Virus record (IMG/VR): IMGVR_UViG_3300044638_001637
Span: 1-35,823 of that record
Direction: 5' to 3' (one strand)
From: a virus
DNA: 35,823 bases
Part shown: positions 1 through 35,823 of the stretch, in pieces
Layout: every line of letters begins with the position of its first letter
How positions within the stretch are numbered: position 1 is the stretch's first letter
Notes under the pieces: model-generated
The model's database searches: none
Seen by the model: the letters and a program-made list of their open reading frames with translations, nothing else
Told to the model about the DNA's origin: nothing
Made by a program: the position numbers and the translations under genes

Positions 1-43
1 AGAGCGCATTGCAGCTACACGCGCTAAGTTGTTTAACCGATAA
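1..43 (+). CDS. C-terminal end of the scaffold-like gene (partial, 5' end at 35074)
   Basis: Bases 2-43 encode ERIAATRAKLFNR and a TAA stop. This is identical to the last codons of the scaffold-like gene at 35074-35733. It is not a separate gene: once the circle is closed, this fragment and the right-end copy are the same sequence. Confidence 0.9.
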   Translation, partial: ERIAATRAKLFNR

Positions 44-133
44 TCAAAATAATTACTAACTAATAAAAATTACACAAAATGGCATTTGATTTAACAGGGA
101 TGACCAATCACGTAACCGACGAAGCGGCAGACC
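1..133. repeat. Terminal direct repeat, left copy
   Basis: These 133 bases match 35691-35823 at 132 of 133 positions; the one difference is C at 7 versus T at 35697. The repeat covers the end of the scaffold gene, the intergenic gap and the start of the capsid gene. The change is synonymous (CGC versus CGT, Arg). Such an overlap is expected when a circular or circularly permuted phage genome is assembled as a linear contig. The mismatch suggests a mixed population or a consensus error. A genuine physical terminal repeat is less likely but possible. Confidence 0.9.
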
Positions 134-1065
134 TTCGCTCGATTGCGATTTATTCACCCGTAACAGTTCCTCTTGTTACCGTTGTAGAAGGTATCAAGTA
201 TTCCGAGCGTTTAACGTATTTTGACGTTGATCCTCAATTCCAAGCAGACAGCACCTGTGCTACTGTAAACCCTTCAGGAGATTCTGGTAACTTCGACCAA
301 ATCACTTTGACAGTTGATAACTTCAAAGTTGAGTTGGATTGGTGTTTCAAAGATCTTGACGCAAAATCACTTCGTCGTTACTTACGCGCTGGTGCTAAGT
401 TAGATGAGAATTCTGCTCCACAGTTGGTATCTGCTATCATGGCGCGTACTGCTGAAAAGATCGCTGCAAACCTTGAGTCTGCTTATTGGCAGTCATCAAA
501 AACACAAGGTGCTGCAACAACTAACTTGAAGCAGTTCAACGGTTTCATTCAGACTATTGAAACTATCGGTGGTTATGTTAACTCAAACACTACTAACGAA
601 ACTTCAATCACAACTTCTAACGTAATCACTATCTTCGATAACCACTGGTTGTCAGTTCCTGCCGCAATGAAGCGCAAAGAAGATTTGATCACAGTTTGCG
701 GTGATGATACTTTTGACAAGTTGGTTATCAAAGTGAAAGATTCTAACTTCTTCCACTATTCTGCATCTGCAGCTGACATCGCTGCTCGTCGTATCACTTT
801 ACCGGGCACTAACATGGTGATCCAAGCGGTACCGGGATTGAACAGCGACAACACTGGATTGAGCGGTATGCCTGCATTATTCAAGAACCGTATCTTCACT
901 TTCTACAAGTCTAATTTGATCATCGCTACTGACCAAGAGTCTGACAGCACCGATTGGATGACTTGGTATGAGAAGAAGGATGACAAGTTGTACGCGCGTG
1001 TTCGCATGAAATTTACAACTGGCGTGTTCTTCCCTCAGCACGTAGTATCTTTCAAGACTGCATAA
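79..1065 (+). CDS. Major capsid protein
   Basis: A 328-residue soluble protein with no signal peptide or membrane segment, likely to form the icosahedral shell. The call rests on size and context: it directly follows the XkdF-like protease (34458) and a scaffold-like coiled-coil protein (35074) across the contig join, the standard order protease, scaffold, capsid. Coding sequence is regular, with strong use of preferred codons as expected for a highly made protein. A strong hairpin with a T-rich tail follows the stop codon. An HK97 fold is inferred from family knowledge and not visible directly. The ATG at 79 follows an A-rich leader typical of Bacteroidota. The start of the gene recurs at 35769. 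Confidence 0.85.
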   Translation: MAFDLTGMTNHVTDEAADLRSIAIYSPVTVPLVTVVEGIKYSERLTYFDVDPQFQADSTCATVNPSGDSGNFDQITLTVDNFKVELDWCFKDLDAKSLRRYLRAGAKLDENSAPQLVSAIMARTAEKIAANLESAYWQSSKTQGAATTNLKQFNGFIQTIETIGGYVNSNTTNETSITTSNVITIFDNHWLSVPAAMKRKEDLITVCGDDTFDKLVIKVKDSNFFHYSASAADIAARRITLPGTNMVIQAVPGLNSDNTGLSGMPALFKNRIFTFYKSNLIIATDQESDSTDWMTWYEKKDDKLYARVRMKFTTGVFFPQHVVSFKTA

Positions 1066-1079
1066 TTTATAACCTGAAT

Positions 1080-1111
1080 GGTAGTAGCCCCGTAAGGCTA
1101 CTGCCTTTCTT
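1080..1111 (+). terminator. Hairpin terminator or attenuator after the capsid gene
   Basis: A 10-bp stem (1080-1089 with 1096-1105, one U-G wobble) closes a six-base loop and is followed by TTTCTT. It lies 15 bases after the capsid stop and before the next gene. It may partly terminate transcription so that capsid transcripts exceed downstream ones, or it may protect the 3' end of the capsid mRNA. Confidence 0.7.
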
Positions 1112-1124
1112 AATAATATAACAA

Positions 1125-1637
1125 ATGGCTTGTAACATTAATCAATCTTTTGCCTTAGACTGCCGCGATAACGTAGGTGGTATTAAGGAAGTAAAGATCA
1201 AAACATATTCGAGTGCCTTAATTGGCATTGCGGTTACATCAGGTCAAGCCACATTAAGCGGTCAAGGCTTGACGGGTTGGTATAAGTTGGAATGCGAAGA
1301 GGCTACGGCTACAGCATCTGACAATGGTACTACATCACGTGAGAATGGCACTACCATGTATGCTCCAACAGTTAACTACGTGTACAACGGAAAAACAGCT
1401 GCATTCTTGAATGAATTGCAGAAATATCACGGTGGTACATTTGAGGTTGCTGTTAAGTATAACAACGGTGCTATCCGCTTATTTGGTTATGAGAACGGTT
1501 TGTTCTGTTCTGCATCTGTTGATGAGTCAGGAACAACTTACGGTGATCGTAACGGCTACACTGTTACCTTTACAGGAATGGAAAAGGTGAAAGCACCGCA
1601 CATCACTAATAACTGGGACGTTTTAGTTTCCGCATAA
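1125..1637 (+). CDS. Putative virion protein, function unknown
   Basis: A 170-residue protein between the capsid hairpin and a strong terminator. It begins MACNINQSFALDCRDNVGG and ends with a segment containing DRNGYTVTFTGMEK. Alternating polar and hydrophobic residues and many Thr and Gly suggest a beta-rich fold. I recognise it only as the kind of conserved small protein found beside capsid genes in Bacteroidota phages. Head decoration, tail tube and connector roles all fit the position. It has a short A-rich leader (ATATAACAA) and no Shine-Dalgarno sequence. Confidence 0.6.
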   Translation: MACNINQSFALDCRDNVGGIKEVKIKTYSSALIGIAVTSGQATLSGQGLTGWYKLECEEATATASDNGTTSRENGTTMYAPTVNYVYNGKTAAFLNELQKYHGGTFEVAVKYNNGAIRLFGYENGLFCSASVDESGTTYGDRNGYTVTFTGMEKVKAPHITNNWDVLVSA

Positions 1638-1677
1638 ATTCTGCTCGGGGTTTTGGTTTTCCCCTTGTTTTGGTTTG

Positions 1678-1706
1678 CCCCGTGAAAGCTATTCACGGGG
1701 TTTTTT
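1678..1706 (+). terminator. Strong rho-independent terminator
   Basis: A perfect 9-bp stem, CCCCGTGAA (1678-1686) and TTCACGGGG (1692-1700), closes a five-base loop and is followed by six T residues. It ends the capsid transcription unit. A smaller GGGG/CCCC pairing just upstream (1647-1664) could form an additional hairpin. The next gene has its own promoter-like element immediately downstream. Confidence 0.9.
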
Positions 1707-1714
1707 ATTATTAT

Positions 1715-1741
1715 TAAACGAAACGTGATTACGTAATTTTA
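1715..1741 (+). promoter_or_regulatory. Candidate late promoter, copy 1 (TAAAC-N13-GTAATTTTA)
   Basis: TAAAC lies at 1715-1719 and GTAATTTTA at 1733-1741, followed by exactly five bases and the ATG at 1747. The same two blocks with the same spacing to the start codon occur before 27710, 34458 and 35074. TAATTTTA resembles the Bacteroidota -7 box TAnnTTTG, and TAAAC falls 32 bases before the ATG, where a -33 box would be if transcription began at or beside the start codon. It sits just after the terminator at 1678-1706, as a new promoter would. Confidence 0.6.
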
Positions 1742-1746
1742 TTATT

Positions 1747-2106
1747 ATGATTCAGGTTACCAAAGGCATCAGTCAAACATTGGTATTTACATTAAAGGAA
1801 AAGACTACGTTAACAAGTCCTTACTACTTGTTTTACTGCGTTGGTCAGGGCAAGAACAACATAGTAACGTGGATAGCACAACCTACGTCAAGTGATGATC
1901 GTAAGGATCAATTTACTTTTATTGAAGGCACAACGGCATCGTTAAGTGAGCAGATATACAACTACTTTGTGTACGAACAAACAAGTGCGGTTAATACAAA
2001 TCCAAGCCTTGCGACATCATTAGTAGAGCGCGGACAGATGAAAGTTAACGATGTTAACGAACAGGAATATCAGTTGCCTAATAGCACAACACAATATCAC
2101 TTCTAA
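1747..2106 (+). CDS. Small protein upstream of portal, likely virion-associated
   Basis: A 119-residue soluble protein beginning MIQVTKGISQTLVFTLKEK. Its pattern suggests a small beta-sandwich. No enzyme motif is visible. The stop codon overlaps the portal start by one base (TAATG at 2104-2108), so the two are probably translationally coupled. It is the first gene after a terminator and has a candidate late promoter. Similar small proteins occur in structural modules of Flavobacterium-type phages, but I cannot assign a function. Confidence 0.6.
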   Translation: MIQVTKGISQTLVFTLKEKTTLTSPYYLFYCVGQGKNNIVTWIAQPTSSDDRKDQFTFIEGTTASLSEQIYNYFVYEQTSAVNTNPSLATSLVERGQMKVNDVNEQEYQLPNSTTQYHF

Positions 2107-4001
2107 TGGAGGAAAATAAAAACATACTTCCCGTAATTAAATGGAATGCTTTTAATAATAGAAAGCGTCCTGAATTTGTGGAAATTAAAAATACGGATAT
2201 AATCAAGAGCGGTGAGAAAAACGATTTCCCGTATTATCTGACCGATCTATATCGTCGTAGTGCATTACATTCGGCTATCATCAACGCGAAGGTGAATTAC
2301 ATCGCTGGTCGTGGATGGACTTTTGAGCGTAGTGCATACATGAGTGTGGCACAACGTTCTTTGGCTGAGAATCTAATAAAGCAGCCATTTGCGGACATGG
2401 ATTTAACCGAGTCGACGTTACGATGGACGCGCGACTTTGAGATTCACAATATGTTTGCGGTGTTGGTTAAGTGGAGCAAGAATAAGCGCACGGCTACCTT
2501 AGAGCATATCGACGTTGCTAACTTGCGCACGAATGAAGATACTACCGAGTTTTATTACACACGCAAGTGGTACGTGATGAAGAACGGTAAGCGTATCGAA
2601 AACAAAAACTTTGCAGAGGAGAAAGATTACAAGGTTTATCCTGCCTACGATCCTAACGACCGTAATGGTGATCAGATATTTTTCTATTCCGTTTTTCATC
2701 CTGATCAGTACGTGTATTCATTACCTGTTTATTATGGTGGTGTAACATGGATTGAGAATCACATTGCCTATTCAGATTTTCAATACCAAAACATCACAGC
2801 ATCATTCTCACCGATGATGCAGGTTAAGATTTACGGCAATATCCCTGACGAACAAAAGCAGGACGAAATAACGGACGGCATTACAAAGAACTTTACAAGT
2901 CCAGAAGGTAAGCGAATGATCGTAGGCTTTTACCAAAGCCGTGATAGTTCAACGGACGTGGAGGCTATTAATGTACCGGATCAATCAACGCTTTACAAAG
3001 AGGTTGCAGAACAGTCGGAGTTGAATATATGTTCGGCACACGAATTCCCGAAACTGTTATTAGGCATTACCACCGCAGGTGCGTTGGGGCAGCGTAATGA
3101 ATTGGTTGTAATGGAAGAATCTTTTTACAATCGTTACGTGGTTAGCCGTCAGCGTTGCATTGAGTACGTGTTTAATACAATCGCACATGATTTGGGATTA
3201 CCTATTAATCTTAAGTTACAGCGCGTTAAATCAGTTGATTGGATGCCGAGCGATACAGCTATTGAGAATGCTTTAGGTGTTGATGGATTGCGCAAGTACG
3301 TGTTATCACGTCTTGGAATGGAGGATTCGCAGTACATGAAGTATAGAAACGTGAAGCCCGATGCAAATTTGCAGCTATTTACAAAGTACGGTGTTGATGC
3401 AGCCAAGTATGATGTTGTAAAGTTCCGCGATTTGGAAACCGAGAATGCGGACGAAGTAGAAGTAAGCGAATCGGAGTTTATGACATTTGCAAAGGCTGAG
3501 GTAAAGTCATTAGACCGCGTGGTATTGGATTTATTGAATAAAGACGCGTTTATGCCATCAGAGGAAATTGCAAAGGTGGCAAAGGTTTCTATTGGTGAAG
3601 TAAAAGACACAATCGACCGTTTGCGCGAAGCAGGGCGCATCAAATATAGTCCTGAAAAGATCGCAGGTGATAAGGTTGGCGCGTATGAATTGACCGAAAA
3701 AGGTTTGCAAACGCTCGAAGAGAATCCTGCACGAACAGAGCCGTTAAAGGTGATGTACCGGTATGAATTAGGAGCAAACGCACCTAAGTTAGTGGCAGGT
3801 GGTAAATCACGTCCGTTTTGTGTTGAGTTGATGGATATGAATAGACTATACAGCCGTGAGGATATAAACGCAATGAGCGTAGAGGAAGGGCGCAATGTGT
3901 GGAGTTTACGCGGTGGTTGGTACACGAATCCAAATACAGGTGTAGCACGTCCACAATGCAGACACACTTGGCAGCAAGTAATCGTTAAAGAAAGACAGTA
4001 A
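2106..4001 (+). CDS. Portal protein with C-terminal winged-helix extension
   Basis: A 631-residue protein whose N-terminal 450 or so residues look like a phage portal: an early segment with YYLTDLYRRSALHSAIINAK, a mixed alpha/beta body, and a region around residues 310-340 (LLLGITTAGALG). The portal forms the ring through which DNA enters the head. Residues about 469-540 look like a separate winged-helix domain (PSEEIAKVAKVSIGEVKDTI followed by a wing). The last 90 residues include RPQCRHTW, like the Cys/His-containing ends of MuF-type minor head proteins. Standard portals of this kind are about 450-500 residues, so this one carries additional domains. It follows the 119-residue gene by overlap and precedes a connector gene. 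Confidence 0.8.
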   Translation: MEENKNILPVIKWNAFNNRKRPEFVEIKNTDIIKSGEKNDFPYYLTDLYRRSALHSAIINAKVNYIAGRGWTFERSAYMSVAQRSLAENLIKQPFADMDLTESTLRWTRDFEIHNMFAVLVKWSKNKRTATLEHIDVANLRTNEDTTEFYYTRKWYVMKNGKRIENKNFAEEKDYKVYPAYDPNDRNGDQIFFYSVFHPDQYVYSLPVYYGGVTWIENHIAYSDFQYQNITASFSPMMQVKIYGNIPDEQKQDEITDGITKNFTSPEGKRMIVGFYQSRDSSTDVEAINVPDQSTLYKEVAEQSELNICSAHEFPKLLLGITTAGALGQRNELVVMEESFYNRYVVSRQRCIEYVFNTIAHDLGLPINLKLQRVKSVDWMPSDTAIENALGVDGLRKYVLSRLGMEDSQYMKYRNVKPDANLQLFTKYGVDAAKYDVVKFRDLETENADEVEVSESEFMTFAKAEVKSLDRVVLDLLNKDAFMPSEEIAKVAKVSIGEVKDTIDRLREAGRIKYSPEKIAGDKVGAYELTEKGLQTLEENPARTEPLKVMYRYELGANAPKLVAGGKSRPFCVELMDMNRLYSREDINAMSVEEGRNVWSLRGGWYTNPNTGVARPQCRHTWQQVIVKERQ

Positions 4002-4002
4002 G

Positions 4003-4578
4003 ATGAGTACTATAAATAAACCGTTAATGCTAAAGCCTAATGACGAAGGCTTGTTGGCGTACGTAGAATCAACATACGATCAGAATCAGTTATGCGAAAT
4101 CATTTGGGACACGCAACGTCAACACATCAGACCTATCTTAGGTAGTGCGTTGTACGATGAGATTTTATCGCAGATTCAGAACAACAACTTGACGCAACTG
4201 AACACGACATTGCTGAATCTATACATCAACCCGGTGATGAAGTTTTACGTGTTAGCTAATGGGTTATACGTGTTCAATTACAAGATCCGTCAAAAAGGAA
4301 TGGTTACCATGAATAGCGACAATTCCAATCCTGCTAGTATATCGGAGTTGGATCGGATGTACAAATACTTTGACGATAAGGGACAAACGGATGCAGATAT
4401 GCTTATGCGTTACCTTGTCGAGAATGACGATAACTACCCACTATACAAAGATGCTGGAGATGGATTTGATACTATCCATCCGACAGGTCAACAGTACAAT
4501 GTAGGCTTTTACATGGGTAGCTATCGCAACGGTTATAACCCATGTGGTACAGGAGATGAAAACACAATTGACTTCTAA
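4003..4578 (+). CDS. Head-tail connector-like protein
   Basis: A 191-residue mostly helical protein starting one base after the portal stop. A region with QRQHIRPILGSALYDEILSQ resembles small connector proteins of Bacteroidota phages (the DUF6712 type, from memory). Such proteins attach below the portal and join head to tail. There is no signal peptide or catalytic motif. Position between portal and a tail-completion-like gene supports the role. The assignment is by resemblance and context. Confidence 0.6.
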   Translation: MSTINKPLMLKPNDEGLLAYVESTYDQNQLCEIIWDTQRQHIRPILGSALYDEILSQIQNNNLTQLNTTLLNLYINPVMKFYVLANGLYVFNYKIRQKGMVTMNSDNSNPASISELDRMYKYFDDKGQTDADMLMRYLVENDDNYPLYKDAGDGFDTIHPTGQQYNVGFYMGSYRNGYNPCGTGDENTIDF

Positions 4579-4705
4579 AAATGCTAAGAAGATATTAAAG
4601 TTCTTAGCCGACAAACAGGATGACAAGTTACAGTCAAATAACAACGCTGAATCAACTGATCGCAAACGTTCAGGAGATAGCAACGCAGCACCGACAAATA
4701 AATGA
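4556..4705 (+). CDS. Possible 49-residue small protein
   Basis: An ATG at 4556 preceded directly by AGGAG opens a 49-residue frame rich in Lys, Asp, Asn and Ser, beginning MKTQLTSKNAKKILKFLADK. It overlaps the connector end by 23 bases and the next gene by 86 bases. It could be a real coupling gene, because the first half is lysine-rich and helix-like, or an overlapping frame with no product. A Shine-Dalgarno match carries little weight in this host group. Confidence 0.25.
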   Translation: MKTQLTSKNAKKILKFLADKQDDKLQSNNNAESTDRKRSGDSNAAPTNK

Positions 4706-5297
4706 CTTCAAGTACGGTAATACTTGGGAGCATTATTCGTCAGGGACTACAAACACGCCAGAGTTATGGTGTAATGTAGAAAGCGCAACGCGTAATATTA
4801 ACAGCACCATTTACACTATCCGATTCTGGGTAGTGGATAATGTTATACGCGGTGAACTTGACGAGTTAGAGCGTCATAGCGACCTTGTATTGATTGCTGA
4901 AGATATTATTGCACAACTGCGTAATCCTGCTTATAAATGGCTTGTGAGCCGTACGCAGTCGATCAATATCGACTTGCTTGTTGAGTATTCGCCGAAGAAT
5001 TTTGCAGGCGCGTCGTTTAGTATAGACGTAGAAATAAGTAAAGCCGATGAGCGTTGCAACATCCCGTTCATTGCGCCTCCTATTAGTGGTGGTGGTGGTA
5101 GTGGTGGCGGTGGCGGTGGCGATTGCGATGACGCGAACGTGAGAAACAGCGACGCAAGTTATACGCAAACGGTAGCCAGTGGAGCAACATTAACATTACC
5201 GGATACAACGGTTAACGTGTATGTGAATAACGTGCTACAAAACACGGTTAGCATCGTGACATTAAAGAATGAAACAATAAACATAGTATGGCAGTAA
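4620..5297 (+). CDS. Tail completion-like protein with Gly linker and C-terminal beta domain
   Basis: A 225-residue protein in three parts. Residues 1-150 resemble the small head-tail or tail completion proteins of Bacteroidota phages (ATQHRQINDFKYG, then a beta/alpha domain with NIDLLVEYSPKNFAG). A linker of repeated Gly codons (about 157-168) follows, then about 55 residues of beta-rich sequence (VASGATLTLPDTTVNVYVNN). The C-terminal part resembles small beta-domains attached to phage structural proteins, perhaps exposed on the virion. It overlaps the next gene by 10 bases. Confidence 0.55.
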   Translation: MTSYSQITTLNQLIANVQEIATQHRQINDFKYGNTWEHYSSGTTNTPELWCNVESATRNINSTIYTIRFWVVDNVIRGELDELERHSDLVLIAEDIIAQLRNPAYKWLVSRTQSINIDLLVEYSPKNFAGASFSIDVEISKADERCNIPFIAPPISGGGGSGGGGGGDCDDANVRNSDASYTQTVASGATLTLPDTTVNVYVNNVLQNTVSIVTLKNETINIVWQ

Positions 5298-6352
5298 CGG
5301 TAAACATAGATAGTCAGATAGTCGTTAAAACGGCGGCGCAATGGGCAGCGGATAGTACCGTGTATTCATCGCAGCGTATATTGGTTACGTCTGATGTAAC
5401 TTACACGAATTCTGATCAGCGTAAATTTAAGATCGCTGACGGTGTGCAGACGTGGTCTAACTTGGATTATATGCCTATCGCGCAAACATTAGCGGAGGTG
5501 TTGGCAAATGATAACGACACGAACAACTTAAATATCGTAAGTCCTAACGGTAAGTCGATCGCTACTATTCAAAATTCGTTTATTCGTTTATTGCACGACG
5601 ATGGCAATGACTCGGAGTTGTATCTTCATTCAGCTGATGCTACATTAAAAACAGCTACGGGTGGGTTTTACGTTAATGAAACAGCGTTAACCGATACGAA
5701 ATTTGTGCAGATCAAAAGTGCGTCAACTACAATACAGCACGACACCACGGTAAGCATTAATACTCCTAATGTAAACCTACCACAAGAGACGGCATCGCGT
5801 GTTGCGATTTTTGATGCGAGTAAAAACGTTAAGGCGGCGGATACGACCACCTACCCTAACCTTACCGAATTAAGCTACGTTAAGGGTGTTACATCTCCAA
5901 TACAGCCGCAGATAAACACAAAGGTTACCCTTGACGATGTTTATTTTACCTTGCCATTTTATTCAGGCGTATTAAGTCCTGCGGATGCTACAACCTACTA
6001 TTTTTCACCTGCTTCTATTTCACCAAGCACCACAGCGACAAACCAAGACTTTTCTTTGGGATATAACTTTACCGTAATCGGTGCGGTGATATTATGCAGC
6101 GCGAATACGACTTCAGGAACTACTGAAAATAGTACTTTGTATATTCGCAACACAACAACGTCGACAAGTTCAACTATGGGGACGTTTCAAACAAACGGAT
6201 CGACAACCGTAGTTATATCAACTACTTTGACAGGGTTAAGTATTAATGTCGACGCGGCTGACTCATTTTGCTTGGAATGGTTAACACCTACATGGGTAAC
6301 AAATCCTGTATCTTTTACGACTCGTGTAATTTTAATGTGCAAAAGACGATAA
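5288..6352 (+). CDS. Tail fibre or receptor-binding protein
   Basis: A 354-residue protein. The first 60 residues (SSQRILVTSDVTYT, then FKIADGVQTWSNLDYMP) match the style of the short N-terminal attachment domain of fibres such as the Bordetella phage Mtd-type proteins. The middle contains LSYVKGVTSPIQPQIN, a common linker in trimeric fibres. The C-terminal 140 residues are Thr/Ser-rich and beta-like and probably carry the receptor-binding head. It is followed by three small beta-rich genes and an SGNH hydrolase, which makes 5288-7916 the adsorption region. Confidence 0.7.
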   Translation: MAVTVNIDSQIVVKTAAQWAADSTVYSSQRILVTSDVTYTNSDQRKFKIADGVQTWSNLDYMPIAQTLAEVLANDNDTNNLNIVSPNGKSIATIQNSFIRLLHDDGNDSELYLHSADATLKTATGGFYVNETALTDTKFVQIKSASTTIQHDTTVSINTPNVNLPQETASRVAIFDASKNVKAADTTTYPNLTELSYVKGVTSPIQPQINTKVTLDDVYFTLPFYSGVLSPADATTYYFSPASISPSTTATNQDFSLGYNFTVIGAVILCSANTTSGTTENSTLYIRNTTTSTSSTMGTFQTNGSTTVVISTTLTGLSINVDAADSFCLEWLTPTWVTNPVSFTTRVILMCKRR

Positions 6353-6353
6353 T

Positions 6354-6566
6354 ATGACAACATACGAATATTACCCTGCATTAAAGCCTGACGGATCACC
6401 AAAGAACGGCATAAACCGAATTACTTTTGTTGATGGTGTAGAGTACACGCGTGAATACTTTGAAGTTGATCCGCGTACACAACCATCACCAGCATTAGCA
6501 GCCGTGTTACAGGCTACACCTGAAGAAATTGAACAGATTAGACAAATACTTGGAATTAACAATTAA
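6354..6566 (+). CDS. Small fibre-associated protein, unknown
   Basis: A 70-residue protein starting two bases after the fibre stop. It has a compact aromatic N-terminal half (TTYEYYPALKPDGSPKNG) and ends in a short helix, EEIEQIRQILGINN. No known enzyme motif is visible. Position suggests a fibre accessory or assembly protein. The coding pattern agrees with its neighbours. Confidence 0.5.
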   Translation: MTTYEYYPALKPDGSPKNGINRITFVDGVEYTREYFEVDPRTQPSPALAAVLQATPEEIEQIRQILGINN

Positions 6567-6583
6567 AAAATAAAATTATTATT

Positions 6584-6931
6584 ATGAAAGACTTTAGAGA
6601 TACAAATGTAACTGACTCAATAGTTGGCGTTGCAGAGTGCGGTGTTGGCGGATTAGCCATTCGCGGATTTAACATTATTAACCCAAACAACACGGATGTA
6701 TATGTTAAGTTCTTCGACAATTTTGACGGCGATGTAACATTAGGAACTACAACACCAAACCTGACATTATTAGTACCTGCTAACGGAAGTATTGTTGAGG
6801 CGTTTGATGAAAAGAAAACGGTTTACTTTTTCTCAATAAACATTGTAATTTGCGCGGTAACAGGATTAGCTGATAGCAGCACTACTGCACCTGCATCTGG
6901 TGTTTATGTTCAACTTTATTATAACGTATAA
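6584..6931 (+). CDS. Small beta-rich virion-associated protein
   Basis: A 115-residue protein preceded by an AT-rich leader (TAAAATTATTATT then ATG). The sequence alternates polar and hydrophobic residues, for example GFNIINPNNTDVYVKFFDNF and SGVYVQLYYNV at the end, as in a small jelly-roll or decoration domain. I have seen this ending style in Bacteroidota phage structural proteins, but function is unknown. It lies inside the fibre region, so a surface-exposed virion role is likely. Confidence 0.5.
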   Translation: MKDFRDTNVTDSIVGVAECGVGGLAIRGFNIINPNNTDVYVKFFDNFDGDVTLGTTTPNLTLLVPANGSIVEAFDEKKTVYFFSINIVICAVTGLADSSTTAPASGVYVQLYYNV

Positions 6932-6933
6932 TT

Positions 6934-7308
6934 ATGGGATATTCAGTTCAATCAGTCGGAAAATATCAAACATGGACTCCTACGTTTACAGGCTTTTCGG
7001 CTGATCCTACAAACGTGGTAGCGCAATACTCCGTTAATGGAAATATGTGCCATGTCAGTTTAACAATGACATCAGGAACAAGCAATGCAACAACCTTTAC
7101 GATTACGTTGCCATTCAACGCGTCAATAACAACCAACACGTTAACACAACTTGTTACGGACAACGGGACTAACCAAACTGCCGCAGGTGCGTGTGTTGTT
7201 AATGCGAGTAGCAATGTTTTGACCATCTATAAAACTATGGCACTTGGTGCGTTTACAGCATCAGGCAGCAAAGGATGTCGATTGAACTTTGTATATAAAA
7301 TAGCATGA
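6934..7308 (+). CDS. Stand-alone fibre head-like domain protein
   Basis: A 124-residue protein resembling C-terminal domains of phage tail fibres: it has WTPTFTGFSADPTNVVAQY near the start and NATTFTITLPFNA in the middle, a recognisable pattern of fibre-tip beta-sandwiches that bind sugars. Here it is a separate gene two bases after its neighbour. It may assemble on the main fibre (5288) as an exchangeable receptor-binding module. The stop overlaps the hydrolase start (ATGA). Confidence 0.55.
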   Translation: MGYSVQSVGKYQTWTPTFTGFSADPTNVVAQYSVNGNMCHVSLTMTSGTSNATTFTITLPFNASITTNTLTQLVTDNGTNQTAAGACVVNASSNVLTIYKTMALGAFTASGSKGCRLNFVYKIA

Positions 7309-7916
7309 TAAGTTTACAAAATAAGTCAAGTTATCGTCGTCTGATTTTGCACGGCAATTCGTTGTTTGCAAACTTAGAAGGCAATGTAAACTACGGCAAA
7401 CGTGTTATGCAGCGTCTGAATACGCAAATTGTAAACAACAATAAGCGAATAGCGTTATTTGATTATTCAATACCGGGCAGACGTACACCTGATATGCCTA
7501 CTGACTATGCAACATGGGGTAGCATGGTAAGACCTAACGACATAATTGTAGTATGGGAACTGACCAATGATCTGAACGCTAACGTAGCAACGGCACAGGA
7601 AGCATACGACAACATGAATGACTATGCTTTGACGCTTCGTAATGCAGGTGCTTATGTTGTAGGGTTGACGTGCATAGCGCGTGATAGTAGTGGATTGTCG
7701 GCTAACTTTGAGACGAGACGAACAGATTGCAATGCATTGTTATTAGCATCCAGCAACTTTCATGAGATTGTTGATGTGGCTGCGTTGCCTGAATTTGATG
7801 CCGTTGCGGATTGTTCTAACGCTACTTATTACAATGCAGATAAAGTCCATTTAACGCAAACAGGCTATGAATTAATAGCTGACAACATTTATGACCAATT
7901 AGCGTCAAAGATTTAA
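7305..7916 (+). CDS. SGNH/GDSL-type hydrolase (likely tail-borne esterase or deacetylase)
   Basis: A 203-residue protein with the SGNH blocks: nucleophile Ser19 in LHGNSLF, Gly58 in YSIPGRR, Asn88 in WELTND, and Asp179/His182 in DKVHLTQTGYELIAD. The family cleaves esters, often O-acetyl groups on polysaccharides. Overlap with a fibre-head gene and position before the holin place it in the adsorption module, so it probably trims or deacetylates host capsule or lipopolysaccharide during attachment. No signal peptide is seen, consistent with virion assembly and not secretion. The substrate is inferred. Confidence 0.75.
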   Translation: MISLQNKSSYRRLILHGNSLFANLEGNVNYGKRVMQRLNTQIVNNNKRIALFDYSIPGRRTPDMPTDYATWGSMVRPNDIIVVWELTNDLNANVATAQEAYDNMNDYALTLRNAGAYVVGLTCIARDSSGLSANFETRRTDCNALLLASSNFHEIVDVAALPEFDAVADCSNATYYNADKVHLTQTGYELIADNIYDQLASKI

Positions 7917-7922
7917 CACCGC

Positions 7923-8321
7923 ATGAAATTCGTGAGAAAATTAGTTGAACATTTAACACATTTGCCTGAGTTGGCAATTGTGTACTTTTCACCTGCAGCA
8001 GGTCAGATTCTTTGGGTGATACTTGCAATATTAACCGATACAGCAACTGGCGTATGGGCTGCAAAGAAAGCAGGTGAAAAGATTAATAGTCGTAGGTTAG
8101 CGGACATCGCACCTAAGATGCTTGTGTACATATTAGGGTTATTATTAGCACACGCTTCGGACGTTACTTTTGATTTACCAAACAAGTTCGGCATTTCCGC
8201 GCTATCTGTTGTATCTTTGGCATTTGCAGGTATTGAACTTAAATCGATCGATGAAAACTTTGAAAAGGCTACCGGACACGGGGTGTTCAAAAAAGTGATC
8301 AACGCGATAAAGAGAAAGTAA
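7923..8321 (+). CDS. Holin, phage holin family 4-like
   Basis: A 132-residue membrane protein with predicted spans at about residues 28-46, 63-78 and 88-105. The segment ILTDTATGVWAAKKAGEKIN followed by a short basic stretch is characteristic of the toxin-secretion/phage-lysis holin family (Phage_holin_4 type). It would form holes in the inner membrane that release or activate the endolysin. It begins six bases after the hydrolase and starts the lysis region. The C-terminus is basic. Confidence 0.75.
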   Translation: MKFVRKLVEHLTHLPELAIVYFSPAAGQILWVILAILTDTATGVWAAKKAGEKINSRRLADIAPKMLVYILGLLLAHASDVTFDLPNKFGISALSVVSLAFAGIELKSIDENFEKATGHGVFKKVINAIKRK

Positions 8322-8337
8322 ACCAAAACAAAAAAAC

Positions 8338-9324
8338 ATGGGAGAACTAAAACTACAGGGCAAGATCGTATTGGAGTATATGCTCAAAAACCCTGATATG
8401 CCGGCATTAACGGCAGCAAGGGCGATTTATAAAAAGAATCCTGAAGTTTATACATCGGTTGAAGCCGTGCGGTCTCTTATTAGATCGCTAGTTGGCAGCA
8501 ACGGTAAACGTAGTTATCCTGACAAAAGGATTGCACGACCAAAGCGCGACCAATCTTCACACCTTCTACCACCATCAGAAGCAGGAAGCCGTGAGGATTT
8601 TGTGATACCGAAAGGCATAATACGACTTGGTATCTTATCTGACATACATTTACCTTATCACGATGAACAAGCGTTAAAGGCTGCTATTCAAAAGTTGAAA
8701 GATGAGAAGGTTAATGGTGTATTGCTTAACGGTGATACGATCGACTTTTATCAGTTATCGTTTCATGAGAAAGATCCGCGTGTACGTTCCTTTGCTTACG
8801 AAATAGAGGTGTTTCATAAGTTTTTAGAGTATTTGAAACAAGAGTTGGACTGTCCTATTTATTTCAAAATTGGAAACCATGAGGATAGATACAATAGGTA
8901 TATGCGACTGAAAGCACCTGAATTATTGGACATACCAAACTTTGATTTAGCGGAGGTATTGCAGTTCGGAAAATATGGCGTGATTAAGATCGACAGTCTA
9001 CAACGCATTAAAGCAGGAAAGTTCACAATTTATCACGGGCATGAGTTTAAAGGTAGTGGGGGTGTGTATCCTGCACGATGGTTAGCGTTAAAAAGCAAGA
9101 TCAGTTCTGCGGTAGGACATTTTCATAAGGATAGCGAGTACCATTTTACAGATAGCGACGGCAAAGATTACGTTTGCCATTCGTTCGGGTGCTTGTGTGA
9201 TTTATCCCCTGATTACTTACCAGAGAATGACTGGACGCATAGTTGTTCAATTATAACCATTGACCATAAAACAGGAAACTATGTTATCAGAAAGCACAGA
9301 ATCGTCGGAGGCAAAATCTACTAA
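8338..9324 (+). CDS. Calcineurin-like metallophosphoesterase with N-terminal helical domain
   Basis: A 328-residue protein. Residues 1-85 are a helical, possibly DNA-binding segment and a basic linker. Residues 93-300 hold the metallophosphoesterase fold: Asp102 and His104 in SDIHLP, Asp133 in NGDTIDF, Asn180-His181-Glu182, His233 and His235 in HGHE, and His261/His263 in GHFH. The family hydrolyses phosphomonoesters or diesters with two metals. Substrate is unknown; nucleic acid ends, cyclic nucleotides and host signal nucleotides are all possible. It has an A-rich AAACCA-type leader. Presence inside a lysis cassette is odd. Confidence 0.75.
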   Translation: MGELKLQGKIVLEYMLKNPDMPALTAARAIYKKNPEVYTSVEAVRSLIRSLVGSNGKRSYPDKRIARPKRDQSSHLLPPSEAGSREDFVIPKGIIRLGILSDIHLPYHDEQALKAAIQKLKDEKVNGVLLNGDTIDFYQLSFHEKDPRVRSFAYEIEVFHKFLEYLKQELDCPIYFKIGNHEDRYNRYMRLKAPELLDIPNFDLAEVLQFGKYGVIKIDSLQRIKAGKFTIYHGHEFKGSGGVYPARWLALKSKISSAVGHFHKDSEYHFTDSDGKDYVCHSFGCLCDLSPDYLPENDWTHSCSIITIDHKTGNYVIRKHRIVGGKIY

Positions 9325-9598
9325 TTACACGCTACCTGAAGGTTACCCGATGCTCAAATTTCCTATTGTCAGCTACAATGAGGAACAGGAGTTATACTAC
9401 AAGCGTAATTTCACAATCAACTACGAAGCAGACTATGTGCTGCACTTTCACGCTGACAAGGTAAATGGAGAAAGTTGTACGCGTGTTATCTTAGCTTCCG
9501 GGTATGAGTACATTTGTGCGATGACAGAAAGCAAGTTCACGCAGTTGATTGAACCTTATTTCTTTTTTCAATTCATTCAAAATAATTCCAATGGGTAA
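9281..9598 (+). CDS. Small unknown protein overlapping the phosphoesterase
   Basis: I place the start at the ATG at 9281 (MLSESTESSEAKSTNYTLPE), because the upstream extension uses TTG and lies deep inside the previous gene. The product is 105 residues with a beta-rich middle (YVLHFHADK, RVILASGYEYI) and an aromatic end. There is a faint resemblance to LytTR-type DNA-binding domains of Bacteroidota, too weak to assign. It overlaps the amidase by eight bases, so it belongs to the lysis operon. Confidence 0.5.
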   Translation: MLSESTESSEAKSTNYTLPEGYPMLKFPIVSYNEEQELYYKRNFTINYEADYVLHFHADKVNGESCTRVILASGYEYICAMTESKFTQLIEPYFFFQFIQNNSNG

Positions 9599-10064
9599 GT
9601 TAACATACTTAGTGCTGCATTGCACCGCAACCCCTGAAGGTCGTGCCGTAACAGCGGATCAAATAAGATCGTGGCATACATCACCACCGCCACAGGGCAG
9701 AGGATGGAAGCAGGTAGGGTATTCGGCAATGATTCACCTTGACGGTAAAGTTGAGATATTGACACCATTTGATGAGGATGACGATGTAGAAAAGTGGGAG
9801 GTAACTAATGGTGCTGCCGGCATTAATTCGATTAGCCGTCATATCGTTTACGTGGGAGGCACGGATAAGAATGGACGTGCAAAGGACACACGTACACAGG
9901 CACAACGAATAGCGATGGATAACTTTGTAAAACAAACTATTGCAGCGCATCCGAGTATTAAAGTAGCAGGACACAATCAATTCGCAACTAAGGCTTGTCC
10001 GTGCTTTGACGTACCAAACTATTTACGCTCTATCGGTGTTGACGAAACAAACGTCCACAAATGA
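9591..10064 (+). CDS. N-acetylmuramoyl-L-alanine amidase (endolysin)
   Basis: A 157-residue amidase_2 protein of T7 lysozyme type. Zinc ligands are His10 (LVLHCTATPEG), His128 (AGHNQF) and Cys136 (KACPCFDV); Tyr44 (VGYSAMI) and Lys134 match the catalytic Tyr and Lys of the family. It cleaves the amide bond between muramic acid and L-alanine in peptidoglycan. It has no signal peptide, so it depends on the holin. The ATG at 9591 is chosen over an upstream TTG because the fold starts at GKLTYLVLH. It is compact, with no separate wall-binding domain. Confidence 0.9.
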   Translation: MGKLTYLVLHCTATPEGRAVTADQIRSWHTSPPPQGRGWKQVGYSAMIHLDGKVEILTPFDEDDDVEKWEVTNGAAGINSISRHIVYVGGTDKNGRAKDTRTQAQRIAMDNFVKQTIAAHPSIKVAGHNQFATKACPCFDVPNYLRSIGVDETNVHK

Positions 10065-10522
10065 AACGTTTTGACATTTACTTGGTGGGTGTGTTGGTTG
10101 TGCTTTGCGTGTGGTTTATTCGCACGTGTGAAAAGCAGCCGAGCGTTGACATGAAACCATTGGAGCAACAAATCGACAGCCTACGTGATGCTATTAATAA
10201 CCGCGACACGTTGATTGTTCACCGAGACACGGTAATAAAGCAAACAAGCCGAATTAAAGAGTTGACACGCGAATACTATACGAAGATCGACACGGTGTTA
10301 AAGTTGCAGATATGCGACACGTTAGCGGTTGCGTGTGATAGCCTTGCGGATCGTTACCGTGAGCAGGATAGCGTTTTTCGTGCGCAAATCTTCGATTACA
10401 AGCAATTAGTAAGCAAACAGGATAGTTCTATTGAGTTGCTAAAAAAACAGCGCACACGACGATTTATCGCAGGATTTGGAGTAGGTTTTGCAACTGGGCT
10501 TATAGTTCCGCGAATTCGCTGA
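10061..10522 (+). CDS. Rz-like inner-membrane spanin
   Basis: A 153-residue protein starting in an ATGA overlap with the amidase. Residues 5-21 form one membrane anchor (YLVGVLVVLCVWFIR), followed by a long coiled coil rich in Asp, Gln and Arg (about 30-130), then a short glycine-rich hydrophobic end (FIAGFGVGFATGLIVPR). This layout and the position after holin and endolysin fit a spanin that bridges the periplasm to disrupt the outer membrane. A separate lipoprotein partner was not seen, so it may act alone through its C-terminal hydrophobic segment. Confidence 0.6.
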   Translation: MKRFDIYLVGVLVVLCVWFIRTCEKQPSVDMKPLEQQIDSLRDAINNRDTLIVHRDTVIKQTSRIKELTREYYTKIDTVLKLQICDTLAVACDSLADRYREQDSVFRAQIFDYKQLVSKQDSSIELLKKQRTRRFIAGFGVGFATGLIVPRIR

Positions 10523-10793
10523 TCTTGCGAAGTACATTGGTAGCATCTGCAATTGTACGCACTATAAACAAAAGACCGCCATTCCAATTATTAAAGAATT
10601 CTTTTTGATCGTCAGTTAATTTACCCTTTGGCATCTTTACCTCAACAAGCGCGGTAATTCCGCGATAACCTACAATAAGGTCAGGTACACCTTTGCCGGA
10701 TAGCTGATGCACGGACGCACCGAATGATCTAAATTCCTCTATTATTTCCCGTTCGTTTTGGTCGCGTTTGGCTGCCTGTCTGTTGATGCTCAT
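10500..10793 (-). CDS. VRR-NUC-like nuclease (PD-(D/E)XK fold)
   Basis: The only convincing minus-strand gene, 97 residues from the ATG at 10793 (MSINRQAAKRDQNEREI). An N-terminal Glu (NEREIIEEF), then GKGVPDLIVGYRG and ALVEVKMPKGKLTDDQ, give the E...PD...ExK...Q pattern of VRR-NUC and Holliday-junction-resolvase-like nucleases. Phages use such enzymes in recombination, branched-DNA resolution before packaging, or host DNA breakdown. It overlaps the spanin gene tail-to-tail by 23 bases and is divergent from the early operon. A TAAATTTG box ends three bases before the ATG, suggesting a leaderless message. Confidence 0.75.
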   Translation of the reverse strand: MSINRQAAKRDQNEREIIEEFRSFGASVHQLSGKGVPDLIVGYRGITALVEVKMPKGKLTDDQKEFFNNWNGGLLFIVRTIADATNVLRKISEFAEL

Positions 10794-10796
10794 GCC

Positions 10797-10804
10797 CAAA
10801 TTTA
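10797..10804 (-). promoter_or_regulatory. -7 box (TAAATTTG) for the minus-strand nuclease
   Basis: On the minus strand TAAATTTG matches the Bacteroidota -7 consensus TAnnTTTG and ends three bases from the ATG at 10793. Transcription would start at or beside the start codon. No clear TTTG -33 box is seen at the usual distance. Confidence 0.5.
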
Positions 10805-10823
10805 CGCGGAATTGCGTACTTTC

Positions 10824-10839
10824 TTAGGTTATAGCCTAA
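10824..10839. promoter_or_regulatory. 16-bp near-perfect palindrome, candidate operator
   Basis: TTAGGTTATAGCCTAA is symmetric except for one base pair. It lies in the divergent intergenic region, upstream of the minus-strand nuclease -7 box, where a dimeric regulator could bind. Confidence 0.45.
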
Positions 10840-10899
10840 AAATAATTGTATTGATTTACAGCAAGTTACGGAAATTTAACAAAAATAATTGCCTAAATG

Positions 10900-10930
10900 T
10901 TTGCAGGTAACAAAACTGTTACTACCTTTG
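10900..10930 (+). promoter_or_regulatory. Early promoter with built-in palindromic operator
   Basis: TTTG (10900-10903), a 19-base spacer and TACCTTTG (10923-10930) match the Bacteroidota housekeeping promoter (TTTG / 19-20 bases / TAnnTTTG). The spacer contains the perfect inverted repeat GTAACA-AAAC-TGTTAC (10907-10922) that abuts the -7 box, a natural place for a repressor. It would drive the early genes starting at 10956. Confidence 0.8.
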
Positions 10931-10955
10931 CTTCATCAAATTAAAACAAATAACT

Positions 10956-11153
10956 ATGACAAATCAAGAAATTATCGCAAAAGCAAACGAAGTAGTAAAA
11001 GGCGCAAACTTTACTAAAATTATGAAAGTAAGAAAAAACGCAGGTGCAGCATTTTTAATAGTTGCATTAGGAAATGGATTAGGAATTTACGGTTCTTACA
11101 CAAGTGATGTTATTTATGCTAACTGGAATAATCAAATGGTAAGATTAGCATAA
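10956..11153 (+). CDS. Small early protein, unknown
   Basis: A 65-residue protein, first in the early operon and 25 bases after a strong host-type promoter. It begins MTNQEIIAKANEVVKGANFT and has a moderately hydrophobic middle (AGAAFLIVALGNGLGIYG) that is probably a buried beta/alpha core and not a clear membrane span. The gene is AT-rich compared with its neighbours. Small first-expressed phage proteins often inhibit or redirect host functions, but no motif here allows a specific claim. Confidence 0.55.
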   Translation: MTNQEIIAKANEVVKGANFTKIMKVRKNAGAAFLIVALGNGLGIYGSYTSDVIYANWNNQMVRLA

Positions 11154-11208
11154 CACCCCCACGGGGAGCAGCATCCTACACTGCATTGACAACAAAACCA
11201 AAACCAAA

Positions 11209-11490
11209 ATGAAACAGGAAATTAAAGCAGCGGCATTCGGACTATTATTCATTATGCTATTCGTGTGGATGTACGAACGAGCGATGACAGACCACGAAGA
11301 GAAAACCTTGCTACACCGCCAAGAGATCGAAGGCAAAACAGCGGATAGTAGTTACATTCGTTGTATGGATTGCATTGAGCGTTGGAATCACAAACGCGCT
11401 ACCATGCCAAAACATCGCAACTTAAAAGACAGCGCAATAATCGGGGCTTGTCGTGGATTGTGGCTACGAGAGGAGGTGGAAGGTGAGTAG
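11209..11490 (+). CDS. Small membrane-anchored protein with CxxC
   Basis: A 93-residue protein with one N-terminal membrane span (about residues 7-21, AAFGLLFIMLFVWMYERA), followed by a charged region and CMDCIERW (about residues 52-59) that could bind metal or form a disulphide. No family is recognised. The leader contains the AAACCAAAACCAAA motif that precedes several genes in this genome. It overlaps the next gene by eight bases. Confidence 0.5.
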   Translation: MKQEIKAAAFGLLFIMLFVWMYERAMTDHEEKTLLHRQEIEGKTADSSYIRCMDCIERWNHKRATMPKHRNLKDSAIIGACRGLWLREEVEGE

Positions 11491-11716
11491 GTCAATCAGC
11501 ATTTACCTATACGTAAGTATCGACGGGGATAGGCACGAAATTGAAATCATCCGCGATACGGAAGGATCAGCGCATCAGGACATCGACGAAGGCGATAGAT
11601 GGACAGCACCATGCGCTATGGACATTGTTGATCTTGACAAGTACGACATTGCAATAAACGAGACAGTTGCAGAAATGCGCGAACAATTAATCAATAAACT
11701 AATCGAAACCAATTAA
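11483..11716 (+). CDS. Small acidic protein, unknown (GTG start)
   Basis: I choose GTG at 11483, giving 77 residues (MSRSISIYLYVSIDGDRHEI), because AGGAGG sits seven bases upstream and the overlap with the previous gene becomes short. The product has an N-terminal beta hairpin and then an acidic helical end (NETVAEMREQLINKLIE). No catalytic motif is visible. It is one of a run of small early genes. Confidence 0.5.
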   Translation: MSRSISIYLYVSIDGDRHEIEIIRDTEGSAHQDIDEGDRWTAPCAMDIVDLDKYDIAINETVAEMREQLINKLIETN

Positions 11717-11727
11717 AATTAAATATT

Positions 11728-11979
11728 ATGAAGTACTACAAAACATCACTACAAGACCTATACTGCATTAACGAAGTTGGACGCGGCACTTTCATCGAAA
11801 CGGATGGATTAACATTTATTAATATTAGTTTATTTGCATACGGCGAATTAACAAAAGATGACAATACTTTAATAATCATGGCTCATGATTTGCCTGACCG
11901 CGATGTTGTGGAAATTGATTTGGACACCTTTAAGGCTATTCTTGGAAGATTCTCATTAACGGCATACCTGCACATATGA
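11728..11979 (+). CDS. Small early protein, unknown
   Basis: An 83-residue soluble acidic protein beginning MKYYKTSLQDLYCINEVGRG, with alternating beta strands and a final helix. No motif is recognised. Its stop codon overlaps the start of a 25-residue membrane peptide gene (ATGA), suggesting coupled translation. Confidence 0.5.
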   Translation: MKYYKTSLQDLYCINEVGRGTFIETDGLTFINISLFAYGELTKDDNTLIIMAHDLPDRDVVEIDLDTFKAILGRFSLTAYLHI

Positions 11980-12053
11980 CGTGGCGTACCTTAATAATAG
12001 CTACCATGCTATTACTTGCGATCAGCGTAATTATTGACCTAATAATAAATTAA
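11976..12053 (+). CDS. 25-residue single-span membrane micropeptide
   Basis: An ATG in an ATGA overlap with the preceding stop opens MTWRTLIIATMLLLAISVII followed by DLIIN and TAA. The peptide is almost entirely one membrane span with a basic N-terminus. Coupling to the upstream gene and a neat fit to the next gene (start four bases after the stop) argue that it is real. Function is unknown; small membrane peptides can modulate host membrane proteins or exclusion. Confidence 0.5.
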   Translation: MTWRTLIIATMLLLAISVIIDLIIN

Positions 12054-12056
12054 ACC

Positions 12057-12227
12057 ATGACGTATTCACAACGAGTAACACAACGACAAAAAGCACTTGG
12101 CGTGTCATCCACAGCCATTGCGAGAAACTTAAACATTAGCCGTAAAACATTGTACGAACGATTTGTCAAGCATAATTGGAAGGATGGCGAAAGAATTATT
12201 TTGCGTCGACTGTATGGAATTGAGTAA
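12057..12227 (+). CDS. 56-residue helix-turn-helix protein
   Basis: A short frame, MTYSQRVTQRQKALGVSSTA onwards, with a convincing helix-turn-helix at residues about 15-40 (VSSTAIARNLNISRKTLYER). It is basic overall, as expected for a DNA-binding protein. It ends just before the promoter at 12236, which it could control. It is too small to be a full Cro or CI family protein with a dimer domain, but similar mini-HTH proteins occur in phages. Confidence 0.65.
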   Translation: MTYSQRVTQRQKALGVSSTAIARNLNISRKTLYERFVKHNWKDGERIILRRLYGIE

Positions 12228-12243
12228 CAAATTTGTATCTTTG
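12228..12243 (+). promoter_or_regulatory. Promoter -7 box with adjoining palindrome
   Basis: TATCTTTG (12236-12243) is a perfect TAnnTTTG box 26 bases before the recT-like start. The perfect palindrome CAAATTTG (12228-12235) abuts it and could be an operator. A good -33 box is not evident at 19-20 bases. Confidence 0.6.
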
Positions 12244-12269
12244 CATTCATAAACCAAAAACCAAAAAAC

Positions 12270-12992
12270 ATGAAAACCAAAAAAGAAGATGGGGTGGAAT
12301 ATCCCGATGGATTCTTTGAAGAATCAACAACACCTGAACAAACCGAGCAGCCTACGACCGAAGTAGTGCCGGTAGAACAGGATCAACCTACGGAGATCGC
12401 ACAACTACAACCGCGTCAGGTTAACCTACCTAACGTGTCCGTGTTCAGCAATGCAGAGTCTTTTGAACTTGCACAACGTCAGGCGAAGGTCTTATCAGCA
12501 TCGCAGTTAGTTCCTAAGACGTATCAAGGTAACATTGCTGACTGCATTATAGCAATTGAAACCGCGTCACGCATTGGAGCATCGCCTTTGATGGTTATGC
12601 AGAACTTGTACATTGTACACGGCAAACCTGCATGGAGCAGCAACTTTCTTATCGCAACGCTTAACGCTTCGCCTAACTGGGGTGCGATCGGTTACGAGGA
12701 AAATACAGACAACGGTGGATCGTGCCGTGCGTATTCCGAAGATAAGCGCACGGGTGAATTGAAGTACGGCATCTGGGTGAGCATGGCAATGGCTAAGGCG
12801 GAAGGTTGGAGTGAGAAAGCAGGTAGCAAATGGAAAACAATGCCACAGTTAATGCTCAGATACCGGGCAGCGGCATTTTTTGTTCGTCAGTTTGCGCCTG
12901 AGATCAGCATGGGCATCCATACCTACGAGGAAGTAATTGATGTGCAATCAAAGCCGTATGTTGAATCTAATAAATCGAAGTGGCATGAGTAA
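12270..12992 (+). CDS. RecT-like single-strand annealing recombinase
   Basis: A 240-residue protein. Residues 1-50 are an acidic, Pro/Gln/Thr-rich flexible tail. The core (about 60-235) resembles RecT-type annealases of phages: ADCIIAIETASRIGASPLMV early, then SNFLIATLN, and a C-terminal KTMPQLMLRYRAAAFFVRQF with the typical arginine-rich helix. It would coat single-stranded DNA and anneal complementary strands during replication-linked recombination. The gene overlaps a YqaJ exonuclease by eight bases, the usual RecE/RecT partnership. It has its own promoter and an AAACCA-type leader. Confidence 0.7.
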   Translation: MKTKKEDGVEYPDGFFEESTTPEQTEQPTTEVVPVEQDQPTEIAQLQPRQVNLPNVSVFSNAESFELAQRQAKVLSASQLVPKTYQGNIADCIIAIETASRIGASPLMVMQNLYIVHGKPAWSSNFLIATLNASPNWGAIGYEENTDNGGSCRAYSEDKRTGELKYGIWVSMAMAKAEGWSEKAGSKWKTMPQLMLRYRAAAFFVRQFAPEISMGIHTYEEVIDVQSKPYVESNKSKWHE

Positions 12993-13629
12993 TCTAATCG
13001 AAAGTTATACGCCGGAATGGTATGAGCAACGTGTTGGGAAGTTTACAGCCTCCCGACTATCGGAACTGTTGACCAAGCCGCGCGGTAAATATCATCCGAT
13101 TGTGTTGGAGAAGGTCGGTGAAATCCTTACAGGTCAGTCCGCAGACAACACGTACATGAGCGAAGAAATGCAGCGCGGATTGGAATTAGAACCGTTAGCG
13201 ATCAAATGGGCAGAGCGGAATACCGGGTTGAAGATGGAAGCGGAGTCGTACTTTAAAACGTGGGATGAGTGCGATGCTTTCGGTGCTACGTGTGATCGGG
13301 TGGGTATGACCGATGACGGGCATAAAGTAATTGTCGAGGTTAAATGCCCAAAGACAAAGACGCACATCGAGTATTGCTGCCTTATCGAATCAGCGGATGA
13401 CCTTAAAGCGGTTAACAAGGATTACTATTGGCAGATTGTTGCAGGTGCAATAGTTCACGATGCGCGGCACGGACTGTTCGTTTCATTCGATGATCGCATT
13501 AACGAGGATTGTGGGTTATTCCTGCTATTCTTTGAAATACCTGAAGAGGACATCGAAACTGGCAAGGCTGCCATATTAAAAGCCGTAGAACAACGTAATT
13601 ACTTAGTAAGTACATTTAAAAACAACTAA
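12985..13629 (+). CDS. YqaJ-type (lambda Exo-like) viral exonuclease
   Basis: A 214-residue nuclease; the ATG at 12985 is preferred because SYTPEWYEQRVGKFTAS is the typical beginning of the fold. Active-site pattern: Glu69 (GLELEPLAIKWAE), Asp104 (GATCDRVG), and Glu118/Lys120 (VIVEVKCPK), the D...ExK signature. It digests one strand of double-stranded DNA 5' to 3' to give a substrate for the annealase encoded just upstream. The two overlap by eight bases and are probably made together. Confidence 0.85.
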   Translation: MSNLIESYTPEWYEQRVGKFTASRLSELLTKPRGKYHPIVLEKVGEILTGQSADNTYMSEEMQRGLELEPLAIKWAERNTGLKMEAESYFKTWDECDAFGATCDRVGMTDDGHKVIVEVKCPKTKTHIEYCCLIESADDLKAVNKDYYWQIVAGAIVHDARHGLFVSFDDRINEDCGLFLLFFEIPEEDIETGKAAILKAVEQRNYLVSTFKNN

Positions 13630-13630
13630 C

Positions 13631-13891
13631 ATGAAAACTCAAAGACAAGCATTGATCACTGCATTCATTCAAGAACGCAATTTAACGACCATTACAGCGT
13701 TTAAATTAACCGGAAGCATGAAGTTACCATCACGTGTAGCAGAGTTCGAGGAAATGGGCTTAAAGTTCAAAAAAGAGCCGTCAGTATTCAAGACGCGATA
13801 CGGAACGAGTGGCAGGTTCACTACCTACACACTTGTTAATAAATCAGACGCAAAAAAGTTGCTGAAAGGAATGCAGGTAAAGAAAAAGTAG
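13631..13891 (+). CDS. Winged-helix protein, HTH_55-like
   Basis: An 86-residue basic protein starting one base after the exonuclease. ALITAFIQERNLTTITAFKL followed by LPSRVAEFEEMG matches the layout of small winged-helix proteins often found in phage replication regions (HTH_55 type). The C-terminus is lysine-rich (KKLLKGMQVKKK). It probably binds DNA as a regulator or recombination accessory. Confidence 0.6.
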   Translation: MKTQRQALITAFIQERNLTTITAFKLTGSMKLPSRVAEFEEMGLKFKKEPSVFKTRYGTSGRFTTYTLVNKSDAKKLLKGMQVKKK

Positions 13892-13899
13892 TAAATTTG
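13892..13899 (+). promoter_or_regulatory. -7 box (TAAATTTG) before the replication gene
   Basis: TAAATTTG starts at the last base of the preceding stop codon and matches TAnnTTTG. It would start a transcript at about 13904-13907, leaving a leader of roughly 100 bases before the ATG at 14006. No clear -33 box is present, so it may need an activator or be fortuitous. Confidence 0.4.
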
Positions 13900-13910
13900 T
13901 TTATCGTTGC

Positions 13911-13993
13911 CCTCTCACATTATAAGCAACTAACAATTTAATGCCCATTGGCAGAAAACAGAGGTGAGAGGCTGTGAGTATGTTGATGGGCAT
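13911..13993 (+). promoter_or_regulatory. Structured leader: two interleaved perfect inverted repeats (pseudoknot candidate)
   Basis: CCTCTCAC (13911-13918) pairs with GTGAGAGG (13964-13971), and ATGCCCAT (13941-13948) pairs with ATGGGCAT (13986-13993). The order A-B-A'-B' is that of a pseudoknot, with two 8-bp stems. The second stem ends 12 bases before the ATG at 14006, so folding could control translation of the replication initiator. Regulation is an inference. Confidence 0.5.
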
Positions 13994-14005
13994 ATTTATT
14001 TTACA

Positions 14006-14728
14006 ATGGCTAAGAAATCTAAAGATCCTGCATTCCTGTTTTACACTTCAGACTTTTTGACTGGCACTTTATTTATGAGCAATGAGCAGGTAGGTGTATA
14101 CATTCGTTTATTATGTGCTCAACATCAGCACGGAGGATTGATTGATAAGAACAGTTTTAACGGAATGGTTAAGGAAGATAGCGTATTAAGATCAAAGTTT
14201 GTGGAAACGGAGGATGGATTTTACAATGAGCGATTAATGGAGGAAATGGTATTGCGTCAAAAGAAAACGACTAACTTAAGTGCTAATGCTCAAAAGAGAT
14301 GGTCAAAAGTACAAAATGATGCAAAAGCAATGCAATTGCATATTAATAACGATGCAAATGCATTACAATTGAATATGCCGATTGAAGATGAAAATGAAGA
14401 TGTAAATTTAGATGTAAATAATAAGATAGGGGGTGTGGGGGAAAGACCTAACTACACGCCGTCATTAGACAACCAACACATCGAAGTTGATCAGTTAAAA
14501 CCGATATTGATGCAGCGAACATCATGGAGAGACATTCAGCAGCGGAACGGCAAGTACACGGATGAACAATTCGAGGTAACGGTGAACGCGTTTATTGAAT
14601 GGCTAAAAGAGAAAGGCGAGTTGACCAAGACACCAAAGGACGCGCGATTCCATTACAATAACTTTGCCAAAAGAAAACGATCAGAAAAGACAGTTGTAAA
14701 AGCACCGGCATACAAAAAATTAGACTAA
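14006..14728 (+). CDS. Replication initiator or helicase loader, DUF1376/DnaD-like
   Basis: A 240-residue protein from the ATG at 14006 (MAKKSKDPAFLFYTSDFLTG); a longer GTG reading frame would begin inside the leader hairpin. Residues 7-95 are DUF1376-like, a winged-helix type found in phage replication initiators (FMSNEQVGVYIRLLCAQHQH). A low-complexity Asn/Asp linker follows (about 100-150), then a C-terminal domain with TPKDARFHYNNFAKRKR, typical of Bacteroidota phage replication proteins. It probably binds the origin and loads the DnaB helicase encoded at 16675. The linker DNA contains GATGNAAAW repeats that might form the origin. Confidence 0.7.
   Translation: MAKKSKDPAFLFYTSDFLTGTLFMSNEQVGVYIRLLCAQHQHGGLIDKNSFNGMVKEDSVLRSKFVETEDGFYNERLMEEMVLRQKKTTNLSANAQKRWSKVQNDAKAMQLHINNDANALQLNMPIEDENEDVNLDVNNKIGGVGERPNYTPSLDNQHIEVDQLKPILMQRTSWRDIQQRNGKYTDEQFEVTVNAFIEWLKEKGELTKTPKDARFHYNNFAKRKRSEKTVVKAPAYKKLD
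14315..14419 (+). repeat. Iteron-like repeats, candidate replication origin
   Basis: GATGNAAAW occurs at 14318, 14351, 14387, 14399 and 14411. The first two lie within a 24-base direct repeat (14315-14338 and 14348-14371, 20 of 24 identical). The region is AT-rich and inside the initiator gene, as in phages whose origin lies in the initiator gene. The repeats are all in codon phase and encode an Asn/Asp linker, so a protein-level explanation is also possible. Confidence 0.35.
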
Positions 14729-14740
14729 CTAACAAACATT

Positions 14741-15571
14741 ATGAAAACAATAACATCAATATCAGGCGGTAAAACATCCGCATATTTGGCTAAACATTAT
14801 CCAACTGATTATAATATATTTTCATTGGTAAGAATTGATGATCATAGATGCAGACCGAAAGACAACAGCATTGTAAAATATGCCAGTGATAAAATTGGCA
14901 TGGATTTTATAGCAACTGCCGAAAGTGATAAAACATTGTACGTCATGCGAGATTTAGAGCAATTGCTTGGAAAAGAAATAATTTGGGTAACTGGCGATAG
15001 TTTTGATCAGTTAATAAGAAAACGCAAAGCACTGCCGAATATCATGCAAAGGTTTTGTACAACTGATATGAAAATGTTTCCTATCGCTGAATGGTGGTTT
15101 AGGGAGATATGCGAAAAAATACAAATGCAAGTCGGATTTAGATATGATGAAAAAGAACGTGCAGATAGATTTAAGACAGATATAAAAATAAAAGTAGGTA
15201 AGCACACAAATGGAAATAATAAGTGGAAAGAATTTAATTGGCGAGTAGGAAAGTTTCCATTAATTGAAGATAAAATAAATCATTATCATGTAGTACAGTG
15301 GGCTAAATCGACATTATTAGAATTTCCTCAAGATAGTAATTGTGTTGGATGTTTTTGGAAGCCATTACAACAACTGAGGAAAAATTGGGAAAATGAACCG
15401 CTAAAAATGCAATGGTTTTCAGACGTTGAACAAGCTAACTATTCTAAAAGAATTAAAGTTCAAAAATGGAAAAAAGAAGCAAATTATGAACAAATTAAAA
15501 ACATCGGTTTGCAACAAGATTTTCATTTTGGAACTGGAAGCGGATGCCAAGCAGGATTTTGCACAGATTAA
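14741..15571 (+). CDS. PP-loop ATPase, PAPS reductase-like, with conserved cysteines
   Basis: A 276-residue protein of the N-type ATP pyrophosphatase fold. The PP-loop is SISGGKTSAYLAK (residues 6-18). Five cysteines are arranged as in iron-sulphur or zinc sites: Cys105 (RFCTTDMK), Cys201 and Cys204 (NCVGCFW), Cys269 and Cys274 (GCQAGFCTD). The family includes PAPS reductases, DndC and tRNA-sulphurating enzymes, which adenylate a substrate and transfer sulphur or electrons. Function here is unknown; base or nucleic acid modification is possible because a C5 methyltransferase lies nearby. The gene is markedly AT-rich compared with DnaB, suggesting later acquisition. Confidence 0.7.
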   Translation: MKTITSISGGKTSAYLAKHYPTDYNIFSLVRIDDHRCRPKDNSIVKYASDKIGMDFIATAESDKTLYVMRDLEQLLGKEIIWVTGDSFDQLIRKRKALPNIMQRFCTTDMKMFPIAEWWFREICEKIQMQVGFRYDEKERADRFKTDIKIKVGKHTNGNNKWKEFNWRVGKFPLIEDKINHYHVVQWAKSTLLEFPQDSNCVGCFWKPLQQLRKNWENEPLKMQWFSDVEQANYSKRIKVQKWKKEANYEQIKNIGLQQDFHFGTGSGCQAGFCTD

Positions 15572-15639
15572 TGTATAATTGCAAAAAGTTAAAAATTATT
15601 GCGAATCGTAGTATATTATCATACAAAACCAAAACCAAC

Positions 15640-15816
15640 ATGAAATATTTAGTAACATACATTGAAAACGGAATACAGAAAGCGTTTTATACAAATTGGT
15701 TTGACATTGAAAATAACTTCAATTCAGAAGTAGGAATGGTTGTTTTTGATTTGGTAAATCATAAGTATATGGTAAATAGTTTAGGATGGACAGATATTCA
15801 AGTAGACCATCTCTAA
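15640..15816 (+). CDS. Small unknown protein in the AT-rich insert
   Basis: A 58-residue protein from the ATG at 15640 (MKYLVTYIENGIQKAFYTNW), preceded by the AAAACCAAAACCAAC leader. It has two short beta strands and aromatic residues. No family is recognised. The base composition is very AT-rich, like the PP-loop gene before it and the methyltransferase after it. Confidence 0.45.
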   Translation: MKYLVTYIENGIQKAFYTNWFDIENNFNSEVGMVVFDLVNHKYMVNSLGWTDIQVDHL

Positions 15817-15821
15817 GCCTT

Positions 15822-15853
15822 GCCACTAACGTTTTCGGGCTCGGCGAAGTGGC
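15822..15853. repeat. Hairpin GCCACT...AGTGGC upstream of the methyltransferase cassette
   Basis: GCCACT (15822-15827) and AGTGGC (15848-15853) are a perfect inverted repeat around a GC-rich loop containing CGGGCTCGG, unlike the AT-rich surroundings. The left arm runs into TAAC. A similar arm, GTGCT followed by AAC, bounds the other side of the methyltransferase gene (16599-16633). It may be a recombination-site relic or a terminator-like element. Confidence 0.45.
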
Positions 15854-15900
15854 TGAACCCAAAGTTAAATAGAATTAATAAACTAAAAAATTAAGAACAA

Positions 15901-16593
15901 ATGTTGATAGAAGAACCAAACAGCCATTTTGCCAAACCAGTGTTAGCCCCAGTACGTGTACTTAATCTCTACGCTTGTTTAGGAGGTAATAGATTATTAT
16001 GGGAAAATTGCGAAGTAACTGCCGTTGAATGGGATGAAGAACTTGCAAAACTATATCAAGAGAGATTTCCAAATGATAAGGTAATAGTTGGCGATGCTCA
16101 CAAATACCTATTAGAACACTTTAATGAGTTTGATTTCATTTGGAGTTCTCCACCTTGCCCAAGCCATAGTAGAGCAAGATTCGCAAGGCGAAATACAACT
16201 ACGCCAATTTACCCTGACTTGAAGCTGTATGAAGAAATATTGTTTTTAGAAAACTATTATGAGGGCAAATATTGTGTAGAAAATGTAATACCATATTACG
16301 AACCATTGATACCTGCAAAAAAAATAGGAAGGCATTTATATTGGACAAATTTTAGACTGCCGAATGATTTAGGAGAACGAAAGCACTCAATTATGGAAAG
16401 CAAAGATGAAACTAAAAAATGGTGCGAATTTCACAATTACGATTTTACTAAATATAAAGGCACTCAATCTGTTCAAAAGATTGCCCGAAATTTAGTTGAT
16501 TACGAAGCTGGAAAAACAATATTTAATATAGCAATGGGAATAATTAACAAACCTAAAACAAGCCAAGGATGTCTATTTGGAAACGAATGGTAG
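15901..16593 (+). CDS. DNA (cytosine-5) methyltransferase-like protein
   Basis: A 230-residue protein with C5-methyltransferase motifs in order: motif I LYACLGGN (23-30), acidic residue of motif II in VEWDEE (43-47), motif IV SSPPCPSHSRAR with Cys86 as nucleophile, and motif VI VENVIPYYEPL (127-129 ENV). It would transfer a methyl group from SAM to C5 of cytosine in DNA. It is short (typical bacterial enzymes are about 300-400), so the target-recognition part is small. It lies in an AT-rich insert with a hairpin on each side. No restriction enzyme gene is adjacent, so it is an orphan that may protect phage DNA. Confidence 0.75.
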   Translation: MLIEEPNSHFAKPVLAPVRVLNLYACLGGNRLLWENCEVTAVEWDEELAKLYQERFPNDKVIVGDAHKYLLEHFNEFDFIWSSPPCPSHSRARFARRNTTTPIYPDLKLYEEILFLENYYEGKYCVENVIPYYEPLIPAKKIGRHLYWTNFRLPNDLGERKHSIMESKDETKKWCEFHNYDFTKYKGTQSVQKIARNLVDYEAGKTIFNIAMGIINKPKTSQGCLFGNEW

Positions 16594-16598
16594 TATTG

Positions 16599-16633
16599 GT
16601 GCTAACTTGTAAATACACGCAACTGCTGAGCAC
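16599..16633. repeat. Hairpin GTGCT...AGCAC downstream of the methyltransferase
   Basis: GTGCT (16599-16603) and AGCAC (16629-16633) form an inverted repeat directly after the methyltransferase stop. As at 15822, the left arm is followed by AAC. The two elements bracket the gene and could mark the edges of a transferred cassette. Confidence 0.4.
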
Positions 16634-16674
16634 ACCCCGAAAATCATTATATTAGCAAACCAAAACCAAACCAA

Positions 16675-18078
16675 ATGGAGCAGAATAAAACCATATCCGC
16701 TAATGAGTTAGAGCGTATTGTCATTGGCACGTTGCTGATCGACGTTAACGCAACCAAACAAGCCTTAGACATAATCGACGAGCGTTGTTTTTATGATAGT
16801 AAGAACGCGCGTGTATTTGCAGCTATCGAAAGGCTATTCAGTAGACATGAGGCGGTCGACCTTGTAACCGTTACTCAAGAACTAAAGTCGAGCAATGAGT
16901 TGGAAGTTATTGGCGGAATGGCTGTATTAAGCGATTACGCGATGCGTGTGGCATCTTCGTTGCACCTTGACGGTCATTGCAGGTTGTTGCTTGAATATAA
17001 GATTAAGCGCGAGATTCTGCATAAATCCGAAAAACTGTTTACAAAGTCGCAGAACGAAAGCAGCGATGTGTTCGACTTACGCGATCAGGTAAAAGAACTG
17101 TATGACTTTATGCTGCAGGAAACGACCAAAGGCAAACAGATAGTTCATGTCGCGGAGGTTGTCAATGCTGAGCGTGAGAATTACAACCTGAAGGCTGAAA
17201 ATTACGCGAAAGGGTTACCGACTGGAGTTCGTACCGGGTTAGCAGGATTAGATCGAATCTTGGGTGGCTTTCAGAATAGCGACCTTGTTATTTTAGCCGC
17301 ACGACCTGCGATGGGTAAGACGGCTTTAGTGTTAACCTTTGCAAAAAATTGCAACGTGCCATCCGTGTTTTTTTCTCTCGAAATGTCATCGCTACAATTA
17401 ACGCAACGTCTAATAATGCAACACGCGCAGGTGGACGCGGAGAGATATAAGAACGGAATGTTATCGCAGGTAGAATTGTTGGAGGTGGAAAAAGCACGTG
17501 GTAAGGTTGAGCGGATGCAGCTATTTATTGAGGACAAAGCAGGTATTGACTGGCAGGAATTACGATCAAAAGCGTTAAAGGAAGTCGAGCGAGGTGCAAA
17601 GATTATTTTTGTTGATTACCTGCAACTTGTAAACGTTCCAAGTGCAAAGAACCGCAACCGTGAGGCGGTAATATCTGAGATCAGCCGTGAGTTAAAGAAA
17701 GTAGCTAAGGATTGCAATGTGCCGGTAATAGCCTTATCGCAGTTGAGTCGTGCAGTTGAAGGTAGGGGTGATAAGATTCCGCAGTTATCCGACCTTCGAG
17801 AAAGTGGAGCAATCGAGCAGGATGCGGATGTAGTTATGTTTATTCACCGTCCAGAATATTACGGAATAATGCAGGATGAAGGCGGTAATTCAACGCAAGG
17901 CAAAGCGGAGGTAATAATTGCTAAGCATCGTAACGGAGCGGTTGGTACCATTACAACGAACTTCATATCTTCATGCACGTTATTTACTGATGAAGAAGTA
18001 AGTCAACCACAATCACAACCAATGTACAATCCAAACACGGATGCGATCAAAAAATATCACGACGAAAATCCATTTTAA
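16675..18078 (+). CDS. dnaB: Replicative DNA helicase, DnaB family
   Basis: A full-length 467-residue DnaB-type hexameric helicase. The N-terminal helical domain occupies residues 1-150 (ELERIVIGTLLIDVNATKQ). The RecA-like C-terminal domain has Walker A ARPAMGKTAL (about 208-217), a DnaB-type IFSLEMS-like segment (VFFSLEMSS), Walker B IIFVDYLQL (about 309-317), and the arginine-finger region IALSQLSRAVEGR plus DLRESGAIEQDADVV. It unwinds DNA at the phage fork and likely partners with the initiator at 14006. The leader is AAACCAAAACCAAACCAA. Composition returns to the genome norm after the AT-rich insert. Confidence 0.95.
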   Translation: MEQNKTISANELERIVIGTLLIDVNATKQALDIIDERCFYDSKNARVFAAIERLFSRHEAVDLVTVTQELKSSNELEVIGGMAVLSDYAMRVASSLHLDGHCRLLLEYKIKREILHKSEKLFTKSQNESSDVFDLRDQVKELYDFMLQETTKGKQIVHVAEVVNAERENYNLKAENYAKGLPTGVRTGLAGLDRILGGFQNSDLVILAARPAMGKTALVLTFAKNCNVPSVFFSLEMSSLQLTQRLIMQHAQVDAERYKNGMLSQVELLEVEKARGKVERMQLFIEDKAGIDWQELRSKALKEVERGAKIIFVDYLQLVNVPSAKNRNREAVISEISRELKKVAKDCNVPVIALSQLSRAVEGRGDKIPQLSDLRESGAIEQDADVVMFIHRPEYYGIMQDEGGNSTQGKAEVIIAKHRNGAVGTITTNFISSCTLFTDEEVSQPQSQPMYNPNTDAIKKYHDENPF

Positions 18079-18080
18079 CT

Positions 18081-18108
18081 AAAAACCAAAAACCAAAAAC
18101 CAAAAACC
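18081..18108 (+). repeat. Four tandem copies of AAAAACC in a gene leader
   Basis: Four perfect 7-base units occupy 18081-18108, directly before the ATG at 18110. This is the longest example of the AAACCA leader seen before many genes here. A change in copy number by slippage could alter the spacing or strength of translation initiation. Confidence 0.7.
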
Positions 18109-18109
18109 A

Positions 18110-18502
18110 ATGAAAAAAGAAATAACAAAAGAAGAATTTATTGAAGCGTTCGATATAGTTAATCGATACAAACAACAACTGTACGATAAGATAAAAGAAT
18201 GCAAAGAGCAAACAATTGTGATTAATAAAACCATGAAGTATGTTGATACTGGAATGTTAACTGCAACACCAAATTCATTTATAGAAGAATTAGACATTAA
18301 CACAAGAGTAAAACGATGCCTTTATATGTTATGGTATAAATCTGGCAAAAATGAAAATGATAGAAAATTTCATGAAGTCAAATTAAGTGAATTGAACGGA
18401 TTGAGTAAATCTGCATTAAAAGATTGTCATGGTTTTGGGGTTAAAACCATTAAAGAAATGGAACTAATTTTTCAACAAGCACAATTAACACTAAAAGACT
18501 AA
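18110..18502 (+). CDS. RNA polymerase alpha-CTD-like helix-hairpin-helix protein
   Basis: A 130-residue protein. Residues 1-55 are helical and coiled-coil-like. Residues 58-130 follow the layout of the C-terminal domain of the RNA polymerase alpha subunit: IEELDINTRVKRCLY, then KLSELNGLSKSALKDCHGFG and VKTIKEMELIF, ending LTLKD, much like the ends of bacterial alpha subunits. The alpha-CTD binds UP elements and activators. A phage copy could redirect host polymerase, or it may be a DNA-binding module alone. The gene is AT-rich compared with DnaB. It sits between DnaB and a DnaA-like gene. Confidence 0.6.
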   Translation: MKKEITKEEFIEAFDIVNRYKQQLYDKIKECKEQTIVINKTMKYVDTGMLTATPNSFIEELDINTRVKRCLYMLWYKSGKNENDRKFHEVKLSELNGLSKSALKDCHGFGVKTIKEMELIFQQAQLTLKD

Positions 18503-18506
18503 ACCA

Positions 18507-19007
18507 ATGAAAATTCCAGCAGAAAAATTTAAACACGAACTATTCAGTTCAGTTCAGGAAGTATTCGACCTGAACTACTTACAGCTGTCAAGTGCATCGA
18601 GACTCGGGTATTTAACACTCGTCCGACATCTTTGCATGAACCTTATGCGTGAATATACTACGCTTAGCACACCAATGATAGCAGCTACGTTCAACCGCGA
18701 CCATGCTACGGTCATTCACGCTAATAAACGTCATCTGTTAAAAGACAATCCAAGAGCGGATAAGAATTACCATGATGCCTACATCAACCTAATGAAATCC
18801 TTATCGCCTAAATTGATGTTGTTATTGACTGGCAACGTGCCGGTGTTAAATTTAACGATCATGGGTTACGACCTGCAAAAGTTAATCAACCTTCGCAATT
18901 TCTTCAGCGACATTGGTGATAAGAATAACGTTAGCATGATGAACATTTACATCGAGCAATTTAGAAACATAGAGCGCGAAGCCTTAGCACTTGAATATGT
19001 CAACTAA
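18507..19007 (+). CDS. DnaA domain IV-like DNA-binding protein
   Basis: A 166-residue protein. Residues 30-80 match the DnaA C-terminal helix-turn-helix: ARLGYLTLVRHLCMNL-like helix, then TPMIAATFNRDHATVIHANK, equivalent to the DnaA signature (GRDHTTVLHA). That domain recognises DnaA boxes at oriC. There is no AAA+ ATPase part. The remaining C-terminal half is helical and unrecognised. The protein could bind phage origin sequences, compete for host DnaA boxes, or regulate genes. The start follows the stop of the alpha-CTD-like gene by four bases. Confidence 0.75.
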   Translation: MKIPAEKFKHELFSSVQEVFDLNYLQLSSASRLGYLTLVRHLCMNLMREYTTLSTPMIAATFNRDHATVIHANKRHLLKDNPRADKNYHDAYINLMKSLSPKLMLLLTGNVPVLNLTIMGYDLQKLINLRNFFSDIGDKNNVSMMNIYIEQFRNIEREALALEYVN

Positions 19008-19018
19008 AAGTAAATAAG

Positions 19019-19057
19019 TGTCAAGTAAACACGTTTATTAATAACGTAAGTTTGACA
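19019..19057 (+). promoter_or_regulatory. Promoter -7 box within nested inverted repeats, before the sigma-like gene
   Basis: TAAGTTTG (19047-19054) is a perfect TAnnTTTG box that ends five bases before the GTG start at 19060, again predicting a leaderless message. It overlaps the outer inverted repeat TGTCAA (19019-19024) and TTGACA (19052-19057). A nested palindrome-like block (ACGTTTATTAATAACGT, 19031-19047) lies inside. The arrangement is typical of an operator. Confidence 0.55.
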
Positions 19058-19059
19058 GC

Positions 19060-19611
19060 GTGAATCGAGATCAGATAATCGCGGAACTATACACGCACAA
19101 AGAACTTAAACGGGCTTTGCGTAAGTATGCGATTAGCGCGGAAACGCGAGAAGATCTTTGGCACTATGTTATCGAGGCAGTTTGCAAGTTACCTGAGGAA
19201 AGTTTATTGCAGTTACATTCATCAGGACGATTAAAGCACTACGCGTTTATTACTTTGCGAAATTTAGCAGGTAACACGCGTAGTGTTTACTTCAAAGAGT
19301 GCGGCTTGAATGAGTTTAAGTTGACGATGGACGAAGTGGATGTGATAGCGGATGAAGAGGATTCTGATCAGTTGCCCGTTATCGAAATGGATCAATTCAA
19401 AGCATTCTTAGATTATGCAGCGCGTGAACGTACCGATATTACAATGGAGGCTATTGTAACACGTGAATACATCAATTACACGCCAATAAAGCGTAGAAGT
19501 TATCGGGACTTTCAGATAGTAACCGGAATACATTATAGCAGCGTTTGCGTGTACGTTAAACGAATGGTCAAAGAATTTAATCAAAACCAAAACCAATGCG
19601 TATCTCATTAG
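19060..19611 (+). CDS. Sigma-like transcription factor
   Basis: A 183-residue protein with GTG start. The N-terminal half (about 5-75: LYTHKELKRALRKYA, then LWHYVIEAVCKLPEESLLQL and HYAFITLRNLAGN) resembles sigma region 2-like proteins of Bacteroidota and their phages. An acidic linker follows (VIADEEDSDQ). The end (RSYRDFQIVTGIHYSSVCVY) looks like a region 4 helix-turn-helix. It may direct RNA polymerase to phage promoters. It has a perfect -7 box and an inverted repeat immediately upstream. Homology is distant and should be tested. Confidence 0.6.
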   Translation: MNRDQIIAELYTHKELKRALRKYAISAETREDLWHYVIEAVCKLPEESLLQLHSSGRLKHYAFITLRNLAGNTRSVYFKECGLNEFKLTMDEVDVIADEEDSDQLPVIEMDQFKAFLDYAARERTDITMEAIVTREYINYTPIKRRSYRDFQIVTGIHYSSVCVYVKRMVKEFNQNQNQCVSH

Positions 19612-20753
19612 TAATGACAGGCACACCGGATCATCCCATCAGAAACGGGATGGACTTGTATCGTCTGTATATGCCTTATAGTAAGGTCGAAGGCGTTACG
19701 ATTAATCTCAAGCACGATCTTATCGGTGCAAAGTTAGACGCGGACGTGTACGTAATTAATCGCGCTTATCCTGTTGAGTTATTTCGATATATAAAAGAGC
19801 AAGGTAAAAAGATTATATTAGACCTTGACGATCACTGGGATATCCCTACGTGGCATCGTTTACATCCTAAGCGATTAGAGGCAAACATTCAACACGCTAA
19901 GTCCTTAAACTTGGATCACGAGGCGCAAATGTTGCAGCGTCAATTGGATGAGGTGGTAAGTTGGAAACATCAACTAAATGAGGTTGTTAAAATTGTGGAC
20001 GCGGTTACCGTGTCGACACCCATGTTATCTGCTTACTATGTTAAGCAATTTGGCATACTTCCTACAATTATACCAAACACTATTGCACCTGAAATAACAC
20101 GCTTTACTACAAAGAAGCAACCATCACGATTTACTCGCTTTGGATTTATTGCAGGTACTTTTCGTGAGCGCGATGCAGCGTTAATGCACAAAGGCATTCA
20201 GCGTTCGTTCAAGGATCAGGAGTTGAAAGGCAAATGGCAGTTGATCCAAACCTTTAACGCGCACGGTAGCTATGCTGAGCAGGAGCGCAACTTCACCAAC
20301 AATTACACGAACGTATCGGAGTGGTATCGGGACTATCTTAAGAAGTTTATCGAGCAAGGCAACCATGTTGCGAATCAGCAATGGTATAAGCGCGTATGGG
20401 CTATGGATGCTGTTAACTACGGTAAAATGTATGAGGAAGTTGATGTGGCTTTAATTCCTATGCAGCACGGTGTATTTAATTCCTGCAAATCAGAGTTGAA
20501 GTTGATCGAGGCAGGATTTACCGGGTGCGCTGCTATTGTATCGGATGTGATGCCGTATGCACCATATTTACAACACAACGTCAACTGCATATCTACTAAT
20601 GAGGATCAGGGGTGGTATCGCGGTATTCGTGAACTGACTTTGAACAAAGAATTACGTCATAAGTTAGCTTGGAATCTTCAAGAGACAATGTTTGAACACT
20701 TTAACCACAACCGCGCGGATGCAGCGGTACACACACTACTTAACACATTATGA
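19596..20753 (+). CDS. GT-B glycosyltransferase (GT4-like)
   Basis: A 385-residue protein with two Rossmann-like halves typical of GT-B enzymes. N-terminal half: VYVINRAYPVELFRYIKEQG and KIILDLDDHWDIP. C-terminal half: TRFGFIAGTFRERDAALMHK and VDVALIPMQHGVFNSCKSEL, with the usual E-rich donor-binding end (KLIEAGFTGCAAIVSDV). It would transfer a sugar from a nucleotide sugar to an unknown acceptor. It overlaps the sigma-like gene by 16 bases and opens the seven-gene cluster. It has the AAAACCAAAACCA leader. Confidence 0.75.
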   Translation: MRISLVMTGTPDHPIRNGMDLYRLYMPYSKVEGVTINLKHDLIGAKLDADVYVINRAYPVELFRYIKEQGKKIILDLDDHWDIPTWHRLHPKRLEANIQHAKSLNLDHEAQMLQRQLDEVVSWKHQLNEVVKIVDAVTVSTPMLSAYYVKQFGILPTIIPNTIAPEITRFTTKKQPSRFTRFGFIAGTFRERDAALMHKGIQRSFKDQELKGKWQLIQTFNAHGSYAEQERNFTNNYTNVSEWYRDYLKKFIEQGNHVANQQWYKRVWAMDAVNYGKMYEEVDVALIPMQHGVFNSCKSELKLIEAGFTGCAAIVSDVMPYAPYLQHNVNCISTNEDQGWYRGIRELTLNKELRHKLAWNLQETMFEHFNHNRADAAVHTLLNTL

Positions 20754-21424
20754 AGATCGGTATAGGGGTAACAGGATGCACACGACCTGAACACGTACAA
20801 ACGTGCGTGGATGAGATTAAAAAGCACACGCAATTGGATCACAAGTTAGTCGTAATGATTGACGAGAAAAAGAAAGGCGTTGCATGGAATAAGAATCAAT
20901 GTCTTGAAGCGTTGCAGGATTGCGATTATGTATTTTTATTTGACGATGATTGCTTCCCAAGAGCCAAAGGGTGGGAGACTTTCTTTATTGAGCATTCAAA
21001 GCGGACGGGAAACCAACACTTCATATATCAACACGAGACATTGCAGGTTACGCAAATCAAATGCATAGACGACATTGCACAATACAACAACTGCAACGGC
21101 TGCATGATGTTCTTTACCCGTGCTTGTTTAGATGGCATTGGTAGCTTTGACGAGTCATTCGGGGTATATGGATTTGAACACGCTGACATGAGCGTACGTG
21201 CTAACTTAGCAGGATTCACACAAGCAGACTTTGTTTGTCCTATTGGAGCAAGTCAGTACGTCTATTCTTTGGATTTGGATAACTACATCGAATATCCTAT
21301 CGAGCATCGTCCATCTTTATTCCCTGATGAAATAGCACATGCTGTAAAGGTTAGCCGTGATAGATGGGTTAATAAACTAAACAACGAACTAAAACCAAAA
21401 CAAGATGAAAAAGATTCTGATTAA
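20750..21424 (+). CDS. GT-A glycosyltransferase, family 2-like
   Basis: A 224-residue GT-A enzyme: N-terminal Rossmann half (IGIGVTGCTRPEHVQTCV), GVAWNKNQCLEAL, then the metal-binding DDD at residues 65-67 (VFLFDDDCFP). The second half contains GSFDESFGVYGFEHADMSVR, the acceptor-side region with an ED/H motif. It overlaps its upstream neighbour (ATGA) and the next gene by 20 bases. Donor and acceptor are unknown. Confidence 0.75.
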   Translation: MKIGIGVTGCTRPEHVQTCVDEIKKHTQLDHKLVVMIDEKKKGVAWNKNQCLEALQDCDYVFLFDDDCFPRAKGWETFFIEHSKRTGNQHFIYQHETLQVTQIKCIDDIAQYNNCNGCMMFFTRACLDGIGSFDESFGVYGFEHADMSVRANLAGFTQADFVCPIGASQYVYSLDLDNYIEYPIEHRPSLFPDEIAHAVKVSRDRWVNKLNNELKPKQDEKDSD

Positions 21425-22073
21425 GTACGCATCCCGTCAACGCCCGGATAAATTTGCGCGTGGTATGGATAGCATCATGAAGGCGACAAACAAAAGTCGC
21501 ATCACCGTGTTGGTATCATTAGATAAAGACGATCCTGAATTACTGCAATATCACCGCGTAATGGAACACAATCCCGATCTGCGTGTTATTTGCCTGATAG
21601 GCACTTCATACGGTAAAATAGACGCTATTAACCGTGATATGCACACATTACAGGATTGGGATATATTGGTTAATTTCTCCGATGACATGGTGTTTACGGT
21701 AGATGGGTGGGATGATATAATTGAGCAGCAATTTACTGACGAACCTTTGTTTTTGCATTTGCCTGACGGACATCAGAACGAGAATATCAGCACGATGTCA
21801 ATTATGAATAAAGCATACTACAATCAGGACGGATACATTTACCATCCATCTTACAAATCATTATGGTGCGATGTTGAAGCAACGGAGGTGGCAAAGTTAC
21901 GCGTTCAGCACAAGTACGTTAACGTTCGCATTTTCGATCATTTGCACGTAGCATGGGGTAAGGCTGAATGGGATGCGTTGTATGTTAAGAATGAGAACCG
22001 TGAACTTTGGAATCATGACGAGCAAGTTTACCACACACGTAAATCAAAGAATTATGAATTACAGCCAAAATAA
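21405..22073 (+). CDS. GT-A glycosyltransferase-like protein
   Basis: A 222-residue protein. Residues 3-100 resemble a GT-A fold (ILIKYASRQRPDKFARGM at the start, GKIDAINRDMHTL, then VNFSDDMVF with a DD pair at 93-94 as the metal site). The later part contains FDHLHVAWGKAEWD, which may bind the acceptor. It overlaps both neighbours by 20 bases, so the genes are made as a unit. Substrate is unknown. Confidence 0.65.
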   Translation: MKKILIKYASRQRPDKFARGMDSIMKATNKSRITVLVSLDKDDPELLQYHRVMEHNPDLRVICLIGTSYGKIDAINRDMHTLQDWDILVNFSDDMVFTVDGWDDIIEQQFTDEPLFLHLPDGHQNENISTMSIMNKAYYNQDGYIYHPSYKSLWCDVEATEVAKLRVQHKYVNVRIFDHLHVAWGKAEWDALYVKNENRELWNHDEQVYHTRKSKNYELQPK

Positions 22074-22656
22074 CGAGCAAGAAATAATCCTGAATTACTT
22101 TGCCGGTAAGACGGGCAGGTTATTGGACATTGGAGCAAATGACGGTAAGACTTTCAGCAATAGTTACGCACTTATTGAACAGGGGTGGGGTGGTATCTTG
22201 GTTGAGCCATTGCCATCTTGCGTAAAAAAGTTAAAGAAGTTGCACGGTGAAAATAACAAAGTAACAATCATTGATGCTGCTATTGTTTCCGTACCTACTG
22301 ATGAAAAGATAAAATTTTATGTTAATGATCCGCACATACCTAATGATGACGGGTTGCTTAGCACGGCTGTTGTATCGGAGAAAAATCGCTGGAAGGGATT
22401 AAACTTTAACGAAATCGAAGTTGACGCATACACCTACACCGATTTATTCGACGGTGAAAAATTTGACTTTATCAGTATAGATGCTGAAGGTATGGACTAT
22501 GCGATACTTAGACAGATCGACTTAACTAAGACGGAGTGCAAGTTATTATGCGTAGAGTTTAATGGTGTCAACCCACAAGTATACCTTGACTATTGCGCCA
22601 AACACGGAATGCAAGAAATTCACCGGAATAATGAAAATCTAATCTTTGCAAAATGA
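22054..22656 (+). CDS. FkbM family SAM-dependent methyltransferase
   Basis: A 200-residue protein from the ATG at 22054; a longer frame would overlap the previous gene by 101 bases. The SAM-binding motif is LLDIGANDGKTFSN (residues 23-36), followed by GGILVEPLPS, and the FkbM signature FDFISIDAEGMDYAIL. FkbM enzymes methylate hydroxyl groups, often on sugars of glycans or secondary metabolites. Position inside a glycosyltransferase cluster suggests O-methylation of the sugar chain, a common way to cap or diversify glycans. Confidence 0.8.
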   Translation: MNYSQNNEQEIILNYFAGKTGRLLDIGANDGKTFSNSYALIEQGWGGILVEPLPSCVKKLKKLHGENNKVTIIDAAIVSVPTDEKIKFYVNDPHIPNDDGLLSTAVVSEKNRWKGLNFNEIEVDAYTYTDLFDGEKFDFISIDAEGMDYAILRQIDLTKTECKLLCVEFNGVNPQVYLDYCAKHGMQEIHRNNENLIFAK

Positions 22657-23315
22657 AAACTATTGAACAATACATAGCTGAAATTATTGACGAGAAGGAC
22701 AAATTATTATTTTTTGAATTTGGAATGTACGATGCGTATCACACGTATATTATGCTCGACATGATTCCGAGTAGCAAGAAATTTGAGTATCATGGCTTTG
22801 AAATGATCGACTGGCTATACAATCAAATAGTTGATAAGAAAAAAACATACGCAAACGGTCAGATGCATTTGGTTAACAAAGCAATATCCGATAAAACAGG
22901 TGTTAAGAAGTTTTATAAGTCGGGAGGCAAACGTGATGAAAATGGACAACTAAAAGAACACTATTATGGCAGTAGTTCAATAGTTAAGCCCGTAGAAGTT
23001 ACAAACGTATTTCCGGCAATGAACTTTACTGAGTCGCAAGTGGAGTGCATAAAATTAGACGATTACGTGAATGAGTCGGGGTTAACTGGCAAAGTGATTG
23101 ATTTTATTTGGGCAGACATTCAAGGAGCGGAACATCTGTTAATTAAAGGCGGAGTTAATACCTTCAAAAATGTAAGATACTTCTACACGGAATACTGCGG
23201 TAAAGAATGGTATAAAGGCAATAAAGATGCGAAAGGAATACAAAGAATGCTACCATATTTTGAAGTCGTGCAAGACTTTGGCGGTGATGTGTTACTGAAA
23301 AATAAAAACCTATGA
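22653..23315 (+). CDS. Second FkbM family-like methyltransferase
   Basis: A 220-residue protein starting in an ATGA overlap. It has a degenerate SAM motif near the N-terminus (LLFFEFGMYDAYHTYIML), where the usual glycine-rich loop is altered, and a good FkbM ending (FIWADIQGAEHLLIKGG). It probably methylates a sugar, but with loss of the normal GxG loop it could be a divergent or regulatory form. It may form a pair with the enzyme before it. Confidence 0.65.
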   Translation: MKTIEQYIAEIIDEKDKLLFFEFGMYDAYHTYIMLDMIPSSKKFEYHGFEMIDWLYNQIVDKKKTYANGQMHLVNKAISDKTGVKKFYKSGGKRDENGQLKEHYYGSSSIVKPVEVTNVFPAMNFTESQVECIKLDDYVNESGLTGKVIDFIWADIQGAEHLLIKGGVNTFKNVRYFYTEYCGKEWYKGNKDAKGIQRMLPYFEVVQDFGGDVLLKNKNL

Positions 23316-23893
23316 TGTTATCAATTTTAATTCCTACCGTACCACAAAGATCGCGGTTGCTTATTCAGCTATTAGATGAGTTGAATAAACAGATACAGGA
23401 CTGCAGCGCGTTCGATGTTGTGGAAATAATAACCGACGATGCGCCTGTTGGAAGTAAAAGTACCGGGCAAAAAAGAAATGACCTGCTCGACAAGGCTAAT
23501 AACAAATACGTGTGGTTTATTGACGATGACGATATGGTAATGAAAAACGCAATTCGCAACATATTGACGGCGTTGGATCAAAACCCTGACGCGTTGGGAA
23601 TAAATGGCATCATTACTACGGATGGAATTAACCCGAAAAAGTGGTACATCAGCAAAGATTTAGAGTATATGGCAGACACGATAAATGGCAATGAAGTATA
23701 TCTAAGACCAACTAATCACATAACGCCTGTAAAAAAAGAGATTGCACAGGCTATAAGATTTGAACACAAAAGCAACTTTGAGGACTACGAATACTGCATG
23801 AAGTTGAAAAATGCAGGTTTAATAAAGACTGAGGTTAAAATTGACGAGCCTGTTTACCATTATCAGTACTTGTCAACAAATAAACTATACTAA
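23312..23893 (+). CDS. GT-A glycosyltransferase, family 2-like
   Basis: A 193-residue enzyme with LSILIPTVPQRSRLLIQLL at the start, TDDAPVGSKSTGQKRNDLL for nucleotide binding, and FIDDDDMVM with DDDD at residues 71-74 for the metal. It is short, with a C-terminal half of only about 100 residues containing FEDYEYCMKL, the usual ED motif. It starts at ATG 23312 or 23315. It overlaps both neighbours by a few bases. Confidence 0.75.
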   Translation: MMLSILIPTVPQRSRLLIQLLDELNKQIQDCSAFDVVEIITDDAPVGSKSTGQKRNDLLDKANNKYVWFIDDDDMVMKNAIRNILTALDQNPDALGINGIITTDGINPKKWYISKDLEYMADTINGNEVYLRPTNHITPVKKEIAQAIRFEHKSNFEDYEYCMKLKNAGLIKTEVKIDEPVYHYQYLSTNKLY

Positions 23894-24594
23894 TGAAAGT
23901 AGCTGTTTGTTCATACGCGAGTGCGTGTCATAAGTTCGGACGCGATAAAAGCCAAAGATACTTTAAGTATGCTGAACGGTTAAGGGATGGGTTGACGGGT
24001 GTAGACTTTTATCTATTTACTGAAAACAATCTTGACCATCCTAACCATAGCGAAGTGCCGTATGCCTTCAAACCATACGCTATTGACAAACTGCGAAAGG
24101 AATACGATATTGTCATCTGGGCAGATAGTTGCGTGTACGCAATAAAACCGATAGACAAGTTTATCGAATACATCAAGATAAACGGGTTTGCATTCTTTGA
24201 TAACATCGGATTCAGGATTGGCGATTACACTTCGGACGAATGCTTAAACAACTTAGGCATGAGTAGAGATGAATCATTTAATCACCCGATGATTATGGCT
24301 TGTTTAATGGGATTCAATTTCACAAATGACAAAGCAGTAAAATTATTTGATGCATATTACCAAGCCACAAAAATTAAAGGTTGTTACGAAGGCGATTGGT
24401 CTAATCAATTTAACCAAGTAAGTCAAGACAATCGAGTGAAGGGACACAGGCACGATCAGTCGGTCATGAGTGTCTTATTAGCTAAAGAAAAAATAAAGCC
24501 TTTGCATCCTCATTCTACATTTTTTGCGTATTACGGCAATCCCGGTCATTTACCACACGCTCAGACAGTTTGTTTACTTTCACAAGGCTTTTAA
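23893..24594 (+). CDS. Glycosyltransferase-like protein (DUF616-like)
   Basis: A 233-residue protein starting in a TAATG overlap. VAVCSYASACHKFGRDKSQR starts the sequence, VDFYLFTENN follows, and VIWADSCVYAIKPIDKFI contains a DxC variant of the DxD metal site. GHRHDQSVMSVLL late in the protein resembles the DUF616/galactosyltransferase-like catalytic end (HDQ). It closes the sugar cluster. The function is inferred from these patterns and its neighbours. Confidence 0.6.
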   Translation: MKVAVCSYASACHKFGRDKSQRYFKYAERLRDGLTGVDFYLFTENNLDHPNHSEVPYAFKPYAIDKLRKEYDIVIWADSCVYAIKPIDKFIEYIKINGFAFFDNIGFRIGDYTSDECLNNLGMSRDESFNHPMIMACLMGFNFTNDKAVKLFDAYYQATKIKGCYEGDWSNQFNQVSQDNRVKGHRHDQSVMSVLLAKEKIKPLHPHSTFFAYYGNPGHLPHAQTVCLLSQGF

Positions 24595-24595
24595 C

Positions 24596-24838
24596 ATGAT
24601 CAACTACGAACTAATAAAGTCAGCTACGGGAGACATCGTGCAGATAGGATGCGAGGATATTGCCAAGCACACCGAACTAATGAACTTTTGCCGTCGACAT
24701 CGCAAACGATTAATAACATATTGCCTAACGGAAACGGATAAAGAAAACAGCAACTATCACGGAACGTACCACATTCAAAGGGTGTGGGATGCTTCGGTAG
24801 ACCTTAGTAAATTCTCATACATAATCGAAAACAAATAA
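24596..24838 (+). CDS. Small unknown protein
   Basis: An 80-residue protein from the ATG at 24596 (MINYELIKSATGDIVQIGCE), one base after the preceding stop. It has a basic middle (FCRRHRKRLITYCLTE) and a mixed alpha/beta pattern. No family is recognised. It lies between the sugar cluster and a membrane protein gene. Confidence 0.5.
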   Translation: MINYELIKSATGDIVQIGCEDIAKHTELMNFCRRHRKRLITYCLTETDKENSNYHGTYHIQRVWDASVDLSKFSYIIENK

Positions 24839-24840
24839 AC

Positions 24841-25125
24841 ATGGAACAGTTATTAATTTCAGCATTGATCGGAATAGCATCGTATTGGTTTGTAGGTATG
24901 ACCTTAATACCGTCTCAAATCCTGCTCAAATACACGGGTAAAATACACATGAAGCCGTTTACCTGCGAGTTGTGCATGGCGTGGTGGATAGCCTTAGCCG
25001 TTAACATTACGCTATTCTGTAATTTTAGTGATATGAAGTCCATCGTATTAGCGGTACTTATGAGCGCGTTTGCTTCGTTTGTTGCCGTTTTAGGAATGGA
25101 GTTCCACAAAAAGCTACAGCGATGA
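24841..25125 (+). CDS. Small integral membrane protein with CxxC
   Basis: A 94-residue protein with hydrophobic spans at about residues 5-24, 48-62 and 67-87. The loop between them contains KPFTCELCMAWW, a pattern seen in small phage membrane proteins of DUF1360-like type, where the two cysteines may bind metal. Function is unknown; modification of the host membrane or exclusion of other phages is possible. An internal ATG at 25033 follows a GTAATTTTA-N5 sequence by chance or as a weak internal start. Confidence 0.55.
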   Translation: MEQLLISALIGIASYWFVGMTLIPSQILLKYTGKIHMKPFTCELCMAWWIALAVNITLFCNFSDMKSIVLAVLMSAFASFVAVLGMEFHKKLQR

Positions 25126-25340
25126 CCGAGAAGCAATACAACTTTTTAGCACCGCACATGGACGCTATTAAGCGATTCAAGTCAGTAGGGCAGGAGGTCA
25201 GCACCGCACCGCGTGAGCCGATGCGGCAGGTGTACATGGAAATATACAAGGAGCTATTACCGCTATCTTGTTCATCCTGCATCAGACATTTATACGAACG
25301 AATTAACGAACACATAGAAGAATATGAGCGAAACAGGTAG
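25122..25340 (+). CDS. Small CxxC protein upstream of terminase
   Basis: A 72-residue helical protein starting in an ATGA overlap, with LSCSSCIRHLYERINEHIEE near the C-terminus. Small proteins with this end occur next to terminase small subunits in Bacteroidota phages, from memory. A role in packaging is suggested only by position. It overlaps the terminase small subunit by 17 bases. Confidence 0.5.
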   Translation: MTEKQYNFLAPHMDAIKRFKSVGQEVSTAPREPMRQVYMEIYKELLPLSCSSCIRHLYERINEHIEEYERNR

Positions 25341-25779
25341 AGACGAAAAGGGAAGGTTTACTGAACGCAACATTTGGTCGCTAATCAAAAAAAATGTAGG
25401 CAGACCGCGTTTATGGGAAACACCCGAAGAACTTTTAGCGGCAGGTTTATCTTATTTTGAATGGGCAGATGACGTTTATAAGGGTAAATATGCTGAAGCG
25501 GATATGCGTTTGTACTTAGGGTTTCACAACCGTACATCGTGGCATGATTACAAACATAATCCCGAATTTGCTAACGTTATATACATATTAGAATCGATCA
25601 TGGAAGGCGACACGGAAAAGAAATTAATGTGGGCAGCATCGACTCAGGGCGCGATATTTAAATTGAAAAACAAATTCGGTTGGAAGGACGAAGTAACTCA
25701 AAACCAAAACATAACTAATGTCCAAGCATCTTTCGGTGAAGTTGTACCGTCCGCATCAGAATCAGCAAAAGATTCATGA
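25324..25779 (+). CDS. terS: Terminase small subunit
   Basis: A 151-residue protein of the type found before terL in Bacteroidota phages. It has GRPRLWETPEELLAAGLSYF early, a helix-turn-helix-like middle (LYLGFHNRTSWHDYKHNP) and KLKNKFGWKDEVTQ near the end. It recognises the packaging site on the concatemer and stimulates the large subunit. It overlaps terL by 62 bases. The packaging site itself was not identified. Confidence 0.8.
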   Translation: MSETGRDEKGRFTERNIWSLIKKNVGRPRLWETPEELLAAGLSYFEWADDVYKGKYAEADMRLYLGFHNRTSWHDYKHNPEFANVIYILESIMEGDTEKKLMWAASTQGAIFKLKNKFGWKDEVTQNQNITNVQASFGEVVPSASESAKDS

Positions 25780-26920
25780 TTCAATAAACGGTAGTAACCA
25801 CAAATACTACGTGCTTAACATTGGTCGTCAATTCGGTAAAACGATGTTGGCGATGAATCAGCTATTTTATTGGATGTTCAATAATAGCGGCTGCAAATGC
25901 GCGTGGATTTCACCCGTTTACAAGCAGTCCAAGAAAGTATTTGAGGAAATGGTGTTGGCATTTGAAGGTACGGGATTAATCGAAAAGAATGCAACGGAGT
26001 TAACTATTAAGATCGGCAAATCTTCGCTTCAGTTCTTCAGCGCGGAACGTTACGACAACATCCGAGGCTTTACATTCGATTACCTTGTATGCGACGAGTT
26101 TGCGTTTATGGACGAAGCAGCATGGACGGAGGTGTTACGTGCTACGGTACTTGTCAAAGGTCGCAAGGTGTTGTTAATTAGCACACCGAAGGGTAAGAAT
26201 CATTTTTACAACCTTTACAACTTGTCAGGGGTAAACGATCAATATAAGTCGTTCCGGATGAGTTCGTACGATAACCCGTTAATCAATCCACAGGAAATTG
26301 ACGATGCGCGGTTGACATTACCTGACCATGTATTCAGACAGGAATACTTAGCTGAGTTTATCGACGGTGGTGCTGGTATCTTTGCGCCAAAGTGGGAAGA
26401 GGCTGCAGGTGGCACACGTTTCTTTGCAGGTGTTGACTTAGGTAGGGCGGATGACTATTCGGTACTGTCGATTTTTAACGAGCAAGGCAAACAGGTGTAC
26501 ATTAATCGCTGGAGACATAACACGTGGGCAAATATCACACGGGAAATAACTACCGTAATTAATCAATTTAACGCACGTGCATTTGTCGAGGTTAACAGTA
26601 TCGGTGATGCGTTAATAGATCAAATAAAGCAGCAATGCCGTAACCCGCAAAACATAGAGCCGTTCGTAACAACAAGCAAGTCAAAGAATGACGCGATTGA
26701 GCAGTTGGCGGTTGCTACACAAAATGGTGAGGTAACATTCTTACCTATTGACTGGTTGCAAAAGGAGTTTGACGTGTTTACCTTTGAGTACAATGCTAAG
26801 TCAAGGACGATCAAATACGGTGCGCCATATGGATTCCACGATGACGGTGTAATGGCTACGGCAATAGCGTATAATTGCTTCAAAGAAAGTAAAGGACATC
26901 AATTCTCAATACGATATTAA
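25718..26920 (+). CDS. terL: Terminase large subunit
   Basis: A 400-residue packaging motor. The ATPase has Walker A GRQFGKT (residues 36-42), Walker B LVCDEFAF with Asp126-Glu127, and the coupling motif ISTPKGK (154-160). The nuclease domain has acidic residues Asp240 (AGVDLGRADDYS), Glu291 (VEVNSIGD) and Asp375/Asp376 (GFHDDGVMATA). It cuts concatemeric DNA and pumps it into the prohead. The start overlaps terS and has an AAAACCAAAAC leader. Length is at the short end for TerL but all motifs are intact. Confidence 0.95.
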   Translation: MSKHLSVKLYRPHQNQQKIHDSINGSNHKYYVLNIGRQFGKTMLAMNQLFYWMFNNSGCKCAWISPVYKQSKKVFEEMVLAFEGTGLIEKNATELTIKIGKSSLQFFSAERYDNIRGFTFDYLVCDEFAFMDEAAWTEVLRATVLVKGRKVLLISTPKGKNHFYNLYNLSGVNDQYKSFRMSSYDNPLINPQEIDDARLTLPDHVFRQEYLAEFIDGGAGIFAPKWEEAAGGTRFFAGVDLGRADDYSVLSIFNEQGKQVYINRWRHNTWANITREITTVINQFNARAFVEVNSIGDALIDQIKQQCRNPQNIEPFVTTSKSKNDAIEQLAVATQNGEVTFLPIDWLQKEFDVFTFEYNAKSRTIKYGAPYGFHDDGVMATAIAYNCFKESKGHQFSIRY

Positions 26921-26921
26921 C

Positions 26922-27521
26922 ATGAACTATCAAAAATTAAAGGCAGGTCAATTAGGCGACTTTTTCCGCATTGCAGCCGTACAGCCCAAAGACGAAGTTG
27001 AACAATTGGATAAGGACGTTGCATTGCTATCCATGATTCACGGAAAGCCTGACAGCTACTTCACGAACTTGTCATTCAAGGACTTTAACGAATACCGTAA
27101 GCAGTTGTATGCGTTGCTATCAGTCGAGCCATCAGCGCGTTACATTCCGGCATTTAAGGTTAACGGGTATAAATTTACCTGCCTACCTAACGTGAACACG
27201 ATCAAAGTGCATCACGAGCAGGACGTAAAGATGCTGCGACTAAATGCGGACAACCTATACGACAAGCTACCTTACATCGTGGCTATCTTTTCCGAGCAAC
27301 GTAAGCAGCTATTCAAAAAGAATCTGTCATTTGTTGATAAGTGCGAACTATTCAAAAAACATCTACCTGCAGACGTGGCAATCGGTATTGCGCTTTTTTT
27401 TTGCGCGGCATCAAAGAAACTCGAACCGCTTATCGCAACCTATTTGGAGGAACTAACAGACAAGCTGGAAGCGGAGGTGAACAAGGCGTTAGCATCCATG
27501 AACATTGGGGATGGCAACTAA
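26922..27521 (+). CDS. Probable tail assembly chaperone, upstream (G-like) part
   Basis: A 199-residue soluble helical protein directly after terL. No enzyme motif. It has FKVNGYKFTCLPNVNTIKVH in the middle and a helical end (LEPLIATYLEELTDKLEAEV). Two features suggest a tail assembly chaperone: position at the head of the tail genes, and a long overlapping frame in the -1 register with a nine-T run (27394-27402) where frameshifting could extend it. Such pairs (lambda gpG and gpGT) are general in long-tailed phages. Direct similarity is not visible, so the role is an inference. Confidence 0.5.
   Translation: MNYQKLKAGQLGDFFRIAAVQPKDEVEQLDKDVALLSMIHGKPDSYFTNLSFKDFNEYRKQLYALLSVEPSARYIPAFKVNGYKFTCLPNVNTIKVHHEQDVKMLRLNADNLYDKLPYIVAIFSEQRKQLFKKNLSFVDKCELFKKHLPADVAIGIALFFCAASKKLEPLIATYLEELTDKLEAEVNKALASMNIGDGN
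27394..27402 (+). other. Nine-T slippery run, candidate -1 frameshift site
   Basis: In the reading frame of the 26922 gene the codons are CTT-TTT-TTT-TGC, giving a perfect T-TTT-TTT heptamer. A -1 shift here joins residue 160 to the overlapping frame ending at 27679. An error in homopolymer length (ten T in reality) would produce the same fusion permanently. Confidence 0.45.
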
Positions 27522-27679
27522 ACATCTACGAGATCACGAACGGGGATAAGACCAAAGAGGATGCGTATTGGAATATGACGCTTATTGAGTGGTATAACCG
27601 CTTGGCACTAATGAAAGACGTGCAGGATGACCACAAAGAGCGGATGGAGGCAATAAAGCAGAAGATGCAGGTACGCTAA
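27401..27679 (+). CDS. -1 frame extension (T-like part) of the tail chaperone
   Basis: This frame has no close ATG start before its protein-like part (LNIYEITNGDKTKEDAYWNM, then LALMKDVQDDHKERMEAIKQ), the first in-frame ATG being 27575. A -1 shift at the T run gives a fusion of about 252 residues; the 34-residue product from 27575 would be an alternative. The stretch between the T run and about 27510 looks less protein-like in this frame than in the upstream frame, so the true shift site could lie closer to 27521. The stop codon is part of the TAAAC box of a candidate promoter. Confidence 0.45.
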   Translation: MRGIKETRTAYRNLFGGTNRQAGSGGEQGVSIHEHWGWQLNIYEITNGDKTKEDAYWNMTLIEWYNRLALMKDVQDDHKERMEAIKQKMQVR

Positions 27680-27704
27680 ACGTTAACCCGTTCATGTAAT
27701 TTTA
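27677..27704 (+). promoter_or_regulatory. Candidate late promoter, copy 2 (TAAAC-N14-GTAATTTTA)
   Basis: TAAAC at 27677-27681, 14 bases, GTAATTTTA at 27696-27704, five bases, then ATG at 27710. TAAAC begins 33 bases before the ATG. The architecture is identical to copies before 34458 and 35074. Confidence 0.6.
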
Positions 27705-27709
27705 TAGGC

Positions 27710-28258
27710 ATGGCGGTAACAGGCGGCAATCCCGATGACTTCGTATTCGACACCCTTACAACATGGGCGCAAAATGTCGTTAACGAAATTCGGAACAACC
27801 TTACAAAGAAAGATCCATTTTTAGGTGATTCCGATTTAGCACAATCCATCACGCCACAGGTAGAGCGTACCGATGACGGATACGTGCTGACAATAACCAT
27901 GAACGATTATTGGAAGTACGTCGATCAGGGACGTAAACCAACAAGGTCAAGTGGGAATGGAGCGGTACGTAAGAATTTATTGTTGTGGATCAGTAAACGT
28001 GGAATTGCACCACAATTAAGCCAAAAAGTCTACAACAAAAAGACAGGCAAATACTACAACCGCACTTTCAAAAGTTCTTTGGAATGGCGTGATTCTTTGT
28101 CCTATGCTATTGCGTCTAAGATTCACAAGAAAGGATTTGTTAGCAGAGGCAAAGGATTCTTTTCAGAGGTGTGGCAACAGGAAAACATAAATGAATTGCT
28201 TCAGACATTACTAAGCGAAAGCGGTGAAGTGTTTGTGGCGCAAATACTTGAAGATTAA
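27710..28258 (+). CDS. Tail completion or neck protein (HK97 gp10-like)
   Basis: A 182-residue protein with an N-terminal helix (TLTTWAQNVVNEIRNNL), a beta hairpin (DDGYVLTITMNDYWKYVDQG) and the segment DQGRKPTRSS, similar to the YADYVDKGRKP pattern of gp10-type head-tail or tail completion proteins in Bacteroidota phages. It probably caps the tail tube or joins it to the head. It has its own promoter-like element and overlaps the next gene by one base. Confidence 0.6.
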   Translation: MAVTGGNPDDFVFDTLTTWAQNVVNEIRNNLTKKDPFLGDSDLAQSITPQVERTDDGYVLTITMNDYWKYVDQGRKPTRSSGNGAVRKNLLLWISKRGIAPQLSQKVYNKKTGKYYNRTFKSSLEWRDSLSYAIASKIHKKGFVSRGKGFFSEVWQQENINELLQTLLSESGEVFVAQILED

Positions 28259-29475
28259 TGGCTATCAACATTACAGATCAACCCGAAGACTGGACACCCG
28301 TATACAATGATATGCGGTTCGTGATCGCATCTACCAACACAACGCAACCTAACTTTCGCTACGTTGCAGACGTTTACGTTTCAGGTGTTGCAGGATCTAC
28401 ACGATTAACCTTTGATGCTAACCCTATTACCGGGTACGGTGTCGTGGATATATCCGCTATTATTAAGTCCTACATTAGTTTCGACTTTAATACATCGGTG
28501 TACGGCTTTCAGCGTTGCACAAATAGCTACAAAGCGTATGAGGTTGAGTTCGGTGAGCAATATGGCACAACGGTAACGACTTATCCTAATGTAACATCCA
28601 CAGGTGTGAAGTATGCTTGGAATGCGTCTTTAAGCGCGGAGTTGTTACAAAGCTATACATCATCGACATACTTGGTGAGCAGCGGTGTGCTATTAACAAA
28701 TCAACCGGAACGGCAAAAGTTCACAAGCGATGAGGAACAAAGATGGCTATATTTTATCAACGACACATCAGGTAGTGCATACTATTTAAAGTGCACTACA
28801 TTCGATTCAGCTGGTAGCACGATAGGTACTTATCTGATCGAGAATCCATACCAAGCAAGTACGTCTATTAATTTAGATAAATTATTGCGTGTCGGTGTTG
28901 GTGTACATGATTTGAACAATTCAACATTAGCGAGTGGATCGCAGCCCGTAATTGATAGCAGCGTGGAATCTTATGAGGTTCAAATTGTAAACTTTGCTCA
29001 AAATAACGGCACTTCGTCGTATTTCTTTGATCGTGAATGTCAGGCACGTGAGCAAGATCCTATCAATGTTTACTTCCTGAATGAATTAGGCGGATATGAT
29101 ATGTACCCGTTCAAGTATCGCAGGTCGCTAAGCAATAACATCGAGCGTACATTTATTGAGCAGAACCACGGTAAGTTAACAGACAGCCTGTGGAATCAGA
29201 ACACAACAAATAGAGGAAAAAAACAGATTTACACAAGCATCACAAACACGTTGAATGTAACATCTGACTTTATCAACAATTACGAGACATCTAAATGGAT
29301 CGGTGAGTTAGTTGCATCTCCTGACGTGTACTACTATGAAACAGTTAGCAACATTTACATTCCTTTGATCTGTACAGTTAACAACTACGAGTCTAAGTAC
29401 CGTAACTGGGATGGTATGTGGGAGTTAAAGTTGACTTTTGAGTATGCAAATAAAAAAGTAAGGCAGAACGGATGA
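28258..29475 (+). CDS. Tail protein, unknown type
   Basis: A 405-residue protein, strongly beta-rich and Thr/Ser/Asn-rich (for example STRLTFDANPITGYGVVDIS). It contains FDRECQAREQDPINVYFLNE and MYPFKYRRSLSNNIERTFIE, and ends KYRNWDGMWELKLTFEYANK. This is a conserved tail component of Flavobacterium-type phages by resemblance; a distal tail or tube role fits the position before the large tip protein. No catalytic motif. Overlap with the next gene is ATGA. Confidence 0.55.
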   Translation: MAINITDQPEDWTPVYNDMRFVIASTNTTQPNFRYVADVYVSGVAGSTRLTFDANPITGYGVVDISAIIKSYISFDFNTSVYGFQRCTNSYKAYEVEFGEQYGTTVTTYPNVTSTGVKYAWNASLSAELLQSYTSSTYLVSSGVLLTNQPERQKFTSDEEQRWLYFINDTSGSAYYLKCTTFDSAGSTIGTYLIENPYQASTSINLDKLLRVGVGVHDLNNSTLASGSQPVIDSSVESYEVQIVNFAQNNGTSSYFFDRECQAREQDPINVYFLNELGGYDMYPFKYRRSLSNNIERTFIEQNHGKLTDSLWNQNTTNRGKKQIYTSITNTLNVTSDFINNYETSKWIGELVASPDVYYYETVSNIYIPLICTVNNYESKYRNWDGMWELKLTFEYANKKVRQNG

Positions 29476-32192
29476 AAACCGAACTATACATAAACGGCAC
29501 ACGTGTTAACTTATCGCAAGAGGTTAATGCATCGCTTAACTACGCCATTGCTGACATTCGTGAACCTGAAAAGCGTAACGGTGCTTTTTCGCGTTCTGTT
29601 AAGTTATACTGTGATAGTGTGCTAAGTCAGGTATTGGACGCGATTTTTGAGATAGGCTATAACACGCAGACTTCTGGCATCGTTAACTTTATGCCTGATT
29701 TTAATCCTAACTTAAAAGCACCATTTGTACTTTACGCTGATGGAATGGAGCAGTTACGCGGTTATATGCGTTTACGTTCTATTGACAGGGACGAACAAGG
29801 ATTACAGCGGATGTATTACAACGTCGAGTTATACGGGATGTTGGCTAATATCTTCACGGACTTAGGTGATAAGAAAATGGGGGAGTTGGATTATTCGTCA
29901 GATAATCACATTTACAACCGTACAAACCAACAGGCAACATGGACTAACGTGGATGCGGATGATGGCAACTACGTATATCCAATGATTAACTACGGTACTG
30001 TTCCGAGTGAGAATACGTGGAAAGTTACTGACTTTTTCCCTTCGATCAGTTTGAAGTCATTAGTAGATAAGATAGTAACGGGTGTCGGCTATCAATATGA
30101 TTCGACATTCTTTGATTCGTCATACTTCAAAAAGCAGTACATCACATTCACGGGTGACAAGTTAACGTTATCCGCTTCGGGTGTTGCAAATAGCTTGTTC
30201 AGCGCACGTACTAATGTGGCGTTGAGCGGTAGTGCTACTTTCGGTAATGCTTTTCCATTTAACGTCGAGGTTACCGATCCAAGCAACCAATACGATCCTG
30301 TTACTTACACGTTTACGGCTGCGGAATCTGGATGGCACGAATTTGTAATTACAGGAAACGTTGGACTTATTAATACAGGAGCAAACACCGCTAATCCAGA
30401 TGCAAATATACTTTGGACTTGCATAGTAAATACGAATGCCGCTTTTATAAACACAACACAAACAGGACTTATAGATTATGGAGCTATACCGTCATGGGGA
30501 ATAGCAACAAACAACTACACGTTTACGTCACCTTCAATTTTATTAAACGTTGGTGATACTGTTACATTTAGAATTGGGGGATCGATATTTACGTATAGTA
30601 CAACAGCAACCGTAAGTTTTTATGTAGCATCTGGTTTAACCGTAAAGAACACACGCAACAATCCTGCGGTGGTTGAAAACAGCACTGTGAACATGAATGC
30701 AGCGTTACCTGTTGACGTTCGACAAGCGGATTTTTTAAAGTGGTTAATCTTGCGTTACAACTTAATGGTTGAGCCTGACAAGACTAACGACAAAAAGATT
30801 TACGTTGAAACGGCTAACGACTTCTACGGAAGTGGAACGCCTGTTGACTGGACTACTAAGGTTGACGTATCCAAGCCCGTTACCATTACTCCAATGGGGT
30901 TATTGGATGCGATTAGGTACGTTGTCAAAGATGCGGACGATAACGACTACCGTAATAAGTTTTACAAGGACAAGTGGGGTAAGACATACGGGCAGAAGGA
31001 GTTGGACGTAACCAACGACTTTATTAAGAACACGAAAGTTATTGAGACGGGTTTTGCACCTGCAGTACTTGTTGGCAGCACGGCTCATGATCGTATTATT
31101 CCGCACATTTATCAATCGGATAGCAACGGAGTGCGTACACCGATGAAGTCAAAGATGCGCATCGTGTATTGGTCAGGTACTTTTAACACTTCGTCTGCAT
31201 GGACTTATCAAACGGCAACAAGCGGTTATACAGAAACAACTTACCCGTATGCAGGTCACGTCGATAACCCGTACACGCCTACATTAGATGTTAACGTATT
31301 TTTCCCGCGTGAAATTTATTACACTAATCCACAGGGTGCAACGCAATACACCGATAACAACGTGTACAATGCGTATCACAAATTGTACATGGATGAGATT
31401 ACCAACGCTAATAGTAAGTTAGTTACTTTGTACGCGTGGTTGCGTCCTATTGACATTTTGCAGTTATCATTCAAGAACATTGTACACATCGACGGGCATA
31501 ATTACCGATTACACAAAGTAGTCGATTTCGATCCCTTACAGGAAAAGTCCACAAAGATCGAATTATTAAAATTGATAACGGGCATACCATTTACACCTGA
31601 GACAAAATCAATAGACTTTACATACGGTGGTCAGTTGGGAGGCTTACCTGCGCCATCATTTAATTGGAACGGTGATGTGGGCGGTACGGCTGTTGTGTCA
31701 AATGCTACAAACACAGGACGCGGTAACTACGTTGCAGAAGATAGCACGGGAACAACGGTAGGTGGTGAAGGCAATAGAGTTGGAGCGGGAACGTCAAACA
31801 TTACGATATTAGGTAGTGATAACGTAACGGTTGCGTCAGGATTGACAAATGTAACGGTGATTAATTCGGATAACTTAAACATTACCGAATCTGATGTTAT
31901 TTACATTGACGGCGTAAAGCAACAAGCACCGACAACTACTACTTTAACGGGAGACACGACTATAACAGAGGCAGGTTATTACTTAGCCAATGGAACATTT
32001 ACAATTACCTTATCACCGTCCGACTATCCAGCAGGAACACGAATTGATATTAAGGACATTACTTCAGGAGCGCATACGATCACTATAAGCGGTGGTGGTG
32101 TTAACATAGACGGCTCGGCAACTTACACGTTAACGGTAACATACGAAAGCGTTACCATATTTTATAACGGCACACAATTTTATCTATTATGA
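29472..32192 (+). CDS. Large tail tip or fibre protein
   Basis: A 906-residue protein, the largest in the genome. The N-terminal part (LYINGTRVNLSQEVNASLNY, then IREPEKRNGAFSRSVKLYCD) resembles the tail-hub-like proteins conserved in Bacteroidota siphophages. The middle (about 270-410) is a beta-sandwich insertion. Residues about 750-815 form beta-helix-like repeats (VGGEGNRVGAGTSNITILGS, then VTVINSDNLNITESDVIY), and the last 90 are another beta domain. It probably forms the tail tip with a trimeric fibre end that contacts the host. It overlaps the next fibre gene by four bases. Confidence 0.65.
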   Translation: MKTELYINGTRVNLSQEVNASLNYAIADIREPEKRNGAFSRSVKLYCDSVLSQVLDAIFEIGYNTQTSGIVNFMPDFNPNLKAPFVLYADGMEQLRGYMRLRSIDRDEQGLQRMYYNVELYGMLANIFTDLGDKKMGELDYSSDNHIYNRTNQQATWTNVDADDGNYVYPMINYGTVPSENTWKVTDFFPSISLKSLVDKIVTGVGYQYDSTFFDSSYFKKQYITFTGDKLTLSASGVANSLFSARTNVALSGSATFGNAFPFNVEVTDPSNQYDPVTYTFTAAESGWHEFVITGNVGLINTGANTANPDANILWTCIVNTNAAFINTTQTGLIDYGAIPSWGIATNNYTFTSPSILLNVGDTVTFRIGGSIFTYSTTATVSFYVASGLTVKNTRNNPAVVENSTVNMNAALPVDVRQADFLKWLILRYNLMVEPDKTNDKKIYVETANDFYGSGTPVDWTTKVDVSKPVTITPMGLLDAIRYVVKDADDNDYRNKFYKDKWGKTYGQKELDVTNDFIKNTKVIETGFAPAVLVGSTAHDRIIPHIYQSDSNGVRTPMKSKMRIVYWSGTFNTSSAWTYQTATSGYTETTYPYAGHVDNPYTPTLDVNVFFPREIYYTNPQGATQYTDNNVYNAYHKLYMDEITNANSKLVTLYAWLRPIDILQLSFKNIVHIDGHNYRLHKVVDFDPLQEKSTKIELLKLITGIPFTPETKSIDFTYGGQLGGLPAPSFNWNGDVGGTAVVSNATNTGRGNYVAEDSTGTTVGGEGNRVGAGTSNITILGSDNVTVASGLTNVTVINSDNLNITESDVIYIDGVKQQAPTTTTLTGDTTITEAGYYLANGTFTITLSPSDYPAGTRIDIKDITSGAHTITISGGGVNIDGSATYTLTVTYESVTIFYNGTQFYLL

Positions 32193-32851
32193 GTTATAGA
32201 CCAAAAACTACTGCAGGTAGTGGTGATATGCTTAAGTCCGTTTACGATACGAACGACAACGGAGTGGTTGATGTTGCTGCATCTGCTAACGCGGTGGCAT
32301 GGGAAAATGTTAGCCGTAAACCTGAATTCTTTACACCTAACGCGCACACACACAGCATAGAAGATGTAACGGATTTACAAATAACGTTAGACGGTAAACT
32401 GTCAAGCGCATTTCACGCAATAATCACATTACCATCAGATGTAGCAACGGGAGCAAACACAACACCCGTTACGCTGACCGATCTTGTTTTTGACTTTGAT
32501 GCTAACACGACTTATCTTATCAAAGCAATAGGGCGCGTGAAACCTGCGGCTGCAACAACTGGGTGTGGGTTTCAATTTGACGTAAGTACGGCGGTAACAT
32601 CAATTAATGTATCATTCTATCATCAGTTAGCAAACACGGGTACATTAAGCGGTGGACATAGTATAGCGGATAACGCATCGGTGGGTGTGTCATCAGGAAT
32701 GCCCGGTACGTCAACCTATCCCGTAATTTTAGACGGCATGATTGTTACGGGAGCAGACGCAGGAACAGCGCAATTAATGTTCCGATCAGAAACGACAGCC
32801 GTAACAACGTGTATGTCAGGATTTACTTTAATCGTTCAAAAATTAGCATAA
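32189..32851 (+). CDS. Tail fibre protein
   Basis: A 220-residue protein with fibre signatures: DMLKSVYDTNDNGVVDVA and NAHTHSIEDVTDLQITLDGK in the first 75 residues, the pattern of attachment segments of trimeric fibres. The remaining 140 residues are a beta-rich, Thr/Gly-rich tip (YPVILDGMIVTGADAGTAQL). It follows the tip protein by overlap and precedes the tape measure. It is probably a side or tip fibre. Confidence 0.65.
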   Translation: MSYRPKTTAGSGDMLKSVYDTNDNGVVDVAASANAVAWENVSRKPEFFTPNAHTHSIEDVTDLQITLDGKLSSAFHAIITLPSDVATGANTTPVTLTDLVFDFDANTTYLIKAIGRVKPAAATTGCGFQFDVSTAVTSINVSFYHQLANTGTLSGGHSIADNASVGVSSGMPGTSTYPVILDGMIVTGADAGTAQLMFRSETTAVTTCMSGFTLIVQKLA

Positions 32852-32855
32852 TAAC

Positions 32856-34427
32856 ATGGCAACAAGAGAGGAAGTAGTTAAACTCACCATTGAATCAGCG
32901 GAGGCTGCAAAATCTGTTAAAGAGGTACGCGAGTCGTTAAAGGCTATTCGTGATCAGATGTTGGCAGTTGGTGATGACTCAAAAGAGTTTCATCAATTAG
33001 CAGCCGCAGCGGCTGAATTAAAAGACCGTGTTAACGATGCTAATGAAGCAATGGCTGCAATGCATCCTGACGGGTTTCAAGCCGTTACGAACTTTGCCGC
33101 AAAAGCATCAGGAGCGGTACAAGGTGTTACGGGTGCTATGGCTTTATTTGGTGGTGAATCCGAAGAAGTTCAAAAGACCATGATGAAGCTACAGGCTGCA
33201 ATGGCTTTGACACAAGGTCTTGAGTCATTAAAGGACATGAGCAAGGCTTGGAAGGCGTTAAATGCTGTAATCGCTGCGAATCCGGTACTTGCTATTATTG
33301 CAGCGGTGTTGGCATTGGCAGCGGCGGCTAAAGCCGTGTATGATTGGTTCGTTGAGCAAAATAGCGAGGCTGCTAAATTAGAGGAACAGGCAAAGCAAAT
33401 AGAGGCGGTAGAAAGCAGGAAAATACAGCAGTTAGAAACACAAGCGCGAATCTTAAAAGCGCAAGGTGCATCAGAGGATGAGATATATAAAAATTTATTA
33501 AAGCAACTTGATGCTAAATTGAAAATAGCGGAAGCGTCTTTAATTGCAGCACGTCAAAGAGCAAGAGAGGCGGATTTTGAAGAAGAGGAAATGGCTGCAT
33601 TAGCTGAAGCGTCAAAGGCATACGAACAACTATTGGCAGACAAAGGTATTGCACAAATTGAATATCAAAATTGGCAGCAAGAGCAGCGCGATAAAGAAAT
33701 TCAAGCAGAAGCGGATAAAAACAAAAAGATTGCTGACCAATACAAGGAAAGAGCAAAAGTAGAACAAGAGGCAATACAACAGACGCACGATGTGTTTATG
33801 CCTATCATGCAGCAACAGGTTGCTGTTCAACAAGAGGCTACGGATAAATTAAAGATTGGGGTGTACGATGCGAGTGCGGACATGGAAGGAGCGCACAAAA
33901 GTTTTGTTGATAGACTGCAATACCTACAAACAGGATTTAATTTACGCGTTGATTTATTAAACAAAAAGTTAGGGCAGGGTACGGTAGAACAGATGGGCAA
34001 TATGTTCGGCGCGTTATCCGAAGCGTCAAAGAAAAACGCTAAGATGCAGAAGGCGTTTGCGATTGTTCAGGCTACCATTAACACATATCAAGCAGCTACA
34101 AAGGCATTAGCATCTTTATCCCCTCCAGCGTCTTATATTGCGGTTGCGGCTGCATTAATTTCGGGATTTGCTCAAGTTAGAAACATAGCGATGCAAAACG
34201 TGGATAACCCATCATCATCATCCGCAGGAGGCGGTGGTGGTGGCATGGGATTAGCTACCATTAACAGCGCACCTGACGTTAACACGGCACAACAACCTTC
34301 AACTTTAATTAACGAACAAGGTCAGGCAATGAACCAACAACAACAAGCACCGGTATATGTTGCAGTAACCGAAATACGCGAAGTAAGTAACAACGTTAAC
34401 GTAGTGGAGAACCTTGCACGATTCTAA
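32856..34427 (+). CDS. Tape measure protein
   Basis: A 523-residue helical protein. Residues 1-130 are coiled coil (AKSVKEVRESLKAIRDQML), then a hydrophobic span (about 138-162, ANPVLAIIAAVLALAAAAKA), long charged coiled coil (about 170-310), a second hydrophobic helical region (KAFAIVQATINTYQAATKAL, ASYIAVAAALISGFAQVRNI), a Gly/Ser linker and a tail. This is typical of siphophage tape measures, which set tail length. At about 0.15 nm per residue the predicted tail is roughly 80 nm, shorter than lambda. It sits after the fibre genes, an unusual order. Confidence 0.8.
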   Translation: MATREEVVKLTIESAEAAKSVKEVRESLKAIRDQMLAVGDDSKEFHQLAAAAAELKDRVNDANEAMAAMHPDGFQAVTNFAAKASGAVQGVTGAMALFGGESEEVQKTMMKLQAAMALTQGLESLKDMSKAWKALNAVIAANPVLAIIAAVLALAAAAKAVYDWFVEQNSEAAKLEEQAKQIEAVESRKIQQLETQARILKAQGASEDEIYKNLLKQLDAKLKIAEASLIAARQRAREADFEEEEMAALAEASKAYEQLLADKGIAQIEYQNWQQEQRDKEIQAEADKNKKIADQYKERAKVEQEAIQQTHDVFMPIMQQQVAVQQEATDKLKIGVYDASADMEGAHKSFVDRLQYLQTGFNLRVDLLNKKLGQGTVEQMGNMFGALSEASKKNAKMQKAFAIVQATINTYQAATKALASLSPPASYIAVAAALISGFAQVRNIAMQNVDNPSSSSAGGGGGGMGLATINSAPDVNTAQQPSTLINEQGQAMNQQQQAPVYVAVTEIREVSNNVNVVENLARF

Positions 34428-34452
34428 ACGAAGATATCAACACGTAATTTTA
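34425..34452 (+). promoter_or_regulatory. Candidate late promoter, copy 3 (TAAAC-N14-GTAATTTTA)
   Basis: TAAAC at 34425-34429 begins with the tape measure stop codon, followed by 14 bases, GTAATTTTA at 34444-34452, five bases and the ATG at 34458. Confidence 0.6.
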
Positions 34453-34457
34453 TTAGT

Positions 34458-35054
34458 ATGCCTAAAAAGAAAAAGTTGCCGATTTACGAAATGACTGTAG
34501 ATCAGAATTCAGAGTCAGGTGTTGAAATGACCGCACTTGTCGACAATCCTGCAGTCGAGATGGACTTTTTGGTATTTGACGAACAGAAACCGATGCAGTT
34601 CAAATACGATGACAAAGAATGGATAGTAACAGGCGTGGCGATGAGAGCGGATTATCCTATTTATCGTAACGATTCACGCGGTGAGTACTATGTTACATTC
34701 AGCAAGGACACAATAAAGACTATCATCAAAAAGTGGGCAAAAGAAAATCGATTCAACGCGGTTAACAAGATGCACAACGCTGAAGATGTTGCTAACGGTG
34801 TTTATCTTATAGAATCAATCTTCGTGGATAAGAATCGTGGTGTTAACGCACCGGAAGGATTAGACGTAGAGGATGGCTCGTGGATTCATTCTTATTATGT
34901 TGAAAATCCTGAAATACGCGCTAAGATCGAAGCAGGTGAGTTCAAAGGTTTCAGCGTAGAGGGTATGTTCGGGATGGAATTTGGATCGCATCCTATTGAT
35001 GACGTAATGAAAGACCTTAACGATACTATTGACCAATTTCTAAACAATTTATAA
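34458..35054 (+). CDS. Head maturation protease, XkdF-like
   Basis: A 198-residue protein with XkdF-type signatures: VEMTALVDNPAVEMDFLVFD at the start, a His in MHNAED (about residue 113), and the end EDGSWIHSYYVENPEIRAKI followed by GEFKGFSVEG with a likely catalytic Ser. The enzyme cleaves scaffold and capsid N-termini during prohead maturation in the HK97-like lineage. It is immediately upstream of the scaffold and capsid genes. Catalytic roles of His and Ser are inferred from family knowledge. Confidence 0.8.
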   Translation: MPKKKKLPIYEMTVDQNSESGVEMTALVDNPAVEMDFLVFDEQKPMQFKYDDKEWIVTGVAMRADYPIYRNDSRGEYYVTFSKDTIKTIIKKWAKENRFNAVNKMHNAEDVANGVYLIESIFVDKNRGVNAPEGLDVEDGSWIHSYYVENPEIRAKIEAGEFKGFSVEGMFGMEFGSHPIDDVMKDLNDTIDQFLNNL

Positions 35055-35068
35055 GTAACGTAATTTTA
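35041..35068 (+). promoter_or_regulatory. Candidate late promoter, copy 4 (TAAAC-N14-GTAATTTTA)
   Basis: TAAAC at 35041-35045 is inside the protease end, followed by 14 bases, GTAATTTTA at 35060-35068, five bases and the ATG at 35074. It would drive scaffold and capsid genes. Confidence 0.6.
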
Positions 35069-35073
35069 TAAAC

Positions 35074-35733
35074 ATGAACATTAACGCTGAATCATTAAAG
35101 ACTTTTACGGCAAAACTCAAAGAGGCATTTGCTGCGTTCAAACCTGAAGAGGTTGCAACTGAACAAACATTCGGAATGGCTACTTTGCCTGATGGCTCTA
35201 TCCTTAAGTGGGATGGTGAACCTGCGGTAGGTACGCCTGTTATGGTTGAAACTGCAGAAGGTGATGTACCTGCCGTAGACGGTGAGTACACATTAGAGGA
35301 TATGACTACTATCGTAATCGTTGGCGGTGTTATCGCTGAAATTAAGAAAGTAGAGTCAGAGGTTGAAGTTGAAACACCTGAAGCAGTTGCACCCGTTGCG
35401 CCTGTTGCACCTGCTGAAATGCCAATGGCAAAAGAGGTAATCGAGCGTGTTGAAAAAGTGCAAAAGTTTGCAGAAGATGAGTTGGCTGCGATCAAAAGCA
35501 ACATCACCGCAATGAGCGAACAGGTATCTTTAATGGTTGCACAAAACGAAGAGATCAAAAAGTTCAAAGAGCAATTCAGCGCGTTTCAGTCAAGCGTTAC
35601 AAAGGCTATCGACGAACTTGGTGATGCACCACAGAATTCAGAGCCAGTACGCAACGAATTCCGCAATGAAGAGAACCAACAAAGCGTAGAAGAGCGTATT
35701 GCAGCTACACGCGCTAAGTTGTTTAACCGATAA
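35074..35733 (+). CDS. Scaffold-like protein
   Basis: A 219-residue acidic protein. Residues 1-95 hold a small beta-rich domain (TLPDGSILKWDGEPAVGTPV and VDGEYTLEDMTTIVIVGGVI). A Pro/Ala/Val linker follows (VAPVAPVAPAEMP), then a coiled coil (about 120-185: EVIERVEKVQKFAEDELAAI) and a polar tail. The coiled coil, acidity and position between protease and capsid fit a scaffolding protein that guides shell assembly and is then removed by the protease. The C-terminal codons recur at 1-43. Confidence 0.7.
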   Translation: MNINAESLKTFTAKLKEAFAAFKPEEVATEQTFGMATLPDGSILKWDGEPAVGTPVMVETAEGDVPAVDGEYTLEDMTTIVIVGGVIAEIKKVESEVEVETPEAVAPVAPVAPAEMPMAKEVIERVEKVQKFAEDELAAIKSNITAMSEQVSLMVAQNEEIKKFKEQFSAFQSSVTKAIDELGDAPQNSEPVRNEFRNEENQQSVEERIAATRAKLFNR

Positions 35734-35823
35734 TCAAAATAATTACTAACTAATAAAAATTACACAAAATGGCATTTGATTTAACAGGGATGACCAATCA
35801 CGTAACCGACGAAGCGGCAGACC
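35691..35823. repeat. Terminal direct repeat, right copy
   Basis: Matches 1-133 at 132 of 133 bases (difference at 35697). See the left copy for interpretation. Removing one copy gives a circle of about 35,690 bp. Confidence 0.9.
35769..35823 (+). CDS. Start of the major capsid gene (partial repeat copy)
   Basis: The ATG at 35769 corresponds to that at 79, and the sequence to the end is identical. It is the overlapping end of the circular map and not a second capsid gene. Confidence 0.9.
   Translation, partial: MAFDLTGMTNHVTDEAAD

Follow-up and report, generated by a model that had tools for sequence, protein, structure and literature searches.

Genes downstream of DnaB

The locus consists of a gene for the DnaB replicative helicase, open reading frames (ORFs) of 130, 166 and 183 aa and a glycosyltransferase gene, in this order. 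It lies in the uncultured-virus record IMGVR_UViG_3300044638_001637, positions 1-35,823 of which constitute the window, that is, the whole stretch of 35,823 nt that was analysed. The 35.8-kb window is apparently a nearly complete genome, because it is colinear with, although permuted relative to, the 35.5-kb record G007 and because its ends overlap. A Bacteroidota host is suggested by the absence of Shine-Dalgarno-like sites, by A-rich leaders and by the relatives of DUF7833 and of the DnaA domain IV protein (DnaA-IV). A first-pass annotation had described three genes in succession after DnaB, and these ORFs are real and were correctly placed:

16675-18078, plus strand: DnaB replicative helicase (TIGR00665, E = 2e-120), upstream neighbour of the three ORFs
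18110-18502, plus strand: accessory ORF (130 aa) with a weakly alpha-CTD-like helix-hairpin-helix C-terminus (Pfam RNA_pol_A_CTD, E = 0.0024)
18507-19007, plus strand: stand-alone DnaA domain IV (166 aa), the DNA-binding domain without the AAA+ ATPase (PF08299, E = 5e-14)
19060-19611, plus strand: ECF-like sigma factor by family profile (183 aa, GTG start) with a sigma2-like N-terminal half and a sigma4-like HTH C-terminal half; proposed late specificity factor

The region from the exonuclease gene to DnaB (13964-16593) varies among close relatives: several of them share only 47-60% identity in its primosomal-type protein, and most lack its PAPS-reductase-like gene. On the 3' side of the sigma-like gene, a run of glycosyltransferase-like and methyltransferase-like genes (19596-24594) is retained in distant relatives.

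The 130-aa ORF had been annotated as an alpha-CTD-like protein, but this identity is not established. Its Pfam match is not significant (18.0 bits against a cutoff of 23.8), its score with an alpha-CTD profile made from Bacteroidota rpoA (8.5 bits) falls under the top score of 2000 shuffles (9.6), and a PDB search with its AlphaFold model gave no significant fold match. The model has a pLDDT of 68 and places the helices plausibly, but with low confidence there (about 54-75), and the motif GFGVKTIKE resembles the alpha-CTD helix-hairpin-helix. The alpha-CTD domain was absent from the 34 other phage records searched. Matches in 395 Bacteroidota genomes (E = 0.0008-0.009) were discarded as counterparts, the three with open frames that were checked belonging to unrelated families. 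The ORF is AT-rich (28% GC) and was found in one of nine close relatives; in three of the nine a gap of 25-26 nt, and in five one or two other genes, lie between DnaB and the DnaA-IV gene. Across the window and L001-L009, this slot (18079-18506 in the window) is either empty or holds a 62-aa gene, a 195-aa gene, a 62-aa gene plus one of about 230 aa, or the alpha-CTD-like ORF. Because repeats of the leader AAAACCAAAAACCAAAACCA-ATG flank it, bordering the slot between DnaB and the DnaA-IV gene, the slot resembles a cassette site, and these short repeats may serve as recombination points. The alpha-CTD-like ORF is read here as an exchangeable accessory cassette which stands outside the conserved system.

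The 166-aa protein is a clearer case. Its PF08299 match exceeds the cutoff, it matches the DnaA structure 3pvp in the PDB (E = 7e-7), and it retains the signature (R)...RDHATVIHA with the DnaA-box contact residues; the C-terminal model alone matches, AAA+ ATPase domain III being absent from the protein. Thus the annotation of a DnaA domain IV-like protein without its ATPase is borne out. The gene lies immediately 5' of the sigma-like gene in the window group, L234 and L246, is separated from it by one small ORF in L235 and is more distant in L254; near the sigma-like genes of L239, L250 and others it was not recognised. The DnaB/DnaA-IV neighbourhood recurs, since many more distant phage contigs also have matching DnaA-IV-like ORFs downstream of DnaB, and PF08299 has matches in 14 of 34 records. 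A divergent DnaA-domain-IV-like ORF with the motif GxxHHSSxxHY is found directly 3' of DnaB in L039, L042, L057, L059-L063 and others. A phage origin built on DnaA boxes was considered and dropped because the phage shows no enrichment of these boxes (TTWTNCACA; 3 found versus 6.5 expected). In part of the phage family, the DnaA-IV protein most likely serves as an auxiliary activator that binds DNA or as a factor linked to replication.

The sigma-like protein and its family

As a single sequence, the 183-aa protein matches TIGR02937 with E = 0.013 (15.1 bits, cutoff 42.9), has no Pfam match, gives an AlphaFold model with a pLDDT of 35, and found no match in the phage collection, the genome contigs or the 395 Bacteroidota genomes. 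That the curated models miss the single sequence is put down to limited sensitivity; recognition by such models is not what defines the fold. Relatives were recruited by a terminase-based scan (terminase identity 62-83%), and an iterative profile search among them gave 32 ORFs homologous to 19060-19611, 22 of which, with 12-47% identity to the window protein, constitute the family alignment (A2). The profile of this family matches ECF sigma factors in the PDB (1h3l, E = 4.5e-5; SigW, 5wuq, E = 5.5e-5 over profile positions 7-167), and the sigma70-ECF model matches 13 of the 22 members (best E = 1.4e-10). Six of the 22 also match phrog_1740, "RNA polymerase sigma factor" (best E = 9e-7), although the window's own protein has no significant PHROG match. 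When 2964 phage ORFs were ranked with a home-made ECF profile from host proteins, 16 family members took the top 16 places, and the window protein ranked 74.

The near group (A3), six members including the window protein, has no PDB match by itself; therefore, the recognition of the window protein as a sigma factor is transitive. The link is the hhalign comparison of this group with the distant members (A4), which extends over the full length with a probability of 99.1 and E = 5e-19. The ECF arrangement of sigma2-like and sigma4-like regions in a single chain of about 170-200 aa is found in the family, to which the window protein is joined by this profile match. Furthermore, a glycosyltransferase gene of the same kind adjoins the sigma-like gene in most family members, distant relatives included. 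By profile and synteny, the product of 19060-19611 would be a very divergent and fast-diverging two-domain ECF-like sigma factor; the earlier designation as sigma-like holds through the 22-member family and its likeness to ECF structures, whereas the single sequence lies near noise. The GTG start of the gene is present in most relatives (position 19060 in the window; L224, L227, L233, L234, L235, L239, L246, L250, L277, L282 and others), even at 15-30% protein identity, and such a conserved weak start may keep the sigma level low.

A candidate late promoter element that covaries with the sigma-like protein

The window contains seven exact copies of GTAATTTTA, all on the plus strand, against 0.5 expected per strand; with one mismatch allowed, the count alone is not significant (29 versus 23.7). 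At four sites the copy lies exactly 5 nt from an ATG, with TAAAC 18-19 nt on its 5' side, and these constitute the element TAAAC-N13/14-GTAATTTTA-N5-ATG, every copy of which is 5' of a late gene. The pattern TAAAC-N12..16-GTAATTTTA occurs four times in the window and 0 times in 100 shuffles. The PWM gives 28-31 bits for the four sites, the next best score being 16 on the same strand and at most 17 on either strand. The elements and their surroundings are as follows:

1677-1701, plus strand: intrinsic terminator, directly 5' of candidate late promoter 1
1715-1741, plus strand: candidate late promoter 1 (TAAAC 1715, GTAATTTTA 1733; ATG 1747), operon with the portal gene
27677-27704, plus strand: candidate late promoter 2 (TAAAC 27677, GTAATTTTA 27696; ATG 27710), tail module
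34425-34452, plus strand: candidate late promoter 3 (TAAAC 34425, GTAATTTTA 34444; ATG 34458), protease-like gene of the head maturation protease family
35041-35068, plus strand: candidate late promoter 4 (TAAAC 35041, GTAATTTTA 35060; ATG 35074), neighbour of the protease-like gene
19026-19054, plus strand: weak promoter-like element TAAAC-N15-GTAAGTTTG, 5 nt before the GTG of the sigma-like gene (PWM 10.4, within background)

The terminator directly before the first copy favours a promoter rather than a translation signal, and in the records G442 and G443 a hairpin and T-run also precede the orthologous site. A scan of viral contigs for the full bipartite pattern gave 31 stretches, mostly from relatives. 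The copies of GTAATTTTA at 6326, 25019 and 32723 were rejected as promoters, for they lie within genes and have no TAAAC at the right distance; the one at 25019 is kept in G441 and G446 without a start codon, as coding sequence, and all three are probably coding. The weak element before the sigma-like gene is only suggestive of sigma autoregulation and is kept as a hint. Early genes carry another leader, (A)AAACCAAAA. An (A)AACCAAAA-type leader is seen on early and replication genes and on the terminase gene (11209, 12270, 16675, 18110, 19596, 25718), and GTAATTTTA-N5-ATG on late genes; leader type may mark the expression class. The Bacteroidota -7 consensus is TAnnTTTG, from which GTAATTTTA differs by one base, and the boxes CGTCTTTA and CTCACTTA of other lineages, described below, fit it poorly.

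The orthologous late genes of the window, G007, G441 and G446, whose sigma-like proteins are 46-100% identical, have the box GTAATTTTA. Those of G442, with a sigma-like protein 31% identical to that of the window, have GTAAGTTTA; G443 (32%) and its sister contig G444 have CGTCTTTA with TCCACA/TCAACA upstream, and G466 (33%) has CTCACTTA with (T/C)AAAC. Copies that precede the ATG of an ORF of at least 90 aa by 4-6 nt were compared with all copies in each record. For GTAATTTTA these are 4 of 7 in the window, 4 of 6 in G007, 4 of 5 in G441 and 1 of 2 in G446; for GTAAGTTTA, 4 of 5 in G442; for CGTCTTTA, 3 of 5 in both G443 and G444; and for CTCACTTA, 2 of 3 in G466. Every other combination of lineage and box gives 0, that is, the table is block-diagonal. 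In the most distant sigma-bearing phages (G448-G452) the late elements were not found. That the box and the sigma-like protein differ together across the lineages is strong circumstantial evidence that the two belong together, but not proof, because phylogeny alone could carry both along; the covariation follows phylogeny, and an identical pattern would be expected for any other phage regulator that is co-inherited.

Explanations of the locus and known systems

The product of 19060-19611 probably directs the host RNA polymerase, as a phage ECF-like sigma factor, to the late promoters of the virion genes, since the promoter changes between lineages together with the sigma-like protein. This explanation is built from sequence comparisons: the profiles place the protein in the family, the synteny is conserved, and the promoter motif is present and covaries with the sigma lineage. 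The protein would bind the host core RNA polymerase and guide it to a phage-specific bipartite promoter consisting of the -33 box TAAAC and the -7 box GTAATTTTA; transcription would start at or next to the ATG, so that late mRNAs would be nearly leaderless; and the virion genes (portal operon, tail module, protease-like gene and its neighbour) would be turned on after the early and replication genes, which have other leaders. The DnaA-IV protein perhaps assists late transcription, by analogy with the GafY/GafZ pair discussed below. The first-pass annotation had already proposed that the sigma-like factor and a shared late element form a late switch which needs no phage RNA polymerase, and the covariation strengthens this part; on the whole, the sigma-like protein and the promoter stand as the core of that proposal, and the alpha-CTD-like protein is lost from it as a member.

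A wider form of the same explanation is tentative: the DnaA-IV and ECF-like sigma proteins might form a single two-protein late activator. Sigma would recognise the -33 and -7 boxes, and the DnaA-like partner, produced next to DnaB, would either couple late transcription to replication or hold the complex in place. Such a switch would resemble a split GafA and have a separate origin in Bacteroidota phages, and its sigma and promoter would have diversified together at such a pace that late promoters are no longer common to sister lineages.

The main rival makes the sigma-like protein an activator or antiterminator, a GafZ-like analogue working with the host sigma-A, and the DnaA-IV protein its GafY-like DNA-binding partner, the two activating weak host promoters whose -7 box is TAnnTTTR. 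It draws on the gene transfer agent activators: in GafA, the N-terminal DNA-binding end is DnaA-like and the C-terminal one sigma-like, and two adjacent genes encode these ends in Hyphomicrobiales (PMC9638019); Caulobacter GafY and GafZ are a split GafA (PMC9632790, PMC11150451), in which GafY contacts RpoD and GafZ, with its sigma-like HTH, is an antiterminator (PMC11150451). The gene order in the window is the same as in GafY/GafZ, and the host sigma-A with an activator could also use GTAATTTTA, because this box is similar to TAnnTTTG and only one base away from it. However, the phage family has a sigma2-like half besides the sigma4-like half, the profile comparison (hhalign) of family A2 with a GafZ-like protein (L379:1797-2546) gave a probability of 0.3, several sigma-bearing phages have no recognisable adjacent DnaA-IV gene, and CGTCTTTA and CTCACTTA deviate from the host -7 consensus, so that this explanation is considered unlikely. 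The record G443, which has the sigma-like gene and late elements and no recognisable DnaA-IV gene, was counted for a phage sigma factor acting on its own promoters.

It is improbable that GTAATTTTA is a translation-initiation leader and not a promoter, the sigma-like protein having an unrelated role. The fixed distance of 5 nt from the ATG would suit such a leader, as would the different leader (A)AAACCAAAA of early genes and the Kozak-like start contexts of Bacteroidota, which have no Shine-Dalgarno sites (PMC6847099), and the element could act partly in translation; but each of the four sites has TAAAC as a second box 18-19 nt upstream, copy 1 directly follows a terminator, and the box differs between lineages at the same genes, though related hosts are expected to share translation rules. 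The joint reading in the first-pass annotation, namely that the three genes are one host-takeover set mimicking alpha-CTD, DnaA domain IV and sigma, with the DnaA-IV protein diverting initiation on the host chromosome, is very improbable. The three genes do adjoin in this phage, the DnaA-box contact residues are retained and the GFGVKTIKE motif is alpha-CTD-like; nevertheless, the first gene is sporadic (missing in eight of nine close relatives) and statistically weak in its fold assignment, which breaks up the set, and the lack of DnaA-box enrichment in the phage speaks against diverted initiation. Moreover, Caulobacter GafY, first named HdaB because of an effect on replication, was later recognised as an activator of transcription (PMC9632790, PMC11150451), and this history, in which a replication effect of such a protein misled (PMC9632790), counsels against taking the phage DnaA-IV protein for a replication decoy.

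Little is known about the timing of late genes in Bacteroidota phages that have no RNA polymerase of their own, and the literature searched contained no described case. The sigma-like gene escapes standard family libraries and is paired here with a defined late promoter. The four phage lineages would provide four matched sigma/promoter pairs, in which specificity is testable by swaps; such pairs might serve as orthogonal parts for laboratory use and as a route to the late genes of uncultured phages.

Among known systems, the ECF (group IV) sigma factors such as SigW, SigH and SigR share with the window protein's family the layout of sigma2 plus sigma4 over about 170 aa and a bipartite promoter, the family profile aligning nearly end-to-end on SigW. 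Differences are that the window protein is too divergent for recognition alone and that no adjacent anti-sigma gene was noted; to our knowledge, the -33 to -7 spacing and the boxes of the window fit no ECF group. The phage late sigma factors, T4 gp55 and SPO1 gp28 and gp33-34, redirect the host polymerase to a short late promoter, as is proposed for the present protein. They are not ECF-like in sequence, however, and each T4 late promoter consists of one box and depends on the sliding clamp, whereas the candidate late promoters of the window have two boxes. The T4 late genes have been reviewed (PMC2988020).

The closest arrangement is that of GafA (Rhodobacter) and GafY/GafZ (Caulobacter), in which, as in the window, L234 and L246, a DnaA-domain-IV-like gene is directly followed by a sigma-like gene and tied to virion genes. 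The earlier remark that no described system has exactly this set needs qualifying accordingly, for the succession of a DnaA-IV-like and a sigma-like gene is known from the GafA/GafYZ regulators of Hyphomicrobiales and Caulobacter (PMC9638019). In a Robiginitomaculum genome (L379:1438-2546), a GafY-like DnaA-IV gene overlaps a 249-aa GafZ-like gene. The phage DnaA-IV protein is 34% identical over 76 aa to an alphaproteobacterial GafY-like protein. The phage pair is not filed as GafYZ because its sigma family has no detectable homology to the GafZ-like protein tested; moreover, a Bacteroidota-type phage stands here against an alphaproteobacterial gene transfer agent, and DnaA-IV is missing in several phage relatives. 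By analogy, the phage DnaA-IV/sigma pair may work like GafYZ, and its neighbourhood hints at a possible link to the GafA regulators of gene transfer agents.
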